64,000 nt of DNA from Bradyrhizobium sp. ISRA430 (GTDB taxonomy: Bacteria; Pseudomonadota; Alphaproteobacteria; Rhizobiales; Xanthobacteraceae). The position numbers and the translations under genes are program-made. Below the pieces are notes generated by a model, which did no database searches, was not told the DNA's origin, and worked only from the letters and a program-made list of their open reading frames with translations. Positions 1-64,000 of the stretch are shown here, in pieces; the stretch's first letter is position 1, and every line of letters starts with the position of its first letter. Where the stretch lies: the NCBI RefSeq assembly GCF_029909975.1, contig NZ_CP094516.1:1240001-1304000 (forward strand). The letters are read 5' to 3'.

Positions 1-528
1 CGCATTGGCGGTTTCTTCCGCCGTCTGCAGCGCGTCGCGGTTCTGGCCCCAGAAGTCGAGCTGATAGCTCGCGCTCAGCGAGGCCGAATAGTTGACGACC
101 TCGCGGCCGCCAATGGAAAGGCCCGACGCGCTCGAGCCGGACGTGCGTGAGTAGGTTTCCGATCCGGTGCCCGACACGCTCGGCAGCAGCGCCGCGCCGG
201 CCTGCCGCGCCTGGGCATCGGCCTCGACGATTCGCGACACCGCGGCCGCGATGTCGAGATTGACCGTCTGCGCCTCTTCCATAAGCTGCGTCAGTTCCGT
301 GGAGCGGAAGCCACGCCACCAATCCAGCGTCGGCGGCGCGTCGGGCTTGCCGGCATATTTATATTTTGCGGGCACATCGAGCGCGGGATCGGGCAGATCC
401 TGCGTCAGCACGCAAGCACCCGAGCCTGCTGCAAGACACATCACCGCGAGCCAGCGCGCCGCACGCAGCGCCCGGGAAGCCGAACCAAGGGATCGCCACA
501 TGGCGACCGCCGGGACTTCCTCTGTCAC
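1..528 (-). CDS. RND efflux outer-membrane lipoprotein, NodT/OprM family (3' part outside window)
   Basis: This is the N-terminal 176 codons of an outer-membrane efflux channel protein. The reading frame has a basic start, a hydrophobic stretch (RWLAVMCLAAGSGAC) ending in a lipobox-like cysteine, then the conserved DWWRGFRSTELTQLMEEA segment and a helix ending in QLDFWGQNRDAL, both characteristic of NodT/OprM channels that pair with RND pumps. I chose the GTG at 528 because AGGGGG lies about 5 nt upstream. The internal ATG at 501 has only a distant purine tract. The remainder, and any pump genes, lie beyond the left edge. Family assignment is firm; the exported substrate cannot be told. Confidence 0.85.
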   Translation of the reverse strand, partial: MTEEVPAVAMWRSLGSASRALRAARWLAVMCLAAGSGACVLTQDLPDPALDVPAKYKYAGKPDAPPTLDWWRGFRSTELTQLMEEAQTVNLDIAAAVSRIVEADAQARQAGAALLPSVSGTGSETYSRTSGSSASGLSIGGREVVNYSASLSASYQLDFWGQNRDALQTAEETANA

Positions 529-1383
529 ATCCACCCCCTGCCGGGCAGATCAAGCCGCCGCCGCGCCATCGGAATAGCCGATTCGCGGCGGGACAGTCGG
601 GGGCCTTTGTCTAACTCGCTCACAACGGTGATGCTTTCCTGGAACCTTAATTCCATACTACCCGGGTGCGGAACCGCGGGACAGTCCCGCAACAGCGAAA
701 CGCACACTTGTGAGGCGCGATCTCCAAACCGCAGAAATGCAAATTGTGCCCATGCCGCAAGGGTTTTTTGTATTTCCGCGACGCCGCACAGCGCCGTCAG
801 CTTACCAAGATTTCATCTGATATTGCCGCCACAACGACACCCTGACGCCGACGTCGGTTTTGCACGCCACCGAAACCCCACAGCGTAGCCGGCCCGACAT
901 CGGGCCTGGAACGCTTTCGCACGCGCATTGCAGTCGTCGGAACAGACATGCCCGGCAATGCGGTGGCCTGGACGCCGTCACGCCGCTATGCCGTGAAGGC
1001 ATATGGCCGCCCGCTGCACGCCCGGCGGCACGCCGTTCGCGATCGCGATCGGCATCACGCTACAACGAGCTCAACGATCCCCGCGATGTTCGCCCATCTG
1101 GGCGTCGAGACCGTCGAGGTGCATGCGCTTCGCCGTGCCCGCCGCTCGCGCGTTTCAAATGGCGCGACTTGCCCACTCTTGAAACCGGCTCCAACGCAAG
1201 GGCGGACGCCTGGTCCCATGATGGAATGTCGCTGGCAGCATCGCCACGAAACCATCTTGGCGGCCGACAAAACACCCGCCTATATTGTCCGCCGCTGACC
1301 GTTTGGGGGGCGCGCTTGGGTCCAGCGACAGAAGCCGGGATGGGGCGCGCCTGGCTCGCGGTCAGCCTGAACCAGTTCAGGTG
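529..1383. other. long intergenic region upstream of cfa, no gene supported
   Basis: About 855 bp separates the divergent efflux gene and cfa. Open frames exist on both strands, but they overlap one another, lack good ribosome binding sites and show no recognisable domain. Part of it (about 1030-1280) has a codon-like texture and could be a decayed gene, but I cannot name it. I see no EcfG-type promoter here. Confidence 0.4.
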
Positions 1384-2625
1384 ATGGATCCGCCGATGCC
1401 GAACGCCATCTCGGTGACCCCCGACAATGTGGAGACGGTGCTTGCCGACCTGCCGCGCATCGTTCGCCTCGCGCTGGCTTTCGGCTCGCGCCTGAGGCGC
1501 GGCACACTCGACGTCATTCTGCCGGATGGCCGTGTGATCCGGCTCGGCGGCCTGGAGGCCGGCCCGAATGCAACTATGCGGCTGCATAATTTCGGCTTCG
1601 CTTCGCGGCTGATCAATGGCGGCGACATCGGAATCGCGGAAGCCTATCTCGCCGGTGACTGGGACACGCCGGACCTCACCCAATTCCTCCTGGTGTTCTG
1701 CGTCAACCACGACCTGATCCGGACCATGCTGCGCGACAAGCCGCTGATCCGGTTCGTCCAGGTGGTCCGGCACTGGTTCAACCGCAATACCCGCCGCCAG
1801 GCGCGGCGCAACATCCACGCCCATTACGACATCGGCAACGCATTCTATTCGGCTTGGCTCGATCCGAGCATGACCTACTCCTCGGCGTTGTTCGAGGAGA
1901 GCACGGCCGATCTTACGGCCGCGCAAACCAACAAGTACCGCAGGCTCGCCGAAGCGCTCGATCTCCGCCCTGGCCAGAAGCTGCTCGAGATCGGTTGCGG
2001 TTGGGGCGGCTTCGCCGAGTTTGCCGCGAAAACCTTTGGCGCGCGCGTGGTCGGGTTGACCATCTCGACCGAGCAGCGCGACTTTGCGCAGAAGCGAATT
2101 CACGAAGCAGGCCTGTCCGAGAAAGTCGAGATCCGTCTGCAGGATTATCGCGACGAGCGCGACCGCTACGACCGGATCGCCTCGATCGAGATGATCGAGG
2201 CCGTCGGCGAGCAGTTCTGGCCCAAATATTTCGCGCAGGTGCGTGATCGGCTGCTGCCAGGCGGCCTCGCCGGGATCCAGGCCATCACCATCCAGGACAA
2301 GTTGTTCCAGAGCTACCGGCGCGAGGTCGACTTCATCCAGCGCTACGTGTTTCCGGGCGGCATGCTGCCCTCGCCCGCCGTGCTCAAGTCGCTTGGGGAC
2401 CGGTTCGGCGTTCCTGTCATCCGCGAGCGCATCTTCGGGCAAGATTATGCCAAGACACTTGCCACCTGGCGAAATAACTTCCGCTCGGCATGGCCACACC
2501 TCGCCCCGCTCGGCTTCGACGACCGGTTCCGGCGGCTATGGGAGTACTATCTCTCTTATTGCGAGGCCGGCTTCCTGTCCGGGAATATCGACGTCCGGCA
2601 GGTCATCTTCGCAAAGCAGCAATGA
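1384..2625 (+). CDS. cfa: cyclopropane-fatty-acyl-phospholipid synthase
   Basis: This enzyme transfers a methylene group from S-adenosylmethionine to cis double bonds of membrane phospholipid acyl chains, at the inner face of the cytoplasmic membrane. The 413-residue product has an N-terminal lipid-binding region, the YDIGNAFYSAWLD segment near residue 147 and the SAM-binding LEIGCGWGG motif near residue 200, followed by the conserved SIEMIEAVGEQFW region. Length is normal for the family. The frame is open 99 nt further upstream, but I start at the ATG at 1384; ATG 1396 is an alternative. It is followed 75 nt later by cysK. Cfa usually marks acid or stationary-phase membrane adaptation. Confidence 0.9.
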   Translation: MDPPMPNAISVTPDNVETVLADLPRIVRLALAFGSRLRRGTLDVILPDGRVIRLGGLEAGPNATMRLHNFGFASRLINGGDIGIAEAYLAGDWDTPDLTQFLLVFCVNHDLIRTMLRDKPLIRFVQVVRHWFNRNTRRQARRNIHAHYDIGNAFYSAWLDPSMTYSSALFEESTADLTAAQTNKYRRLAEALDLRPGQKLLEIGCGWGGFAEFAAKTFGARVVGLTISTEQRDFAQKRIHEAGLSEKVEIRLQDYRDERDRYDRIASIEMIEAVGEQFWPKYFAQVRDRLLPGGLAGIQAITIQDKLFQSYRREVDFIQRYVFPGGMLPSPAVLKSLGDRFGVPVIRERIFGQDYAKTLATWRNNFRSAWPHLAPLGFDDRFRRLWEYYLSYCEAGFLSGNIDVRQVIFAKQQ

Positions 2626-2700
2626 CAGTTCGAAGCCTCGGCTTGTATGCCCGGCAACCCTCCTTTAGGGTCGACCCCGAATTGCGAAACCGACCGGTAA

Positions 2701-3744
2701 ATGCCTGACATGACCATTCGAAATGACGTTGTCGAAGCCATCGGCAACACCCCGCTCATCAAGCTCAAGCAAGCCTCGGAATTGACCGGCTGCACCATCC
2801 TGGGCAAGGCTGAGTTCATGAATCCGGGCCAGTCGGTCAAGGACCGCGCCGGCAAATGGATGATTCTGGAGGCGGAGAAGCGCGGCGATTTGCGGCCCGG
2901 CGGTCTCGTTGTGGAAGCGACCGCCGGCAACACCGGCATCGGTCTTGCCGTCGTCGCTAGCGCCCGCGGCTATCGCACGTTGATCGTGATCCCGGAGACG
3001 CAGAGCCAGGAGAAGAAGGATTTCCTGAAGCTGTGCGGCGCCGAGTTGATCGAAGTGCCGGCGCTGCCCTATGCCAATCCCAACAACTACCAGCATGTCG
3101 GCCGCCGCCTAGCCGACGAATTGCGCAAGCAGGAGCCGAACGGCGTCCTGTTCGCCGACCAATGGAACAACCTCGACAACGCCAAGGCGCATTACGAATC
3201 CACGGGGCCGGAGATCTGGGAGCAGACCGGCGGCAAGGTCGACGGCTTCGTCTGCTCGGTCGGCAGCGGCGGCACGCTTGCCGGCGTTAGCCGCTATCTC
3301 AAGGAGAAGAACAAGAGCGTCAGGATCGCCTGCGCCGATCCGCATGGCGCCGGCATGTACGAGTATTTCAGGACCGGCGAAGCCAAGGCCACGTCGGGCG
3401 GCTCGATCACCGAGGGGATCGGCCTCAACCGCGCGACCGCGATCGTCGAGACCGCGAAGGTCGATGATTCCTATCTCATTCCCGACGCCGAAGCCGTCAG
3501 CGTGATCTACGAGCTGCTCCAGCACGAAGGCCTGTGCCTCGGCGGCTCGACCGGCATCAACATCGTCGGCGCGATGCACCTCGCCAAGCAGCTCGGACCG
3601 GGCAAGACGATCGTCACCGTGCTCTGCGATTCCGGCAGCCGCTACCAGTCAAAACTGTTCAATGCCGACTTCATGCGCGCCAAGAACTTGCCGGTGCCGG
3701 AGTGGCTGGAGAAGCGCAGCAACATCAAGCCGCCGTTCGTCTAA
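2701..3744 (+). CDS. cysK: cysteine synthase A (O-acetylserine sulfhydrylase)
   Basis: This PLP enzyme makes L-cysteine from O-acetylserine and sulfide in the cytoplasm. In the 347-residue product, SVKDRAG carries the PLP lysine (K47), TAGNTG is the substrate-binding loop near residue 75 and GSGGT the phosphate-binding loop near residue 185. A second possible start is the ATG at 2710; neither has a strong ribosome binding site. The C-terminus is somewhat longer than in enteric CysK. A small hairpin (ACCCT/AGGGT near 2658) precedes the gene, but I recognise no riboswitch. The gene converges on aapP across an inverted repeat. Confidence 0.92.
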   Translation: MPDMTIRNDVVEAIGNTPLIKLKQASELTGCTILGKAEFMNPGQSVKDRAGKWMILEAEKRGDLRPGGLVVEATAGNTGIGLAVVASARGYRTLIVIPETQSQEKKDFLKLCGAELIEVPALPYANPNNYQHVGRRLADELRKQEPNGVLFADQWNNLDNAKAHYESTGPEIWEQTGGKVDGFVCSVGSGGTLAGVSRYLKEKNKSVRIACADPHGAGMYEYFRTGEAKATSGGSITEGIGLNRATAIVETAKVDDSYLIPDAEAVSVIYELLQHEGLCLGGSTGINIVGAMHLAKQLGPGKTIVTVLCDSGSRYQSKLFNADFMRAKNLPVPEWLEKRSNIKPPFV

Positions 3745-3761
3745 GTGGGCGAATGGTGAGT

Positions 3762-3813
3762 GGCGAATAGCGAATGGATCATCCAATTCGCTACCGGCCA
3801 TTCGCTATTCGCC
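3762..3813. repeat. perfect 16-bp inverted repeat between convergent cysK and aapP
   Basis: GGCGAATAGCGAATGG at 3762-3777 is exactly complementary to 3798-3813, with a 20-nt loop. The surrounding bases carry further copies of the GCGAATGG word. It sits between two convergent genes and the right arm reaches the last base of the aapP stop codon, so it may act as a bidirectional terminator. There is no U tract. Confidence 0.7.
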
Positions 3814-4553
3814 TAACGCAGGATCTGGCTCAAAAACAGCTTCGAGCGCGCGTGCTGCGGGTGGGCGAAGAACTCGCCGGGCGTGTTGGCCTCGATGATC
3901 TGGCCGGCATCCATGAACACCACGCGGTTGGCGACTTCCTTCGCAAAGCCCATCTCGTGAGTGACGACCAGCATGGTCATGCCCTCCTTGGCGAGGTCGA
4001 CCATGGTGTCGAGCACCTCCTTGACCATTTCGGGGTCGAGCGCCGAGGTCGGCTCGTCGAACAGCATCACCTTCGGATTCATTGTCAGCGCCCGCGCGAT
4101 CGCGACGCGCTGCTGTTGGCCGCCGGACATCTGCCCCGGAAACTTGTTGGCCTGGTGCGGGATCTTGACCCGCTCCAGAAATCTCATCGCGGTGGCCTCG
4201 GCGTCCTTCTTGGGAATGTTGCGGACCCAGATCGGCGCCAGCGTGCAATTGTCCAGCACGGTCAGATGCGGGAATAGATTAAAACTCTGGAACACCATGC
4301 CGACCTCGCGGCGCACCGCATCGATGTGCTTGAGGTTTGGCCCGAGTTCGATGCCGTCGACGACGATCTCGCCCTCCTGGAATTCCTCGAGCGCATTGAT
4401 GCAGCGGATCAGCGTCGACTTGCCCGAGCCGGAAGGGCCGCAGATCACGATGCGCTCGCCCTTCTCGACCTCGAGGTCGATGTCGCGCAGCACGTGAAAG
4501 TCGCCGTACCACTTGTTGAGACCGGAAATCTTGACGATCTGGTTGTCTGACAT
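3813..4553 (-). CDS. aapP: general L-amino acid ABC transporter ATP-binding protein
   Basis: This is the ATPase of the rhizobial Aap uptake system. The 246-residue product shows Walker [10 protein letters not shown] (residues 39-47), signature SGGQQQ (143-148) and Walker B VMLFDE followed by the polar-uptake hallmark [11 protein letters not shown] start at the ATG at 4553, which is 11 nt after the aapM stop; the frame is open upstream but only inside aapM. It is the last gene of aapJQMP. AapP is expected to dimerise under AapQ/AapM at the inner membrane. Confidence 0.94.
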
Positions 4554-4564
4554 GGTGAACTCGA

Positions 4565-6085
4565 TCAGTTGCGACGGTGGGCGTTGAGACGGTGCTCGAC
4601 GAAGAGCGAGTAGCGCGACATTCCAAAGCAGAACATGAAATAGATGATCCCGGTGAAGGCAAAGCCCGTGAACGCAGTGGATGGCGTGGACCATTTCGGA
4701 TCCGAGAACGATGCGCGCAACGAGCCCAAAAGGTCAAACAGTGCCACGATCGAGACCAGCGAGGTATCCTTGAACAGCGAGATGAAGCTGTTGACGAGGT
4801 TCGGTATGACGTGGCGCAGCGCCTGCGGCAGCACGATCAATGAGGTTGTCTTCCACCAGGATAGCCCCAACGCCGCCGCGGCCTCCCCCTGTCCGCGTGG
4901 TATCGCGGCGAGCCCGCCACGGACGTTCTCGGCCTGATACGCGCCCGTGAACAGCGCAATGCCGATCAGCGCGCGCACGAGGCCGTCGACCGTGAAATTG
5001 CCAGGCAGGAACAGCGGCAGCATGTAGGTGGCGAAGAACAGTACGGTGATCAGCGGCACACCGCGCCAGAACTCGATGAAGGTGATCGAAAATATCCGGA
5101 TCAGCGGAATGGTTGAGCGGCGGCCAAGAGCCAGCGCGATGCCAATCGGCAACGAGGTGACGATTCCGGTCACGGAGACGACCAGCGTCACCAGAAGACC
5201 GCCCCACAAATTTGTCTGCACGATTGGCAGTCCGCCGTGGTCGAGCCCCATCAGCTTGATCACCGCGGCAATGCCGATGAAGGTGGCGATGCTCGCTGCC
5301 AGGGCGCGCCAACCGGTGCGAATGCCGCCGCCCAGGAAGAAGGCGATCAGGGAGACGACCGCTGTGGTGATGGCGAAATCGACCCACACCGAGCGGCCCG
5401 TCTCCTGGATCTGATCGCGAAGCCAGGTCAGCGGGAAGATCAGCCAATAGATCGCGGTACCGACCAGCATGACGAGGTGGCCGACAGCCCAAAGGAGCGG
5501 TGCGATCGCCGAGTTCTTGCTGAGACCGAGCAGGACCTGTCCGGCGCCGATGATGCTGTCGTCGAACAATTGCAGCAGGCCGGCTGTCCAACTGAGACCG
5601 AAGCCGGTAATGCCGCCGCCATGCAGCAGGAAGAATGCGATCACCGGCAAGGCGAAGAAGAACAGGCCTGCGTTCAGCCCCTTGGCCGGCAGGCGCGGAA
5701 CGAGCAGCGGCAATAGCAGGATCACCGCCAGGATGAGTGCGAGGTTGACCCGCCAACGCTCGGCCTCCGGATAGAAACCGTAGATCAGTTGCGGGAGCTT
5801 TGCCTGAATGTAGGGCCAGCAGGCTCCAACCGCAAACCCGACATTCTCGGTCAGGCAGGCCGTCCGGTCGTTGCCGGTCCAGACTGCGTCAACCATCAGG
5901 AACTTGACGGAGGGAACGATGGTGAACCAGAGCAGCAAGCCGCCCACTATCGTGAGCAGAATGTTGGTCGGCGAATTGAACAGACGGGTGCGTATCAGGC
6001 CGATGAAACCGGTGGTCTTCACCGGCGCCGGACGCTCGGCGACCAAGTCGTGACGGACGAAGGAGGACGAGGCGATATCGCTCAT
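4565..6085 (-). CDS. aapM: general L-amino acid ABC transporter permease AapM
   Basis: This is one of two permeases of the Aap system. The 506-residue protein has several N-terminal hydrophobic segments and a C-terminal polar amino-acid-type permease domain with the EAA loop ([14 protein letters not shown]). The start ATG at 6085 overlaps the aapQ stop codon by 4 nt (ATGA), indicating translational coupling. Its length, longer than glutamine-type permeases, fits AapM/BztC proteins with an extended N-terminal half. Broad L-amino-acid import and glutamate exchange are known for the rhizobial family. Confidence 0.93.
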
Positions 6086-7287
6086 GCGCCCAGGCTCCGG
6101 CTGATGCGCCAACCGTAGATGCTCATGACGGCGCTGGTGATGAGCGAGATCAACAGATATACGCCCATCGTCATGGCAATGATCTCGATCGCTTGCCCGG
6201 TCTGGCTCAGCGACGTGCCGGCAAACACGGAAACCAGATCAGGATAGCCGATCGCGACCGCCAGCGAGGAATTTTTGGTGAGGTTGAGGTACTGGTTGGT
6301 CAGCGGCGGGACGATGACGCGCATCGCCTGCGGCACGACAATCAGCCGGAGCGTGTTGCCGCGGCTCAGGCCCAGCGAGGATCCCGCCTCCATCTGCCCC
6401 TTGTGGACGGACAGGATGCCGGCACGCACGATTTCGGCGATGAAGGCGGCGGTATAGGTCGACAAGGCCACCGTCAGCGCCACGAACTCCGGGATGATCC
6501 GCGAGCCGCCGGCGAAATTGAAGCCCTTGAGCTGCGGCAGCTCGAAGGTGAAGGGCAGGCCGAACACCAGCATTGAGACGAGCGGGAGCCCGAACAGGAG
6601 GCCGAGCACGTAGGGCCAGACGACGATCATCCTGCCGTACCGAAACAGCGCGCGCCGCGCATAGACCCTCAACACAAGCGAGGCAATGATGCCGAATGCG
6701 AGTGTCGTCAAAAACGGCTCGAGTCCGGATTCGCCGATCGGGCGGGGAATAACCAGCCCGCGGTTGCTGATGAAGGCGATGCCGAGGAGGGAAATGCTCT
6801 GCCGCGGATTTGGCAAGGCGGCAAGCACCGCCAGGTACCAGAACAGGATCTGGAACAGGAGCGGCAGGTTACGGATGACCTCGACATAGATCCCGCCGAC
6901 GCGCGACAGCAGCCAACTGGGCGAAAGCCGGCACAGCGCAACGATAAAACCGATCACGGTGGCGAAGACAATGCCCACCACCGAGACCACGAGCGTGTTC
7001 AGAAGCCCGACCACGAACACCCGCAGGAACGTGTCCGAGCCCGTATAGGAGATCAGGGTCTGATTGACGTCGAAGCCCGCATTGTTCCTGAGGAAGCCGA
7101 ATCCCGCGGCAATGTGCTGGTTTTCCAGGTTGGCACGGGCATTGGAGATGATCTCATAGCCGATCCAGCCCAGCACCGCCGCGAAGGCAAACTGGACGGC
7201 AACGCCGTTCCAGCCGGCCTTGCCGCCAAGCACGCGCCTGATCTTCAGCGCGATTTGCAGCGGCGGTTTACGGGGCTCGGTGTTCAT
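6082..7287 (-). CDS. aapQ: general L-amino acid ABC transporter permease AapQ
   Basis: This is the first permease of the Aap system, 401 residues, with multiple membrane segments and the EAA loop (MEAGSSLGLSRGNTL) before the last helices. It lies 25 nt downstream of aapJ and overlaps aapM by 4 nt. AapQ is expected to form the heteromeric channel with AapM. Confidence 0.93.
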   Translation of the reverse strand: MNTEPRKPPLQIALKIRRVLGGKAGWNGVAVQFAFAAVLGWIGYEIISNARANLENQHIAAGFGFLRNNAGFDVNQTLISYTGSDTFLRVFVVGLLNTLVVSVVGIVFATVIGFIVALCRLSPSWLLSRVGGIYVEVIRNLPLLFQILFWYLAVLAALPNPRQSISLLGIAFISNRGLVIPRPIGESGLEPFLTTLAFGIIASLVLRVYARRALFRYGRMIVVWPYVLGLLFGLPLVSMLVFGLPFTFELPQLKGFNFAGGSRIIPEFVALTVALSTYTAAFIAEIVRAGILSVHKGQMEAGSSLGLSRGNTLRLIVVPQAMRVIVPPLTNQYLNLTKNSSLAVAIGYPDLVSVFAGTSLSQTGQAIEIIAMTMGVYLLISLITSAVMSIYGWRISRSLGA

Positions 7288-7312
7288 CGCCGCAGCCGCG
7301 GATCAGGCGGGA

Positions 7313-8329
7313 TCAGCGGATTGGCGGAGCGTACTGGAGACCGCCCTTATTCCAGAGATTGTTGAGGCCGCGATTGATGCCGAGCGGCGAGCCGGAGCCG
7401 ACGTTGCGGTCGAAGACCTCGCCGTAGTTGCCGACGGCTTTCACGATCCGCACCACCCAGTCCTTGGTCAGGCCGAGCTGTTCGCCGAAATTGCCGTCGG
7501 TGCCGAGGACGCGTTTCATCTCCGGGTTTTCCATTTTTGCCTTCTCGTCGACGTTCTTCGAGGTCACGCCGAGCTCTTCGGCCGTGATCATGGCGAACAG
7601 CGTCCATTTCACGATGTCGAACCACTGGTCGTCGCCGTGGCGCACCATCGGCCCGAGCGGCTCCTTCGAAATGATTTCCGGGAGCACCATATGGTCGGCG
7701 GGATTGGCGAGTTTCAGACGATTGGCGTACAGGCCCGACTGGTCCGTGGTGAAGACGTCGCAACGGCCGGCTTCATAGGCCTTGACGGTTTCGTCGTTGG
7801 TACCAAACGCGATCACCTCGTACTTCATGTTGTTGGCCCTGAAGTAGTCGGCGAGGTTCTGTTCGGTTGTGGTGCCGGTCTGCACGCAGACCGAGGCGCT
7901 GTTGAGCTCGAGCGCGGAGTTCACCTTGAGAGACTTCTTCACCATGAAGCCCTGCCCGTCATAGTAGGTCACGCCGGTGAAATTGGCGCCGAGCGAGGTG
8001 TCGCGCGAGATGGTCCAGGTCGTGTTGCGTGACAGCACGTCGATTTCGCCGGATTGCAGTGCCGTGAAGCGATCCTTGGCGGAGGTCGGCACGTATTTGA
8101 CCTTGGACGGATCGTTGAAGATGGCGGCCGCGATGGCGCGGCAGACGTCGACGTCGAGGCCGGTCCAGTTGCCCTTGTCGTCCGGCGACGAAAAACCCGG
8201 CAGGCCCTGGCTCACGCCGCAGGACAGCACACCCCGGTCCTTGACGGTCTTGAGCGTCTGTGCGTCGGCAGCCTGGGCCGTCAGGCCTGCGGCGAGAGCA
8301 AGAGTGAGAGCCAAAGTTACGCGTTTCAT
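7313..8329 (-). CDS. aapJ: general L-amino acid periplasmic binding protein
   Basis: This is the solute-binding component of the Aap transporter. The 338-residue precursor has a classic Sec signal (MKRVTLALTLALAAGLTAQA, cleavage likely after ADA) and the SBP family 3 fold: GVLSCGVSQGLPGFSSPDD near the mature N-terminus, then the GLDVDVCRAIAAAIF and TWTISRD segments. It is first in the aapJQMP operon and is separated from divergent metC by about 380 bp that must hold both promoters. Regulation by nitrogen status is usual for aap genes, but I see no sigma-54 motif here. Confidence 0.94.
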   Translation of the reverse strand: MKRVTLALTLALAAGLTAQAADAQTLKTVKDRGVLSCGVSQGLPGFSSPDDKGNWTGLDVDVCRAIAAAIFNDPSKVKYVPTSAKDRFTALQSGEIDVLSRNTTWTISRDTSLGANFTGVTYYDGQGFMVKKSLKVNSALELNSASVCVQTGTTTEQNLADYFRANNMKYEVIAFGTNDETVKAYEAGRCDVFTTDQSGLYANRLKLANPADHMVLPEIISKEPLGPMVRHGDDQWFDIVKWTLFAMITAEELGVTSKNVDEKAKMENPEMKRVLGTDGNFGEQLGLTKDWVVRIVKAVGNYGEVFDRNVGSGSPLGINRGLNNLWNKGGLQYAPPIR

Positions 8330-8708
8330 GGGCTAAAGCCTTTCAAAGTCTTCTCAAGGTCAGGATTATTGTCTCAGGATCGTCTCTGCCAAGGCTGTCC
8401 CTTGCAAGAGTCATGCTGTGAAGCTTTGCCGAACACCCACCCATCCTGGAGGGCCACCCCTCAATCCCCGCAGGCGCCTGCCGTTGTGGCTATGACGCAT
8501 GGTCCGGTCAGGCGATGGATCGAAGGTCGCGGCAGGCCCCTCAACATGCGGCGACTGAATAGCACCTGCGCATCACAGAACGACTGGCGAGCCGGGTCAA
8601 GGGGTTGACGGGACTCTTCTGTATTCTGTTATTAACGATGCGGCCTCCCGCCGGCCCGCGGGCGCCACGCGTGCGTCTTCGCGGAAACGAACTTTTGAAA
8701 GCAGACGC
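8330..8708. other. divergent promoter region aapJ / metC
   Basis: This gene-free interval separates divergent genes. A plausible housekeeping-type promoter for metC is TTGACG near 8606 followed after about 16 nt by TGTTAT. No recognised operator or riboswitch is visible, and no EcfG-type promoter. Confidence 0.4.
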
Positions 8709-9902
8709 ATGGACTCTTCGCAGGGCGGTGCCCCCCTTCAGCAGCATGCCGAGACCCGGCTGGTGACCTCCGGCCGTGACACCAAGGCGCAGAAGGGGTT
8801 CGTCAATCCGCCGGTGGTCCACGGCTCGACCGTACTCTATCCGACCGCCGAGGACCTGCATGCCCATCGTGGCGAGTTCCAGTATGGCCGCCACGGCACC
8901 CCCACCACCCGGGCGCTCCAGGAGACGCTGATGGCGCTGGAGGGGCCGCAATGCGCCGGCGTCGGCATCGCTCCCTCGGGGCTCGCGGCGATCAGCACCA
9001 CCCTGCTCGCCGTGCTGAAGGCCGGCGATCACCTGCTGGTCTGCGACAACGTCTATCGTCCCTCGCGCAATTTCTGCAACGGCCTGCTCGCCCGCTACGG
9101 CGTCGAGACCACGTATTTCGATCCGCTGATCGGCGCGGGAGTCGCCGCGCTGTTCAAGCCCAACACCCGCGCGGTGCTGGTCGAGGCGCCGGGCTCGCAA
9201 TCCTTCGAGATGCCCGACATTCGTGCCATCGCCGACGCCGCCCATGCGCGCGGCGCGCTCGTCATCGACGACAACACCTGGGCGACGCCGCTCTATCACC
9301 GCTCGCTCGAGCAAGGCGTCGACATCAGCATGCAGGCCGCCACCAAATATATCGGCGGTCACTCCGACATCATGTTCGGTACGATCTCCGCCAACGCCGA
9401 GGCCTGGCCGCTTGTCGCAGAGACCATCCGACTGCTCGGCGTCTGCGCCGGCCCGGATGACGTCTTCCTCGCGCTGCGTGGCATGCGCACACTATCGGTG
9501 CGCCTCGCCCAGCACTATCGCTCAGGGCTCGAAATGGCGCGCTGGCTCGCGAGCCGGCCCGAAGTCGCGCGGGTGCTACACCCCGCGCTCGAAACCGATC
9601 CGGGACACGCGATCTGGAAGCGCGACTTCACCGGCGCCTCCGGCCTGTTCAGCATCGTACTGAAGCCCGCGCCGCAAAGAGCGGTCGACGCCATGCTCGA
9701 CACCGTCAAGCTGTTCGGCATGGGCTATTCCTGGGGCGGCTTCGAGAGTCTCGTGATTCCCTTTGACTGCGACAGCTATCGTACGGCCACCAAGTGGTCG
9801 CCGGGCGGACCGACGCTGCGCTTTCACATCGGGCTCGAGAATGTCGACGACCTCAAGGCCGACCTCGATCGCGGCTTTGCTGCCCTCAGGGCGGCAATGT
9901 GA
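8709..9902 (+). CDS. metC: cystathionine beta-lyase (Cys/Met metabolism PLP enzyme)
   Basis: The 397-residue protein belongs to the Cys/Met-metabolism PLP family. The internal aldimine lysine is K213 in AATKYIGGHSD, and the upstream IDDNTWATP holds the PLP-nitrogen-binding aspartate. The first 30 residues (TRLVTSGRDTKAQKGFVNPP) match MetC-type cystathionine beta-lyases, which cleave cystathionine to homocysteine, pyruvate and ammonia. A related gamma-synthase or other lyase activity cannot be excluded from sequence. It stands alone, divergent from aapJ. Confidence 0.87.
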   Translation: MDSSQGGAPLQQHAETRLVTSGRDTKAQKGFVNPPVVHGSTVLYPTAEDLHAHRGEFQYGRHGTPTTRALQETLMALEGPQCAGVGIAPSGLAAISTTLLAVLKAGDHLLVCDNVYRPSRNFCNGLLARYGVETTYFDPLIGAGVAALFKPNTRAVLVEAPGSQSFEMPDIRAIADAAHARGALVIDDNTWATPLYHRSLEQGVDISMQAATKYIGGHSDIMFGTISANAEAWPLVAETIRLLGVCAGPDDVFLALRGMRTLSVRLAQHYRSGLEMARWLASRPEVARVLHPALETDPGHAIWKRDFTGASGLFSIVLKPAPQRAVDAMLDTVKLFGMGYSWGGFESLVIPFDCDSYRTATKWSPGGPTLRFHIGLENVDDLKADLDRGFAALRAAM

Positions 9903-9928
9903 GCCTGCGGACCGGGCATCGCGCCTGC

Positions 9929-9953
9929 GGAACGCGCTGCCGTCGCAAGCGTT
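9929..9953 (+). promoter_or_regulatory. EcfG-type (general stress sigma) promoter for the Na/Pi cotransporter
   Basis: GGAAC at 9929-9933 and CGTT at 9950-9953 are separated by 16 nt, an exact match to the alphaproteobacterial EcfG consensus. Transcription would begin near 9960, giving a leader of about 76 nt before the ATG at 10036. Confidence 0.65.
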
Positions 9954-10035
9954 AATGCCGACGCGCCAAGAAATGTATTGATCCCTGACTGTTTGGCGCT
10001 AGCCTGACCCCTCGACTCCAATCCGGACACGGAGC

Positions 10036-11724
10036 ATGGGAACGTTGGTTCTGCTCGATCTGATGGGCGGTGTTGCGCTGTTGCTGTGGGGCCTGCACAT
10101 GGTCCACAGCGGCATTTTGCGCGCGTTCGGTCCGGACCTGCGGCGACTGCTCGGAAAGGCGCTGGGCAACCGCTTCAGTGCCTTCGCCGCTGGCCTCGGG
10201 CTCACTGCGCTGCTCCAGAGCAGCACGGCAACTGCCCTGATCACCAGCTCGTTTGCAGCCGAGGGCCTCGTCAGCCTTGCTGCGGCGCTCGCCATCATGC
10301 TCGGCGCCAATGTCGGTACGACGCTGATCGTCCAGGTCCTGTCCTTCAACATCGCTGCCGTCGCGCCGGTGCTGTTTGTGCTCGGGCTCGTTGCCTTCCG
10401 CGCCGGTCCACGCTCGCGGATCAAGGACATCGGCCGCGTCTCGATCGGTCTCGGCTTGATGCTGCTGTCACTGCACATCCTGCTCGACACGCTGGCGCCG
10501 GCCGAGAACGCACCCGGCGTCCGGGTCGTGATGTCGGCGATCACGGGCGATCCCGTGCTGTGCATCGTCATCGCCGCGCTCCTCACCTGGGCGGTGCATT
10601 CGAGCGTCGCCAGCGTGCTGCTGATCATGTCGCTGGCCTATTCCCAGTTCATCTCGCCTTACGCGGCGCTCGCCCTGGTGCTCGGCGCCAATCTCGGCAG
10701 TGCCATCAATCCCGTGTTCGAGGGCGCCAGGCGCGATGATCCCGCGAGCTATCGCCTGCCGGTCGGCAATCTCATCAATCGCGTGATCGGGATCGCCCTC
10801 GTACTGCCCTTTCTGAGCGTGATCGCCGGGCATCTGCAGGCCTGGCAGCCCGATCTCGCCAGGATGACCGCCGCCTTCCACATCGCCTTCAATGTCGGCA
10901 CGGCCATCGTCTTCATCGGCCTGCTCGACACCATGTCGCGTCTGTTGAGCTGGCTGCTGCCGGACCGCGTACAGGAGGCCGACCCGGCCCGCCCGCGCTA
11001 TCTCGACGAGAGCGCGCTGGAGACGCCGTCGCTCGCGCTCGCCGACGCCGCCCGCGAGACCCTTCGGATGGGCGATTTCGTCGAGATCATGCTGCGAAAA
11101 GTGATGGCCGCGATGACGACGGGCGACCGCGCGCTGGTCGACCAGGTCTCGAAGATGGACAACGCCGTCGACGGCCTCGATGAGGCCATCAAGCTCTACG
11201 TGACGAAACTGACGCGGGGCAGCCTCGACGAGAGCGAGGGCCGGCGCGCGATGGAGATCATCTCCTTCGCCATCAATCTCGAGCATATCGGCGATATCAT
11301 CGACAAGAACCTGAGCGAACTCGCGACCAAGAAGATCAAGCGGCGCCTCCAGTTCTCGGCTGAGGGCGCCGAGGAGCTCGCCGCCTTCCACAAGCGGACA
11401 ATGGATTCGCTACGGATCGCCTTCGGCGTGTTCATGTCGGGCGATGCCAACGAGGCGCGCAAGCTGCTTGTGGAGAAGACTGCGCTAAGGAACACCGAGC
11501 TCGCTGCAGTCGAGCGCCACCTCGACCGCCTGCGCGAGGGCCGCCCCGAGACCATCGAGACCACGTCGCTGCATCTGGACGTGCTGCGCGATCTGCGTCG
11601 CATCCACTCGCACATATGCTCGGTGGCCTATCCCGTGCTTGATGCGGCGGGAGAGCCCTATCGCAGGAACGAATCGGATCAAGCCGCCCTGCCCGCCTCC
11701 GGTGCGGCGTCGGCGCTGCGCTAA
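10036..11724 (+). CDS. Na+/phosphate cotransporter family protein with C-terminal PhoU-like domain
   Basis: The 562-residue inner-membrane protein has two Na/Pi-cotransport repeats: the first includes TALLQSSTATALITSSF (residues about 56-72), the second AVHSSVASVLLIMSLA. A cytoplasmic helical PhoU-like region follows from about residue 340 to 540. This arrangement is the NptA/YjbB type, which in other bacteria moves phosphate with sodium, often as export when internal phosphate is high. An exact EcfG-type promoter lies just upstream, suggesting induction in the general stress response. It converges on the LAB_N gene with a 14-nt gap. Confidence 0.88.
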   Translation: MGTLVLLDLMGGVALLLWGLHMVHSGILRAFGPDLRRLLGKALGNRFSAFAAGLGLTALLQSSTATALITSSFAAEGLVSLAAALAIMLGANVGTTLIVQVLSFNIAAVAPVLFVLGLVAFRAGPRSRIKDIGRVSIGLGLMLLSLHILLDTLAPAENAPGVRVVMSAITGDPVLCIVIAALLTWAVHSSVASVLLIMSLAYSQFISPYAALALVLGANLGSAINPVFEGARRDDPASYRLPVGNLINRVIGIALVLPFLSVIAGHLQAWQPDLARMTAAFHIAFNVGTAIVFIGLLDTMSRLLSWLLPDRVQEADPARPRYLDESALETPSLALADAARETLRMGDFVEIMLRKVMAAMTTGDRALVDQVSKMDNAVDGLDEAIKLYVTKLTRGSLDESEGRRAMEIISFAINLEHIGDIIDKNLSELATKKIKRRLQFSAEGAEELAAFHKRTMDSLRIAFGVFMSGDANEARKLLVEKTALRNTELAAVERHLDRLREGRPETIETTSLHLDVLRDLRRIHSHICSVAYPVLDAAGEPYRRNESDQAALPASGAASALR

Positions 11725-11738
11725 TTTAGTGCCTTTGC

Positions 11739-12077
11739 TCAGCGATCGAGCGTCTTCGAGCCGCTGCCGCGGTTCTTCCAGATCAACATGATGTTGCGAA
11801 CGTAGATGATGGTCGCGAGGGCCTGCCCGAGGATGATGACCGGCTCGCGCTTCACGATGCCGTAGACCAACGTCATCAAACCACCGCCCATCGAGCAGAA
11901 CCAGAACGCCATGGGCACCACGCTGTTGCCGGCGCGCTCGCTCGCGATCCACTGCACCAGAAAACGAGCGGTGAAGAACAACTGCGCGACGAGGCCGAAC
12001 GCCAGCCAGAAATCGAACTTGGCGACGAAGACGTCGTAGAGATAATTGCTCAGCGCCTGACCGTATTGGATGATCAT
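11739..12077 (-). CDS. LAB_N-domain membrane protein (lipid-A-disaccharide synthase N-terminal domain)
   Basis: This 112-residue integral membrane protein has the signature layout of the LAB_N family: FGLVAQLFFTARFLVQWIASE, then VPMAFWFCSMGGGLMTLVYGI and a closing ALATIIYVRNIMLIWK helix. Free-standing LAB_N proteins are commonly encoded beside polyprenyl-phosphate glycosyltransferases and are thought to assist flipping or handling of the lipid-linked sugar. Its start overlaps the stop of the glycosyltransferase gene by 4 nt. It is the last gene of the envelope unit. Confidence 0.85.
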   Translation of the reverse strand: MIIQYGQALSNYLYDVFVAKFDFWLAFGLVAQLFFTARFLVQWIASERAGNSVVPMAFWFCSMGGGLMTLVYGIVKREPVIILGQALATIIYVRNIMLIWKNRGSGSKTLDR

Positions 12078-12808
12078 GCCGTCACCTCAGCCACATCCGG
12101 TGTCGGCTTCTTGCGGCGGATCAACCACCACACGCCGGCGAGATCCATGATCCCGATCCACAGTCGGTCGAAGAAACCGTAGTTCGACACGCCGGAATGG
12201 CGCGGCCGGTCGATCACGTCGACATAGGCGATCTCGTAGCCTTCACGGCGCACCAGCGCCGGCAGGAAGCGGTGCAGCCCGTCGAAATAGGGCAGCATCA
12301 GGAACACTTCGCGCCGGAACGCCTTCAGCCCGCAGCCGGTATCGCGCGTGCCGTCCTTGAGGATCGCGTTGCGCACGCCGTTGGCGATGCGTGACTGCAG
12401 TTTCTTGAAGCCGGTGTCCTTGCGTCCAACCCGCTGACCGGCGGCAAGACCGACGTGTGCCCCCTTCTCGATCGCAGCGATCAGGTCAGGCAGAAAGGCC
12501 GGATTGTTCTGGCCGTCCCCATCGAGCGTCGCCACGATCGAGCCGCGCGCCGCGCGCACGCCGCTGCGCACCGCCGCCGACTGGCCCCCCGACTTGGCGT
12601 GGCGGAGCTGCCGCAGATTGTCCCGCTGCTTCATCACGGCAGAGAGGCGCTCGCCGGTTGCATCCGTCGAGCCGTCGTTGACGTAGATGATCTCATAGGC
12701 CCAGCGGCCGTCCAGCGCCGCAGTGATCTCCTCGATCAGGGGCGCAATGTTGTCGGCTTCGTTGCGCACGGGAACGACGATGGAAACCGAAGGCTGGGAC
12801 GACGACAA
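12074..12808 (-). CDS. family 2 glycosyltransferase, polyprenyl-phosphate sugar synthase type
   Basis: This DPM1/ArnC-like enzyme is expected to load a hexose or uronic acid from a nucleotide sugar onto polyprenyl phosphate at the cytoplasmic face. Motifs include SIVVPVRNEADNI at the N-terminus, the metal-binding LDGDGQN, and GCGLKAFRREVF, with a hydrophobic C-terminal segment. The start is uncertain. The frame runs open to 12964 inside the upstream PAP2 gene, but the domain begins only after about 12800. I use the TTG at 12808, which has GAG upstream. The product feeds the ArnT-like transferase encoded two genes upstream. Confidence 0.78.
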   Translation of the reverse strand: MSSSQPSVSIVVPVRNEADNIAPLIEEITAALDGRWAYEIIYVNDGSTDATGERLSAVMKQRDNLRQLRHAKSGGQSAAVRSGVRAARGSIVATLDGDGQNNPAFLPDLIAAIEKGAHVGLAAGQRVGRKDTGFKKLQSRIANGVRNAILKDGTRDTGCGLKAFRREVFLMLPYFDGLHRFLPALVRREGYEIAYVDVIDRPRHSGVSNYGFFDRLWIGIMDLAGVWWLIRRKKPTPDVAEVTA

Positions 12809-12872
12809 ATCGGAGCTCGTGGTTGGAATAGGGCTTCCCCGGGAACCGGCACCCCCCGGCAGGCAGCAGCTT

Positions 12873-13718
12873 TTATGGGGCGGATGCCCCGCGAGCAACC
12901 CTTTTAAGGCATCCCGCGCCCGCTCCCGGAAGGGGCACGATGGTGCCGTCGGCGCGAATCGCAAAGCCCAACCTGCGAGCCGCGAACCAGTAGCGGACCG
13001 CCATGGCGCCGACCACGCCGACCAGGGCGCCGGCCACGACGTCGCTCGGGTGATGCGCGAGCAGCACCAGCCGCGTCAGTAGGATGACGACTGCGTAGGT
13101 GAACATGAACACGCGTAGGCGCGGCCACAACGCGCTGACCGCAAACGCCAATGCGAACGCCGTCACCGCATGGCCCGACGGCAGGCTGGCATAAGCCCCC
13201 GTACCCTCGAACGGTATGAAGTTGAACGGATTGGCCTCGCCGCCCACAAATGGTCTTCCGCGGCCGATGAGATATTTCAGGATCTCGGCGACGAGCACTG
13301 ATACGGCAACAGACAGAAACATGAACTGCAGCCGAGTGCCGAAGCCAAGCAGTAGCGCTCGGCGGGTGCCGTGAACCCCCGTCGCAACGAGCGCCACAGC
13401 CACCAGCGAAACCCCTAGCACCGAGAGCACATACTCGTCCTTGCCGAAATCGGTGAGGATACGGATGGGCCACAGGCCGGGCGTACCGCGTGCGGGCATC
13501 AACTGGATCTCGGCAGAATCGAAGGCGATCATCAGGGCGATGATCACGGCCGCTCCCGCCGCGCTGAGCCAGAGCGAATGCCGCGCCAGCCTACGTGCGG
13601 CCTCGGCCCGGCGCGAATGCGACGGCGCGCGCACAAGCTGCGCCAGCGCGCGCCAGGACACGGTCGCCAGTTGCGCCGGATAGCTCGCGCGCGGCGCGAT
13701 GTCGGCCGGTGTCGACAT
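12873..13718 (-). CDS. PAP2-family phosphatase, LpxE/LpxF-like
   Basis: This 281-residue membrane phosphatase has the three PAP2 motifs in order: KYLIGRGRP, PSGHAVTAF and TRLVLLAHHPSDV, set between about six hydrophobic segments. In rhizobia, PAP2 enzymes of this kind remove the 1- or 4'-phosphate of lipid A at the periplasmic face. Phosphatidylglycerol-phosphate or undecaprenyl-pyrophosphate phosphatase activity is the alternative. The neighbours (ArnT-like transferase 1 nt upstream, polyprenyl-P glycosyltransferase downstream) favour lipid A remodelling. Confidence 0.82.
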   Translation of the reverse strand: MSTPADIAPRASYPAQLATVSWRALAQLVRAPSHSRRAEAARRLARHSLWLSAAGAAVIIALMIAFDSAEIQLMPARGTPGLWPIRILTDFGKDEYVLSVLGVSLVAVALVATGVHGTRRALLLGFGTRLQFMFLSVAVSVLVAEILKYLIGRGRPFVGGEANPFNFIPFEGTGAYASLPSGHAVTAFALAFAVSALWPRLRVFMFTYAVVILLTRLVLLAHHPSDVVAGALVGVVGAMAVRYWFAARRLGFAIRADGTIVPLPGAGAGCLKRVARGASAP

Positions 13719-13719
13719 C

Positions 13720-15462
13720 CTACTCGGTGCCCTCCGAGCGGAAGATCGAAATCGAGATCGCGCGCCCTTGCGAGAAATTATAGCCGTCGATCCGTGCGCC
13801 GACCTTGTAGCGCAGCCCGATCGCTTCGGCGCGCTGCACGAAGCTGCGCTCCGAGCGCTGCTCGATCAGGGCGAAGCGGCAGCTCCCTTGCCTGAGAAAA
13901 TCCGCAGCGCCCGAGCCGTCGGTCAGCAGCGTCTGGGTGCCGGTCAGAAACACGAGGCTCGGCTCGTGATAGCCGGCCGAGGCGGCCTTCGGCCCGACGC
14001 AGGTGACGTTACGAAGAGCGCGCGCGATCTCGATGCTTGGGAACAGCGGCGTCAGCGATGGCAGCACGATGCCGTAGACCGCGACCGCCAGCATCAGCGC
14101 GGCGACCAGCGCGTTGAGCAGCGAGCGCTCCGCTCGGTTGTTGTCGTAGAGCCACCAGGCAAACAGGCCGAAGATCAGGGACGCCGCGATGAATGGCCAG
14201 GCCACGAAGGCGGGCTGACGGGTCAGCATGACCGCACCAACCACAACGACGATCGAGGTGGCCGCGGGGATCGCGAACCACCAGGCCGAGCCACGCATCA
14301 CCCAGGACCGCGACAGCACCCGCCGCTCCAGCGCACCGACGGTGAGGATCGCGATCGCCGGATAGAGCGGCAGCACGTAATGCGGCAGCTTGGTCAGCAC
14401 CGCCTCGAACACGATCCAGGATGGGATCAACCAGGCCAGCAGGAATTGCGCACCGGGCTCGCGGCGCGCGCGCCAGACCGCGGGTGCCGCCATTGCCGCG
14501 AGCGGCGCGCCCGGCCAGAAGGTGATCCAAAACAGAACTAGATAGAGCCCGGGCGGCGCGCCATGGGATTCCTGGGCGCCGAGCTTGCTCAGCATGTCGC
14601 CGCCGACGGAATCGGCAAAGAAGGCATCGCCCGCGCGCCAGAAGATCGCGATGAACCACGGCAGCACCAGCACCAGCATCCACATCAGGCCCCAGACCGG
14701 GCGCAGCCGCCACAGCCACGAGGAATCGCGGTCCTGAATCGCGAGCACGACCACGGTGAGGGCTGCGAACATCAGGATCAGCGGGCCCTTGATCAGGATG
14801 CCCACGGCCAGCGCGGTCCAGAAGATCGCGGGCCAGCTCCAGGGCGGATGCATCTCATCCTCGGCGCGCTGCCAGGACAGGTAGGCACGCGCCATCGCCC
14901 CCATCGCCGCGACCACACAGAACAGCAGCATCGCGTCGGTCTTGGCGAGCCGCGCCTCGACGCCGAGCAGGACCGAGGCGCACATCATCAGCGCCGCCAG
15001 CACCGCGGCGCGCCGCGTGACGAAGGCGAGCGCGGTCCAGTAGGTCATTAGCACAGCGCCGATCGCGCCGATCAGTGAAGGCAGCCGATAGACCCAAATG
15101 CGCAATTCGGCCTTCGGCAGCCGCAGCGCCGTGGCGGTTTCAACGGCGGCGGATTGCAGCCAGTAGATGCCGACCGGCTTCTTGTACCGGACGTCATCCT
15201 GGAAGCGGATATCGACATAGTCGCCGCTCTCGACCATCTGCTTGGTGGCCTGCGCAAAGCGCGCCTCGTCGCGGTCGATCGGCGGGATGGTGAAGAAGCC
15301 GGGCAGGAAGAGCAGCAGCGCGCACAGCACCAGGAAGCCGACGGCCCGGGCGTGGCTGGCGGTAGCGATATCGATCAGGCGCACCAGTCGACTGCCCGGA
15401 TTCGCCGGGGATTTCGGCTCGCGCGGCGCTCCAAAACGGGGGCTTGGGTAGGTCTCGGCCAT
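13720..15462 (-). CDS. ArnT-like polyprenyl-phosphate-sugar:lipid A glycosyltransferase
   Basis: This 580-residue multi-span GT-C protein has the ArnT/PMT signature in the first periplasmic loop: PPIDRDEARFAQATKQM near residue 55, then GDYVDIRFQDDVRYKKPVG. Around 12 hydrophobic segments follow and a soluble C-terminal tail. Family members move a sugar from a polyprenyl carrier to lipid A or core at the periplasmic face. The gene starts 50 nt after pbpC and ends 1 nt before the PAP2 start. The donor sugar (mannose, galacturonate or aminoarabinose) cannot be read from sequence; no arnA/B/C/D genes are nearby. Confidence 0.85.
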   Translation of the reverse strand: MAETYPSPRFGAPREPKSPANPGSRLVRLIDIATASHARAVGFLVLCALLLFLPGFFTIPPIDRDEARFAQATKQMVESGDYVDIRFQDDVRYKKPVGIYWLQSAAVETATALRLPKAELRIWVYRLPSLIGAIGAVLMTYWTALAFVTRRAAVLAALMMCASVLLGVEARLAKTDAMLLFCVVAAMGAMARAYLSWQRAEDEMHPPWSWPAIFWTALAVGILIKGPLILMFAALTVVVLAIQDRDSSWLWRLRPVWGLMWMLVLVLPWFIAIFWRAGDAFFADSVGGDMLSKLGAQESHGAPPGLYLVLFWITFWPGAPLAAMAAPAVWRARREPGAQFLLAWLIPSWIVFEAVLTKLPHYVLPLYPAIAILTVGALERRVLSRSWVMRGSAWWFAIPAATSIVVVVGAVMLTRQPAFVAWPFIAASLIFGLFAWWLYDNNRAERSLLNALVAALMLAVAVYGIVLPSLTPLFPSIEIARALRNVTCVGPKAASAGYHEPSLVFLTGTQTLLTDGSGAADFLRQGSCRFALIEQRSERSFVQRAEAIGLRYKVGARIDGYNFSQGRAISISIFRSEGTE

Positions 15463-15512
15463 TGGTTCCGCTTACGCTGAAACCGCCATCGCCACAACCG
15501 CTTAAGCCGACA

Positions 15513-17711
15513 TCATTGAATTCGAATGACAACTGTGTCCGCGGCGCCCGTGGCGTCGATGACGGTCAGGCGGGCAAAGCCCGGACCGGGCGGATCGATC
15601 AGGAGCTGGCGCCGGCCGTCGATTTCGCCGAGCGCCGTGCCATTGACCAGGATCGTCATCGGCAGGACCCCACCGGCCACCTTGACCGGCATGGCGGCCG
15701 CTTCAACCCCACCGGAGCGATCGACGTCGATCCGAGAGCCGTTCAGTGGGAACTGGATGTGGAGGGCCTGCTCACCCCCGGTCCGGACCAGCTCGCCCAC
15801 CGGGCGGAACCGCTTCAGGGGCAATGGCAGTTTGGTGTTGCTGGCAACCAGGGTTCCCTTCGGCGGCTTGGGCAGCGGCGCCGGCAATTTGCCGGTCCGA
15901 GCAAATGCGTCGAACAGGATCGGCGCGGCGGCCACGCGGCCAATCAGGCCGGGAACCGGCGCCCCGTCGGGCCGGCCGACCCAGACGCCGATGGTCATGC
16001 GGCCGTCGAACCCGACTGACCAGGCGTCGCGGTAGCCGTAGGAGGTACCGGTCTTGAAGGCGATCCGGTTATGGACGGCGTTCTCCGGCGGTGGCGTGCT
16101 CAGCAGCACATTGCCGACCTGCCAAGCCGCTACCTGATCGAGCAGCCGCATCGGCTCGCGGTCGTCCTTGCCGGTCATGACCTCACGCAGCGGCTTTGTG
16201 GTGCCGAGCCGCGCGAAGCCTGTATAAAGTTGCGCCAGGTCCTGGAGCGTCACGCCGACACCGCCGAGCCCCATCGCGAGACCGGGCGCCTCCTCCTTGG
16301 GCAAGACAAGATTGCCGCCGGCCTGCCGCAGCCGCGACGCCAGCCGGCTCGATCCGACGCGATCGAGCAGCACGATCGCCGGCACGTTCAGGGACAGTTG
16401 CAGCGCCTTCCTCACCGGCACCGTGCCCTGGAACGTCATGTCGAAATTTTCCGGCGCGTAGGAGCCGAAGCGGACCGGCCGGTCGTCGATCAGGCTCTCG
16501 GGATGGACGAACCCGTCCTCGAAGGCGAGGCCGTAGATGAACGGCTTGAGCGTCGAGCCCGGCGAGCGGACGGCGCGAGTCATGTCGACCTGCCCCGCCC
16601 GGCTGTCGTCGAAGTAATCGGCGGATCCGATGCGCGCGAGCACGTCACCGCTCTCATTGTCGACGACGATGATGCCGACCGAGATGTTCGCTCCCAGCGC
16701 AATGGCGCGGTCGCGCGCCAGCGACTCCAGCACCTTCTGGAGATTGGCGTCTAACGTGAGCTTGATGACGGGCGTATCCTTCATCGTCGCAAGCGCGGTG
16801 TCGGAAGCGTGCGGCGCCAGGATCGGCATCGGCTTGCGCAGCTTCGGTATCGGGACAGCCTTGGCCTGCTTCGCATCCTCGGCGCTGACCTGATGTTCCT
16901 CGACCATGCGATCGAGCACGCGGTCGCGCGCAATGCGGGCGGCCTCGGGATGGCGATCGAGCCGCCGCGTCTCCGGCGATTGCGGCAGCGCGACCAGAAG
17001 CGCAGCCTCCGCCAGCGACAGCCTCTTCGGCTCCTTGCCGAGATAGGCGATCGAGGCGGCGCGGATGCCTTCGAGATTGCCGCCATAGGGCGCGAGCGCG
17101 AGATAGAGATCGAGGATCTGGTCCTTGGTCAGGGTCCGTTCCAGCTCGATCGCGCGCACGATCTGGTGCAGTTTTGCGTAAACCGAGCGCTGCCGTCGCG
17201 GCTCCATCAACCGCGCGAGCTGCATGGTGATGGTCGAGCCGCCCGACACGATGTGCCCGCGCGTCGCAAGCTGCGCCGCGGCGCGCCCAAGCGCGAGCGG
17301 ATCGACGCCGCCATGGGCATCGAAGCGCTGGTCCTCATAGGCGAGCAACAGCTTCAGGTAAGTCGGATCGACGTTCGCCTTGGCGTCGACCGGCAGCCGC
17401 CAGCGACCGTCCGCCATAGCATAGGCGCGCAGCAGCTTTCCGTTGCGGTCGACGATGGTGGTGGAGACCGCGCGCGCCTGCTCGAGCGGCAGCGGGCCAA
17501 GGGAGTAGACCCAGGCGACGAAGCCGATGATCGCGAGGATGAAGGTGAGCGCTAGGGCTGAGAGGACACGAGCGGCATGTCCCCGCACTCCGTCATGGCC
17601 GGGCTTGACCCGGCCATCCACGTCTTGTCCCGCGGCACCAAAGCGCGTGGATGCCCGGGTCAGGCCCGGGCATGACGGCGGAGTTGGTGGACCTATCGGA
17701 GCGTCACTCAT
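15513..17711 (-). CDS. pbpC: penicillin-binding protein 1C
   Basis: This bifunctional murein synthase has a single membrane anchor (about residues 50-70), a GT51 transglycosylase domain with EDQRFDAHGGVDP and GGSTITMQLARL, a transpeptidase domain with SPGSTLKPF (catalytic serine), the SLN box in LQLSLNVPA, FKTGTSYGYRDAW, and the C-terminal BiPBP_C domain typical of PBP1C. It lies 9 nt after the alpha-2-macroglobulin gene, the same pairing as in E. coli. The ATG at 17711 makes the first 41 residues include a peptide encoded by a palindromic repeat; a GTG at 17588 just after the repeat is a possible alternative start. Confidence 0.9.
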   Translation of the reverse strand: MSDAPIGPPTPPSCPGLTRASTRFGAAGQDVDGRVKPGHDGVRGHAARVLSALALTFILAIIGFVAWVYSLGPLPLEQARAVSTTIVDRNGKLLRAYAMADGRWRLPVDAKANVDPTYLKLLLAYEDQRFDAHGGVDPLALGRAAAQLATRGHIVSGGSTITMQLARLMEPRRQRSVYAKLHQIVRAIELERTLTKDQILDLYLALAPYGGNLEGIRAASIAYLGKEPKRLSLAEAALLVALPQSPETRRLDRHPEAARIARDRVLDRMVEEHQVSAEDAKQAKAVPIPKLRKPMPILAPHASDTALATMKDTPVIKLTLDANLQKVLESLARDRAIALGANISVGIIVVDNESGDVLARIGSADYFDDSRAGQVDMTRAVRSPGSTLKPFIYGLAFEDGFVHPESLIDDRPVRFGSYAPENFDMTFQGTVPVRKALQLSLNVPAIVLLDRVGSSRLASRLRQAGGNLVLPKEEAPGLAMGLGGVGVTLQDLAQLYTGFARLGTTKPLREVMTGKDDREPMRLLDQVAAWQVGNVLLSTPPPENAVHNRIAFKTGTSYGYRDAWSVGFDGRMTIGVWVGRPDGAPVPGLIGRVAAAPILFDAFARTGKLPAPLPKPPKGTLVASNTKLPLPLKRFRPVGELVRTGGEQALHIQFPLNGSRIDVDRSGGVEAAAMPVKVAGGVLPMTILVNGTALGEIDGRRQLLIDPPGPGFARLTVIDATGAADTVVIRIQ
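17590..17678. repeat. palindromic intergenic-type repeat lying inside the 5' end of pbpC
   Basis: Arms 17590-17622 and 17646-17678 are complementary over 33 nt with three mismatches, and each arm is itself a small palindrome around GGGCTTGACCC or GGGTCAGGCCC. This repeat type is normally intergenic. Here it is read in frame as part of the PbpC cytoplasmic N-terminus (translations such as GRVKPGHDG). Confidence 0.8.
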
Positions 17712-17720
17712 CCACGTTAC

Positions 17721-20700
17721 TCACTTCGCCGCGCGCACCTCGACCGAGCCCGTTCCCGTGCGGCCATAGCGCGAGGGATTGTACATGTCCTCGACATAGG
17801 CCTGCGGCAGCACGTATTTGCCGGGGGAGACCGCGCGCACGATGTAGGCGACGGTGAAGACCGACTTGGAGTCCGAGGCCCGATCGACCGCCGCTGTGAA
17901 GCGGTCGTCGCGGAACTCGGTATCCTCCGGCTCCTCGCCGTCCTCGATCCAGTCCAGTGTACCGCTGTCGCCCGACGACACCAGCCTCGGATTGTCGATC
18001 TCCAGACCTGCCGGCAGATAGTCTGACACCATGATGTGCCCGTACTCCGGCTTGGCTTCGGTAATCTTCAGCACCACGGCAAAACGGTCGTTCTGCTTGA
18101 CCTTGCTGATGTCAGCGGGCTTGCCGTCGAGCGTGAAGTAGTTGCGCTCGATCTTGAAGCCGTTGGAGGCGGCCGGCTCAGGCGTGACCGGCGAGCCCGA
18201 CACCGAGACCACCGCCTGCACTGGTGCGTCCCCGGTGTTGCTGATCTTCAGCGGCTTGCCCTCCAGCGTCGCAGCCTTGTAGCTGCGATAGAGCGCGGTC
18301 TTGACCGGCTGGCCATCGACATCGAGCGACAGGTTCTCCTTGGCTAGCGCCCGTGCCGCCAGCACCAGCCACGCATTCTCCTGCGTCGAAGTGTACGGCG
18401 TCAGCCCGCGCGCGGTCTCGACCCGCGAGACGGCCTGCGTCAGTGTCGCCTTCGGCGCATTGCCTTCGCTTGCGAGCGAGACGAGCGCTGCGGCATCACG
18501 GAGCTGCGAGCCATAGTCGGTGCGGCCGAACTCCAGCACCGGCTTCGGCGCAAGGCTGTCGAGCGCAGCGCCATAGACGCGTTCGGCGCGGTTGCGGTCG
18601 CCGACCAGCGCAAGCGCCGCCGCAAGCTGCGACTTCGCGATCGGCGTTGCGAGGTTGCTCAGCTTGGTGTCGGCGAGGTAGCGGAGGTCGCCGATGGGCG
18701 CTGCGCCGTTACGGGCGAGCACATAGAGGCCGTAGGCGAGATCGCGGCCGCCGTCCTTCTCCGGCTCGTTGGCGTTGACGACGGAGTTGCGGATGCGGTC
18801 GAGCGCGTTCTTGAACAACACGTCCGGTACCACAAAGCCCCTCTCGCGGGCACGGGTCAGGAAGTCGGTCACATAGGCGTCGAGCCAGGCATCGTCGCCA
18901 CCCGCCGACCACAGCCCAAACGAGCCGTTGGAGCCCTGGCGCGCCAGCAACCGCTCGATCGCATCGCGGATGCGCTGATCGACCTCAGTGTCCATGGCGA
19001 GATGCGCGCCGGCCGCAAGCTCGTTGACATAGAGCAGCGGCATGGCCCGGCTCGTGATCTGCTCCGAGCAGCCATAGGGATAACGATCCAGCGCCTTGAG
19101 GATGGTCGCGGCATCGAGGGCAGTCGACAGGCTCGCCGAGATCGAGACGCTACCGGTGCCCGGCACCAGGTCGGAGAACATGTCCGAAGTCAGGGTCAGG
19201 CTCTCGCCCTTCGCCAACGTGCGGATTGAGCGGCGCGCCAGCACCTGGGTCGCCGCCTTGACGTCAAGCGCGTAGTGGCGCGCGAGAGCAAGTCCGTTCG
19301 GTCCCGCGATGTCGACGTCGAGCGTCGCCTGCCCCGCGGCCGTCGCATCGAGCGCGAGCGACAGCGAGTTGCGCTGCTTGGCGGCAAGCTTGACGGTAGT
19401 CGCGGGATTGCCGGTCATCTTCACCGGGCCGCCGGCTTTCACGCTGATCTTGTAGTCGCCGGCCTGTCCCTCGACATTGTCGATCTCGAGATTGACCGTG
19501 CCATGGTCGCCGTTGAGCAGGAAGCGCGGCAGCGTTGCCGTCAGCACGACGGGATCGCGGATCACGACGTCGGTGTTGGCGCGACCCAGTTTTGTGGCGG
19601 TCCACGCCACCGCCATCACCCGCGCGGTGCCCGCGAACTCCGGAATGTCGAAGCTGACTTTCGCGCTGCCGTCAGCGCCGACTGTGACGATGCCGGAATA
19701 GAGCGCGAGGGGCTTTTGCGTCGGCGGGGAGCCCTGCAATTCGGCCGCACCCGCATCGCCGCCAGACTTGATCTGCCCGCGCGTGCCCTGCATGCCGTCG
19801 ATGAGCTGGCCGTAGAGATCGCGGATTTCCGCGGTCAGGCGACGCTGGCCGAGATAGTAATCGTCCGGCGCCGGCGGCTTGTAGTTGGTAAGGTTGAGGA
19901 TGCCGACGTCGACCGCCGCGATCACGATCTTGGCGTCCTCGCCAGGGTTCAGTCCGTCGAGCTTGACCGGAATCTTCAACGTCGAATTCGGCCGGATCAG
20001 CGCTGGCGGTGTCAGCTTCACGGCCAGCGTGCGGGTCTGCTTGTCAATGCCGAACCATTTCAGGCCGATCGCCCGGCCCGGCATGCGCTGCGCGGCGGCA
20101 TCGAGTGGACGGCGCAGCGTCGCCACCACATAGGCGCCGGTGCCCCAATCCTTGCCGACGGGGATTTTGACCTGAGCGGTGCCTTCCTTGACATCCACGG
20201 TCTGTGTCGTGAGCAGACGGTCGCCAAGCACGTTGATGGTGAGTTTGCCGGCGGTTCGGACATTGACCGACACCGTCATGGTGTCGCCGGACGCATATTG
20301 CGGCTTGTCGGTCGAGGTTTCCAGCAGGTCTGGCGTGTCGGCGCTGCCCTCGGAATACCAGCCGACGTCGAACTGCACCGAGGTCACGGGGCCGTCCGCA
20401 TCGTTCGACTTCACGTCGAGGCGGTAGCGGCCGGGCCGCGGTGCGAGCGAGATGCGCGACGGCTTGTCGGCCGCGATGGTGAGGTCGCCGTCGGCGACAC
20501 GCGAAGTCGACTTGACCGGCTCGTACTCCCAGTAATTGTTCTGGCGATACCACTGATAGCGCGACTCCATCTTCAGGAGCTCGTAGCGCAGGCCGTCGCG
20601 GGGAAGCGTCTTGCCTTCGGGCGAGACGAAGACGACGTCGAACTCGGCCTTGTCGCCCTCGGCGACGCTTTTGTCGCCGAACAGCGGCTTGACGCCGATC

Positions 20701-22925
20701 ATCGCCGCGACGGGCGCGACCGGCAGCACGAGCTTGCGCTCGACGGCGCGTCCGCCCGTCTCGGACATGCGGACGAAGATCTGTGCCTCCTGCGGACGCG
20801 TCGAGGCCGGCTGCTTGTCCAGCGTCACCGGGAACGTCGCAACGCCATTGGCATCGGCCTCGGGCAGGTTCTCCAGCGGTGTGCGCTCGTTCGAAGTGGT
20901 CTCCTCGTCGGCGACGCCGAACTGGTATCCGCCAAAGCCAGGCCGCTCGGCGGCGGGTGCGACCAGCATGTCGCCCTCGAGCTGCAGGCCCGAAGCCGGC
21001 GCGCCATAGAGGAAATGGCCATCGACCTTGAGCTCTACAGGAGCGTTAGCTTTGATCAGCTTGTCTTTGGCGGACAAATCGAATTCGATCCGGTCTGGGA
21101 CATAGTCCTCGACCATGAAGGTGGTCTCACCAACCGAGGCGCCCTTGGGATCGGTGAAGGCACGCACCCGCCACGTCCCGGTCGGGACGGCCGAGTTGAG
21201 CGGCACGGAAAGCGACCGGCCGCCGGCGCCCTGGTCGGACAGCACGGCGCGGCGGAATTCGACGCCATCGGGGCGTTCGATCACCAGCGTCAGCGGGCCA
21301 CCAGCGACGGCATTGCCCTGCCCGTCGCGCAGCAGCGCGGTGAGATAGACCGTCTCGTTCGAGCGGTAGACGCCACGCTCGGCATAGACGAAGGCGTCGG
21401 CGCCAGCCGGGACCGCGCGTCCAGCAACGCCACGATCGGACAGGTCGAAGGCGCTGGTCTTGAGGCTGAGGAAAGCATAGTCCGCCTTCTCGCCGCTGAC
21501 CGTCAGCAAAGCCGGCGACAGGCCGCCCTCGCCGCGCGCGAGCCCCGCCTCGAACAGCACGTGGCCGCTCTCATCGGTCTTGCGCGTTGCCAGGATCTCA
21601 TTGTTGCGGGCGACCAGCCGCACCTCAGCCTTCGCGACCGGGTCGGTCGAGGCCAGGGAGTTGACGAAGACGTGGATGCCGTCATTGCCGGAATAGGCCG
21701 ACACGCCAAGATCGGAGACGATGAACCATTGCGTGGCAAGCTGGTACTCGTCGTCGGAGCCCGGCCCCTTGGCGGCGGCTGTCATCACATAGACGCCGGG
21801 CTGGAGTTCGCCGAGCGCCTGGTCGACCGGGAAAGCGGTGGTGACGTCCTGGTTCAGCGTCATGGCCGTCGCCAGCTCGCCGGACCAAACCTTGACGCCT
21901 CGCTCGTCGCCAAGATCCGAGAGCTGGTATTTCGACAGCGTCTTCTGGAAGTCGCTGTCGACGACGGTGTTGATCAGGTTGCGGTCGCCGATTCGGAACA
22001 CGTTGATGTTGACCGCGGGCGTGTTGACGCTAACCACCGGAATGCCGCGCTGACCGGTGCGCGGTAGCACATAGGCGCGGCTGGTGAAGCGCACGAACGG
22101 CTTGCGGTCGCGCACATAGATGTTGAACTCGGCCGATTTCGGCAGCCCCTCCTTGACGGTCGACGGCAGACCAGCGCGCAAATTGATGTTGTAGCGCTCG
22201 CCGTGCTTCAGCCCGTCGACACAGAGCTGCTTGTCCTCGGCCGACAGCGCCGGCTTGTCTTGCCCCGCGAGCGCCAGGAACGGCGTGAAGTCGGTGCGCT
22301 TGGCAAGCTCCTCGGAGAATTGGAAACAGGCCCGCGGGCTCGCCGAATCCGAGTCCACGGTGTAGTCGAGCAGCCGGAAGCCGTGCTCGTCGCGCAGTTT
22401 CTCATATTGGCCGCGGACGTCGGCGACCTCACGCAGGTCGAGCGACAGTCGCAGCGCATCCAGCGCCGGTCGCCACAGCTTGCGCTCGGCGAGCGATTTG
22501 CCGAGCACCGCAAGCGCGTCGGCCTCCTCCCCGGCATTGCCGGCCCGCAGATAGGCGATGTAGGCGGCAGTGGAGGAGCGCTCCAGCAGGAACGTCTGCT
22601 CGCTGGAGCTCTTCGGGGTGATCTGGAACACGACCTTCGCAAGCCGCAGCCAGTTGCCGGCGTCCTCGGGCGTGGTCGCAGCGATCTGGCCGAGAATCAA
22701 CAGGCCGCTGCGGACATCGTTGCGCCGGAACGCGGTCTCCGCGTCAGTACGCAGCGTCGCGCTGGTCTTGGCAACTGGCCCCGCTTCGCTCTTGATCTGG
22801 GCCTCCAGCTTGATCGCGGAATCGGCGAGATCGTCGCGCTTGAAAGCCTTGTCCGCGGCCTGCGCTGCGGCAAGGCCGAACGCGAGCGTTGCGCAGATTG
22901 TGACGGCGCGAACCAAACTGATCAT
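17721..22925 (-). CDS. bacterial alpha-2-macroglobulin family protein (YfhM type)
   Basis: This 1734-residue periplasmic protease trap starts with a Sec signal (MISLVRAVTICATLAFGLAA) and shows the MG domain series, a central bait region and the thioester motif YGCSEQITSRAMPL about 1300 residues in, followed by the alpha-helical thioester domain. It is thought to capture proteases that breach the outer membrane while PBP1C repairs the wall. Unlike E. coli ECAM, no cysteine follows the signal peptide, so it should be soluble rather than a lipoprotein. I chose ATG 22925 because GGGAG lies 6 nt upstream; the frame continues 129 nt further without support. It is first in the envelope unit. Confidence 0.92.
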   Translation of the reverse strand: MISLVRAVTICATLAFGLAAAQAADKAFKRDDLADSAIKLEAQIKSEAGPVAKTSATLRTDAETAFRRNDVRSGLLILGQIAATTPEDAGNWLRLAKVVFQITPKSSSEQTFLLERSSTAAYIAYLRAGNAGEEADALAVLGKSLAERKLWRPALDALRLSLDLREVADVRGQYEKLRDEHGFRLLDYTVDSDSASPRACFQFSEELAKRTDFTPFLALAGQDKPALSAEDKQLCVDGLKHGERYNINLRAGLPSTVKEGLPKSAEFNIYVRDRKPFVRFTSRAYVLPRTGQRGIPVVSVNTPAVNINVFRIGDRNLINTVVDSDFQKTLSKYQLSDLGDERGVKVWSGELATAMTLNQDVTTAFPVDQALGELQPGVYVMTAAAKGPGSDDEYQLATQWFIVSDLGVSAYSGNDGIHVFVNSLASTDPVAKAEVRLVARNNEILATRKTDESGHVLFEAGLARGEGGLSPALLTVSGEKADYAFLSLKTSAFDLSDRGVAGRAVPAGADAFVYAERGVYRSNETVYLTALLRDGQGNAVAGGPLTLVIERPDGVEFRRAVLSDQGAGGRSLSVPLNSAVPTGTWRVRAFTDPKGASVGETTFMVEDYVPDRIEFDLSAKDKLIKANAPVELKVDGHFLYGAPASGLQLEGDMLVAPAAERPGFGGYQFGVADEETTSNERTPLENLPEADANGVATFPVTLDKQPASTRPQEAQIFVRMSETGGRAVERKLVLPVAPVAAMIGVKPLFGDKSVAEGDKAEFDVVFVSPEGKTLPRDGLRYELLKMESRYQWYRQNNYWEYEPVKSTSRVADGDLTIAADKPSRISLAPRPGRYRLDVKSNDADGPVTSVQFDVGWYSEGSADTPDLLETSTDKPQYASGDTMTVSVNVRTAGKLTINVLGDRLLTTQTVDVKEGTAQVKIPVGKDWGTGAYVVATLRRPLDAAAQRMPGRAIGLKWFGIDKQTRTLAVKLTPPALIRPNSTLKIPVKLDGLNPGEDAKIVIAAVDVGILNLTNYKPPAPDDYYLGQRRLTAEIRDLYGQLIDGMQGTRGQIKSGGDAGAAELQGSPPTQKPLALYSGIVTVGADGSAKVSFDIPEFAGTARVMAVAWTATKLGRANTDVVIRDPVVLTATLPRFLLNGDHGTVNLEIDNVEGQAGDYKISVKAGGPVKMTGNPATTVKLAAKQRNSLSLALDATAAGQATLDVDIAGPNGLALARHYALDVKAATQVLARRSIRTLAKGESLTLTSDMFSDLVPGTGSVSISASLSTALDAATILKALDRYPYGCSEQITSRAMPLLYVNELAAGAHLAMDTEVDQRIRDAIERLLARQGSNGSFGLWSAGGDDAWLDAYVTDFLTRARERGFVVPDVLFKNALDRIRNSVVNANEPEKDGGRDLAYGLYVLARNGAAPIGDLRYLADTKLSNLATPIAKSQLAAALALVGDRNRAERVYGAALDSLAPKPVLEFGRTDYGSQLRDAAALVSLASEGNAPKATLTQAVSRVETARGLTPYTSTQENAWLVLAARALAKENLSLDVDGQPVKTALYRSYKAATLEGKPLKISNTGDAPVQAVVSVSGSPVTPEPAASNGFKIERNYFTLDGKPADISKVKQNDRFAVVLKITEAKPEYGHIMVSDYLPAGLEIDNPRLVSSGDSGTLDWIEDGEEPEDTEFRDDRFTAAVDRASDSKSVFTVAYIVRAVSPGKYVLPQAYVEDMYNPSRYGRTGTGSVEVRAAK

Positions 22926-23281
22926 GAGGGACTCCCGGGATCGCGGACAAGCCGCGCAAAAATGAAGTGCGCGGAAAGGTGACGGACTCAAGGCGATGGA
23001 ACCAGAAGTGCAATACGTCGCATGCGCCATGGCACGGCAAGCCCAAGCCGCCAAGAACCGCCGTCAAGAGACGGCGCAGTGGAAAGATGTAGCGGCAGCG
23101 CATGTTCCGGACGCGACCCGGCGCCTATCGCCAAATCGCGCGAACCGTTCGCAACACACTCCGCCGCTCCGCTTTGTCGCTTTTGGGGTGAAAACGGTTC
23201 GGTTCAGGCTTGGCGGACATGCGGATTTTTCATATTTGCCATGATAGAAGATCGGCAGGCCTCACGAGGCCGGCACCGGAC
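22926..23281. other. divergent control region between alpha-2-macroglobulin and tRNA-Arg
   Basis: This gene-free stretch must hold the promoters of both flanking genes. An AT-rich patch at 23221-23248 (GGATTTTTCATATTTGCC) preceded by TTGGCG is a plausible tRNA promoter. Nothing else is recognised. Confidence 0.4.
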
Positions 23282-23358
23282 GGTCCCATAGCTCAACTGG
23301 ATAGAGTAGCGGATTTCTACTCCGCGGGTTGCAGGTTCGAGTCCTGCTGGGATCGCCA
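23282..23358 (+). tRNA. tRNA-Arg(TCT)
   Basis: This 77-nt cloverleaf has acceptor GGTCCCA pairing with TGGGATC, a D arm, and anticodon stem GCGGA/TCCGC around loop TTTCTAC (anticodon TCT, reads AGA). The T arm is GCAGG-TTCGAGT-CCTGC, and CCA is encoded. Its 3' end is repeated at 27886, see the attachment-like repeat. Confidence 0.96.
23345..23358 (+). repeat. attachment-like direct repeat, copy in tRNA-Arg 3' end
   Basis: The last 14 nt of the tRNA gene (TGCTGGGATCGCCA) recur exactly and in the same orientation at 27886-27899. This is the arrangement left by integrases that use tRNA 3' ends. No integrase gene lies between the copies. Confidence 0.5.
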
Positions 23359-23811
23359 ATCATTTCAGGTGCTTATAAGGTTTTCCTTCGGCGCGTGTTG
23401 CGCCGCGCACGTCTGACAACCCACGCAACACGAGCTTTCTGCATTCGTTCTTTTGGAGCTTACTCCGTGGAAACAGCGGTCGCGTTGTGATCTGCGGTGG
23501 CGTGCTTGCACCCACAGGTTCGAAGTGGTCGTGGTGGAGCGGACCGAGTGGCCGTCGCAGCGTCTGGCAAGGCCGGCGGATTTCTGGCACCCGACTCGCC
23601 TCCTATTTGGTTGTGGGCCGGTGTGAACTCGGAAGTTCTGCCGCGCCAGCGCGTCGAACGGAGTGCCTGCGCACCAGATTGGGATTATCGCCGCATGCGC
23701 GACGAGGTGCCCCGAATGCACACGGTTGGGGGATTGCGGCGCCAATCCCTATTTCAGCGTTAGTGCGGAGCTGCCATCCAACCCCAGCCGCCAATTCCCA
23801 AGGAGGTTCTG
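23359..23811. other. gene-free stretch downstream of tRNA-Arg
   Basis: Overlapping open frames on both strands have no domain, signal peptide or ribosome binding site. It may be decayed mobile DNA next to the tRNA; I recognise no integrase fragment. Confidence 0.35.
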
Positions 23812-24066
23812 ATGCGCATTCTGACCTTTGTGATTTTGGCAATCGGGACGCTCTCAATAGGGCCGGCGGCGGCCCAGACGTACGATGCGGCTTATCCGGT
23901 TTGCCTACACGTGTATCACCCGGAAGCGAACTATTACGAATGCCGCTACACCTCGCTGCCCCAGTGCAACGCGACGGCATCGGGCCGCGGGGCTCAGTGC
24001 GTCATCAATCCGTATTTTGCGAACACGCGAGTGCCTGCGGGACGATACTATCGCCGCGTCTACTAA
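23812..24066 (+). CDS. DUF3551 family small secreted protein
   Basis: This 84-residue precursor has a cleavable signal (ILAIGTLSIGPAAA/QT) and the DUF3551 core: YPVCLHVY, then ECRYTSLPQCNATASGRGAQC and NPYF. The four core cysteines suggest two disulfides in the periplasm. The start is fixed by AAGGAGG 5 nt upstream of the ATG. Function of the family is unknown; it is abundant in Bradyrhizobium. A paralogue lies 250 nt downstream in the same orientation. Confidence 0.85.
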   Translation: MRILTFVILAIGTLSIGPAAAQTYDAAYPVCLHVYHPEANYYECRYTSLPQCNATASGRGAQCVINPYFANTRVPAGRYYRRVY

Positions 24067-24316
24067 AATAGTTTCCCGGCGGGAGATGAACGTGTCTGAA
24101 TGGCTACCGTTCGAGGTCCACCCGCACATGGCTGCGCTACGCCTGCGGCTTCGCGCTGACAAACAAGGGCCACGACACCCGCACCACAAGACGGCAGCGA
24201 ATTCGGGAAAACGTCGGGCGTTGTGTACGCGCCCAGATTTTGAGAACTTCGCGATTGTGCCCCGTTGGCGCGTCTATCAGGCTCCCAAAAATGATCGATC
24301 TGAGATGAGGCCGGCG

Positions 24317-24565
24317 ATGCGCAGACTGCTACTTTGGCTATTGCTGAGCGGTGCGGTGTTGTCGGTAGTCGTGCCCGCCGCAGCGCAAACCTACGATTCC
24401 AGATTTCCGGTCTGCCTGCAAAGGTGGGTCTGGGGTGGCGGCACATATTTCGAGTGCAAGTTTACATCATGGGATCAGTGCCGAGCAGCGGCATCGGGAC
24501 TTCCGGCCATGTGCTTGGATAATCCATATTGGCCGCAAGGGTCGCCGCGCGGTCGCGCCTATTGA
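24317..24565 (+). CDS. DUF3551 family small secreted protein, second copy
   Basis: This 82-residue precursor parallels the upstream gene: signal peptide ending VVPAAA/QTYDS, then FPVCLQRW, FECKFTSWDQCRAAASGLPAMC and NPYWP. GAGG sits 6 nt before the ATG at 24317, which I prefer to the ATG at 24305. The QTYD(S/A)xxPVCL start of both mature proteins suggests a local duplication that has since diverged. Function unknown. Confidence 0.82.
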   Translation: MRRLLLWLLLSGAVLSVVVPAAAQTYDSRFPVCLQRWVWGGGTYFECKFTSWDQCRAAASGLPAMCLDNPYWPQGSPRGRAY

Positions 24566-24936
24566 TGACAGGGCAGCCTTGGTGGCGGAAGGTGACCGAG
24601 GCTTTCACGCATATTCCACTCGAAGCGGTTGGATCGAATATCGGCCGCCTGGCCTTCAGAGGACCCGCCCCCACAAACAAGTCGATCCTCTAGGCGATCA
24701 TCCACGGCATTTTGGGCTGGCTGTACGTGATCTACTGCGCACCGTTTCGATCGTAGCCTTCGCCGATGTGCAATCTCTAACAGCATCACGATCAACAAAG
24801 CAGCGATCATCAACCTATTTCGCGCGATCAGCCGCTACGTTGGCAACCTGTCGCCGCTTCCCGCAGCGCTCACATAATGCTTCAACCAACCGCGCCGCGG
24901 ACGAGGTGATTTGGCCTTACTGCCGCGAACCATGGT
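24566..24936. other. gene-free stretch
   Basis: No supported reading frame, hairpin or repeat is seen in this 371-bp interval of the accessory region. Confidence 0.35.
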
Positions 24937-25101
24937 CTAGTGCAGCGTGCCTCTGTGCGGTGGAGTGATGTCGGATTGTTCATAGAAGTATTGCAACTCG
25001 GCCTCGAGCCGCTCGTTGAGCCGGAGGAGCGCCTGTAAGGCCCCGTGAACGTCGCCCCGGTGTTCTTCGATCAATCTGTCTATCAGCTCGTTAATCGGCA
25101 T
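24937..25101 (-). CDS. small hypothetical protein
   Basis: This encodes 54 residues, starting MPINELIDRLIEEHRGDV, predicted largely helical with heptad-like leucines (LQALLRLNERLEAEL). The ATG at 25101 has GGGAG six bases upstream. No signal peptide or known domain. Only the ribosome binding site and composition support it. Confidence 0.5.
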   Translation of the reverse strand: MPINELIDRLIEEHRGDVHGALQALLRLNERLEAELQYFYEQSDITPPHRGTLH

Positions 25102-25455
25102 CGTTGACTCCCACGGCGTTTTGGTTCCATCAACCGCGCCTCTTGGGTTCAACTTGCCTTTAATCCACAGCTTGTTCCCTTGCCTGGGGTGCAAGCCATG
25201 AGGCGTTCACCGCGACGCGATGCGGAAATTTGTTGGTGTGTACGTGTGACATCCGAACAACATACAAGCAGAAGAACGCGCCAGATTGGATGAACACCGG
25301 GAATCTTCCCCGCTATTCACAGGATGCGGACCGAAAGATAGGTGTTATTGTCAAAGCGACAGTGCTGCGATGAAGCGGCTAAAAAAGCCCAGCGTGAATT
25401 TTTCAACTGCCCTTTTGCACCGAAACGACAACGTTAAATTGGCTCGGGGTGGCAC
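25102..25455. other. AT-richer gene-free stretch in the accessory region
   Basis: Base composition is visibly lower in GC than the flanks. It precedes a small rightward gene and must hold its promoter, but no clear -35/-10 pair or known regulatory motif is seen. Confidence 0.35.
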
Positions 25456-25665
25456 ATGTTTGACGTTTATTTAAACGAAAGACGGGACTTGCTCGTCGTT
25501 AGTAAGGGACTTCCTATACCCCCACACAAGTCGGGGCGATGGCGCAAATCCAAGAAGAAGGTTCGCAAAGTTAGTGACGAGATCAAGTCGGCGGTTCAAA
25601 GGCAAGGCTACTACATGCGGAAGCTGAGCGACGCAAAGGGGGTCCTCACGTCTACTGATCGCTGA
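25456..25665 (+). CDS. small basic hypothetical protein
   Basis: The 69-residue product ([20 protein letters not shown], then [20 protein letters not shown] and [10 protein letters not shown]) is strongly basic with a lysine/arginine-rich centre, which could suit nucleic-acid binding. GGGGTGG precedes the ATG by 3 nt. No known domain is recognised. It resembles small orphan genes common in Bradyrhizobium accessory DNA. Confidence 0.55.
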
Positions 25666-25879
25666 GCGAACGCGGTGCTGGTGTCAGTCCACCCGAAGGC
25701 TAGGCCGATGATCCTGACTTTCGACAAGGAGCGTGACGTGTTGTTGCACGCGCCGTGGGACGAAGCGAAAGTCTTGCTGCGCCCCTGCCCGACGACGATC
25801 CAAGGATCGTCGCGCGACGCGCCGACAAAGAAAGCAAAGCTGCCGCCTGACAGACTACTCAGCCATTAAGGGAGATGCC

Positions 25880-26776
25880 GTGCAAATCGCGATCGTCGGA
25901 GCTGGAGCAGTGGGCTGCTACTATGGTGGCCTACTGGCGAGGGCTGCGCATGATGTGATGTTCATCGGCAGGCAAACGCACGTCGATGCGATCAACGCGC
26001 ATGGCCTCCTCCTGGAAACACAGAACTTCAAGGACTACTTGCCTGCCAGTGCGGCTACAGATGCAAGCTCCCTCGCCTCGCCAGACCTGGTGCTATTTTG
26101 CGTCAAGTCAGCCGATACGGAAGAAGCAGGTCGGTCTTTGGCCGGACGCTTAGGTCCGGAAACGTCTATCATCAGCCTCCAGAACGGCGTCGACAATCCG
26201 CAGCGTCTTCGCGCCGTCACTGGTCATCCTGTTATTCCTGCCGTGGTTTATGTCGGCAGCGAAATGGCCGGCCCCGGCCACGTCAGGCATCATGGCGGTG
26301 GCGCCCTCGTAATCGGCTCATCCCCAAAAAGCGAAGCGTTGGCCCAAACGCTGCGCGCGGCCGACATCCAGACGACCGTGAACGACGACATCGAGAAGGT
26401 CCTTTGGAGCAAATTGGTCACGAACTGCGCCTATAACGCGCTCTCTGCCGTGGCGGGCATCTCCTACGGACCGATGCTGGACGTCGAAGGCACGAGGGAT
26501 GTTGTGGCCAGCGCGGTGCAGGAAGCCATCACCGTCGCCCGTGCTTGCGGCGTCCTCGTGCAGGAAGACCTGCTTGACCAGATATTGAAAATTCCGGCGG
26601 CCATGCCGAACCAGAAGTCGTCCACCGCGCAGGATCTCGCGCGTGGCAAACCAAGCGAGATCGACTTTCTCAACGGGCACGTCGTGCGCAAGGGTGCCGA
26701 ATTGGGCATTCCAACACCGACTAATCGTGCCCTTCAGGTGATGGTGAAGCTGGCTGAGATGAAGCACAAACAGTGA
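25880..26776 (+). CDS. ketopantoate reductase family protein (PanE/ApbA)
   Basis: This 298-residue NADP-dependent reductase has the N-terminal nucleotide-binding GAGAVGCYYGGLLA motif (residues 8-21), CVKSADTEEA in the Rossmann half, SLQNGVDN, and the C-terminal catalytic-domain segment KVLWSKLVTNCAYNALSA with the conserved lysine and asparagine. It likely reduces 2-dehydropantoate or a similar 2-oxo acid. I start at the GTG at 25880, preceded by AAGGGAG. An isolated copy among small orphan genes suggests an accessory paralogue rather than the core pantothenate enzyme. Confidence 0.85.
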   Translation: MQIAIVGAGAVGCYYGGLLARAAHDVMFIGRQTHVDAINAHGLLLETQNFKDYLPASAATDASSLASPDLVLFCVKSADTEEAGRSLAGRLGPETSIISLQNGVDNPQRLRAVTGHPVIPAVVYVGSEMAGPGHVRHHGGGALVIGSSPKSEALAQTLRAADIQTTVNDDIEKVLWSKLVTNCAYNALSAVAGISYGPMLDVEGTRDVVASAVQEAITVARACGVLVQEDLLDQILKIPAAMPNQKSSTAQDLARGKPSEIDFLNGHVVRKGAELGIPTPTNRALQVMVKLAEMKHKQ

Positions 26777-27301
26777 TGCGATGTGTGACGCTGGCCTCGA
26801 CTTGGGTCGCTAAGATCCTGCACATGGCCCAATTCAAGTTGTTCTGGACGTTCCCTCAACAAGAGGAAGCCGAGCCCGCAATAGGATATAAGGCCGTCCA
26901 GCCAAGTGGCGCTATTGACGCCAAAGCGGAAGATTTCTGATCGGTGGAGGTCGTCCAGGGGTCACATCCGGAATAACTCGCGGTGAGCACAACGTGTCTG
27001 CCTTACACCGATGCGCTGACACAGCAGCGGGCTCTCAAGGAGGACTGCGTCCGGCCAAAAAGGCTGAATCATTGCGTGCTGGCATTTGTGGCATTTTAAT
27101 CAGCATCAATTTTGGGATTGGCAGCCCGCTCTTCCTGCCCGTCGTTTTCACCTCAATGCCTTCTCACAAGGCGGCGGCTGAGGTGATTGGTGGCCGGGGA
27201 GATTGGTGGGATGCACCCAAGGACTTTGAACCCCAAAGCTCCTTCGCGCGACAGAACCTATGCCAGGGGGGCAAGCGGACATTCCTGAGTGAGTAGTTGT
27301 C
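26777..27301. other. gene-poor stretch with a weak 38-codon frame
   Basis: ATG 26824 opens a 38-residue frame (MAQFKLFWTFPQQEEAEPAI, ending at 26940) without a ribosome binding site; I do not call it. The rest shows no gene. Base composition remains lower in GC than the core genome. Confidence 0.3.
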
Positions 27302-27601
27302 ATGCGTTTGAAGACACTCACGTCGCATTTCCTTACCTGCATCGTGAGCCTCGCCGGTCTAATTGGGGCGCAGCAGGCATTTTCCTACCAGGCAGATATT
27401 AGCGCGAAAGCTGCCATAGTTGTCGATCAGGTTGCCAATCGAGCAGTCAAAGGTGACAGGCTGCCTGCTATGCGAGCGCTGCCTAACCGTCAAAATGGAT
27501 TGCTCGCGCCAAAATCGCGTTTCGACGCGAATTGCAAGCCGCCGATTGATGTCGTGGGACGTTGTTTCGCCGACGCGAGATTGAACCAGAGCATAGCCTG
27601 A
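27302..27601 (+). CDS. small secreted hypothetical protein
   Basis: The 99-residue precursor has an N-terminal signal (MRLKTLTSHFLTCIVSLAGL, cleavage near AFS/YQ). A mature part follows with VVDQVANRAVKGDRLP and a C-terminal CKPPIDVVGRCFADARL block with two cysteines. The ribosome binding site is weak. I recognise the KGDRLP...PIDV.GRCFAD pattern from rhizobial small secreted proteins, but know no function. Confidence 0.6.
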   Translation: MRLKTLTSHFLTCIVSLAGLIGAQQAFSYQADISAKAAIVVDQVANRAVKGDRLPAMRALPNRQNGLLAPKSRFDANCKPPIDVVGRCFADARLNQSIA

Positions 27602-27973
27602 GCAGAGCAGCATTCCTCTCCGTCTACTCGGGGTCGATGGCATCTCCGATTTCAACGCGCTGCACTCGCGGCGACGTTGGCCCCGATCTATTTCCGGGCC
27701 GCCTGCCGGATGGACCTTGAGGGTCCGGGTTCCGAGCATCGCGATCGGCCGGACTATGGTGGAGCACTGGATCAAGGTGGCGGCGCGAACAGCACAGTTC
27801 ACGCGCGGTGTTAGACGTGGTCGGTTGCTGACCTCTGGGGCGCCTGTTTGTCCATTTCGGCCAAGGACCCGCTGCACAAGGCTCGTGCTGGGATCGCCAG
27901 CCTCGCTATTGGTTGAAATCACTGTCGAAAAGCCGCCCGCTGCCTTCCTTCTGCCGGGTCGCGAAGGCTTCGC
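27602..27973. other. gene-free stretch containing the distal attachment-like repeat
   Basis: No supported gene is present. The interval contains the 14-bp repeat at 27886-27899 and marks the right end of the proposed tRNA-linked insertion. Confidence 0.35.
27886..27899 (+). repeat. attachment-like direct repeat, distal copy of tRNA-Arg 3' end
   Basis: TGCTGGGATCGCCA here is identical to the last 14 nt of the tRNA-Arg gene at 23345-23358. Together they bracket about 4.5 kb of small orphan genes and a PanE-like gene. Confidence 0.5.
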
Positions 27974-29260
27974 TCATCCCTCGACAAGCTCCAACTGATG
28001 CGTTGCCCACCACCTTGCAATCGCCGCGGTCAGATCATCCCACAGCGCGGTCGGTAGATCGGGGATGGCAACCCGAACGCTGTACTGACCGTTCGCCGAG
28101 TTATGAAACCACTCGGTCGCGGCGAAATCGAAACCGAAGCTGCCGGCGTGGCGAATTGGAAATCCCTTCCGGCTGAGATCGTCGCTCATGTCTTCGGCGG
28201 CTCGCCGCGCGGCTGCCTCATCGAGGAAGCGGGTCGTGCCGAGCGTCACATAGAGGCCGTGGGTGAAGTTGAGCTCGGCCGGCCACGCCGCGAGCTCGGA
28301 GGCAAAACATCGCGCGGTGCGACGGCCGTTGCGCAGGATGGCTGCAACACGTTTTTTCGCCAGCCTCTGATAGTCAGTTGTGCCGACATAGGGCGGGAAA
28401 TGCGCTGGCAGGGCCGCGCCGCCAAGGAGCCGAATTGCGTTGCGGGTTTCCGCCGGCAGTTGTTCACGTCTTTTACCTCGTGCCCGAACGGCGCTCTCGT
28501 CCCAACGGACGAAGACCGCCGAGCCGAGGCGGCCATACTCGGCCCCAAGCGAATCCAGCTTGGTGTGGCTGCGCACCATGACCACTGGAATGTCCCACCT
28601 CCGCGCCCATCGCAGGACGCGCCGGATGCGGCCAGACCTGCTGGCAAAGCACGTCGTGTCGAAAACCAGGAGATCCAGCGTCGGGCTCGCGCAGCGCAGG
28701 ATGGCCTCGAACGCGCTCGCATCAATGCATGAGTCAAGCAGGAGGACGCGGGGCGAGCATGACGACCCAAGCGCCCCATCGAGCGGATGCTCCACCGTGA
28801 TCAGCCGGAAATGCCGGGCGTAGCTCTGGACGAATTCCAGGGTCTCGCCGTACGAGCCGGGCAGCGTGAGCATGTCCGCCTTGCCGAGGATTTCTGCGGA
28901 CGCAAGAAGTAGCGCCGAGATCGCAGCCATGCCGGACGAGGTGTAGATCGTCTCCGAAGCGCCGAGATCCTCGGGATCATAGAATGGTGGGCCGCGCACC
29001 TCGAGATCCGCGCGCTGATAGTCGTATCTGAATGCGAATGGGCCGCTGGCAGGGCAACTCGTGTGCGACCACGCCGTCTCTGTCGCCTTCCAGTCATGCA
29101 GCGCGTGCTCGGCCCTCAGCGCCGCGGTGATCTGGAATTTGGACGTGATCACCTCCTCGACGGATCGAGGACAGGCGAAACGCAGCGGGCGTCTCAGACA
29201 CTCATCGAGCAGCCTGAGTTCCTGATGCTTCCGTTGCAGATAGGCTCGGACGGTCTCCAT
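27974..29260 (-). CDS. fold-type I PLP-dependent enzyme of unknown function
   Basis: This 428-residue protein resembles Cys/Met-metabolism or aminotransferase enzymes: TIYTSSGMAAISALLLA in the cofactor phosphate region, LLVFDTTCF holding the pyridine-nitrogen aspartate, and VRSHTKLDSLG with the presumed PLP lysine (about K234). The closest classical families do not match over the full length, so I leave the reaction open. The frame extends to 29404, but an EcfG promoter maps its transcript start near 29349, so I prefer METVRAYLQR at 29260; ATG 29341 would be almost leaderless. It stands alone, with no pathway partners. Confidence 0.75.
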   Translation of the reverse strand: METVRAYLQRKHQELRLLDECLRRPLRFACPRSVEEVITSKFQITAALRAEHALHDWKATETAWSHTSCPASGPFAFRYDYQRADLEVRGPPFYDPEDLGASETIYTSSGMAAISALLLASAEILGKADMLTLPGSYGETLEFVQSYARHFRLITVEHPLDGALGSSCSPRVLLLDSCIDASAFEAILRCASPTLDLLVFDTTCFASRSGRIRRVLRWARRWDIPVVMVRSHTKLDSLGAEYGRLGSAVFVRWDESAVRARGKRREQLPAETRNAIRLLGGAALPAHFPPYVGTTDYQRLAKKRVAAILRNGRRTARCFASELAAWPAELNFTHGLYVTLGTTRFLDEAAARRAAEDMSDDLSRKGFPIRHAGSFGFDFAATEWFHNSANGQYSVRVAIPDLPTALWDDLTAAIARWWATHQLELVEG

Positions 29261-29355
29261 GCGGATCTTGGCAGATGCGGTGGGAGACCAACGTTCGGTG
29301 ATCGCCTTGGGTCCACCTGCGGCGATGGCCCGGGTTGCCATAGCATGTATCATGC

Positions 29356-29381
29356 AACGTGACCGTGCATGGAAATGTTCC
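29356..29381 (-). promoter_or_regulatory. EcfG-type promoter for the orphan PLP enzyme
   Basis: On the minus strand GGAAC (29381-29377) and CGTT (29359-29356) are separated by 17 nt, an exact consensus. Start of transcription would be near 29349. Confidence 0.6.
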
Positions 29382-29439
29382 GCCCGCACAGGAACAAACT
29401 CCACGGCAGGAAGGTAGTCCTGCGTAAGGGGAGTCCGCC

Positions 29440-29667
29440 ATGAACAGGGTTATTGCAGTCGCCGCCCTCACTTTCATCTGCGGCCCGGCCTTCGCCCAGA
29501 ACACAGGCCCTGCTCCGCAAACCGGCATGGAGCGGCCGGAGAATATGAACGGGGCCACGGAAAAGGGTTCGATGGACACGACCGGCATGAACGTGAACAG
29601 GGCCAATCAATCCGAGATGAAGGACACCTCCAAAGCCGCCCCCAAGAGGGACGAGAAGAGAAAGTAG
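29440..29667 (+). CDS. small secreted methionine/asparagine-rich hypothetical protein
   Basis: The 75-residue precursor has a signal peptide (MNRVIAVAALTFICGPAFA/QN) and a polar low-complexity mature part rich in Met, Asn, Thr and Lys (TGMERPENMNG, TTGMNVNRANQSEMK). GGGGAG precedes the ATG by 7 nt. No known domain. It is divergent from the PLP enzyme gene. Confidence 0.7.
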   Translation: MNRVIAVAALTFICGPAFAQNTGPAPQTGMERPENMNGATEKGSMDTTGMNVNRANQSEMKDTSKAAPKRDEKRK

Positions 29668-29692
29668 ACAGTTGGACCCAGATGTGGCGCCG

Positions 29693-29854
29693 ATGAAGCC
29701 GACCAAGTCGCTCAAACAGCAGGCGCGTGTTGCGGAGAAGGCCGCTCAGCAGGTGGCGGATGCGTTTGTGGCCAACCAGATGAAGGCGCTGGCCTCCGCC
29801 TTCCGCGCCCAGGCCAAAGTCATGAAGAAGAACAAGAGGAAGAAGTCTTCGTAA
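29693..29854 (+). CDS. small basic helical hypothetical protein
   Basis: This 53-residue product (MKPTKSLKQQARVAEKAAQQ, then VADAFVANQMKALASAFRAQ) is an amphipathic helix with a lysine-rich tail. It follows the secreted-protein gene by 25 nt. TTG 29672 and GTG 29684 are alternative in-frame starts; none has a strong ribosome binding site. Confidence 0.55.
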   Translation: MKPTKSLKQQARVAEKAAQQVADAFVANQMKALASAFRAQAKVMKKNKRKKSS

Positions 29855-29931
29855 TTTCAGTACTTTGCTGATGGTTGCAAGGATATCGTACCGCTACTTA
29901 TGCGATAGATCATTCTCTTTACGATTTCCGA

Positions 29932-29956
29932 GGAACGAACCTGCGAGCAGCGCGTT
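29932..29956 (+). promoter_or_regulatory. EcfG-type promoter of candidate sRNA 1
   Basis: GGAAC at 29932-29936 and CGTT at 29953-29956 with a 16-nt spacer match the EcfG consensus exactly. The only thing downstream before a strong terminator is an 80-nt structured, non-coding stretch. Confidence 0.7.
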
Positions 29957-29962
29957 GCACAC

Positions 29963-30042
29963 CGGAAATTGTGTAGTGCCGACTTGCCAGCCCCGGTCGG
30001 CTTTGAAGGACCCCGTGCTCGCCTCTCGAGCATGGGGTTTTT
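29963..30042 (+). ncRNA. candidate stress-induced small RNA 1 (about 80 nt)
   Basis: The predicted transcript runs from about 7 nt after the CGTT box to the U tract. It has an unpaired 5' end, a hairpin closed by GCCGAC/GTCGGC (29978-29983 with 29996-30001), the linker TTTGAAGGA, and a terminator hairpin CCCCGTGCTCG/CGAGCATGGGG followed by TTTTT. No ribosome binding site plus start codon lies inside. The layout matches candidate sRNA 2 at 51701-51783. Its 5' end is inferred from the promoter, not observed. Confidence 0.65.
30011..30042 (+). terminator. intrinsic terminator of candidate sRNA 1
   Basis: An 11-bp stem (30011-30021 with 30027-30037, one G-U pair), a 5-nt loop, then five T residues. 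Confidence 0.85.
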
Positions 30043-30122
30043 CTCATAGACGTTTCTGCAATCGCCTCCCCACCATCGCGCGTATCGGCAGCCGGCCGCC
30101 GACCGAATCTCGCCGCACGCGA

Positions 30123-30272
30123 CTAGTCCGCCTGCTCGTCGCGACGCTCGCGCGCGAGTTGTTGCCAGGCCAGGGCAAGCTGAATCAACCTTTGCCGGTC
30201 GTCGCCTTCAGATGCCGCGGCCCGCTTCATTGCCGCCTCGGCCTCGCGCTGTGGATCGTACTTGGTACACAT
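30123..30272 (-). CDS. small hypothetical protein
   Basis: This 49-residue product (MCTKYDPQREAEAAMKRAAA, then DRQRLIQLALAWQQLARER) looks like the short MC-x-KY helical proteins common in Bradyrhizobium. The frame is open 165 nt further upstream without support. The start ATG at 30272 has only a weak purine tract. Function unknown. Confidence 0.55.
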   Translation of the reverse strand: MCTKYDPQREAEAAMKRAAASEGDDRQRLIQLALAWQQLARERRDEQAD

Positions 30273-30424
30273 GAAGCCAAATCTACCCGGTCGATCTGAA
30301 CAAGCGCATGGCAATTTCGTCCGTATGATTGCGGAGAGGATTTCACGGGCTGCGGTTGCCATCGGCCAATGATTCGCGTCGGACGAAACAGGTGAGGCTT
30401 TTCGGGTGCGATATGCCGTGCGAA

Positions 30425-30456
30425 AAGACCGGCGCAACCATCGTCGCGCCGGCTTT
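30425..30456 (-). terminator. intrinsic terminator downstream of the Gly/Ser-rich secreted protein gene
   Basis: CCGGCGC (30429-30435) pairs with GCGCCGG (30446-30452). Read on the minus strand the stem is followed by TCTTTTC. It suits the gene ending at 30487. Confidence 0.6.
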
Positions 30457-30486
30457 CGTGTTTTCGTTATCGCCTGAATGACGAGT

Positions 30487-30810
30487 TCAGCGGCCCGTCG
30501 ACGGGTTCGGAGGCGGTGCGGGCTGCGACGGGTTCGGGCTTCCCGGCAGCAACGTGTTGCCCGATGGATTGATCGTCGTGTTCATCCCACCGGTCGCGCC
30601 GGTCGCTCCGCCCGTGCCGGTGCCTGTGGTGCTGGTGCCTGTGGTGCTGCCGGGCGAACCGGAGGACACGCCGCCGCTCGATGTGCCCACGCCGCCGGTT
30701 GAAGGCCCCGACGATGTGCCGCCTCCGGCGGAGCCGCCTGCGGTTTGCGCGAGAGCGGCTGTCGACGAGATTGCCAGGGCCAGGCTTAACGTGATCGCGG
30801 CCAGTTTCAT
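30487..30810 (-). CDS. secreted Gly/Ser/Thr-rich low-complexity protein
   Basis: The 107-residue precursor has a signal peptide (MKLAAITLSLALAISSTAAL, cut at ALA/QT) followed by a mature chain made almost wholly of Gly, Ser and Thr (GGTSSGPSTGGVGTSSGG), ending in a proline-rich tail (PSQPAPPPNPSTGR). AAGGAG sits 8 nt before the ATG at 30810. No cysteine or known fold. An envelope-associated flexible protein is the likeliest guess. Confidence 0.75.
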   Translation of the reverse strand: MKLAAITLSLALAISSTAALAQTAGGSAGGGTSSGPSTGGVGTSSGGVSSGSPGSTTGTSTTGTGTGGATGATGGMNTTINPSGNTLLPGSPNPSQPAPPPNPSTGR

Positions 30811-31002
30811 GAAGTCACTCCTTCTGATCGCTTCGTGACTGGGAGTAAGCTCCAAGGCTTGCGATGGTTCTGAATACCTAGCGCACAAAGAGGTGAAGCG
30901 CGTTTGTGAATCGCGTCACAGCCTGCGCCGAGACGCCTCCGCTAAACAGCGCCACGACGCTCCGCGGAGCGCGACACAACAACATGGATGGCCGTTCACG
31001 TC

Positions 31003-31170
31003 ATGACACCAGACGCCGAAACAGCAGCAGAGGCTGACGCAGCAGCCTCGCCACGGGGACCCGACCTGTTCGGTGTCGCCTGTCTCGCAACGATCGCCAT
31101 CGTAATGACCGCCAGGATCGGCGGGCTGATCTGGCTTGCAGTGACGCTCCTGAACCGGCTCGCGTCCTAA
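31003..31170 (+). CDS. possible small single-span membrane protein
   Basis: This 55-codon frame starts MTPDAETAAEADAAASPRGP and has one strong hydrophobic segment (LFGVACLATIAIVMTARIGG, continuing LIWLAV). ATG 30988 is an alternative start. No ribosome binding site is evident. Composition and the membrane helix are the only support. Confidence 0.35.
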   Translation: MTPDAETAAEADAAASPRGPDLFGVACLATIAIVMTARIGGLIWLAVTLLNRLAS

Positions 31171-31217
31171 GGTGCGGCGAGTCCAGGCCGAGGCAACATC
31201 ATCGGCCACCAACGTCC

Positions 31218-31253
31218 GCAAAAACAAATGAGGCGGGCACCGGCCCGCCTCAT
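31218..31253 (-). terminator. intrinsic terminator of the glycine-zipper protein gene
   Basis: An 11-bp perfect stem (ATGAGGCGGGC at 31228-31238 with 31243-31253) and a 4-nt loop are followed, on the minus strand, by TTTGTTTTTG. Confidence 0.85.
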
Positions 31254-31278
31254 TCGGATCAAACGTTCAGTCAGAGGG

Positions 31279-31995
31279 TCAGTAGCACGCCCGGGGATCG
31301 GCGAGCACATACTGGCCGTTGGGGTAGCGGTAGTAACAGTTGCCCTCGGCCAGATAGTAGCCAGGCCGCGAGGCGGCCGTCGCACCGGCGATCGCGCCGG
31401 TCGCGCCGCCAAGAACGGCGCCAGCGGCCGCGCCGGTTGCGTTGCCCGAGAGCAGGCCGCCGAGCACGCCGCCAACGATGGCACCGCCAAGGGCGCTCGC
31501 GCCGGGATCCGCCGGTGGCGGTGGAGGCGGCGGGGGTGCATAAGCGACCGGAGGCGGCGGCGGCGCATAGGCCACCGGCACGTCATCGACATACTCCTCG
31601 GAGATGTAGGCGGGCGGGCCATCCATGCGCTGCGGATAGTAATACCAGACGCCGCCGACATCCCACCACCAGCCCGAGCGGCCGTTGTGGACCTCATGGC
31701 GCCAGCGTCCGCCTTCCCAGGCGAGATTACCACGATACCTGTGTCCGCCCCAATCGCGGGCCGGCGCGGCGCCACGGGCCACGTACCATCCCGGCGGCGG
31801 ACCACCCGCCCCGTGCTGAGGCGCGGGCCGGGCCGCCTGCTGCGGCGGCGGGCCTTTGCGGGTGTTCTGCGGAGCGTTCTGGGCCGGCGGTGCGCCGGCG
31901 CCCGGCCCCGGCTCCTGTGCCTGCACCGAAAACGCGAGCAGCGACATGGCCGAAACCAAGGGAACGATGATCTTCATGCGGCTGGACGCACTCAT
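31279..31995 (-). CDS. glycine-zipper, proline-rich secreted protein
   Basis: The 238-residue precursor has a signal peptide (cut near VQA/QE), a Pro/Ala/Gln-rich linker, and an aromatic region with WYVARG, RHEVHNGRSGWWWDVGG and VWYYYP. A run of PPPPP follows, then a glycine-zipper block (GAIVGGVLGGLLSGNATGAA, then GAVLGGATGAIAG), and it ends in CYYRYPNGQYV. Glycine zippers of this kind insert in membranes. The start ATG at 31995 follows GGGGGTCAGG. Located in the outer envelope by inference; function unknown. Confidence 0.8.
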   Translation of the reverse strand: MSASSRMKIIVPLVSAMSLLAFSVQAQEPGPGAGAPPAQNAPQNTRKGPPPQQAARPAPQHGAGGPPPGWYVARGAAPARDWGGHRYRGNLAWEGGRWRHEVHNGRSGWWWDVGGVWYYYPQRMDGPPAYISEEYVDDVPVAYAPPPPPVAYAPPPPPPPPADPGASALGGAIVGGVLGGLLSGNATGAAAGAVLGGATGAIAGATAASRPGYYLAEGNCYYRYPNGQYVLADPRACY

Positions 31996-32167
31996 TGGTG
32001 CCTGACCCCCTACTTCTCGACGGCCCTGATCCCTGCGCGATAGACGATTCTCACGCGACAAGGGTGATGCCGGCCGACATAACTGACCTGCCTGAACGGC
32101 GAAGTCTCGTTACAAATGATTAGGATCACGGCAATTTTTCGTCCGGATCGGGCTGTTGGAACCGGCC

Positions 32168-32407
32168 TCAGCGGGCGGGTTCGATCACATTGCAATTGGT
32201 GCGGCCCGACATCAGGCAGTCCTGCATCTTGCTGGCGGCCGTGAGGTCGCGGGCAAGCCACAGGCCGACGCCGAGGATCACCGCAGCAATGATCAGGCCT
32301 GCGAGCGCCGCGCGGCGGCTGTCACCGGACTGGGGATTGGGCGGAGGGTTGGACCGGGCCTTGCCAGCTTGCGGCTTGGGTTTCTCGCCTGGTTCGGGCT
32401 TGGGCAT
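32168..32407 (-). CDS. small single-span membrane protein
   Basis: The 79-residue protein has a charged, proline-rich cytoplasmic N-terminus (MPKPEPGEKPKPQAG), one membrane helix (ALAGLIIAAVILGVGLWLA) and a short exported tail with two cysteines (MQDCLMSGRTNCNVI). AAGG precedes the ATG. A second, similarly built small gene lies just upstream. Confidence 0.75.
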   Translation of the reverse strand: MPKPEPGEKPKPQAGKARSNPPPNPQSGDSRRAALAGLIIAAVILGVGLWLARDLTAASKMQDCLMSGRTNCNVIEPAR

Positions 32408-32470
32408 GGCTACCTTGTCGCGCGGGTGGACGGCGCTTTATCACCTCTGCGACGTCGCGTCACATCTCGA

Positions 32471-32695
32471 TCAGCCCCTGGTCGGCCTGACGGCATCCTT
32501 GCGCGAGGTTTCGACGGCCGGGGCCACCCGCGGTGCGCAGGTGGTGAGCACAAACGCAGTCTGGGTGCACTCCCAATTGCCACCCAGAACGGCACTTTCG
32601 ATCGGTTGCGGACGGGTGAGCAGCAGCGCCGCTCCCGCGAGCGCGGCCGCGGCAAAGGTGATTGCGATCGCCTTCAGGCTCGGCCGGAAAGTCAT
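32471..32695 (-). CDS. small exported or membrane-anchored protein with two cysteines
   Basis: This 74-residue product has one N-terminal hydrophobic segment (AIAITFAAAALAGAALLL), then a short domain with GGNWECTQTAFVLTTCAPRV. The cysteine pair would form a disulfide in the periplasm. ACGGAG lies 7 nt before the ATG at 32695. It probably forms a small unit with the gene downstream (63 nt gap). Confidence 0.7.
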   Translation of the reverse strand: MTFRPSLKAIAITFAAAALAGAALLLTRPQPIESAVLGGNWECTQTAFVLTTCAPRVAPAVETSRKDAVRPTRG

Positions 32696-32963
32696 GCCCG
32701 TGCTCCGTCTCGTTGCGGGACGGGACGCTAGGCGCCCGCCTCCGTGCTCCCATATGAGGGACATCACAATTCGGCAGTTTTTCCAGGCTACGAACGATCG
32801 GCTAGTCCAGCGATTTTTCGTCTACCTGATCGGCTGCGATTATGGGTGGCTTCGCGACGCGCGTGGTTGTACACGCATGTCCGTCGCCCGGCGCGCTTCG
32901 TGCGGCCGGCGTACCCACAGGCACTGATGTAGGATTGAAAGCGAGGAAGACAAGGCTCGTTAG

Positions 32964-33317
32964 ATGAGTGGATTCAGAGAACCCGGCTTCGCAGACCGGC
33001 AAAAGGCGGCACAGGAAGCCCGCAAAAATCTTTTGAACAAATTCAAGTCTCAGCCGGGGCCCGACGATCCCGCGGTCGTGGCGCGACGCGCCGAGCGCGA
33101 GGCGATTGCCGCGAAGCGCGCTGAGGCAAAGGCGGCGCGCGAGGCGGAAAAGCTCGAGCAGAAGCGCCGTGAGGAAGAGGCCGCGGCCGCGGAAGCCGCA
33201 CGGATTGCCCGCGAGGCCGAGGAGGCGGCAGCCAAGCTGGCCGCGCTCGAAGCCGAGCAGAAGGCCAAGCGCGACGCGCGCTATGCCGCCCGCAAAGCCA
33301 AGGGCAAGCGGAAGTAG
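32964..33317 (+). CDS. DUF6481 family protein
   Basis: The 117-residue protein begins with the family signature MSGFREPGFADRQKAAQEA, then a long charged Ala/Glu/Lys/Arg helix (residues about 45-105) and a basic tail (YAARKAKGKRK). No signal peptide; it is cytoplasmic. A coiled coil is likely. Function unknown. Confidence 0.8.
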   Translation: MSGFREPGFADRQKAAQEARKNLLNKFKSQPGPDDPAVVARRAEREAIAAKRAEAKAAREAEKLEQKRREEEAAAAEAARIAREAEEAAAKLAALEAEQKAKRDARYAARKAKGKRK

Positions 33318-33319
33318 AT

Positions 33320-33415
33320 CATTCCGGGGCGATGCGAAGCATCGGACACCAATTCGTCATTGCGAATTGTGGAATCTCGAGACTCCGGGGTCGCGCTATC
33401 GCGCGCCCCGGAATG
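33320..33415. repeat. REP-like palindrome downstream of the DUF6481 gene
   Basis: CATTCCGGGGCG at 33320-33331 is complementary to 33404-33415, with a partly repeated ATCTCGAGACTCCGGGG unit inside. This is a common intergenic palindrome type of the genus, here between convergent genes. Confidence 0.7.
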
Positions 33416-33430
33416 AAGATGAAGACTCGA

Positions 33431-33658
33431 TCAATTCTTCTTCATCATGCCCTCGCCTTTCTTCATGCCGTCTTTCGACATCGTGTCCTTCTTCATCCCG
33501 TCGTCCTTGGACATGGTGTCCTTTTTCATCCCGTCCTTGGACATCGTCTCCTTCTTCATCGAGTCCTTCTTCATGTCATCCATGGCGAAGGCGGGCGCGA
33601 AGGCCAGGCTGAGCGAGAGAGCGGCGGCGCCGAGCGCGATCGGGGTGCGAATGGTCAT
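33431..33658 (-). CDS. pentapeptide MXKDX repeat protein
   Basis: The 75-residue precursor has a signal peptide (cut at AFA/MD) followed by about a dozen Met-Lys-Lys-(Asp/Glu)-(Ser/Thr/Gly) repeats (DDMKKDSMKKETMSKDGMKK). AAGGGAAG precedes the ATG at 33658. The family is periplasmic with alternating methionine and charged residues. A metal- or oxidant-buffering role is a guess. Confidence 0.88.
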   Translation of the reverse strand: MTIRTPIALGAAALSLSLAFAPAFAMDDMKKDSMKKETMSKDGMKKDTMSKDDGMKKDTMSKDGMKKGEGMMKKN

Positions 33659-33996
33659 GGTTCAACTTCCCTTCGAGATGGTGTTTGCCAGCGACGGATG
33701 CCGCTAATCCTGCTCGACGGATTGCGGACCGGGTTTGTTACGCGCACCGCACGTATTTTTCCGGATAACTCCGGTGGCCGGGATTTCATGCCTTCGACAC
33801 AATTTCGCCGGGTGGCCCGTGCTAGTGCCGCGGACCGCCGAGGGCGAGTGTGCAGCGCACCAACGCTGCGACTTGCCGCCGCATTCGGTCTCGAACTATC
33901 AGACTAGAGAATATCGGGTGAAAGACCGGCTAGGATGGGCTGCCGGTCTCATGACCTACCCAATTCAAGCAAAGAACCGTCCAAGGGGATCGATCC
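33659..33996. other. divergent control region between MXKDX gene and TRAP operon
   Basis: No gene is supported in this 338-bp interval. The TRAP gene is preceded by CCAAGGGGATCG within 20 nt of its ATG. I see no recognisable operator. Confidence 0.4.
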
Positions 33997-35019
33997 ATGT
34001 TCACGCGCCGCCACCTGCTCGCGACCGCCGTCGCGGCACCCGCCATTCTCCGCTTCGGCATAGGCACCGCGCATGCCGCGACCACGCTGAAGATCTCGCA
34101 CCAGTTCCCGGGTGGCACGATCGATAAAGGCGATTTCCGTGACCGGCTCTGCCGCATGTTCGCGGCCGAAGTGGCCAAGCGCAGCAATGGCGACATTGCC
34201 GCCGAAATCTATCCGAACTCGTCGCTGATCAAGACCAACGCGCAGTTCTCCGCGATGCGCAAGGGCGCGCTCGACATCAGCCTCTATCCGATGCCGTATG
34301 CCGGCGGCGAACTGCCGGAGACCAATATCGGCCTGATGCCGGGTCTTGTGACCACCTACGACCAGGGCCTGCGCTGGAAGAAGGAGCCGGTCGGCAAGGC
34401 GCTCACCGACTTCCTCGCCGACAAGGGCATCATCCTGCTCACCTGGGTCTGGCAGGCCGGCGGCGTCGCCAGCCGCTCCAAGCCGATCGTTGCGCCCGAG
34501 GACGCCAAGGGAATGAAGGTCCGCGGCGGCTCGCGCGAGATGGACATGGTGCTCCAGACCGCCGGCGCCTCGGTGCTGTCGGTGCCCTCGAACGAGATCT
34601 ACGCGGCGATGCAGACCGGCGCGTGCGACGCCGGCATCACCTCCTCGACCAGCCTGATCTCGTTCCGGCTCGAAGAGGTGGCGAAATCGCTGACGTCCGG
34701 CGCGGGCGCCTCCTACTGGTTCATGCTCGAGCCGCTGATGATGTCGAAAGCGATCTTCGACAAGCTGCCGAAGAACCATCAGGATATCCTGCTCGCCGTC
34801 GGCACCGAGCTCGAGGCCTTCGGTCGCAAGGGCGCGCAGGACGACGACGTCGAGGTCGCCAAGGTCTATGAGAAGGCCGGCGCCAAGGTCAGCGCGCTCG
34901 ATGCCGCGACCGTCGGCAAGTGGCGCGACATCGCCCGCGATACCGCCTGGAAGGATTACGGCGCCAAGACCGCGACCGCGGCGAAACTGCTCAAGCTCGC
35001 CTCCGACGTCGCAGCATGA
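33997..35019 (+). CDS. TRAP transporter periplasmic substrate-binding protein (DctP family)
   Basis: The 340-residue precursor has a twin-arginine-like signal (MFTRRHLLATAVAAPAILRF, cut near AHA/AT), then TLKISHQFPGG and the family's central VRGGSREMDMVLQTAGASVL with the arginine that usually binds the ligand carboxylate. It supplies a small organic acid to the membrane subunits that overlap it. The ligand cannot be told; DctP proteins of this type take dicarboxylates, keto acids or similar. Confidence 0.9.
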   Translation: MFTRRHLLATAVAAPAILRFGIGTAHAATTLKISHQFPGGTIDKGDFRDRLCRMFAAEVAKRSNGDIAAEIYPNSSLIKTNAQFSAMRKGALDISLYPMPYAGGELPETNIGLMPGLVTTYDQGLRWKKEPVGKALTDFLADKGIILLTWVWQAGGVASRSKPIVAPEDAKGMKVRGGSREMDMVLQTAGASVLSVPSNEIYAAMQTGACDAGITSSTSLISFRLEEVAKSLTSGAGASYWFMLEPLMMSKAIFDKLPKNHQDILLAVGTELEAFGRKGAQDDDVEVAKVYEKAGAKVSALDAATVGKWRDIARDTAWKDYGAKTATAAKLLKLASDVAA

Positions 35020-35570
35020 TCCACGGTCCGCTACCGGATCGTGACGAACCGACGAGCGCTGCCGCCGGCAATAGCCCGGCGGCCGCGCTCGATCGCGCTC
35101 TCGCCATCCTCAACAACGTCATCGTCGTGTTCGCGGCAGTCGCGCTGGTCGCAGCCTGCGCGATCCTCAGCTACAGCGTCCTGAGCCGGGCCTTGTTCAA
35201 GGCCGCCAACTATTGGCAGGACGAGGCCGCAGTGTTCCTGCTGGTCGGCGCGACCTTCATGACGGCTGCCTATGTGCAGCAGAACCGGGGCCATATCGGC
35301 ATCGAGGCCTTTGTCGGCCTGCTTTCGCCGCTGGCGAACAGGATCAGGCTCTGGCTCGTCGATGCAGCGACGTTCCTGTTCTGCGCCTTTTTCACCTGGA
35401 AATCCTGGACACTGGCGCACGAAGCCTATGTCGACGGCCAGGTCTCGAATTCTATGTGGTCGCCGCCGCTCGCCATTCCCTACGCGCTGATGGCGCTCGG
35501 CATGAGCCTGCTCTGCGTACAGATCATCGTGCAGCTTGCGCTGCCCTTCACCGGAGCCAGGCGGCCATGA
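35016..35570 (+). CDS. TRAP transporter small permease subunit (DctQ)
   Basis: The 184-residue protein has four hydrophobic segments and the DctQ-type YWQDEAAVFLLVGATFM stretch. ATG 35016 overlaps the stop of the binding-protein gene by 4 nt, and its own stop overlaps the large subunit start by 4 nt. It forms the membrane complex with DctM. Confidence 0.9.
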   Translation: MIHGPLPDRDEPTSAAAGNSPAAALDRALAILNNVIVVFAAVALVAACAILSYSVLSRALFKAANYWQDEAAVFLLVGATFMTAAYVQQNRGHIGIEAFVGLLSPLANRIRLWLVDAATFLFCAFFTWKSWTLAHEAYVDGQVSNSMWSPPLAIPYALMALGMSLLCVQIIVQLALPFTGARRP

Positions 35571-36925
35571 GCGTTTTCGGTATCGGCGTTGCTTACGGCG
35601 TTGCGACGCTGCTGGTGATGTTCTCGGGCATGCCGATCGCGTTCGCGCTCGGCGCGGTCGCGGTCGTGTTCATGGGCATCTACATGCCCGCCGCCTCCCT
35701 CGATACGGTGACGCAGAACGTCTACGAGGAAATGGCCTCGATCACGCTTTTGTCGATCCCGCTCTTCATCCTGAAGGGCGCTGCGATCGGCAAGTCGCGC
35801 GCCGGCCAGGATCTCTACTCGGCGCTGCACGCCTGGCTGCATCGCGTGCCCGGCGGACTCGGCGTCGCCAACGTGTTCGCCTGCGCGCTGTTCGCGGCGA
35901 TGGCGGGCTCCTCGCCCGCGACCTGCTCGGCGATCGGCTCGGCCGGCATCCCCGAGATGCGCAAGCGCGGCTATTCCGGCGGCTTTGCCGCCGGCATCAT
36001 CGCCGCCGGCGGCACGCTCGGCATTCTGCTGCCGCCCTCGATCACGATGATCCTGTTCGCGGTGGCGGCGGAAAAGTCGTTGGGCCGCCTCTTCCTCGCC
36101 GGCATCGGACCGGGTTTGTTGCTGGTCAGCCTGTTCGGTGCCTATGCCGTGATCCGCTTCCGCAGGGAATATGCGGCGGCCGAAGCGATCTACAAGAACG
36201 GCGGGCCCGAGGCCGCGATCCTGACCCGCGACGAATATACGCTCGCCGAGCGCTTCAGCGTGTTGCCGCGCGTGATTCCCTTCGTGCTGCTGCTCACCGG
36301 CGTCATGATCGCGCTCTATGGCGGCTACGCCACGCCGTCGGAAACCGCCGGCCTCGGCGGTCTCTTGGCGCTGGCCCTGATTGCGGCCATTTACGGCGTA
36401 TGGCGGCCGAGCGATCTCGGTCCCATCATGCGGTCGACGATCAGGGAATCGACGATGCTGATGATGATCATCGGCATGTCCCTGCTCTATTCCTACGTGA
36501 TGAGCTATCTGCACATCTCGCAGTCAGCCGCCGAATCGATTGTCGCGATGCACCTGCCGCGCTGGGGCCTGCTGTTCGCCATTCTCGCCATGGTGATCGT
36601 GCTCGGCTTCTTCCTGCCGCCGGTCTCGATCATCCTGATGACGGCGCCGATCATCCTGCCGCCGTTGCGTGCTGCCAATTTCGACATCATCTGGTTCGGC
36701 GTGGTCATGACCATCGTGATGGAGATGGGGTTGATCCACCCGCCAGTCGGCCTCAACATCTTCGTCATCCGCAACGTCGCTCCCGACATCTCCCTGAGCG
36801 AGGTGATCTGGGGCACGCTGCCGTTCGTGCTGTTGATGATGGCGGCCGTGCTGCTGCTCTGCTTCGTGCCGGAGATATCGACCTGGCTGCCGGATCTGGT
36901 GATGGGGCCGGACGGGAGCAGGTGA
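35567..36925 (+). CDS. TRAP transporter large permease subunit (DctM)
   Basis: This 452-residue, about 12-span sodium-dependent permease has the SGMPIAFALGAVAVVFM start, AGSSPATCSAIGSAGIPEM in the first scoop and the matching PPVGLNIFVIRNVA in the second half. The interior has AAGGTLGILLPPSITM. It is translationally coupled to DctQ and ends eight bases before a long inverted repeat. Confidence 0.92.
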   Translation: MSVFGIGVAYGVATLLVMFSGMPIAFALGAVAVVFMGIYMPAASLDTVTQNVYEEMASITLLSIPLFILKGAAIGKSRAGQDLYSALHAWLHRVPGGLGVANVFACALFAAMAGSSPATCSAIGSAGIPEMRKRGYSGGFAAGIIAAGGTLGILLPPSITMILFAVAAEKSLGRLFLAGIGPGLLLVSLFGAYAVIRFRREYAAAEAIYKNGGPEAAILTRDEYTLAERFSVLPRVIPFVLLLTGVMIALYGGYATPSETAGLGGLLALALIAAIYGVWRPSDLGPIMRSTIRESTMLMMIIGMSLLYSYVMSYLHISQSAAESIVAMHLPRWGLLFAILAMVIVLGFFLPPVSIILMTAPIILPPLRAANFDIIWFGVVMTIVMEMGLIHPPVGLNIFVIRNVAPDISLSEVIWGTLPFVLLMMAAVLLLCFVPEISTWLPDLVMGPDGSR

Positions 36926-36932
36926 TGCTATT

Positions 36933-37018
36933 GTAGGGTGGGTTAGCGCAGCGTAACCCACCTCTTCTCGCGAATGTGTGAGAAAAGTGGTGGGTTACGC
37001 TGCGCTAACCCACCCTAC
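36933..37018. repeat. perfect 30-bp inverted repeat between dctM and the HMG-CoA lyase gene
   Basis: 36933-36962 (GTAGGGTGGGTTAGCGCAGC onwards) is exactly complementary to 36989-37018, with a 26-nt loop that can pair further (CTTCTC/GAGAAAAG). It lies between convergent genes and its last base is the last base of the lyase stop codon. The word is a widespread bacterial intergenic palindrome. Confidence 0.85.
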
Positions 37019-37929
37019 TAAGTCGCGCGGCGCTTCTTTGCGTTCAGCGCATTGGCCACGCGGCTCGCCGCCGGCCGCCCGAGCAGCCGGCTGATCTCGT
37101 TGGTTGCCGCCAGCAGCTTCTCCATGTCGATGCCGGTGCTGATCCCCATGCCCTCGAGCATGTAGACGACGTCTTCGGTCGCGACATTGCCCGTCGCGCC
37201 CGGCGCGTAAGGACAGCCGCCGAGACCGCCGGCCGCGGAATCGATGACGCTGACGCCCTCCTCCATTCCTGCATAGAGATTGGCGAGCGCCTGGCCATAG
37301 GTGTCGTGGAAATGCATCGCGAGATTGGCGACGGGAATGTTGGCACTGACCGCACGCAGCATCTCCTTCGCCTTGGTCGGCGTGCCGACGCCGATGGTAT
37401 CGCCGAGCGAAATCTCGTAGCAGCCGAGGTCCCACAGTGTCTTCGCGAGATCGGCAACCGCCTTCGGCTTGATCTCGCCGTCGAACGGGCAGCCCAGCAC
37501 ACAGGAGATATAGCCACGCACCTTGACGCCGTCGGCCTTGGCGTGCGCGAGAACAGGCTTGAACCGCTCGATGGATTCGGCAACCGAGCAGTTGATGTTG
37601 GCGCGTGAAAAACCTTCGGAGGCTGCCGCGAACACGGAGACCACTCTGGCGCCGGCGCCCCGCGCGGCCTCATAGCCTTTCTCGTTTGGCACCAGCACGT
37701 GGAATTCGGCTCCCTTCACGTGGCTCACGCCGCGCAGCACGGCATCGGAGCTTGCCATCTGCGGGATCGCCTTGGGCGAGACAAAGGCGCCGACCTCGAC
37801 AGTATCCAGGCCGGCCGCGACCAGCGCCTCGACAAAGGCGATGCGGGCCTCGACGCTGATCGGCGTCTTCTCGTTCTGGAGGCCGTCGCGCGGCCCCATT
37901 TCAATGATGCGAACCTGATCGCTCATCAT
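37018..37929 (-). CDS. liuE: hydroxymethylglutaryl-CoA lyase
   Basis: This cytoplasmic enzyme splits HMG-CoA into acetoacetate and acetyl-CoA, the last step of leucine breakdown. The 303-residue product shows EMGPRDGLQNE at the N-terminus (residues about 9-19), GDTIGVGTP, and the catalytic-cysteine signature GGLGGCPYAPGATGN. The start ATG at 37929 overlaps the stop of the carboxylase alpha gene (ATGA); ATG 37926 is equally possible. It is last in the liu operon. Confidence 0.92.
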   Translation of the reverse strand: MMSDQVRIIEMGPRDGLQNEKTPISVEARIAFVEALVAAGLDTVEVGAFVSPKAIPQMASSDAVLRGVSHVKGAEFHVLVPNEKGYEAARGAGARVVSVFAAASEGFSRANINCSVAESIERFKPVLAHAKADGVKVRGYISCVLGCPFDGEIKPKAVADLAKTLWDLGCYEISLGDTIGVGTPTKAKEMLRAVSANIPVANLAMHFHDTYGQALANLYAGMEEGVSVIDSAAGGLGGCPYAPGATGNVATEDVVYMLEGMGISTGIDMEKLLAATNEISRLLGRPAASRVANALNAKKRRAT

Positions 37930-39935
37930 TCTTGCTCGCTCGACGGCTCGACCACGGCCAGCTCGACGCCTTCCTGCACGATGTCGCCGACCTTGCACTT
38001 GATCGCCTTCAAGACGCCGGCGAACGGCGCGCGCAGCGTCTGCTCCATCTTCATCACTTCCAGCGTCAGGATCGGCGCGCCCTTCTCGAGCTTGGCGCCC
38101 TCTTCAGCGAGCACGGCGACGACGGTGCCCGGCAACGGCGCCGCGATCTTGTCCTCGCCGACATGCTCCTCGCTCTCGCCGCCGAACGGATCAACCCAGT
38201 GCAGGTCGAAGCGGCCGTTGCGGGTGCGCAAATACACCTCGTGACCGTCGATCACGGCCGCGACCTGCGACTTGACGCCGTCGAGCGTGAGATCGAATCC
38301 GCCCTCGTTCGGCGTGATGGCAAAGGCGAGTTCGCGCTCGCCGATGACGAGCGTCGACGGACCGCTGCCATAGTTGAGCGCGATCTTCTGCTCGGGTCCA
38401 TGCCCGACGCGGAAGGAAAAGCTGCGCTGGCGCCTGCCCACCGGCATCCAGCCAAAAGTGTGCCAGGGCGAACTCGCATCCGCCTGCGCGGCCTGGCGTT
38501 CATCGTTCACGATCGCGGCCACGGCGGCGCAGAGCTCGAACTCGCCGGGCGCGGTTGCGGCCGGCGTCAGGATCGCCAGCTCGCGCTCGATGAAGCCGGT
38601 GTCGATCGCGTTCGCCCGCACCTTCGGATGCGTCATCAGGGCGGACAGGAATGGGATGTTGGTGACGATGCCGCGGACGTCGCAGTCTTCGAGCCCGCGG
38701 TTCAGCCGCTCGATCGCGACATCCCGCGTCGGGGCCCACGCGATCATCTTGGCCAGCATCGCGTCGTAGTAAGGCGAGACGGCGTCGCCCTCGCGATAGC
38801 CGGCATCGATGCGCAAGCCGCCGGTTTCTGCCGGGAGCCGCCAGGTCGAGATCCTGCCGACCGACGGCATAAAATTCTTGGTCGGGTTTTCGGCGTAGAC
38901 GCGCGCCTCGATGGCGTGGCCATTGAGCCGAATCTCGTCCTGCTTGAGCGGCAGTTCCTCCCCAAAGGCAACGCGCAATTGCCACTCGACGAGGTCGATC
39001 CCGGTGATCAACTCGGTCACGGGATGCTCGACCTGAAGGCGGGTGTTCATCTCGATGAAGAATACGTCCTTGCCGTCGGAGACGAACTCGATGGTGCCGG
39101 CCCCGACATAGTTCACCGCGCCCGCCGCCTTGCGTGCGGCGGCGCAGACGCTATCGCGCTGGGTGGCGTTGAGCGTCGGTGACGGCGCCTCCTCGATCAC
39201 CTTCTGATGCCGGCGCTGCAGCGTGCATTCGCGCTCGAACAGCGACAGGAGATTGCCGTGGCTGTCGCCGATCACCTGCACCTCGATGTGCCGGGGATTG
39301 TCGACATATCTCTCGATCAGCATGGTGTCGTCGCCGAACGCGGCTTTCGCTTCGCGCTTGGCGCTGACGATCGCAGGACCCAGTTCAGCCGCCGAGCGCA
39401 CGATGCGCATGCCGCGTCCGCCGCCGCCGGCCGAGGCCTTGACCAAAACGGGGAAGCCGATCCTCTCGGCCGCCTTCGCCAGCGTTGCATCGTCCTGGGC
39501 CTCGCCGTGATAGCCCGGCACCAGCGGCACGCCGGCCTTCTCCATCAGGGCCTTGGAGCCGGACTTGGAGCCCATCGCCGTCATCATTCCGGCGGTCGGG
39601 CCGACGAAGACCAATCCGGCATCCAGGCAGGCCCGCGCGAACTCGGCATTTTCCGACAGGAAGCCGTAGCCGGGGTGCACGGCCTCGGCGCCGGTCTTCC
39701 GCGCGGCTTCGATCAGGCGCTCGACGTTGAGATAGCTGTCGCGTGCTCGTGCGGGGCCCAGCAGCACGGCTTCGTCGGCGAGTGCGACATGCATCGCGTC
39801 GCGGTCGGCCTCGGAGTAGACGGCGACGGTGCGCAGGCCCATGGCGCGGGCAGTGCGGATGACGCGGCAGGCGATCTCGCCGCGATTGGCGATCAGGAGC
39901 GTGCGAAAGCGCCGGTAGAGGTTTGAGCGGTCCAT
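37926..39935 (-). CDS. liuD: methylcrotonoyl-CoA carboxylase biotin-carrying alpha subunit
   Basis: The 669-residue protein has a biotin carboxylase part (LLIANRGEIACRVIRTARAM at the N-terminus, ASAGGGGRGMRIV ATP-grasp loop, FIEMNTRLQVEHPVTE) and a C-terminal biotinyl domain with EVMKMEQ, biotin on K629. It carboxylates 3-methylcrotonyl-CoA together with the beta subunit encoded 2 nt upstream. Propionyl- or geranyl-CoA carboxylase subunits are similar; neighbours decide for leucine catabolism. Start at MDRSNLYRRF (39935). Confidence 0.9.
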   Translation of the reverse strand: MDRSNLYRRFRTLLIANRGEIACRVIRTARAMGLRTVAVYSEADRDAMHVALADEAVLLGPARARDSYLNVERLIEAARKTGAEAVHPGYGFLSENAEFARACLDAGLVFVGPTAGMMTAMGSKSGSKALMEKAGVPLVPGYHGEAQDDATLAKAAERIGFPVLVKASAGGGGRGMRIVRSAAELGPAIVSAKREAKAAFGDDTMLIERYVDNPRHIEVQVIGDSHGNLLSLFERECTLQRRHQKVIEEAPSPTLNATQRDSVCAAARKAAGAVNYVGAGTIEFVSDGKDVFFIEMNTRLQVEHPVTELITGIDLVEWQLRVAFGEELPLKQDEIRLNGHAIEARVYAENPTKNFMPSVGRISTWRLPAETGGLRIDAGYREGDAVSPYYDAMLAKMIAWAPTRDVAIERLNRGLEDCDVRGIVTNIPFLSALMTHPKVRANAIDTGFIERELAILTPAATAPGEFELCAAVAAIVNDERQAAQADASSPWHTFGWMPVGRRQRSFSFRVGHGPEQKIALNYGSGPSTLVIGERELAFAITPNEGGFDLTLDGVKSQVAAVIDGHEVYLRTRNGRFDLHWVDPFGGESEEHVGEDKIAAPLPGTVVAVLAEEGAKLEKGAPILTLEVMKMEQTLRAPFAGVLKAIKCKVGDIVQEGVELAVVEPSSEQE

Positions 39936-39937
39936 CG

Positions 39938-41542
39938 TCACATCCTGAACAGGCCGAATTTCGTCGGTTCGATCGGCGCATTCGACGCCGCCGAGAGGCC
40001 GAGGCCGAGCACGAGCCGGGTGTCGGCAGGGTCGATCACGCCATCGTCCCACAGCCGCGCCGTCGCATAGTAAGGATGGCCCTGGCTCTCATATTGCGCG
40101 CGGATCGGGCTGCGGAATTTCTCTTCCTCCTCCTTCGACCAGCTATCGCCCTTGGCCTCGATGTTGTCGCGTCGGACCTGGCTGAGCACCATGGACGCCT
40201 GCTCGCCGCCCATCACGGAGATACGGGCATTCGGCCACATCCAAAGGAAGCGAGGGCCGTAGGCGCGGCCGCACATGCCGTAATTGCCGGCGCCGTAGGA
40301 GCCGCCGATCACGACGGTGAATTTCGGCACCGAGGCGGTCGCTACCGCCGTCACGAGTTTCGCGCCATCGCGCGCGATGCCACCCGCCTCGTACTTCTTG
40401 CCGACCATGAAGCCCGTGATGTTCTGCAGGAACACGAGGGGAATGCCGCGCTGGCAGCACAGTTCGATGAAATGCGCGCCCTTGAGCGAGCTCTCGCTGA
40501 ACAGGATGCCGTTGTTGGCGATGATGCCGACCGGAAAACCCCAGATGTGGGCGAAGCCGCAGACCAGCGTCGTGCCGTAGAGCTTCTTGAACTCGTCGAA
40601 CTCGGAGCCGTCGACGACACGGGCGATGATGTCGCGCACGTCAAAGGGCTTGCGGCCGTCGACGGGTACGACGCCGTAAATCTCTTCCGCCGCAAACAGC
40701 GGATCGCGCGGCGGGTGCATGTTGAGGTTCGGCCGCGCCGACGGCTTCAGCGTTCCGACGATACGCCGGGCAATGCCGATCGCATGGGCATCGTTCTGCG
40801 CGTAATGGTCGGTGACGCCGGACTGGCGCGAATGCACGTCGGCGCCGCCGAGCTCCTCCGCGCTCACCACCTCGCCGGTGGCAGCCTTCACCAGCGGCGG
40901 GCCGCCGAGGAAGATCGTCCCCTGGTTGCGCACGATGATGCTCTCGTCCGACATCGCCGGCACGTAGGCGCCGCCGGCGGTGCAGGAGCCCATCACAATC
41001 GCGATCTGCGGGATGCCTTGCGACGACATCTGGGCCTGGTTGTAGAAGATGCGGCCGAAGTGCCGTTCGTCCGGAAAGATCTCGTCCTGGAGCGGCAGGA
41101 AGGCGCCGCCGGAATCCACCATGTAGACGCAAGGCAGATTGTTCTGCCGCGCGATGTCCTGCGCGCGCAGATGTTTCTTCACCGTCATCGGGTAGTAGGT
41201 GCCGCCCTTGATGGTGGCATCGTTGGCGACGATCACGCATTCGCGGCCCGAGATACGCCCCACGCCAGTCACGATGCTCGCCGAATGCACGTCGCCGCCA
41301 TAGAGGCCGTAGGCGGCGAGCGGCGACAGCTCCAGGAACGAGGTGCCGGGATCGACCAAAAGGTCGACGCGCTGGCGCGCCAGCATCTTGCCGCGCGCAG
41401 TGTGGCGGTTGCGCGAAGCCTCGCCGCCGCCGCCGGCTACCTGGCCCAGCTTTTCGCGCAAGTCGGCGACGAGCGCGCGCATGGCATCGGCGTTGCGAGC
41501 GAAATCTGAGGACGATGGATCGATGCTGGAATGGAGCGGCAT
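39938..41542 (-). CDS. liuB: methylcrotonoyl-CoA carboxylase beta (carboxyltransferase) subunit
   Basis: The 534-residue carboxyltransferase carries the conserved [19 protein letters not shown] start, the acyl-CoA pocket glycines in [13 protein letters not shown] and [16 protein letters not shown], and [20 protein letters not shown] in the biotin site half. Length fits MccB. It precedes liuD by 2 nt and follows liuA by 79 nt. Confidence 0.93.
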
Positions 41543-41621
41543 GTGGTCCCGGGGCTGCTGAATGTGGTGAGACGCCGCGACAGGTTGGACCCGTTTCGCG
41601 GCAATTCCAATCGCGTGGAGG

Positions 41622-42794
41622 CTACGTCGTCTCCGCCATCAGCTCGCGGCCGATCAGCATGCGACGAACCTCCGAGGTGCCGGCGCCGATCTCGTAGAGC
41701 TTGGCATCGCGCCAAAGACGTCCCGTGGGAAACTCGCTGGTGTAACCGACGCCGCCGAGCGCCTGGATCGCCTCGCCCGCCATCCACGTGGCCTTCTCCG
41801 CGGAATAGAGGATCGCGGCGGCGGCGTCCTTGCGTAAGCTGCGCGCATGGTTGGCACGGTCGCAGGCGCGCCCCACGGCGTAGACATAGGCGCGCGTGGC
41901 CTGCCAGGTCGAATACATGTCGGCGAGCTTGCCCTGCATGAGCTGGAAATCGCCGATCGGCTGGCCGAACTGCTTGCGCTCGTGCATGTAAGGCACGACC
42001 ACGTCCATGCAGGCCGCCATGATGCCGAGCGGGCCGCCGGACAGCACCGCGCGTTCGTAGTCGAGGCCCGACATCAGGACCTTGACGCCCTCGCCCACGC
42101 CCCCGAGCACGTTTTCTTCCGGCACTTCGCACTCGTCGAAGAACAGCGGATAGGTGTTGGAGCCGCGCATGCCGAGCTTGTCGAGATGCTGGCCGTGGGT
42201 GAAGCCCTTGAAGCCCTTCTCGATCAGAAACGCGGTCATCCCGCGCGGCCCGGCCTCAGGATCGGTCTTGGCGTAGACGACGAGCACGTCGGCATCGCCG
42301 CCATTGGTGATCCACATCTTCGAGCCGTTGAGCACGTAACGGTCGCCGCGCTTGTCGGCGCGCAGCTTCATGGAGACGACGTCGGAGCCAGCGCCGGGCT
42401 CGGACATCGCAAGCGCGCCGACATAGTCGCCGGAGATCAGCTTCGGCAGATAGCGCTGCCGCTGCACCTCGTTGCCATTGCGGCGGATCTGATTGACGCA
42501 GAGGTTGGAATGGGCGCCGTAGGACAGCCCCACCGCGGCCGAGCCGCGTGAAACCTCCTCCATGGCGACGATATGGGCGAGATAGCCCATGTTGGAGCCG
42601 CCATACTGCTCGGGCGCCGTCATGCCGAGCAGGCCGAGGTCGCCGAGGCGCTTCCAGAGGTCCGCCGGGAACAGATTTGCCTTCTCTATCTCGGCGGCGC
42701 GCGGCGCGACCTCCGCCTCCACGAAAGCGCGCACGGTATCGCGCAGCATGGTGATCTCTTCGCCCAGATCGAAATCGATGCTCGGGATATTCAA
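41622..42794 (-). CDS. liuA: isovaleryl-CoA dehydrogenase
   Basis: This FAD enzyme oxidises isovaleryl-CoA to 3-methylcrotonyl-CoA and passes electrons to ETF. The 390-residue product shows [17 protein letters not shown] (FAD/substrate site), [31 protein letters not shown] with the short-branched-chain-type glutamate region, and [21 protein letters not shown] start at the TTG at 42794, because GGAGG lies seven bases upstream and the resulting length is standard; the frame is open to 42866. It is first in the liu operon. Confidence 0.92.
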
Positions 42795-42895
42795 GGCGAT
42801 TCCTCCGTTCTTATCAGGCCCGAACCTACCCCCGCGCGGGCGCCACAGCGGTCTAAAAGGTTGCATTTTCCGCCAAGTTTGGCGAGGATTTTTCC

Positions 42896-43924
42896 ATGAC
42901 CTTTCAAGCCGCGACCGCGACGCCCCGCCGCGCCATGACGCCAGCCGCCTTCGTCCGCGGCGTGGTCGCCGCCTACGATCGCTACGGACGCGACCCGGCC
43001 GAGGCCCTCGGCAAGGGCCAGGTAACGGCAGACCTTGTCAAATCGACGGATGGAAGGGTGACAGCCGCCCAGTTCGAGGCGCTGGCGGGCCACGCCATGC
43101 GCGAGCTGGACGACGAAGCACTCGGCTGGTTCTCGCGCCGCCTGCCCTGGGGCACCTATGGCATGCTGTGCCGCGCCTCGATCACCGCGCCTAATCTCGA
43201 AGTCGCGCTCAAGCGCTGGTGCCGGCATCACCGCCTCCTGACCGAGGACGTGCTATTCGAGCTCGCGATCGCCGATGAAACCGCAGTCATTGCCGTTCGC
43301 GAGCTGCGCGACCTCGGCGCCTGCCGCGAGTTCTGCCTCGTCACCCTGCTGCGCTACGTGCTCGGCTTTTCCTGCTGGGCCGTCGATTCGGCGATCGCGC
43401 TCCGCGAAGCGGAATTTCCTTATCCCGAGCCGCCCCACGTCTCGGTCTATCCGACGATCTTCTGCAAGAACGTCCGCTTCCGCGAGGACTGCGCCGGCAT
43501 CGTCTTCGACAAGCACTATCTCTCGCTGCCGCTCACCCGCAGCGCCACCGACCTCGACACCATGCTGAAGGGCGCGCTGCGCCTGACCGTGCTGCCCTAT
43601 CGGCGCGACCGACTGCTGGTGGAGCGTGTCCGCCGCGTGCTGCGTGGCGCGCGCGGCCGCGTCCTGGGCGCCGAAGACGTCGCGAGCGAACTTGCGCTCT
43701 CCACCCGCACCATGCATCGCCGCCTGCGCGAGGAAGCGACCTCGCTGCGCGACTTGAAGGAGGAAGCCAAGCTCGAGCTCGCCAAGCAGGAGCTGATGCG
43801 TGGCCGCGTGCCGATCAAGCGGATCGCCGAGCTCGCCGGCTTCCGCAACGAAAAGAGCTTTTCCCGCGCCTTTCGCACCTGGACCGGCGCTTCACCGCGC
43901 GAGTTTCGCGGCAGATATCGTTAG
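42896..43924 (+). CDS. AraC-family transcriptional regulator (Arabinose_bd / OruR type)
   Basis: This 342-residue regulator has an N-terminal ligand-binding region (about 20-210, including [13 protein letters not shown]) and a C-terminal double helix-turn-helix ([20 protein letters not shown], then [20 protein letters not shown] and W-GASPREFR). It is divergent from the liu operon with about 100 bp between start codons. By position, control of leucine/isovalerate catabolism is likely; better-known liu operons use a MerR-type LiuR instead. Confidence 0.88.
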
Positions 43925-44052
43925 GTCGCGCGCATGCGAAGGCCGAACAGCGTTCGCTTTCAACCGTTGCAGGCGTCATACTTTTGCGGCCTCCGAGAAC
44001 AAGCTCGGAGACCGCTATGGCTGGAAACTGATCTCAATCCGATACGATTGCG

Positions 44053-44349
44053 TTAGTTCGAGTTGGTTTGTGCGCCCGGCCGAAGCTTGGTGCGCGACTG
44101 CGACTGCTTCGGCTGAAAGGCGAGAGAGTCGTTCGTGCTCTTCGCGCCGCTCTGTGAACACGATCCGCCGATGCCGGCGGCTGCAGACCGGCAGGCCTCC
44201 ATCGTCGGATAGCCGCAGCCGTGAGCGGCTTGGGCGCCGTTGGTGATGCAGTAATCGTCTGCACGAGCGGCCGGTGCCGTCATCACGAGAAACGCGGACG
44301 CAAACAGCGTCGCAGCAGAGGCGACGAACGTCTTCGAGGTCGAGGTCAT
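44053..44349 (-). CDS. DUF3551 family small secreted protein, third copy
   Basis: The 98-residue precursor has a signal peptide cut near ARA/DD, and the core DYCITNGAQAAHGCGYPTME then ACRSAAAGIGGSCSQ with four cysteines. The polar C-terminal tail (QPKQSQSRTKLRPG) is longer than in the copies at 23.8 and 24.3 kb. AGGAAAA precedes the ATG. Function unknown. Confidence 0.82.
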   Translation of the reverse strand: MTSTSKTFVASAATLFASAFLVMTAPAARADDYCITNGAQAAHGCGYPTMEACRSAAAGIGGSCSQSGAKSTNDSLAFQPKQSQSRTKLRPGAQTNSN

Positions 44350-44572
44350 CTGTCTTTTCCTGATTCAGGGTCCCACAAAAGCGTCCTCGGCGTGCGGCGC
44401 GCGCCGAGCTTCACACCGCGCATGTGGGGAGCGGGCCAGGGCCGACAATCACGGATCACCGCATTGCAGTAATTCCCAAATCACATGTCACAGTTAGGTG
44501 ATCTACTAAGCTTTTCGGTCAAGCCATTGGAATGTTGGAATGAAATTGCCAACTACCTCGCCGGTAAAGCTG

Positions 44573-45067
44573 CTAGCCTGTCGAGGTGACTTCCGCGATC
44601 TCCTGCACGGGCAATGGCACGTCCTTCGCCACTCCCAGCACCGGAAAGCTGCGGACGTTCTTCACGTTCGGCATCGCCGCGAAATGCAGGAGCTGCTGGC
44701 GCATGCTCTCGACGCTCGGCGCCACGCATTTCAGCAGATAGTCAGTATCGCCGGAAATCCGCCAGCACTGCTGGACGCGCGGGATCGCGGCGATCGAGCT
44801 TTCGAAGGCCTCCAGCACCGGCTGGGCCTGGCTGCCGAGCTGTATGGCGACGAACGACACCACCTCAAAGCCCAGCAGCCGCTCATCGATGACGGCGCGG
44901 ACCGCCCGGATGACACCGCGGCTGAACAGGGCCTTCAGCCGCCGCAGGCAATTGGGCGCGGAGACGCCGACGCGAAGCGCGAGCTCGTTGTTGCGCACGC
45001 GGCCGTCCTGCTGCAGCTCGGATAAGATCTTCAGATCGACGCCGTCGAGCTGGTGACGCCCCGCCAT
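44573..45067 (-). CDS. Lrp/AsnC family transcriptional regulator
   Basis: The 164-residue protein has an N-terminal helix-turn-helix (LDGVDLKILSELQQDGRVRN, then ELALRVGVSAPNCLRRLKAL) and a C-terminal RAM effector domain (LLGFEVVSFVAIQLG to VKNVRSFPVLGVAKDVPLP). I start at ATG 45067, preceded by GAGGTGGG. No obvious target gene adjoins it. Lrp proteins sense amino acids. Confidence 0.9.
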   Translation of the reverse strand: MAGRHQLDGVDLKILSELQQDGRVRNNELALRVGVSAPNCLRRLKALFSRGVIRAVRAVIDERLLGFEVVSFVAIQLGSQAQPVLEAFESSIAAIPRVQQCWRISGDTDYLLKCVAPSVESMRQQLLHFAAMPNVKNVRSFPVLGVAKDVPLPVQEIAEVTSTG

Positions 45068-45194
45068 ACCCACCTCGTCAGGATTCCGTCATGCCTCGGA
45101 TCAACGAAGCACGGCGCGGAATCGCTGCCAAGGGCTCGACGAGGGGATTCGGGCGGCGGGACCGCCGGTGTGGATCCGGCTCAGCGGGTCCGGC

Positions 45195-45500
45195 TCAGTG
45201 CGTCCAAGGCTCGCCGCGGCGGAAGGAGAAATTGTCGGCATAGGCAGCCGGCCGGCGCTGGGGCTCCTTGGGCTCGATCACCTGGTAGGCGATGCCCTTG
45301 CGCTCGCAATAGGCGACCGCCTCCTCTTTGGTGAGGAAGCGCAGCGTGATCTGCTGCTTCATGTCCGCCGACGATGTCCAGCCCATCAGCGGCTCGACCG
45401 CCCGCGGCAGCTCCGGCTCGTAGTCGAGCTGCCATTCCCGGGTCATGGACTTGCCCGATTGCATCGCGTTTTTGGCGGGCTTAAAAATGCGTGCGGTCAT
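45195..45500 (-). CDS. NDUFS4-like NADH dehydrogenase accessory subunit (ETC complex I subunit)
   Basis: The 101-residue protein matches the ETC_C1_NDUFS4 family: MTARIFKPAKNAMQSGKSMT, EWQLDYEPELPRAVEPLMGW, TSSADMKQQITLRFLTKEEA and the closing YADNFSFRRGEPWTH. In alphaproteobacteria, as in mitochondria, this supernumerary subunit stabilises respiratory complex I at its hydrophilic arm. The gene stands alone, divergent from opgC. Confidence 0.92.
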   Translation of the reverse strand: MTARIFKPAKNAMQSGKSMTREWQLDYEPELPRAVEPLMGWTSSADMKQQITLRFLTKEEAVAYCERKGIAYQVIEPKEPQRRPAAYADNFSFRRGEPWTH

Positions 45501-45750
45501 TGGTCGGCCGGGCCCCTTGCGACTTTGGTCGATTTTGATGCGTCACGGTAGCAGTTGGTGGAAACCGCGGGGATAGTATAGAGACACCATTCGGGAACTG
45601 ATTGGTGATTCCGCCCCTGGGTAACCTGGCCGAGGGTATAGTCATTATGCTGCGCCGTGACAATTGCGTACCCGCCTCCGTCCGGATCCCGCCCGGCGGC
45701 ACTGTTCCGCCGATGCCTGCGTGTCCGTCCTCTTCGAAAGCTCCCCTCGC

Positions 45751-46920
45751 ATGGCCTTCCTGAACATCAGTGCAACGCTCCCGGAAAAGGGACGCGACCT
45801 GCGGCTCGACCTGTTTCGCGGGGTCGCGAACTGGGCGATCTTCCTCGACCACATCCCCGACAACGTGGTGAACTGGATCACGACGCGCAATTACGGCTTC
45901 AGCGACGCCGCCGACCTGTTCGTCTTCATCTCCGGATACACCGCCTCCTTCGTCTATGCGCGGATGATGCTGGAACGCGGCTTCATCGTCGGCGCCACCC
46001 GTCTGACCAAGCGGGTCTGGCAGCTCTATGTCGCCCACATCATTCTGTTCGTGATCTACATCGCCTCGATCAGCTACCTGGCGCTGCGCTTTGGCGATTC
46101 AGAGATGATCAACGAGTTCAACGTGGCAGGCCTCGTCGACAACGCCACCGAGACCTTGCGGCAGGGCCTGTTCCTGCGCTTCAAGCCGCTCAATCTCGAC
46201 GTGCTGCCGCTCTACATCGTGCTGATGGGCCTGTTTCCCCCGGTGCTCTGGTTCATGCTGCGCAAGCCCGACCTGACGATGGCGGCGTCCATCGCGCTGT
46301 GGCTGGCTGCGCGTCATTTCGGCTGGAATCTGAACGCCTATCCGGCCGGCCAGTGGTACTTCAACCCCTATTGCTGGCAGGTGCTGTTCGTGTTCGGCGC
46401 CTGGTGCGCGATGGGCGGCGCGCGGCGCTCGATGACCTTGATCAATTCGCAGATCACGCTCTGGCTCTGCCTCGCCTACCTCCTGTTCGCGCTGATCATG
46501 ACCATGGCCGGCCGCTTCCCGAGCTTGGGCGCCATGTTGCCGGAATGGCTGTTCTCGGCGTTCAACCCGAACGACAAGACCAATCTCGCGCCCTATCGCT
46601 TCATCCATTTCGCCGTGATCGTGATCCTGGTGATCCGCTTCGTGCCGAAGGATTGGCCGGGCCTGGAATGGAAGGTGTTCGATCCCTTGATCGTGTGCGG
46701 CCAGCAGTCGCTTGCCGTGTTCTGCGTCGGCGTATTCCTGTCATTCGTCGGCCACTTCGAGCTGTCGATGAGCTCGGGCTCGGTGTTCGCGCAGATCTTC
46801 GTCAGCATCGCCGGCATCGCGATCATGACGACCGTCGCCTACTACATTTCCTGGTCTAAACGGCAGGACAAGCCGCTGAAGCCGCCCTCACCCAAGCCGA
46901 CGCCGGCAAAGGCCGGCTGA
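45751..46920 (+). CDS. opgC: OpgC acyltransferase-like membrane protein
   Basis: This 389-residue, roughly ten-span protein of the OpgC family is known for succinylating osmoregulated periplasmic glucans. Characteristic stretches are GRDLRLDLFRGVANWAIFLD, DAADLFVFISGYTASFVYAR and CGQQSLAVFCVGVFLSFVGH. The N-terminal DLFRG and HIP region resembles acyltransferase-3 proteins. I start at MAFLNISATL (45751); a GTG at 45721 is in frame. The C-terminus is lysine/proline rich. Confidence 0.9.
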   Translation: MAFLNISATLPEKGRDLRLDLFRGVANWAIFLDHIPDNVVNWITTRNYGFSDAADLFVFISGYTASFVYARMMLERGFIVGATRLTKRVWQLYVAHIILFVIYIASISYLALRFGDSEMINEFNVAGLVDNATETLRQGLFLRFKPLNLDVLPLYIVLMGLFPPVLWFMLRKPDLTMAASIALWLAARHFGWNLNAYPAGQWYFNPYCWQVLFVFGAWCAMGGARRSMTLINSQITLWLCLAYLLFALIMTMAGRFPSLGAMLPEWLFSAFNPNDKTNLAPYRFIHFAVIVILVIRFVPKDWPGLEWKVFDPLIVCGQQSLAVFCVGVFLSFVGHFELSMSSGSVFAQIFVSIAGIAIMTTVAYYISWSKRQDKPLKPPSPKPTPAKAG

Positions 46921-47002
46921 GCCGGCGCAAGCACGGCGTCCGGCCGAACCAGCCCGGACGCGCCGGTTCGATCACGTGCGAGCACCCGAACGGGGTTGGC
47001 GT

Positions 47003-47194
47003 TCAGGCCGCTTCGTCGTTGTACTCGGTGAACTTCTTGTAGATCCAGTCGCGACCGTCATGCCGGCGCCAGACCTTGCCGAACACAAGCTGTCCGTTGA
47101 TCGAGCGCCGCGGCACGATCACCGTCCAGAGGTGCCAGATCTCGGTCCAGCCGGATCGGGGACGGAGATTTCCGGGGTTTGAATCGAAAGCCAT
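47003..47194 (-). CDS. conserved small hypothetical protein
   Basis: This 63-residue product (MAFDSNPGNLRPRSGWTEIW, then VWRRHDGRDWIYKKF) is basic and tryptophan-rich, without signal or membrane segment. I recognise the pattern from rhizobial genomes as a short conserved protein of unknown role. The start ATG at 47194 is taken over an unsupported upstream extension. Confidence 0.7.
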   Translation of the reverse strand: MAFDSNPGNLRPRSGWTEIWHLWTVIVPRRSINGQLVFGKVWRRHDGRDWIYKKFTEYNDEAA

Positions 47195-48174
47195 GTCGAA
47201 CCGAAAAGCCTTGGCGGACAACTCGCACGAAACGAACCGCCGCGACGAATGCGATCTCGAGTGAAGCGGGTTGGCGCCCATCGTCGCGAGCCGTGACCGA
47301 TGTGATAGCGCTTGCGAAAGTCGCCGCAACAACGGCCCGTCCTTAACCTAACCGGTCAACCTTACTCATCCCGAATAGCCAGGTTTCGGCCGTTGAAACG
47401 CCGGCGTCTCCCTCCTAAAATACCAGCCTGATTTGAGACGAGACGCGCCGTTTTGAGAGCGCGTGACATTTGACCGAGAATTGCTGAAGCAACGTATTGC
47501 CCGGATTGATCACCATGAATTTGCAGTGTGCATGTTTGCATCTGGCGATCGTACAGCCGCCGCCCGCCCCGGTCGTCGAACGGGGTGCCGATCAACTGCC
47601 GAAAGCCGCCAACGACAATCGTCGGGCCTGGCCGTTGATCCCGTTTCCTACTGGTTGGTACGCCTCGAGCTGACCCGCGCTGCGCTGAACAGCGCGACGC
47701 CGCACAAGCGGAGTATCCTCGCTCGGCGGCGTCCGTTAGGCATTGGGCGCTGAAATCCCCAACACCAATATGTCGCCGGCGACGTTCAAAGGTTCGACGA
47801 TGCTGCGCGAATTCTGTACCGCCAAGTCTGCACCAATACCTTGAAAAACCGCGTAGAAGTCGCGCTGTGCGGAGAACAAACGCCAAGGTTTAAGCATGCA
47901 TGCGAGCGTGCATTTCGGCGCCTGCGATCGAGCGCTGGTTAGGCGTGTCGACGACGTTGCCGAGGAAGACGTTGTGGCGGTCGACTGCGACGTCGCAGCC
48001 GCCGTGCTGAACGAATCAATCGCGCTGATCGACATCGCCGAAGCGATAGTTCAGGCGCACCCCAAATATCCGAGAGGAACAGATTACGTGCGATCAAACG
48101 GCCCGCGCCAGCGCCCTGGGCGCCACGCGCTGACCTTCCGGATCGCTGTTTGCCGGATCATTGCTTGAAATTGC
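47195..48174. other. gene-poor decay zone on the 3' side of tRNA-Pro
   Basis: Nearly 1 kb has no convincing gene. Open frames on both strands lack ribosome binding sites and known domains. Stretches near 47740-48035 keep a coding texture on the minus strand in more than one frame (for example VFLGNVVDTPNQRSIAGAEM ending in a stop near 47897), as expected of frameshifted remnants. Confidence 0.4.
48016..48075 (-). pseudogene. possible C-terminal remnant of an outer-membrane beta-barrel protein
   Basis: A minus-strand frame ends FGVRLNYRFGDVDQRD-stop at 48016. The GVRLNYRF word resembles the last strand of alphaproteobacterial outer-membrane barrels. Nothing upstream continues the barrel, so at most a scrap remains. 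Confidence 0.3.
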
Positions 48175-48251
48175 TGGTCGGGGCAGCTGGATTCGAACCA
48201 ACGACCTGCAGTACCCAAAACTGCCGCGCTACCAGGCTGCGCTATACCCCG
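48175..48251 (-). tRNA. tRNA-Pro(TGG)
   Basis: This 77-nt minus-strand cloverleaf has acceptor CGGGGTA with TGCCCCG, and anticodon stem GCAGT/ACTGC around TTTGGGT (anticodon TGG, reads CCA). The T arm is CGTTGG-TTCGAAT-CCAGC region, and CCA is encoded. It follows the DUF192 gene by 74 nt. Confidence 0.95.
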
Positions 48252-48325
48252 CATATCCAGCGAGCCCCGTCGATACACGCTTCCCGGGGCGCCAGCAAGG
48301 CTGGCATTGGCCCCGCCAAACGGCT

Positions 48326-48811
48326 CTATTTGCTGCCGAACAGCGGGTGGGCGACGCGGTCGCCGGGTCGGATGCCGTACTTCTGTGCCGTGCCCGCCGG
48401 CACCTCCAGAACACCCCTCGCAAGCCCTTGAGACGAGATGATTTTCGTCGAGAGCGGCTCGGTATTTTCTGCAATCCGCAGGATGCGGCCGTCGGCGCGG
48501 ATGAAAATCATGTCGAGCGAGATGTAGGTGTTCTTCATCCACATCGACACTTCCTGCTCGGGGTTGAAGTCGAACAGCATGCCTTTGCCGTCGGCGAGCT
48601 CCTTGCGGTACATCAGGCCGGTCTGCTTTTCCTCCTCGGTGGTCGCCATCTCCACCGAGAACACCTGGACGCCGTTCCTAGTGACGATCTCGAGCGGCTG
48701 GAAGCTGGCGGCGCGGACGGGCGCGTTCGCGATCGCAAAACCGGTGACAAGAAGAACGGCGGCAAGCCAGCCCCGGGCACGGGACCAGACAGCCTTTCGA
48801 TCAAAACTCAT
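48326..48811 (-). CDS. DUF192 family exported protein
   Basis: The 161-residue precursor has a signal peptide (LLVTGFAIANAPVRA/AS) followed by the complete DUF192 domain: EMATTEEEKQTGLMYRKELA, GMLFDFNPEQEVSMWMKNTY, ISLDMIFIRADGRI and GVLEVPAGTAQKYGIRPGD. The family is conserved and of uncertain function. Start at 48811. Confidence 0.9.
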   Translation of the reverse strand: MSFDRKAVWSRARGWLAAVLLVTGFAIANAPVRAASFQPLEIVTRNGVQVFSVEMATTEEEKQTGLMYRKELADGKGMLFDFNPEQEVSMWMKNTYISLDMIFIRADGRILRIAENTEPLSTKIISSQGLARGVLEVPAGTAQKYGIRPGDRVAHPLFGSK

Positions 48812-48962
48812 GGGACGGCACTCATAGCCTGGCGGCGTGGGAACTGGCTCATCCTTACGCGGCGATCATGACAAAAGCCAGATCGCGCGGTCCGCTCCGG
48901 CCGCGCGCCTCTGCTCACGATTGCGGGACTTGGCGGCCCACGCCAGTGGGAAATCCAGTCGT

Positions 48963-49628
48963 CTAGTGGGAAGACAATCCTGGCGACCCCGTCTCCGGAT
49001 GGATCTCCGCCGCCATCATGCCCTTGGAGCCCGGCCCATAGCGGACCAGGACATACTGGCCGGGCCGCAATTCGGTCATACCGAAGCGGCGCAGCGTCTC
49101 CATGTGCACGAAGATATCGGGGGTTCCCTCCCCACAGGTCAGGAAGCCGAAACCGCGTAGCCGGTTGAACCACTTGACCTGGGCGCGCTCCAGTCCGCTG
49201 GTCGGCGTGACCGTCACGTGGGTGCGTGGCGGCAGCATCTGCGCCGGATGGATCGCGGTCGACTCGTCCATCGAGACCACCCGGAACGCCTGATAGCCCT
49301 TGACGCGCTGGATGCACTCGACGACGACGCGTGCGCCTTCGTAAGCCGTCTGGAAACCGTCGCGCCTCAGCACCGTCACATGCAGCAGCACGTCCGGCCA
49401 ACCGTTGTCCGGAACGATGAAGCCGTAGCCCTTTGAAGCGTCGAACCACTTGATGACGCCGGTGACCTCGACGAGGTTGGCACCGGCTTCGCCAAGTCCG
49501 GTGAAGGGATTGAGCGCTGCATCCCGGCCGCCACCACCGAGCTCGCCTGGCGCAAGCCGGCCCGACGATGCGCCTCCCGGCGCAGGAACTCCGACCTTCT
49601 TGGACTCAAATCCGTCCGACGACCCCAT
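48963..49628 (-). CDS. two-domain cold-shock protein
   Basis: The 221-residue cytoplasmic protein has two cold-shock domains, each with RNA-binding motifs: VIKWFDASKGYGFIVPD (first) and VKWFNRLRGFGFLTCGE (second), joined by a linker of about 40 residues. The N-terminal 50 residues are Gly/Pro rich. Such double-CSD proteins are typical of Rhizobiales and Caulobacter. I use ATG 49628; GTG 49643 is possible. Confidence 0.9.
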   Translation of the reverse strand: MGSSDGFESKKVGVPAPGGASSGRLAPGELGGGGRDAALNPFTGLGEAGANLVEVTGVIKWFDASKGYGFIVPDNGWPDVLLHVTVLRRDGFQTAYEGARVVVECIQRVKGYQAFRVVSMDESTAIHPAQMLPPRTHVTVTPTSGLERAQVKWFNRLRGFGFLTCGEGTPDIFVHMETLRRFGMTELRPGQYVLVRYGPGSKGMMAAEIHPETGSPGLSSH

Positions 49629-49824
49629 AACCCCGGACCCCACACTGCCATGCCACCCGCCTCAGCGGCGGTGTCGAATCACGCGTCTATCGAGAACCTT
49701 CCCAGCAAGACGCGACGCGAATCTTTCGAATCGAAGATAACACTCCCGGTTGAGAGGCATAGACAAAAAAGAGATTCGCCGGGACCTATGAACAGCTTGC
49801 ACACGCGCGAATCAAAATGTCGGC

Positions 49825-50586
49825 TCAATTGCCGACAAACGGCCCGAGCGATTCGCCGATGTCGTGGTGGATCACGAGGTCGGCGATATCGTCCTGATCA
49901 GTCGGCTCACGATTGATGATCACTAAACGCGCGCCGCAATTCTTCGCCATCATCGGAAAGCCCGCGGCCGGCCACACCACAAGCGAGGAACCGATCGCGA
50001 TGAAAAGGTCGCAGGCTTGCGACAGCTCGGTTGCACGCTGCATTGCATCCTCCGGCATCGCCTGGCCGAACGAGACAGTCGCGGTCTTCACCGGCTCGTC
50101 GCATACGGTGCAGTCGGGCGCGGCGCCATCCGCCTCGAAGCGGCGCTTCACCCAGTCGAGCTGATAGATCTGCCCGCATCCAATACAACACGCGTAAGTC
50201 GTGTTGCCATGAAGTTCAATCACATGGTCGGTGGCGAAGCCCGAGACCTGGTGCAGATTGTCGATGTTCTGGGTGATAACAGAGGGAACCTTGCCGGCAC
50301 GGTAGAGCGAGGCGAGTGCCCTGTGGCCGCGTCCGGGCTTCGCCGCGGCAAAGGTCGCCTCCATGGCGAAGCGGCGGCGCCAGGATTCGTCGCGGGCGTC
50401 CTGGCTGGCGACGAATTCATCGAACGGGATCGGGCGGTTGCGGGTCCACAAGCCGCCAGGCGAGCGGAAGTCGGGGATCCCGCATTCGGTCGAAATGCCC
50501 GCACCGGTGAACGGGACGATGGTCTTGGCCGCGGCGATCATCTCGCCGAGCTGTTCAACGCCGCTGCGAAGATCCGATGCGATCAT
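49825..50586 (-). CDS. cobB: NAD-dependent protein deacylase, Sir2 family
   Basis: The 253-residue sirtuin shows PFTGAGISTECGIPDFRS (residues 25-42), TQNIDNLH (NAD site), the catalytic histidine H126 in IELHG, and a zinc ribbon C134-x2-C137 and C-x2-C in DCTVCDE, then GSSLVVWPAAGFP. It deacylates lysines such as that of acetyl-CoA synthetase. It lies alone, with short intergenic DNA on both sides. Confidence 0.93.
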   Translation of the reverse strand: MIASDLRSGVEQLGEMIAAAKTIVPFTGAGISTECGIPDFRSPGGLWTRNRPIPFDEFVASQDARDESWRRRFAMEATFAAAKPGRGHRALASLYRAGKVPSVITQNIDNLHQVSGFATDHVIELHGNTTYACCIGCGQIYQLDWVKRRFEADGAAPDCTVCDEPVKTATVSFGQAMPEDAMQRATELSQACDLFIAIGSSLVVWPAAGFPMMAKNCGARLVIINREPTDQDDIADLVIHHDIGESLGPFVGN

Positions 50587-51058
50587 GGAGAAGCCATCCG
50601 TATTCTCGGCATCGCTCTATAGCACGCCGGACCGGGTGCTGCCGCGGTCCAACGGAATGCGTGCGCTGCTTTCTGCGCCGCCTTGCCGTGGGCGAGCTGC
50701 TCGAGATCGGCCTCGGGCTCTGCCTGCCGTGCCGCTACCTTTTCCACGAGTCTTTGTTCGCGCGCTCGCGCAGCTCGCTTTTCGATGCTCGGTGAGTCCA
50801 CATCGATCTTCGCGATCGCAGTCCCCCGATTTATTTTTTTGGCGAGCTGCAAGGCGTGCAAGCGACAAGGCTGTTGACGCTCCTATCTATCGTGAAGCGA
50901 ACAGCGGTCGACAAATTTCTCCGCCCTTTGCTTATCACAATCCTGCAATGCCTCCTCCCCATTGACGCCAAAATCGGGAGCGCAGATGCATATGTAAATG
51001 CGACTCAGCGTGATGCGGCGGCACTGCTTGAGTTCAGTAGTGAACAGAGGGGATGGTC
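50587..51058. other. intergenic stretch upstream of cobB
   Basis: A minus-strand frame from 50861 to 50583 (MHALQLAKKINRGTAIAKID...) would overlap the cobB start by 4 nt and has protein-like composition, but no ribosome binding site that I can defend. The rest holds the promoters of the flanking divergent genes. Confidence 0.35.
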
Positions 51059-51223
51059 ATGACCGAAGACGAAGAACGCAAAGCACGCGAGCGCGATGAA
51101 ATTGCCGCACGTGTCGCGGCCTTCCGTGCCACGCAGGAAAAATTCAAACGCGAGCGCGAGGAATATTTCGTGTCCACACTGGAGAATGCCCGCAAGGTGG
51201 AACGTCCCTCGCTCTGGCCATAA
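51059..51223 (+). CDS. small charged helical hypothetical protein
   Basis: This encodes 54 residues (MTEDEERKARERDEIAARVA, then AFRATQEKFKREREEYF), almost wholly a charged amphipathic helix and likely coiled coil, ending RKVERPSLWP. AGGGG lies just upstream of the ATG, and the stop is followed by a strong terminator at 51252. No known domain; cytoplasmic. Confidence 0.75.
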   Translation: MTEDEERKARERDEIAARVAAFRATQEKFKREREEYFVSTLENARKVERPSLWP

Positions 51224-51251
51224 AACGCTACGCTGAAACCATCGTACGTGA

Positions 51252-51280
51252 AAAAGCCCGGAGCGCTGCTCCGGGCTTTT
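51252..51280. terminator. bidirectional intrinsic terminator
   Basis: AAAAGCCCGGAGC (51252-51264) and GCTCCGGGCTTTT (51268-51280) form a perfect 13-bp stem around GCT, with A and T tracts on either side. It separates convergent small genes. Confidence 0.9.
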
Positions 51281-51283
51281 CGC

Positions 51284-51568
51284 TTACCAGTGATGGCGAT
51301 AGTAGTGGTGTCGGTAGTAGACCGGTCCGCCGTAATAGGCGTACGGGCCCGGTTCGTAGTAGTAGCCAGGGCCGCCATAATAGCCGTAGGCGGGGCCGTA
51401 GCCGTAATACGGATGAGACGCCGCGATGGCGCCCGCCGTGATGGCGCCGGCGGCCAGACCGAATGCCAGGCCCGGTCCAATGTGACGCGCCTGCGCAGGT
51501 GCCGGCGCCGTAACCGCGGCCACGCCCACCGCTGCAACGGTGGCCAAAACTGCGAGTGTCTTCTTCAT
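51284..51568 (-). CDS. secreted Gly/Tyr-rich protein
   Basis: The 94-residue precursor has a signal peptide (MKKTLAVLATVAAVGVAAVT, cut near AQA/RH), a short glycine-zipper-like helix (GLAFGLAAGAITAGAIAA), and a Tyr/Gly/Pro-rich tail (YYGYGPAYGYYGGPGYYYEP) ending in histidines (RHHYYRHHW). AGGAGGAG precedes the ATG at 51568. Many such proteins occur in Bradyrhizobium; the histidine tail might bind metal. Confidence 0.82.
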   Translation of the reverse strand: MKKTLAVLATVAAVGVAAVTAPAPAQARHIGPGLAFGLAAGAITAGAIAASHPYYGYGPAYGYYGGPGYYYEPGPYAYYGGPVYYRHHYYRHHW

Positions 51569-51669
51569 GATGCATCTCCTCCTTCGCACCTCGCGAGGTA
51601 ACGCGGACGACCTTCCGATGGTTGCGCAAAGCGGGAACCGCGGCCCGTGCAAAGAATGCCGGAACGAAG

Positions 51670-51694
51670 GGAACAGCATCGTGCCTCGTGCGTT
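51670..51694 (+). promoter_or_regulatory. EcfG-type promoter of candidate sRNA 2
   Basis: GGAAC at 51670-51674 and CGTT at 51691-51694 are separated by 16 nt, an exact consensus. Transcription would start near 51701. Confidence 0.7.
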
Positions 51695-51700
51695 AGTGCC

Positions 51701-51783
51701 ATGAGTGCGAGCCTCCGCTATCCGGTGGAGGCGAGAGCACGAAGACCCCGTCAGCATCCGCAGTGGTGTTGGCGGGGTTTTTG
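51701..51783 (+). ncRNA. candidate stress-induced small RNA 2 (about 83 nt)
   Basis: The predicted transcript has a short unpaired 5' end, an 8-bp hairpin (51711-51718 with 51725-51732), the linker GAGAGCACGAAGA, and a 12-bp terminator hairpin beginning CCCCGTCAGCAT followed by TTTTT. The order and sizes match candidate sRNA 1, including the GAAG(G)ACCCCGT junction. No start codon with ribosome binding site lies inside that leads to a useful frame. The 76-residue gene at 51851 lies beyond the terminator. Confidence 0.65.
51746..51782 (+). terminator. intrinsic terminator of candidate sRNA 2
   Basis: Stem 51746-51757 pairs with 51766-51777 (12 bp including three G-U pairs), with an 8-nt loop and T5. 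Confidence 0.85.
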
Positions 51784-51850
51784 GTTTCACGGAGGGAGAT
51801 GGCAGCAGAGGCGGCCTGCTGCCAACGGGGCGGATGATGGAGGAGGAAAC

Positions 51851-52081
51851 ATGCCGATATCCGCTCTGCTGGCACGCATCCGCAAATTGATTCCGAACAC
51901 GAAGGACCAACACTACGACGAGATTGTCCGCAACTTCGGTGTCGGTGCCCTGCGGCCGCCGCCAACTCCGATGAGCGACCGCGAGCTCGCGCGCGCCATC
52001 GCCGAGTTCCTGAAGGACTCACCCTCCTCGGAGACGGTGGCAAACCTCCGCCGCCGGCTTGACCCCACGTCGGGAGTCTGA
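51851..52081 (+). CDS. small hypothetical protein
   Basis: This 76-residue cytoplasmic protein starts MPISALLARIRKLIPNTKDQ and continues HYDEIVRNFGVGALRPPPTP with a helical C-terminal half (MSDRELARAIAEFLKD). AGGAGGAAAC directly precedes the ATG, which fixes the start. It lies 68 nt after the sRNA 2 terminator, so a separate promoter or read-through is needed. No known domain. Confidence 0.7.
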   Translation: MPISALLARIRKLIPNTKDQHYDEIVRNFGVGALRPPPTPMSDRELARAIAEFLKDSPSSETVANLRRRLDPTSGV

Positions 52082-52161
52082 ATGTTGCCTGTGTGGCCGT
52101 TCCGGAACAAGGAGCTCGGTCATGGCGTTGGAACTGTGCTCCACGTAAAATGAGGCGCAGC

Positions 52162-52287
52162 ATGCCGGCGTGGCTCGAAATCCTGCTGAACCTGGCCGGC
52201 TACGCCGGGTTCGTGGTGCTCGCCACGCGCGGCGTGTCGTGCCAGCGCTCGTCCGGCGACGATCACATCTACAGCGATAAGCGCTAG
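52162..52287 (+). CDS. small single-span membrane protein
   Basis: The 41-residue product (MPAWLEILLNLAGYAGFVVL, then ATRGVSCQRSSGDDHIYSDK) has one membrane helix and a polar tail with a single cysteine. GAGG six bases before ATG 52162 favours it over ATG 52150. Its stop overlaps the convergent gene by 4 nt. Confidence 0.55.
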   Translation: MPAWLEILLNLAGYAGFVVLATRGVSCQRSSGDDHIYSDKR

Positions 52288-52484
52288 TTCGTGTGTAGAG
52301 CTTGGCCCGCCGTGCGCACCAGCCGGTCGGCCTTGACGAGGACATGGGTGTCCTCCACTTGCGGGCGCAGCGAGAAGCTGATCACCACGAAGGCGAGGCA
52401 GAACAGCGAGCCGACGACGGCGACGCGCCGATAGGTATGCCTGTCACCCTGGTAAAAGGACGGTTCTGAAAATAATGGCGTCAT
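52284..52484 (-). CDS. small single-span membrane protein
   Basis: The 66-residue protein has a polar N-terminus (MTPLFSEPSFYQGDRHTYRR), one membrane helix (VAVVGSLFCLAFVVISFSL) and an outside tail (VEDTHVLVKADRLVRTAGQA). The start ATG at 52484 lacks a strong ribosome binding site. Function unknown. Confidence 0.6.
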   Translation of the reverse strand: MTPLFSEPSFYQGDRHTYRRVAVVGSLFCLAFVVISFSLRPQVEDTHVLVKADRLVRTAGQALHTN

Positions 52485-52641
52485 GTCAAAGGTGTCTTGG
52501 CGAAGCTGTTTCTTGCTTGTCTTTGCCGATACACCTATCCCAACCCTCCGCAACTGCAACGCGATTGGGGTTTTAACCTAACCGAATAGCGTTATCGCGG
52601 TCGGTGCAAGCTTTCGTTAGGACTTGGCGCGATCGCGCAGA

Positions 52642-52992
52642 TCAGATGTCGGCAAGCCGCTTGAGCGTCGCACGGAAGCTCAGGCTGCGACGGCCCTCGA
52701 CCAGCACGGTGCCGAACACCTCGGCTCCGTCGTCGCTGAATGTGCCCGAAAAGCCACTCGTCGCCTCCTCGCCGCCGAACAGCGGCCGGATGAAGGGATC
52801 GGAAAACGGCGAATGCTGGTTGGTGACGAGCTCACCCTTCCAGGTGCCGTTGCCGACCGTATACGATCCACGCGACCAGAAATACGGCCCGCCGCCGAGC
52901 AGCACGCCATCGCGCAAGACCAATATCCCGCTGTCGCGCCCCTTCACGCCGTCGAGCATATGGATGTGGATCGAGTAGAGCCCGTTCTTCAT
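52642..52992 (-). CDS. GrlR-family regulatory protein
   Basis: This 116-residue beta-rich cytoplasmic protein resembles the GrlR family (lipocalin-like negative regulators first seen in LEE type III secretion): MKNGLYSIHIHMLDGVKGRD, SGILVLRDGVLLGGGPYFWS, GSYTVGNGTWKGELVTNQHS and SGFSGTFSDDGAEVFGTVLV. Bradyrhizobium genomes contain members unrelated to type III loci. No secretion genes are near, so the target is unknown. Start at ATG 52992. Confidence 0.75.
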   Translation of the reverse strand: MKNGLYSIHIHMLDGVKGRDSGILVLRDGVLLGGGPYFWSRGSYTVGNGTWKGELVTNQHSPFSDPFIRPLFGGEEATSGFSGTFSDDGAEVFGTVLVEGRRSLSFRATLKRLADI

Positions 52993-53102
52993 GGATGCGC
53001 CCGCCGCTGAGAGCGACGATATCGCCGGACGGGGCGAACGTCGAGACGGTGACGCACGAAGTTTCTGGCAGCTCTGCGGACCGTTTTGTTCCAGCTTCGA
53101 CG

Positions 53103-53453
53103 CCATTTCGTTCTCAAGGAACGAATCGGAATCGAAGAAATCGGCGCGGATGAGTTCCTAACAATTGGTTCGCGCGCATGTGAATGAGATCCCCGATGCG
53201 TCGATGCTGGTGTTTGCTCCGTCATTGCGAGCGCAGCGAAGCAATCCAGGAATCTTTCCGCGGCGACAATCTGGATTGCGTCGCTGCGCTCGCAATGACG
53301 AGATTCGGGTACGACGTTCCACGATTTCACTGTCATCGCCCGCCTTGTGCGCAATTGCGCACTGGGGCGGGTGATCCAGTATTCCAGAGGCGGAGCGAGT
53401 ATACGGAGAAGCCGCGGCGTACTGGATGCCCCGGTCAAGCCGGGGCATGACAG
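53103..53453. repeat. composite palindromic repeat, copy A of a tandem pair
   Basis: About 350 bp, nearly identical to 53595-53944. Within it 53220-53249 and 53271-53300 form a 30-bp inverted repeat with one mismatch (CGTCATTGCGAGCGCAGCGA type). A second palindromic block (CCCCGGTCAAGCCGGGG) closes the 3' end, and a short TTCGTTCTCAAGGAACGAA palindrome opens the 5' end. These are genus-typical intergenic elements joined into one unit. Confidence 0.88.
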
Positions 53454-53594
53454 CGATGTATGGGAAGGCGAAATGCCAACAACACCGAAAGACGCCCCTA
53501 CCCGCCTCGGCCTCATTCGCGCGACGATGCCGACGTGTCATGACAAAGCACTCTGCACCGATATCGGCAGTCACAGCTTGTTCTGCATCCGACT

Positions 53595-53944
53595 CCATTT
53601 CGTTCTCAAAGAACGAATCGGAATCGAAGAAATCAGCGCGGATGAACTCTTAACAATTGGTTGGAGCGCGCGTGAATGAGATGCCCGATGCGTCGATGCT
53701 GGTGTTGCTCCGTCATTGCGAGCGCAGCGAAGCAATCCAGGAATCTTTCCGCGGCGACAATCTGGATTGCGTCGCTGCGCTCGCAATGACGAGATTCGGG
53801 TACGGCGTTCCACGATTTCACTGTCATCGCCCGCCTTGTGCGCAATTGCGCACTGGGGCGGGCGATCCAGTATTCCAGAGGCGGAGCGAGGATACGGAGA
53901 AGCCGCGGCGTACTGGATGCCCCGGTCAAGCCGGGGCATGACAG
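53595..53944. repeat. composite palindromic repeat, copy B of a tandem pair
   Basis: This is the second copy of the unit at 53103-53453, offset by 491-492 bp, with only scattered substitutions and one-base indels. The internal inverted repeat arms lie at 53711-53740 and 53762-53791. The 141-bp spacer between copies is not repeated. Confidence 0.88.
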
Positions 53945-54206
53945 AAGCGATTCCTAACGATCAATAAAGGCGCACCGGCGCAACCTCTTTTGCCGCAGGA
54001 ATTTCGAAACGACCGCGAGGACATTAGCGATCTCCCGACCGGGTCGGCATCAATAGACGAGTTGCTTTTTGGATTTTCAACCTTAAGTTGGAGATACGCT
54101 GGCGGCCAGGCGCTGAAATCCCATTGCCGTCAGCAAGAGAGCCCCGTGCGAAGGCGCGAGGTTCTTCTTTTGGGCTGCCTAAACAGTCAAAGCCCTCGCC
54201 CCACCT

Positions 54207-54503
54207 TCAAACGGCGTCCTTGACCACCTTCAGCGGTGACGCCTTGACCGACTTGCTCGCGGGCTTGGCCGCAAACTGCATCGGCTCCTTCGTGAAGGGA
54301 TTCACGCCCATCCGGGCTTCGGTCGCGGGCTTGTTCACCACCGACATCTTCACAAAGCCGGGAATGACGAACTCGCCGGACTCGTTGAGCTCCTTGTACC
54401 CGACGGTCGCCATGTACTCGATGACCGATTTCACATCGTTCTTCGAAAGCTGCGTGCCTTCTGCAATTGCGTCGATCAATTGAGTCTTCGTCATCTTCGC
54501 CAT
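54207..54503 (-). CDS. HU family DNA-binding protein
   Basis: The 98-residue product has the HU/IHF-type N-terminal helices (MAKMTKTQLIDAIAEGTQLS, KNDVKSVIEYMATVGYKELN) and the beta arm region (GEFVIPGFVKMSVVNKPATE, ARMGVNPFTKEPMQFAAKPA), followed by a lysine/alanine tail. The arm lacks the classical RNPQTG and has VNPFTKE instead, a divergent class seen in alphaproteobacteria. AAAAGGAA precedes the ATG at 54503. Confidence 0.85.
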   Translation of the reverse strand: MAKMTKTQLIDAIAEGTQLSKNDVKSVIEYMATVGYKELNESGEFVIPGFVKMSVVNKPATEARMGVNPFTKEPMQFAAKPASKSVKASPLKVVKDAV

Positions 54504-54841
54504 GTCTGAATTCCTTTTGTGCGAGCGAGCAAATCCGGGACGCGGCTGAACCACGCAATGCGCTGCCATTCATGCCAACGGTCATGAAGTCACCGGGCTT
54601 AGAACCCATCGAGGGCCAAAACACAAGGCGCGCCCAGGGCGGATTCCACGCCTTTATCCCCAGCCGGCAGTATCCGTCAGGTCGAGGCATCCGCACGACC
54701 GAAGGGTGTGCCGGCTCAACATCGCTCCCGTCTAACGAGTCACCTCATAGTGAAACTTGTGTCTCAGCCTGCGTTGTTGAGACTTCAGTAACCCAACGCC
54801 TCCAAGCTCCCATCAGTATCGTTGCGTTGGAGTAGCCCACA
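54504..54841. other. gene-free stretch upstream of the HU-like gene
   Basis: No supported frame. A GTCTCA/TGAGAC hairpin near 54752-54775 is visible but has no T tract. It must contain the divergent promoters. Confidence 0.35.
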
Positions 54842-55144
54842 GTGCTGGATTTTGACGAGCTGCGTGAACTCGCGGCTGACGTTCGCATTTTTGTCGATCT
54901 CGCCGAAGACAAGGCTGAAGCGCTAAGAGCCGTCATCGCCGCTTATGACGTGGTGTTGGCGATCTTCCCTTGCAAAGAGGGTATGGGCCTTCATGTCATC
55001 AAAGGCAGAGAAATCCTGAACATGATTGCAAAATCACGGACCCATGCGATCTACAGCCACACGGCCATCGCGGTTCCCGACCTGGAGCATGCAGAAGTGC
55101 TCAAGCACCTGACGGCCCCCGTCGAGCGACGGATTGCAGCGTAG
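54842..55144 (+). CDS. hypothetical protein
   Basis: The 100-residue cytoplasmic protein (GTG start; LDFDELRELAADVRIFVDLA, then DKAEALRAVIAAYDVVLAIF and a C-terminal DLEHAEVLKHLTAPVERRI) has an acidic helical N-terminus and two cysteine-poor alpha/beta-like segments. GGAG lies nine bases before GTG 54842. No domain recognised. A MITE-like element follows 25 nt after the stop. Confidence 0.5.
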   Translation: MLDFDELRELAADVRIFVDLAEDKAEALRAVIAAYDVVLAIFPCKEGMGLHVIKGREILNMIAKSRTHAIYSHTAIAVPDLEHAEVLKHLTAPVERRIAA

Positions 55145-55169
55145 TTGCAGGCGGCGGCCTTGTCGGGGA

Positions 55170-55251
55170 TTACGGAGACGATGCATCAAATTCGTCCGCC
55201 ATTGCCATCAGCTCCGCGGCGTCGCGTAAATTGGGTGCACTGTCACCGTAA
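55170..55251. mobile_element. MITE-like element 1 (82 bp)
   Basis: The element opens with TTACGGAGACGATGCATCAA and ends with GGGTGCACTGTCACCGTAA, imperfect terminal inverted repeats of the same type as element 2 at 56730-56835. It has no coding capacity. Its right end supplies the stop codon of a truncated minus-strand gene. Confidence 0.65.
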
Positions 55252-55374
55252 CTCGAGGTCGGTCAGGGCCATGATGCCGTCGTCACCGGCGCCGTAGACC
55301 CAGACAACGCCGTCCTCGACGTTCATTTCGGCTATGTCCCGCAACCAGTCTTCATCTTCGCCGAGTCCTCGCAA
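55243..55374 (-). pseudogene. hypothetical gene truncated at its 3' end by MITE-like element 1
   Basis: A minus-strand frame encodes LRGLGEDEDWLRDIAEMNVE then DGVVWVYGAGDDGIMALTDL, well formed protein sequence that runs into ELR-stop where the stop TGA lies in the terminal repeat of the element (TTACGGTGA). There is no ATG start or ribosome binding site, so both ends may be lost. Family not recognised. Confidence 0.5.
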
Positions 55375-55502
55375 TCTTGAGCAGGCCGGCCTGGCTCAAG
55401 CCAACCAGCCTCCTCCAAACCCGGGACGGTTCAGTCCGTGAAATGGGGTCAATTTCAACCTCGGACAAGCAAACGACGGACAACACGGACTCGCAAAAGA
55501 TC

Positions 55503-56480
55503 TCACGGCCAAACAGGTACGCCGTCCAGCCCCGCAGTTTCTGGCAGGCCGCAGATCAGGTTCGCATTCTGCACCGCCTGACCGGCCGCTCCCTTGCCGA
55601 GATTGTCGACCACGCCCATCGCGATCACCAAGTTGCGCTCTGGATCGGCCGCATAGCTGACGAACGCGAGGTTCGAACCGGTTGCCCATTTGGTCTGCGG
55701 CGGCTTGTCGGTCACGCGGACGAATGCCCGCCCGGCGTAGAAGCGCCGGGCCGCGTCCAAGCACTGGCCCGTGGTGGCGCGGCCGCGGCAGTACATGGTG
55801 ACGAGAACGCCGCGGGTCATCGGCACCAAGTGTGGCGTGAACACCAGCCCGGCCGCGCTGCCGCCACTCAGCCGCTCGATCGTCTTGGCAATCTCGGGCA
55901 TGTGGACGTGCTTGAGCAGACCGTAAGGCAGCAAGTTCTCGTTGCTCTCGGCATAGCCGAACTTGCTGTCAGCACCGCCCCGGCCGGCACCGGAGATGCC
56001 GGTCTTAGCGTCGATCACGATGTTGCCAGGCTCGATCAGCTTGTTGACCAGCAGCAGCGCCAGCGCGTTCAGCGTCGCCGCGGGGAAGCAGCCCGGGTTG
56101 GCAACGCGCGTCTGACCCTCGATTTGGGCTGGCCAGACGTCGGCCAAGCCGTACGCCCAACCCTCGACGTAGCGGTGGTCGCCGCCGATATCGACGATCT
56201 TCACGTCCTTGGGGACGCGCGCCAGCGCCTCGGCCGAGGCGCCCGTGGGCAGCGACGCGAACAGCACGTCGAGCTTCGGCAGGGTCACAGGGTCCCACTT
56301 CTCGATCACCAGCTCGGCCAGCTTGGCCGGCACACCAGGGAAGCGGTCCACCAACCGGCTGCCGGCGCTGCCCTCGCCCGCGGCGTAGATCAGCTCGAAA
56401 GACGGGTGGCTCGCGACCAGGCGCATCGCCTCGCCGCCGCCGAAACCGCTGATCCCGACAATGCCGACGCGAATGCTCAT
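55503..56480 (-). CDS. argC: N-acetyl-gamma-glutamyl-phosphate reductase, divergent type
   Basis: This NADPH enzyme makes N-acetylglutamate semialdehyde in arginine synthesis. The 325-residue product shows a nucleotide-binding GIVGISGFGGGEAMRLV (residues 6-22), the catalytic cysteine C131 in VANPGCFPAA, SGAGRGG and HVHMPEI with the active-site histidine region. The GFGGGEA start and VDIGGDHRYVEGWAYGL differ from the usual alphaproteobacterial ArgC (GYTGAEL), suggesting a paralogue of foreign origin. MITE-like elements and a transposase scrap flank it. Start at ATG 56480. Confidence 0.88.
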   Translation of the reverse strand: MSIRVGIVGISGFGGGEAMRLVASHPSFELIYAAGEGSAGSRLVDRFPGVPAKLAELVIEKWDPVTLPKLDVLFASLPTGASAEALARVPKDVKIVDIGGDHRYVEGWAYGLADVWPAQIEGQTRVANPGCFPAATLNALALLLVNKLIEPGNIVIDAKTGISGAGRGGADSKFGYAESNENLLPYGLLKHVHMPEIAKTIERLSGGSAAGLVFTPHLVPMTRGVLVTMYCRGRATTGQCLDAARRFYAGRAFVRVTDKPPQTKWATGSNLAFVSYAADPERNLVIAMGVVDNLGKGAAGQAVQNANLICGLPETAGLDGVPVWP

Positions 56481-56602
56481 GGTGGTGTCCTACTGCTGGA
56501 GTGAGCGAACAAGTTTAGCGAACACGCGCTGCCGGCGCGGCGGCTCAGTCCGCAACCGGGCGTTCCATGAACAACAGCCAATTGCGTAGGTCGTCGGGCA
56601 TG

Positions 56603-56728
56603 TCAAGCGACCCGGTCGCGATTCTTGCTGAACGTGCCGGCATCCCCGACCGGCGCATCCATCGCCACGCCGACAAACCAGCGGAACAGCGGGTTGTAAT
56701 CCAGTTGCTCCATCAGTTGCCGTTCGGA
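56603..56728 (-). pseudogene. IS5-family transposase fragment
   Basis: A 42-codon minus-strand frame (SERQLMEQLDYNPLFRWFVG then VAMDAPVGDAGTFSKNRDRV-A-stop) matches the conserved N-terminal part of IS5-type transposases. It begins exactly where MITE-like element 2 ends and stops early, so it is a dead remnant. Confidence 0.8.
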
Positions 56729-56729
56729 G

Positions 56730-56835
56730 TTACGGTGACAGTGCATTAAATTCATTCGTCCTCGCCACCCTCTTGGTTCTGCGGCTTCGGACCACGCTTA
56801 GCGAGCAACACCAATTGAGTGCACTGTCACCGTAA
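56730..56835. mobile_element. MITE-like element 2 (106 bp)
   Basis: Terminal inverted repeats of 23 bp with two mismatches: the left end begins TTACGGTGACAGTGCATTAA, the right end finishes TTGAGTGCACTGTCACCGTAA read inward. There is no coding capacity. It shares its ends with element 1 at 55170-55251. Together they bracket argC. Confidence 0.75.
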
Positions 56836-56855
56836 TTTTAGGGGCTTCGTCGCTG

Positions 56856-57248
56856 TTATTTCGTGAACCAGTCCATCAGGGCATTAAGAGCAGCGAGGCT
56901 CACAAAGAAGGCCCCTCCCCACAACAAGTAGAAGAAGCCCTTAAACAGGAATGCAAACACCGACTCTTTTGATGCGATGACATCCGCCAGCCTACCGACG
57001 AGCCAGAAGGTTAGCGCATACGGCACTCCGACCTTCAGCAATTTAAGTAGATTGACGAGGTGATCGCCGAAACACCACGCTACCGACCACCATAGTGAGA
57101 TCCAGATCAAGGCGAACGTAGATGCGACTGCAACACCGTAATAGAGACCCGCAACGGGTCTGTCGGAGTCTTCGTAAGCGATCTTGCCAACGCAACCCGC
57201 GCCAAACATCGCCACCAACCATACAAGAGCATGAAAAAATGCAATCAT
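56856..57248 (-). CDS. hypothetical multi-span membrane protein
   Basis: The 130-residue protein has four hydrophobic segments (MIAFFHALVWLVAMFGAGC, YYGVAVASTFALIWISLWWS, ALTFWLVGRLADVI, FYLLWGGAFFVSLAALNALM) and no known motif. ATG 57248 is used; the TTG at 57269 with the following MSERTGD is an alternative. Base composition is lower in GC than neighbours, fitting acquisition with the adjacent mobile remnants. Confidence 0.6.
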   Translation of the reverse strand: MIAFFHALVWLVAMFGAGCVGKIAYEDSDRPVAGLYYGVAVASTFALIWISLWWSVAWCFGDHLVNLLKLLKVGVPYALTFWLVGRLADVIASKESVFAFLFKGFFYLLWGGAFFVSLAALNALMDWFTK

Positions 57249-57405
57249 ATCCCCCGTTCGCTCACTCAATTTAGCTACAAGACCTAATGTGCCGTCCGGC
57301 CATCTAAGGCACTTCCATCATCCCAATCTGGCCCCTGCCCCTTGTCGCATTTTGCTGCTATTTGATGCTACCGTCGGTCCGAACAAAAACAAGGGAGCAA
57401 CAACC

Positions 57406-57858
57406 ATGCGTTACCTCCACACCATGCTGCGCGTACGCAATCTCGATGTCGCGCTGAAGTTTTATCAGGATGCGCTGGGGCTGAAAGAGGTGCGGCGGAT
57501 CGAGAACGACAAGGGGCGCTTCACGCTGGTGTTTCTGTGCTCGGCGGACGATCTCGAAGGGCTGAAGAAGCAGCCCTCGACGCGGGGCGCACCGCTGGTC
57601 GAGCTCACCTACAACTGGGACGAGGAGAAATACGGCGAGGACCGCTTCTTCGGCCACCTCGCCTATGAGGTCGACGACATCTACGCGACCTGCGAGAAGC
57701 TGATGAAGGCCGGCGTCACCATCAACCGGCCGCCGCGCGACGGCAACATGGCCTTCGTCCGCTCACCCGACCTGCACTCGATCGAGCTGCTCCAGAAGGG
57801 CGAGCCGAAGCCGCCGCAGGAGCCCTGGCTGTCGATGCCGAATACCGGCCATTGGTAA
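57406..57858 (+). CDS. gloA: lactoylglutathione lyase (glyoxalase I)
   Basis: This enzyme converts the methylglyoxal-glutathione hemithioacetal to S-lactoylglutathione. The 150-residue product has paired VOC modules: MRYLHTMLRVRNLDVALKFY with the first metal histidine (H5) and GHLAYEVDDIYATCEKLMKA with the second, and SPDLHSIELLQKG carrying the final glutamate. AAGGGAG precedes ATG 57406. Length is slightly above the family norm owing to a C-terminal PKPPQEPW tail. Confidence 0.93.
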   Translation: MRYLHTMLRVRNLDVALKFYQDALGLKEVRRIENDKGRFTLVFLCSADDLEGLKKQPSTRGAPLVELTYNWDEEKYGEDRFFGHLAYEVDDIYATCEKLMKAGVTINRPPRDGNMAFVRSPDLHSIELLQKGEPKPPQEPWLSMPNTGHW

Positions 57859-57940
57859 GGACTCCCGCGCCGCTGGCGCGCGGGAACCTGCCCTCTGGCC
57901 TCGCGTTCTCCCTTCAACGAGGAGACTGAAGGAGGACGTA

Positions 57941-58021
57941 ATGGCGAGAGGGCTGTTGCTGTGGGTGCTGGGCGTGCCTATTCCCGTGATCATTCTGTTG
58001 TGGCTGTTGTTCAGCCACTGA
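57941..58021 (+). CDS. 26-residue hydrophobic membrane peptide
   Basis: MARGLLLWVLGVPIPVIILL followed by WLLFSH-stop is a single membrane helix with a positively charged N-terminus. A perfect AAGGAGG ribosome binding site lies 5 nt before the ATG, and a terminator follows 27 nt after the stop, so this is a convincing complete small gene. Similar short peptides exist in related genomes without known role. Confidence 0.72.
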   Translation: MARGLLLWVLGVPIPVIILLWLLFSH

Positions 58022-58047
58022 TCGCGCTGACAGCGCCGTGCATGAAA

Positions 58048-58075
58048 GCTCCGCCCCTGGCGGAGTTCTTTGCAT
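58048..58075 (+). terminator. intrinsic terminator after the 26-residue peptide gene
   Basis: GCTCCGCC (58048-58055) pairs with GGCGGAGT (58059-58066) around CCT, followed by TCTTTGCA. The T tract is interrupted. Confidence 0.6.
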
Positions 58076-58174
58076 GAGGCCTTTTTTGCATGAGGCCCTC
58101 GGCACAATCGCCGTCGCTCGACAAGCCAAATTCCGCTATCACCCGCGCAAACCCGGATCTGCGGGAGGAGCAAC

Positions 58175-58822
58175 ATGGCTGACAATCAACGGCCGAAACT
58201 GACGATCTGGGGCCGCGCCAACTCGGTCAATGTGCAGAAGGTGCTGTGGTGCCTGAGCGAGCTCGGCCTTCCCTATGAACGCATCGATGCCGGCATGCAG
58301 TATGGTCGCACCCGCGAGGCCGACTATCTCGCGATGAACCCCAATGCGCGCATCCCGACGCTGGTCGAGGGCGACTTCGTGCTGTGGGAATCCAATTCCA
58401 TCATGCGTTACCTCTGCCTCGCGCACGGCCGCGGCACGCCGATCTATCCGGAGGCGCCGAAGAGCCGCGCCGCCGTCGACCGCTGGCTCGACTGGACCCT
58501 GTCGACCGTGCAGCCGGCCGACCGTCCGGTATTTTGGGGAATCGTGCGCACGGCGCCCGCGGAGCGCGACATGATCCAGGTCCAGAAGGACGCCGATGCG
58601 GCCGCCGAGGTCTGGGCGATCGCCGACCGCCAGCTCGCCACGCGCCGCTTCCTGGAGGGCGATCAGTTCACCCTCGGCGATCTCGCGGTCGGCGCCTATG
58701 CCCGGCGCTGGCTCGGCGTCGAGGGCATCAGCCGCCCCGCGCAGCCGCACCTGACACGCTGGCTCGCCGAGCTCGGCCGCCGCCCCGGATTCGCCCAATA
58801 CGTCGCGCCCCCGATGTCGTGA
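58175..58822 (+). CDS. glutathione S-transferase family protein
   Basis: The 215-residue protein has an N-terminal thioredoxin-like domain (LTIWGRANSVNVQKVLWCLS, MNPNARIPTLVEGDFVLWES, NSIMRYLC) with the ES-N-I glutathione gamma-glutamyl motif, and a C-terminal helical domain with FTLGDLAVGAYARRWLGVEG. Theta/beta-like class. GGGAGGAG precedes the ATG. Next to glyoxalase, a detoxification setting is plausible. Substrate unknown. Confidence 0.9.
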   Translation: MADNQRPKLTIWGRANSVNVQKVLWCLSELGLPYERIDAGMQYGRTREADYLAMNPNARIPTLVEGDFVLWESNSIMRYLCLAHGRGTPIYPEAPKSRAAVDRWLDWTLSTVQPADRPVFWGIVRTAPAERDMIQVQKDADAAAEVWAIADRQLATRRFLEGDQFTLGDLAVGAYARRWLGVEGISRPAQPHLTRWLAELGRRPGFAQYVAPPMS

Positions 58823-58889
58823 GCCGCTGGCGCGGGCTAACAGGCGATAAACTCGTGATGAATCACGATTCCGCGTCAAGCCTCGGGCA

Positions 58890-59111
58890 TCACGGCCGAA
58901 GTGGTCGGCTACTTTGCATGGGGTTGTTTTCGAGATTTTTGTTCTGGAGCCAGCCGCGTTCGACCAGCACGATGCAGACGATCAGCGCGAGCGTGACGGC
59001 GGCGGTGGCAAGCTTCTGGGTCCAGCTCAGGCCGCGTCCGACCCAAAGCAGCAGCGCGCAATAGATCAGCACGGGAACGACGATGTCGAGCCGCAACAGA
59101 TCCGGCGCCAT
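58890..59111 (-). CDS. small two-span membrane protein
   Basis: The 73-residue protein has two hydrophobic helices (IVVPVLIYCALLLWVGRGL and LATAAVTLALIVCIVLVER) and a polar tail. It starts 3 nt after the stop of the upstream secreted-protein gene, so the two are likely co-transcribed. No known family. Confidence 0.7.
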   Translation of the reverse strand: MAPDLLRLDIVVPVLIYCALLLWVGRGLSWTQKLATAAVTLALIVCIVLVERGWLQNKNLENNPMQSSRPLRP

Positions 59112-59114
59112 CTC

Positions 59115-59360
59115 TCAGCGCCGGATCGTCGTGTCGACGCTGATCGCGCCGCCGATCTTCACGCAGGTCCCGGTGCCATCGACCATGACAAAACCCCGGC
59201 CATAAGACGCGCAGGAATTCGGCTTCGCCGCCCCTGCCGCGCCTTTCAGCGGCAACGCCTTGCCGGCTTGCGGCCGCTCGGCGGCGGGAAGGCGCAAGGT
59301 CTCGGCCGCAGCCGCGGACGCCGCGCCAACTCCCATGAGGATGATGAGGAGTGCTCGCAT
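59115..59360 (-). CDS. small secreted protein with a porin-like CxxYGxGF motif
   Basis: The 81-residue precursor has a signal peptide (MRALLIILMGVGAASAAAAE) and a C-terminal segment PNSCASYGRGFVMVDGTGTC then VKIGGAISVDTTIRR. That segment closely resembles the N-terminal CxxYGxGFxxxPGTDTCxKIGG signature of alphaproteobacterial porins, but the 300-residue barrel is absent. It could be a stand-alone small protein or a relict. Start at ATG 59360. Confidence 0.7.
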   Translation of the reverse strand: MRALLIILMGVGAASAAAAETLRLPAAERPQAGKALPLKGAAGAAKPNSCASYGRGFVMVDGTGTCVKIGGAISVDTTIRR

Positions 59361-59413
59361 CAGCGCGTTGTAGCCCGGACGCACACCCGACGCCATCGGG
59401 CATCGTGCCCGCG

Positions 59414-59668
59414 TCAAACGAACCTGAGGCCGGCCGATTTGCCGCGGCGCCAGATCACCTGGCAGCTCCGCCCGGTGCGGGCGTCGCGCGCGAATGCCAT
59501 GCGGATGATACCGGGGAGCTGGCTCGCATCCTCGTCGAGCGTGATCTTCGCGCCCGTGCTCGAGATGTCCTGGACCAGGCAATGCCGCGCGGCGAACCCG
59601 CCGTCGAGCGTGATCCAGGCATGCTGCGACAGCAATTTACGATCTGCACGCTTCTTGGGCGGTGGCAT
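59414..59668 (-). CDS. PilZ-domain protein
   Basis: This 84-residue protein is a minimal PilZ domain (KRADRKLLSQHAWITLDGGF, VQDISSTGAKITLDEDASQL, CQVIWRRGKSAGLRFV). The RxxxR arm is weak (RADRK) but the D-x-S-x-x-G turn is present, so c-di-GMP binding is possible but not certain. GGGAGAA precedes ATG 59668. Confidence 0.85.
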   Translation of the reverse strand: MPPPKKRADRKLLSQHAWITLDGGFAARHCLVQDISSTGAKITLDEDASQLPGIIRMAFARDARTGRSCQVIWRRGKSAGLRFV

Positions 59669-59866
59669 AGATAAATTCTCCCGTTCCAGCGCTATCTCAG
59701 GGAACCCTAAGAAACGGTTGAAATCGGGCCCGAATAACCCCGGGGTTGGCGCTGTCCACCGACCGCGGGAGACCGTCCCCGAATGGCTTGCCCGCGGGCG
59801 GAAAGGCCACTATACGTTCGCCCGCCGCAAGCCGCCGGGCACGACTCGCGCGGGCGGCGGGCGTTT

Positions 59867-59941
59867 GCTCCCTTCGTCTATCGGTCAGGACGCCACCCTT
59901 TCACGGTGGAGAGAGCGGTTCGATTCCGCTAGGGAGCGCCA
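59867..59941 (+). tRNA. tRNA-Glu(TTC)
   Basis: This 75-nt cloverleaf has acceptor GCTCCCT/AGGGAGC, and anticodon stem CCACC/GGTGG around CTTTCAC (anticodon TTC, reads GAA). The T arm is AGCGG-TTCGATT-CCGCT, and CCA is encoded. A strong terminator follows at 59986. Confidence 0.96.
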
Positions 59942-59985
59942 CAATTCCCAAAAGCGCTTTGATCGCGTTGCCGGGCCGAACAAAG

Positions 59986-60021
59986 AAAGCCCCGCCGGTT
60001 CAAACGCCCGGCGGGGCTTTC
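59986..60021. terminator. strong bidirectional intrinsic terminator
   Basis: AAAGCCCCGCCGG (59986-59998) pairs perfectly with CCGGCGGGGCTTT (60008-60020), loop TTCAAACGC. It serves tRNA-Glu on the plus strand and the secreted-protein gene at 60044 on the minus strand. Confidence 0.9.
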
Positions 60022-60043
60022 GTTCGACGTGCGATCCTCGACT

Positions 60044-60391
60044 TCACGTTGTCTTGGTGAACATCGTCAGGACACCGTCGGCGATGTTGATAGCAACGAC
60101 CTGTGCCGAATTCAGGCCCTTGGCCTTGAGCACGGACACCGCCTGCGGTGTCGCGTCAATCGACTTCCGAAGCGACTGTATGTCTTCCTCGCTGGTGTGC
60201 GCGACGAGGTCATCGACCTTCGAGCGCACCGACGGTTGCAGTTCCTTGACGTCGACGACCTGTATGCTCCGTATCACCGTATCCGACCGAGCAGGCGCCT
60301 CCGATTGCGGTGGCGTTCCCTGAGCCAGCACGGAAGCCGGTATCCCGAAGGAGGCGGCTGCGATAAGGACGGTTGCCGCAAGCATGCGCAT
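60044..60391 (-). CDS. secreted hypothetical protein
   Basis: The 115-residue precursor has a signal peptide (MRMLAATVLIAAASFGIPAS, cut near LAQ) and a helical mature part with VIRSIQVVDVKELQPSVRSK, VDDLVAHTSEEDIQSLRKSI and a C-terminal GLNSAQVVAINIADGVLTMF. AAAGGAA precedes the ATG at 60391. It resembles small periplasmic proteins of Bradyrhizobium without assigned function. Confidence 0.75.
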   Translation of the reverse strand: MRMLAATVLIAAASFGIPASVLAQGTPPQSEAPARSDTVIRSIQVVDVKELQPSVRSKVDDLVAHTSEEDIQSLRKSIDATPQAVSVLKAKGLNSAQVVAINIADGVLTMFTKTT

Positions 60392-60542
60392 GATTGTTCC
60401 TTTCCAGATGGACGAACGACCAATTCTCCTACCGCCCAAATTTGGTTGGGGTCTGAATCTTCCATGACCATTCAGCGGAGCCAATGCGGCCACAATGCGC
60501 GCAAGACGCGTCACGCGATGCGTCGCAGAGTCGCGCGGTCGT

Positions 60543-61736
60543 TCAAGACGCGCGGTTGAGGAAGATCGGCAGCCCCCGCTTGCTGGAATAGAGAGGACGG
60601 TAGCGCTCCGTGTTGTATGTGCTGGCAACGTCCAGTCTGCGCGGCCCGAGCCTGGCGTCAGGAATGGGCACAAGGTCGTAGCGTCCCTCGACCAGCGCTG
60701 ACATGAGGCCGGTCTTGCCTTCCAGGATGGCATCATAGGCCATGTTGCCGAAAGTCAGAGCGACGAGCTTGTCGATGAAGTCAGGGTCGCCCGATCGCAG
60801 GTCGTAGGTGAGATCAGAGACGATGGTCTCCTCGCCAGCGCGCCGCTTGATCTCGTCGGCAAGTGCTTCGGCCACGCTCGTCCTCTTGCGGTGACCGTAG
60901 GCGTCAGGCTCGCCGTATTCCTGCACCTTGTAGCCCTCCCATTCGGCGCCTTCGCTCAGCACGATCAGCGCGTAGTTGCTTGGGTTGGCGCGCTTCTCCT
61001 CGAGCAGCAATCGGATCAGCTTGTCGAGATTGACTTTGTACTCCGGTATCACGCATCGGATCGAGGTCGCGTATGCAGTATAGAGCGCCGTAAATCCGGC
61101 ATCGCGGCCAAAGATGCGGAAAATGCCAACTCGCTCATGCGAGCCGATGGTGGTGCGCTGCCGCTGGATGGCATCGCTGGCGCGGGTAATCGCGGTCGAG
61201 AAGCCGATGCAATACTCGGTGTTGCGGACGTCGTTGTCCATCGTCTTCGGGATGGCGATGATCTTGACACCGAGTCCGTTGAGCTTATCCGCATAACTAA
61301 GTGTGTCGTCGCCGCCAATGGCGATGAGGTGTTCTATGCCGAGCCCCGACAGGTTCGCCAGCACCTGGCCGGTGACGTCCCAGGTCTTGGTTGCGACGCT
61401 GCCCTTGGTACTCTCCGAGACCGGAAGGTCTTGGCCAGCCAGATGATCGGGCAGCTTTTTCATTTTGGAGGGATTGGTGCGGCTCGAGTGCAGCACGGTA
61501 CCGCCGCGTCGATCGATGACGCGCGTGTTTTCGCGGTTGAGCGGGATGAGGTAGTGGGATTTGCTGGCGGGGTCGTCGAGGTTCAGGTGCGTGAGGGCCT
61601 CCCAGCCGCGGCGGAGACCGACGACCTCGATGTCGTCCTCGCTGCCGCGATAGGTCACGGTCTTGATGATTGCGTTGAGGCCGGGGACGTCGCCGCCGCC
61701 GGTGAGAATGCCAATGCGTTTTCTCGCCACGCCCAC
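60543..61736 (-). CDS. pfp: 6-phosphofructokinase with PPi-type active-site signature
   Basis: The 397-residue enzyme of the PFK-A fold phosphorylates fructose 6-phosphate. N-terminal GILTGGGDVPGLNAII and the catalytic IPKTMDNDV are clear. At the phosphoryl-donor site it reads GGDDT (141-145) rather than GGDGS, and PKTMDND (163-169) rather than PGTIDND. In the family this Asp/Lys combination marks PPi-dependent, reversible enzymes. ATP use cannot be excluded without assay. It lies 45 nt downstream of the FBP aldolase/phosphatase gene, and the two probably share one transcript. Confidence 0.88.
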   Translation of the reverse strand: MGVARKRIGILTGGGDVPGLNAIIKTVTYRGSEDDIEVVGLRRGWEALTHLNLDDPASKSHYLIPLNRENTRVIDRRGGTVLHSSRTNPSKMKKLPDHLAGQDLPVSESTKGSVATKTWDVTGQVLANLSGLGIEHLIAIGGDDTLSYADKLNGLGVKIIAIPKTMDNDVRNTEYCIGFSTAITRASDAIQRQRTTIGSHERVGIFRIFGRDAGFTALYTAYATSIRCVIPEYKVNLDKLIRLLLEEKRANPSNYALIVLSEGAEWEGYKVQEYGEPDAYGHRKRTSVAEALADEIKRRAGEETIVSDLTYDLRSGDPDFIDKLVALTFGNMAYDAILEGKTGLMSALVEGRYDLVPIPDARLGPRRLDVASTYNTERYRPLYSSKRGLPIFLNRAS

Positions 61737-61781
61737 CTCCCAATGTTGGCATGTCGCTATAGCGCCTGCGTCACACGTTCT

Positions 61782-62924
61782 CTATTCGGCCGCTTCCGGC
61801 TTGCGCTCCTCGCGCAGCCGGAAACGCTTCACGAGTGCGGATACGGTGTCGCGGAAGCCGCCATACTCCAATTCAGAATAGGGCAGCATCGCAGCACCGG
61901 ACCAGCCCTGGCTGCGCATCTCGATTGCCTTGCTTTGCGCGCGCCGGCGCACCTCGTCCCACGCCGGATTGTCGAAGAAATCTGTGTAGGACTCGGAAAA
62001 GCGGCCTTCCTTGTCGATCGAAAAACCGGCGCAGGAAGCGATCGGCAGGCAATACATGCCGGTCACCGGTGTATTGAGCGGGACGGGCATCAGCGGCATC
62101 ACGTGCGAGCCGCGCGCATCGCCGCCGACGAAGTGTGCCTTGGCGAAGGGAGAGACGATTTCCTCGGGCGCGGGGAAGATTCCCTGATTCCTGATGATCG
62201 CGACCGGATCATCCTTGCCGGTGTACTTGCCTGCGATCGCGTGAAGACGCTGCGCGGACACGGCGGCGGCGGCCTCGCCATGTGTCCGAGAAACGATGCG
62301 ATCAATGCCAAAGCGCTCGTTGTCGCGGAGCAGCGCGGCAATGTGGTAGTTATCCGCGGGCGCGTCGAGTTCGATCACGCTGTCACCGGCCGTGTTGTCC
62401 ATATCGATGATATGGAAACGGAATCCCTTGATCATCGGGGGCAGCATCAGCCCCGCGCAATACATGGGATCGGCGAAGGCGAGGTAGAGCGGCAGGTTGT
62501 AGGCGCCGGGGCCGCACTTGTCGGCGGCGAACACCATGAAGGACTCCGCCGGTCTCGGACCTGAGAGGTGGTCGAAGCTGAGTTCGGCGACGCCCGGGCC
62601 GGCACCGCGAATGTTCCCGGAAGGTGCGTCTGCGAGAAGATCCTGGCCGGCGCCGTAGAGGCCGGAGGTCTTCGCCACTGAAGTGGCGGCGAGAAACGCC
62701 TTCCAGGCGAATTGATGGATCTCGGAGCTCCCCTCGCCCCGCGTGTGCGTCATGATGATCGCGATGTCGTCGCCGGTGTGGCAGACAAAACCGTCGATCA
62801 AAAGACCATTGCAGATCGCCTTCGCGACCTCGCCTTCGACAGCCGCCATCATGCGTGAAGACGGTTTTGTATGCCCGCCAATGGAGCCAACGTCAGCCTT
62901 AATGACAGAAATGGTGAGTCTCAT
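61782..62924 (-). CDS. fbp: bifunctional fructose-1,6-bisphosphate aldolase/phosphatase (class V, archaeal type)
   Basis: The 380-residue protein matches the archaeal FBPA/P family that joins triose phosphates and dephosphorylates the product, making gluconeogenesis one-way. Visible residues: ISVIKADVGSIGGH (D11, H18), CHTGDDIAIIMTHTRGE (D52, D53), GAGQDLLAD, NIRGAGPGVAEL, and AGKYTGKDDP with the Schiff-base lysine K237 and metal aspartates D238-D239. The aldolase lysine is therefore retained. Start ATG 62924 follows GGGGAG. It is first in a unit with the PPi-type PFK and has an EcfG promoter. Confidence 0.9.
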   Translation of the reverse strand: MRLTISVIKADVGSIGGHTKPSSRMMAAVEGEVAKAICNGLLIDGFVCHTGDDIAIIMTHTRGEGSSEIHQFAWKAFLAATSVAKTSGLYGAGQDLLADAPSGNIRGAGPGVAELSFDHLSGPRPAESFMVFAADKCGPGAYNLPLYLAFADPMYCAGLMLPPMIKGFRFHIIDMDNTAGDSVIELDAPADNYHIAALLRDNERFGIDRIVSRTHGEAAAAVSAQRLHAIAGKYTGKDDPVAIIRNQGIFPAPEEIVSPFAKAHFVGGDARGSHVMPLMPVPLNTPVTGMYCLPIASCAGFSIDKEGRFSESYTDFFDNPAWDEVRRRAQSKAIEMRSQGWSGAAMLPYSELEYGGFRDTVSALVKRFRLREERKPEAAE

Positions 62925-63295
62925 GAGCGTTTCTCCCCGCACAAGCTCAGCGCCTCGGCCTCGGCGCTCGCTGCGCCGGGGCGACGGCGCTGCTCATTCG
63001 CGGAAACGAACGTCTCAAGTGGCGATTAGGTTCCAGCCGGCGGCTTAATTGCCGCACTGAGTGGACGCGCGGCAGGACCGGCGTGAGGCAATCATCCCCT
63101 GCTCGGCAATTGGACGCCGGACGATATCCGCCGCGTCAACGGCGTCCCCGACCTCCGCCGCGACAGTTGGTCTCCTCACAATCGCGCGCGAGTTTACCTG
63201 AAATTTACCCCCGCTCGCGAGCGCCGGTATCATTTGCTTAGAATTTGCCTGCTACCGTGGAAATACGGAAGGCAATTCCAACATCATTGGTCCTC
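62925..63295. other. divergent control region upstream of fbp and the PilZ gene
   Basis: No gene is convincing here. A 62-codon minus-strand frame at 63045-63233 lacks a signal or ribosome binding site. The region holds the EcfG promoter of fbp. Confidence 0.4.
63009..63034 (-). promoter_or_regulatory. EcfG-type promoter of the fbp-pfp unit
   Basis: On the minus strand GGAAC (63034-63030) and CGTT (63012-63009) are separated by 17 nt, exact consensus. The predicted leader is about 78 nt to the ATG at 62924. Confidence 0.65.
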
Positions 63296-63922
63296 ATGTC
63301 TGTCGCAGAGTTCCTCAGGCAGCGCGCAGTGGAAGTCACCGTGGGCGGCAGCTACTCGCTGCACCGCTGGTATGACTGCGAAGGCAAGCTGCGAACGTTC
63401 GCCTGCCGCACCAAGCGCGTGTCGCCGTTCCGGATGATCGTGGACGTGCCGGTCGTCGGCAAGGTCGGCGAGCGCGTGACGTCCTACTTCGAGGACTTCG
63501 GCGAATTCGAATGCACGATCAGCGGGACGCTGAAATCGGGCTTCCTAATGGAGCTCGAGATGACGCGGGCGCGCCGCGCCTGGATGTCCGAAAAGCTGAC
63601 CTGGCTCGAGAAGAAGCAGAGGGACGCCAGCATCGCCGAACACCGGCGCGACGCGCGGTTCGTTCCGCAGGTCGCACACACGTTCTTGACGATCGCCGAC
63701 GGCAGCACCCACCCCTGCTTCATCATCGACGTCTCCACCGCCGGTGTTGCGGTGTCGTCCGAATACGATCCGCCGGTCGGAACGCCGCTTGCGGTCGGTG
63801 CCTGCGTCGGACGCGTCATCCGAAAATTCCACGACGGCTTTGCGGTGAAATTCGCCGAGAAGCAACAACGGGACGACCTCGTCCGCCTGATCGTCCGCTC
63901 GGCTGCGTTGCAGTCGGCCTGA
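63296..63922 (+). CDS. PilZ-domain protein with a degenerate second PilZ-like module
   Basis: The 208-residue protein has an N-terminal beta-rich module (YSLHRWYDCEGKLRTFACRT to GEFECTISGTLKSGF), a charged helix, then a C-terminal PilZ domain with the c-di-GMP motifs EHRRDARF (RxxxR) and DVSTAGVAV. The tandem layout with a non-canonical first module is common in Rhizobiales. ATG 63296 is used; GTG 63257 is an in-frame alternative. Confidence 0.82.
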   Translation: MSVAEFLRQRAVEVTVGGSYSLHRWYDCEGKLRTFACRTKRVSPFRMIVDVPVVGKVGERVTSYFEDFGEFECTISGTLKSGFLMELEMTRARRAWMSEKLTWLEKKQRDASIAEHRRDARFVPQVAHTFLTIADGSTHPCFIIDVSTAGVAVSSEYDPPVGTPLAVGACVGRVIRKFHDGFAVKFAEKQQRDDLVRLIVRSAALQSA

Positions 63923-63925
63923 GGC

Positions 63926-63953
63926 GGCCGGCGGACAAAAGTCGCCGCCGGCC
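63926..63953. terminator. possible terminator hairpin after the PilZ gene
   Basis: GGCCGGCGG (63926-63934) pairs with CCGCCGGCC (63945-63953), followed by TGTTTG. The stem is strong and the T tract poor. Confidence 0.45.
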
Positions 63954-64000
63954 TGTTTGGGGGAGCCGGCGGCGCCGCATTATCACGGCGCAGGGCAGCG

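What the first reader, a model, noticed from the sequence alone, without database searches (positions are those of the whole stretch)
60543..63034. Stress-promoter-driven pair: PPi-type phosphofructokinase and archaeal-type FBP aldolase/phosphatase
Two enzymes that work in opposite directions at the fructose 6-phosphate / fructose-1,6-bisphosphate step are encoded 45 nt apart, behind an exact EcfG-type promoter (63034-63009). The PFK reads GGDDT and PKTMDND, the residues that mark PPi use. The partner keeps both the Schiff-base lysine (K237 in YTGKDDP) and the metal aspartates, so both aldolase and phosphatase activities are expected. FBPA/P is best known from archaea and deep-branching bacteria. 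Inference: a reversible PPi-linked bypass of upper glycolysis switched on in the general stress response, conserving ATP during starvation or oxygen limitation.
Basis: partly seen in the sequence, partly recalled or inferred. Interest (0 to 1): 0.75.

Follow-up and report, generated by a model that had tools for sequence, protein, structure and literature searches.

The report
Stress-promoter sugar-phosphate enzyme pair
Many Bradyrhizobium soil bacteria carry two sugar-phosphate enzymes side by side behind a conserved general-stress promoter, which suggests that cells under stress switch on a separate route for remaking or balancing sugar phosphates.

Summary
The genome is Bradyrhizobium-like. 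An FBP aldolase/phosphatase-type gene (ATG 62924) precedes a PFK with PPi-type residues (start 61730, 51-nt gap), behind GGAAC-N17-CGTT. That motif is not enriched genome-wide (185 hits, reversed control 175); conservation carries the case. In the genus, 79 of 89 FBPA/P genes have an exact site 119-143 nt before the IKADxGS codon, reversed pattern 0 of 89. All 91 genomes with a PF01950 match hold the PFK, 89 of them close by on the same strand, in swapped order in 14. A site within one mismatch of the EcfG consensus (exact in only one) precedes PFK in 20 of 24 genomes where it is first or alone, in 0 of 76 where it follows FBPA/P; few independent events underlie this. A 5' leader before FBPA/P is more conserved than the promoter spacer, matches no Rfam family and shows no covariation. 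The host also has housekeeping FBPases, class II aldolases and an H+-PPase, so the pair is a conditional extra. Gluconeogenic supply for trehalose and glycans is my likeliest reading; the ATP-saving glycolytic bypass is untested.

The parts
63009..63034 (-). EcfG-type promoter GGAAC-N17-CGTT
   Evidence: Exact match; exact site at similar distance upstream of FBPA/P in 79 of 89 genomes of the genus, reversed-pattern control 0 of 89
62925..63002 (-). conserved 5' leader with two possible GCGCC/GGCGC hairpins; function unknown
   Evidence: 15 invariant and 37 nearly invariant positions over 86 distinct sequences, first codons included; 101.9 bits to its own model; no Rfam family at gathering; no covariation
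61782..62924 (-). FBP aldolase/phosphatase-type protein (PF01950), 380 aa from ATG 62924
   Evidence: PF01950 480 bits; NF041126 448.5 bits, below its 520 cut-off; 46% identity to ST0318, 19 of 23 compared positions identical
61731..61781 (-). 51-nt intergenic stretch; decayed remnant of a PFK promoter is possible
   Evidence: No EcfG-like site with 1 mismatch or fewer before PFK in any of 76 FBPA-first genomes; resembles the stretch that bears the site in PFK-first genomes (by eye)
60543..61730 (-). PPi-type 6-phosphofructokinase, 395 aa from GTG 61730
   Evidence: PF00365 210.9 bits; only PF00365 match in the genome (PfkB-type kinases not searched); GGDD, Lys in PKTMDND, Tyr148 (from 61736) four after the second Asp

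Best explanation
A two-gene operon of the EcfG general stress response. Shown by sequence: the conserved promoter, the pairing, the host's PhyR-NepR-EcfG locus, the kept catalytic residues. Inferred: sigma-EcfG transcribes the operon on stress. FBPA/P then condenses triose phosphates and dephosphorylates FBP, so carbon moves one way to fructose 6-phosphate. The PPi-type PFK works as a reversible valve on FBP/F6P, mostly FBP + Pi to F6P + PPi when carbon is gluconeogenic. The F6P feeds trehalose and other protective glycans; trehalose synthesis is itself EcfG-controlled in B. diazoefficiens. The set is an addition to the housekeeping FBPases and aldolases.
For: Promoter conserved in 79 of 89. 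91 of 91 genomes with a PF01950 match (one only a fragment) hold the PFK; 89 have both on one strand with under 300 bp between the matched stretches, order swapped in 14. A site within one mismatch precedes PFK in 20 of 24 genomes where it does not follow FBPA/P, 0 of 76 where it does. Window neighbours rarely travel with the pair: PilZ in 3, the small ORF at 60047 in 0 of 80 loci (53 Bradyrhizobium-like), so this is not just background synteny. NepR between ORFs read by eye as PhyR and EcfG. Catalytic residues. Characterised PPi-PFKs of Giardia, Methylobacterium nodulans and Methylosinus favour the reverse direction 3- to 13-fold in kcat/KM (PMC12203962, passages). Trehalose synthesis is EcfG-controlled (PMC8092242, abstract and passages).
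Against: No assay or ecfG-dependence data seen. Motif not enriched genome-wide. GlpX, class I FBPase and class II aldolases already cover the reactions. The site before PFK is exact in only 1 of 24; 19 have one mismatch. The contrast rests on 2 starred (5 in all) independent switches, too few for a tree-aware test. 4 of 14 PFK-first and 6 of 75 FBPA-first genomes lack the exact site before FBPA/P. 3 of 10 PFK-only genomes lack the PFK site. FBPA/P scores below the NCBIfam equivalog cut-off, and 4 of 23 compared positions differ from ST0318, among them Asp287 to Tyr. The EcfG regulon was not up in USDA110 bacteroids (PMC8125078, passages). Direction of flux is inferred.
Confidence: 0.55

Rival explanations
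1. One reading: under energy or oxygen limitation PPi-PFK runs in the glycolytic direction with a housekeeping aldolase, saving ATP; FBPA/P serves the return direction.
For: GGDD-type PFK; two PF01116 aldolases are present; a passage notes that the Emden-Meyerhof pathway has been suggested to operate in B. japonicum (PMC1557990).
Against: FBPA/P would then oppose the PFK and form a PPi-hydrolysing cycle; the same passage says most free-living rhizobia use Entner-Doudoroff or pentose phosphate routes; PFK not detected in mannitol-grown B. diazoefficiens (PMC5996035); under microoxia the induced PFK there is another one, PfkB-type blr4659 (PMC6515984, passage).
Confidence: 0.2
2. PPi homeostasis: PFK and FBPA/P together form an F6P/FBP cycle that removes PPi made by nucleotide-sugar and polymer synthesis during stress.
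For: PPi-PFKs hold PPi in check in some organisms (PMC12203962, passages); FBPA/P was always found with the PFK in the genus.
Against: The host has an H+-PPase, which recovers PPi energy; a soluble PPase was not searched for.
Confidence: 0.1
3. The PFK's true substrate is sedoheptulose 7-phosphate (SBP pathway), and the FBPA/P acts on SBP or FBP in the same sugar-phosphate exchange.
For: Some PPi-PFKs phosphorylate S7P (PMC12203962, passages).
Against: No sequence mark tested here tells F6P from S7P; transaldolase was not searched for.
Confidence: 0.1
4. The EcfG-like motif is chance, and the two genes are ordinary constitutive metabolic genes.
For: 185 motif hits against 175 for the reversed control.
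Against: 79 of 89 upstream regions keep the exact motif at similar distance, reversed pattern 0 of 89; a near-consensus site recurs before PFK when PFK stands first or alone.
Confidence: 0.05

Closest known systems
Archaeal FBP aldolase/phosphatase (S. tokodaii ST0318, PDB 3r1m/1umg; PDB 3t2b)
   Same: PF01950; 46% identity to ST0318; Tyr229 and Lys232 equivalents and aligned Asp/His/Gln residues kept
   Different: 448.5 bits against the NF041126 cut-off of 520; ST0318 Asp287 is Tyr here; in a soil alphaproteobacterium beside redundant FBPases; EcfG-type promoter
PPi-dependent PFKs with the GGDD signature (e.g. Borrelia BbuPFK; M. nodulans and Methylosinus enzymes)
   Same: GGDD, Lys in PKTxDND, residue larger than Gly four after the Asp
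   Different: No NCBIfam PPi-PFK model reached its cut-off; best is TIGR02483 PFK_mixed, 256.4 of 430.55 bits
EcfG (PhyR-NepR-EcfG) regulon of Bradyrhizobium
   Same: GGAAC-N16/17-CGTT site (consensus recalled); NepR with PhyR- and EcfG-like ORFs in this genome
   Different: No paper seen here lists these two genes as EcfG targets; the regulon paper (Gourion 2009) is not held
B. japonicum PFK bll2850
   Same: A PFK gene reported in B. japonicum (PMC1557990, passage)
   Different: The passage mentions no partner FBPA/P, PPi use or promoter; that bll2850 is the orthologue of this PFK is presumed, not tested

Membership tests
FBP aldolase/phosphatase (PF01950) | Pfam PF01950 over its cut-off | tested here: met
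   480 bits, cut-off 25, full length
FBP aldolase/phosphatase (PF01950) | Schiff-base Lys, Tyr and metal-site Asp/His/Gln (positions recalled from the archaeal structures) | tested here: met
   19 of 23 compared positions identical to ST0318, among them D11, H18, D52, D53, Q94, D135, K136, Y234, K237, D238, D239, Q247, R271, Y354; different at ST0318 241, 265, 286, 287
FBP aldolase/phosphatase (PF01950) | Both aldolase and phosphatase activity | not testable with these tools
   Needs the purified protein
NCBIfam equivalog NF041126 | Score over the curated cut-off of 520 bits | tested here: not met
   448.5 bits; so not filed as this equivalog
PPi-dependent PFK | GGDD instead of GGDG | tested here: met
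   GGDDT at 141 from 61736; kept in 101 of 101 PFKs of the genus and 18 of 19 others; signature as in PMC12203962
PPi-dependent PFK | Bulky residue in place of Gly four after the second Asp | tested here: met
   Tyr148, kept in 101 of 101 of the genus; criterion in PMC12203962
PPi-dependent PFK | PPi used, ATP not | not testable with these tools
   Needs an assay; the P(K/G)T motif is no indicator by itself
NCBIfam PPi-PFK models (TIGR02477, NF041103, NF005121) | Score over the curated cut-off | tested here: not met
   36.8 of 587.95, 113.3 of 550, 45.8 of 395 bits
EcfG regulon | GGAAC-N16/17-CGTT at promoter distance, conserved | tested here: met
   79 of 89
EcfG regulon | Expression depends on ecfG | not testable with these tools
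   No data seen in the papers held
Rfam leader RNAs (4227 families) | Match at the gathering score | tested here: not met
   Only three tRNAs in the window; best at the leader 20.5 bits against 70

The most novel reading that the evidence does not exclude
The 5' leader is a new cis-acting RNA of Bradyrhizobium that gates translation of the FBPA/P: AUGAGC at its 5' end can pair with GCUCAU over the start codon, around two hairpins with mutually exclusive partners. Stress (EcfG) and a second signal such as a sugar phosphate would then jointly switch on a gluconeogenic pair.
Probability: 0.25. Interest if true: 0.7.

Novelty: new variant of a known kind. Interest (0 to 1): 0.5.

Why it matters
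Which EcfG targets besides trehalose synthesis help Bradyrhizobium is open: PMC8092242 (passages) says that other EcfG-controlled functions contribute under competition. A conserved EcfG-linked module at the F6P/FBP step is a concrete, deletable candidate in bacteria related to legume inoculants. It would also make an FBPA/P a conditional isozyme beside other FBPases, rather than a sole gluconeogenic enzyme.

Tried and rejected
The promoter motif alone as proof: rejected, it is not enriched genome-wide. The leader as a small peptide: judged unlikely by eye, because indels in the first hairpin loop are not multiples of three and ATG is lost in several rows. Leader hairpins as a proven RNA structure: not shown; 95.6% of cells pair, but shuffles give 95.5%, the alternative pairing gives 93.8%, RNAalifold finds no double change. 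The leader as a repeat family: no second copy in the window (the opposite strand of the leader itself gives 21.6 bits), in 60 stretches (1.2 Mb of 8.56 Mb) of this genome, or in 34 loci with FBPA/P outside Bradyrhizobium; plasmid hits were short GC-rich matches inside genes. FBPA/P as a replacement for FBPase: rejected, 241 of 265 genus genomes have class I FBPase, and of the 20 listed of the 24 without only G508 and G610 have a PF01950 match. Recent archaeal origin: not supported; Dehalococcoidia rows lie among alphaproteobacterial ones on a quick tree (61 rows, 27 of 55 inner branches open; 27 rows of the genus used); direction of transfer not settled. A tree-aware test of gene order against PFK promoter: too few independent pairs. 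Intrinsic terminators on the minus strand of 60000-63200: none found. argC as a neighbour test: void, it lies beyond the 4-kb flanks; GST (5 of 80) lies near their edge. Not searched: class I aldolase PF00274, PfkB-type kinases, soluble PPase, transaldolase. Papers: ten searches; nothing on this pair or its EcfG control in the listings seen (20 of 44 listed) or in the passages read. Gourion 2009 is not held, so whether its tables list these genes is unknown.

Full report
What is there. The window lies in an 8.56 Mb single-contig genome; the nearest named proteins in a search are from Bradyrhizobium. On the minus strand an FBP aldolase/phosphatase-type gene (62924-61782) precedes a 6-phosphofructokinase gene (61730-60543). 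Pfam gives PF01950 at 480 bits and PF00365 at 210.9 bits. NCBIfam names the first FBP_aldo_phos but below its cut-off (448.5 of 520), and gives the PFK no family over cut-off, best PFK_mixed 256.4 of 430.55. The starts are moved from 62942 to 62924 and from 61736 to 61730 on the evidence of relatives, so the gap is 51 nt.

Residues. Against ST0318 (46% identity over 361 positions) 19 of 23 compared positions are identical, among them Lys237, Tyr234 and 12 further residues that I recall as metal, phosphate or Schiff-base sites; ST0318 positions 241, 265, 286 and 287 (Asp287 to Tyr) differ. Y.GKDDP is kept in 123 of 123 FBPA/Ps compared. The PFK has GGDD, Lys in PKTMDND and Tyr four after the second Asp; GGDDT and Tyr are kept in 101 of 101 PFKs of the genus. 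A review read in passages names GGDD and the bulky residue as marks of PPi use and warns that the Lys motif is not decisive (PMC12203962). PPi use is thus well predicted but unproven.

Promoter. GGAAC-N17-CGTT at 63034-63009 is exact. The pattern has 185 hits in the genome against 175 for its reverse, so by itself it means little. In the genus, 79 of 89 FBPA/P genes whose start could be placed have an exact site 119-143 nt before the IKADxGS codon (69 of 75 FBPA-first, 10 of 14 PFK-first); the reversed pattern and the opposite strand give 0 of 89. Two of 91 genomes were not counted: G525, where the start motif was not found, and G508, where the gene is a fragment. In an overlapping set of the best 80 of 546 relatives the site is exact in 48 of 53 Bradyrhizobium-like loci and in 1 of 27 others (Dongia, at -185; one of the 27 has only 72 nt upstream). 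The genome has NepR between ORFs that read as PhyR and EcfG (by eye).

Pairing. Of 265 genomes of the genus 91 match PF01950 and 101 hold a close PFK orthologue (112 genomes with a match less 11 with weak hits only). All 91 are among the 101. FBPA/P is first in 76 (51-274 nt between the matched stretches, which end short of the genes; 6.4 kb in G501), PFK first in 14 (183-227 nt), opposite in one with only a fragment (G508). Ten have PFK alone. Outside the genus no PFK was found in the flanks held of 27 loci. In the order sample 7 of 397 and in the class sample 5 of 385 genomes, own genome included, have PF01950, so the gene is rare and patchy. Of the 4 other class genomes only G871 has any match to the PFK query, a weak one. 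Window neighbours rarely travel with the pair: PilZ in 3 and the small ORF at 60047 in 0 of 80 loci; GST in 5, near the edge of the 4-kb flanks.

PFK promoter. Where PFK is first or alone, 20 of 24 genomes carry a site within one mismatch of GGAAC-N16/17-CGTT about 60 nt before the GILTGGGD codon, mostly reading GGAAAC...GCGTT and exact in only one. Where it follows FBPA/P, 0 of 76 do; their best sites have two mismatches in 19 and three or more in 57, against 11.5% with two and 1% with one in shuffled sequence, so a faint remnant is possible. Fisher p = 2e-17 ignores kinship. On the PFK tree there are 5 arrangement changes and 4 promoter changes, and only 2 independent pairs on starred branches, so the contrast is suggestive, not proven. 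The simplest reading is that PFK is kept under EcfG-type control in either order, through its own site or by read-through.

Leader. From about 7 nt after CGTT to the ATG lies a leader with AATGAGCAGCGCCG..CCCCGGCGCAG..GCGCCGAGG..GGCGC kept in nearly all of 86 distinct sequences from 89 genomes, more so than the promoter spacer. It matches no Rfam family, has no second copy in the window or in a 1.2 Mb sample of this genome (best 16.1 bits against 101.9), and was not found in 34 FBPA/P loci outside the genus. In G508 it survives at 98.3 bits beside a decayed FBPA/P. Folded alone, the window's leader is more stable than shuffles (z -2.86). Two pairings, 1:2 + 3:4 and 1:4 + 2:3 of its GCGCC/GGCGC blocks, fit about equally and neither shows covariation. 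It may act as RNA or as a DNA-level element.

Meaning. The genome also has GlpX, class I FBPase, two PF01116 aldolases and an H+-PPase. The pair is therefore an extra, stress-linked set. FBPA/P works towards F6P (recalled), PPi-PFK is reversible and in three characterised cases more efficient in the FBP to F6P direction, and EcfG drives trehalose synthesis in B. diazoefficiens (PMC8092242, abstract and passages). I therefore favour stress-time gluconeogenic supply of F6P over an ATP-saving glycolytic bypass, with moderate confidence.

Known or new. A rhizobial genome paper notes a PFK, bll2850, in B. japonicum and a suggestion that the Emden-Meyerhof pathway operates there (PMC1557990, passage). 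Another did not detect PFK in mannitol-grown cells and writes Bll2580 and Blr4659 (PMC5996035, passage). Blr4659, a PfkB-type kinase, is the one up in microoxia and in a phaR mutant (PMC6515984, PMC10888616, passages); PfkB-type genes were not searched here. Nothing on the pair or its EcfG control was seen in the ten paper searches' listings or the passages read. The EcfG regulon paper is not held, so membership may already be in its tables.

Noticed in passing
window 62925-63002 (-): Highly conserved 5' leader of FBPA/P, no Rfam match, found so far only in Bradyrhizobium before this gene.
   Followed up: partly
L224 (G508) 460-830: FBPA/P decayed: leader and a few codons kept, then a reversed C-terminal fragment, then a PFK.
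   Followed up: partly
   Followed up: no
L249 (G408): FBPA/P matches in two pieces 32 nt apart, so a frame break or an assembly error is possible.
   Followed up: no
L002 (G108): A very different FBPA/P (41% identity to the window's, 599 bits to PF01950) in another family of the same order; no PFK in the 1.5-kb flanks held.
   Followed up: no
Chloroflexota rows among L133-L155: FBPA/P of Dehalococcoidia/SAR202 is 70-78% identical to the window's and lies among alphaproteobacterial rows on a quick tree, which suggests transfer between the phyla.
   Followed up: partly
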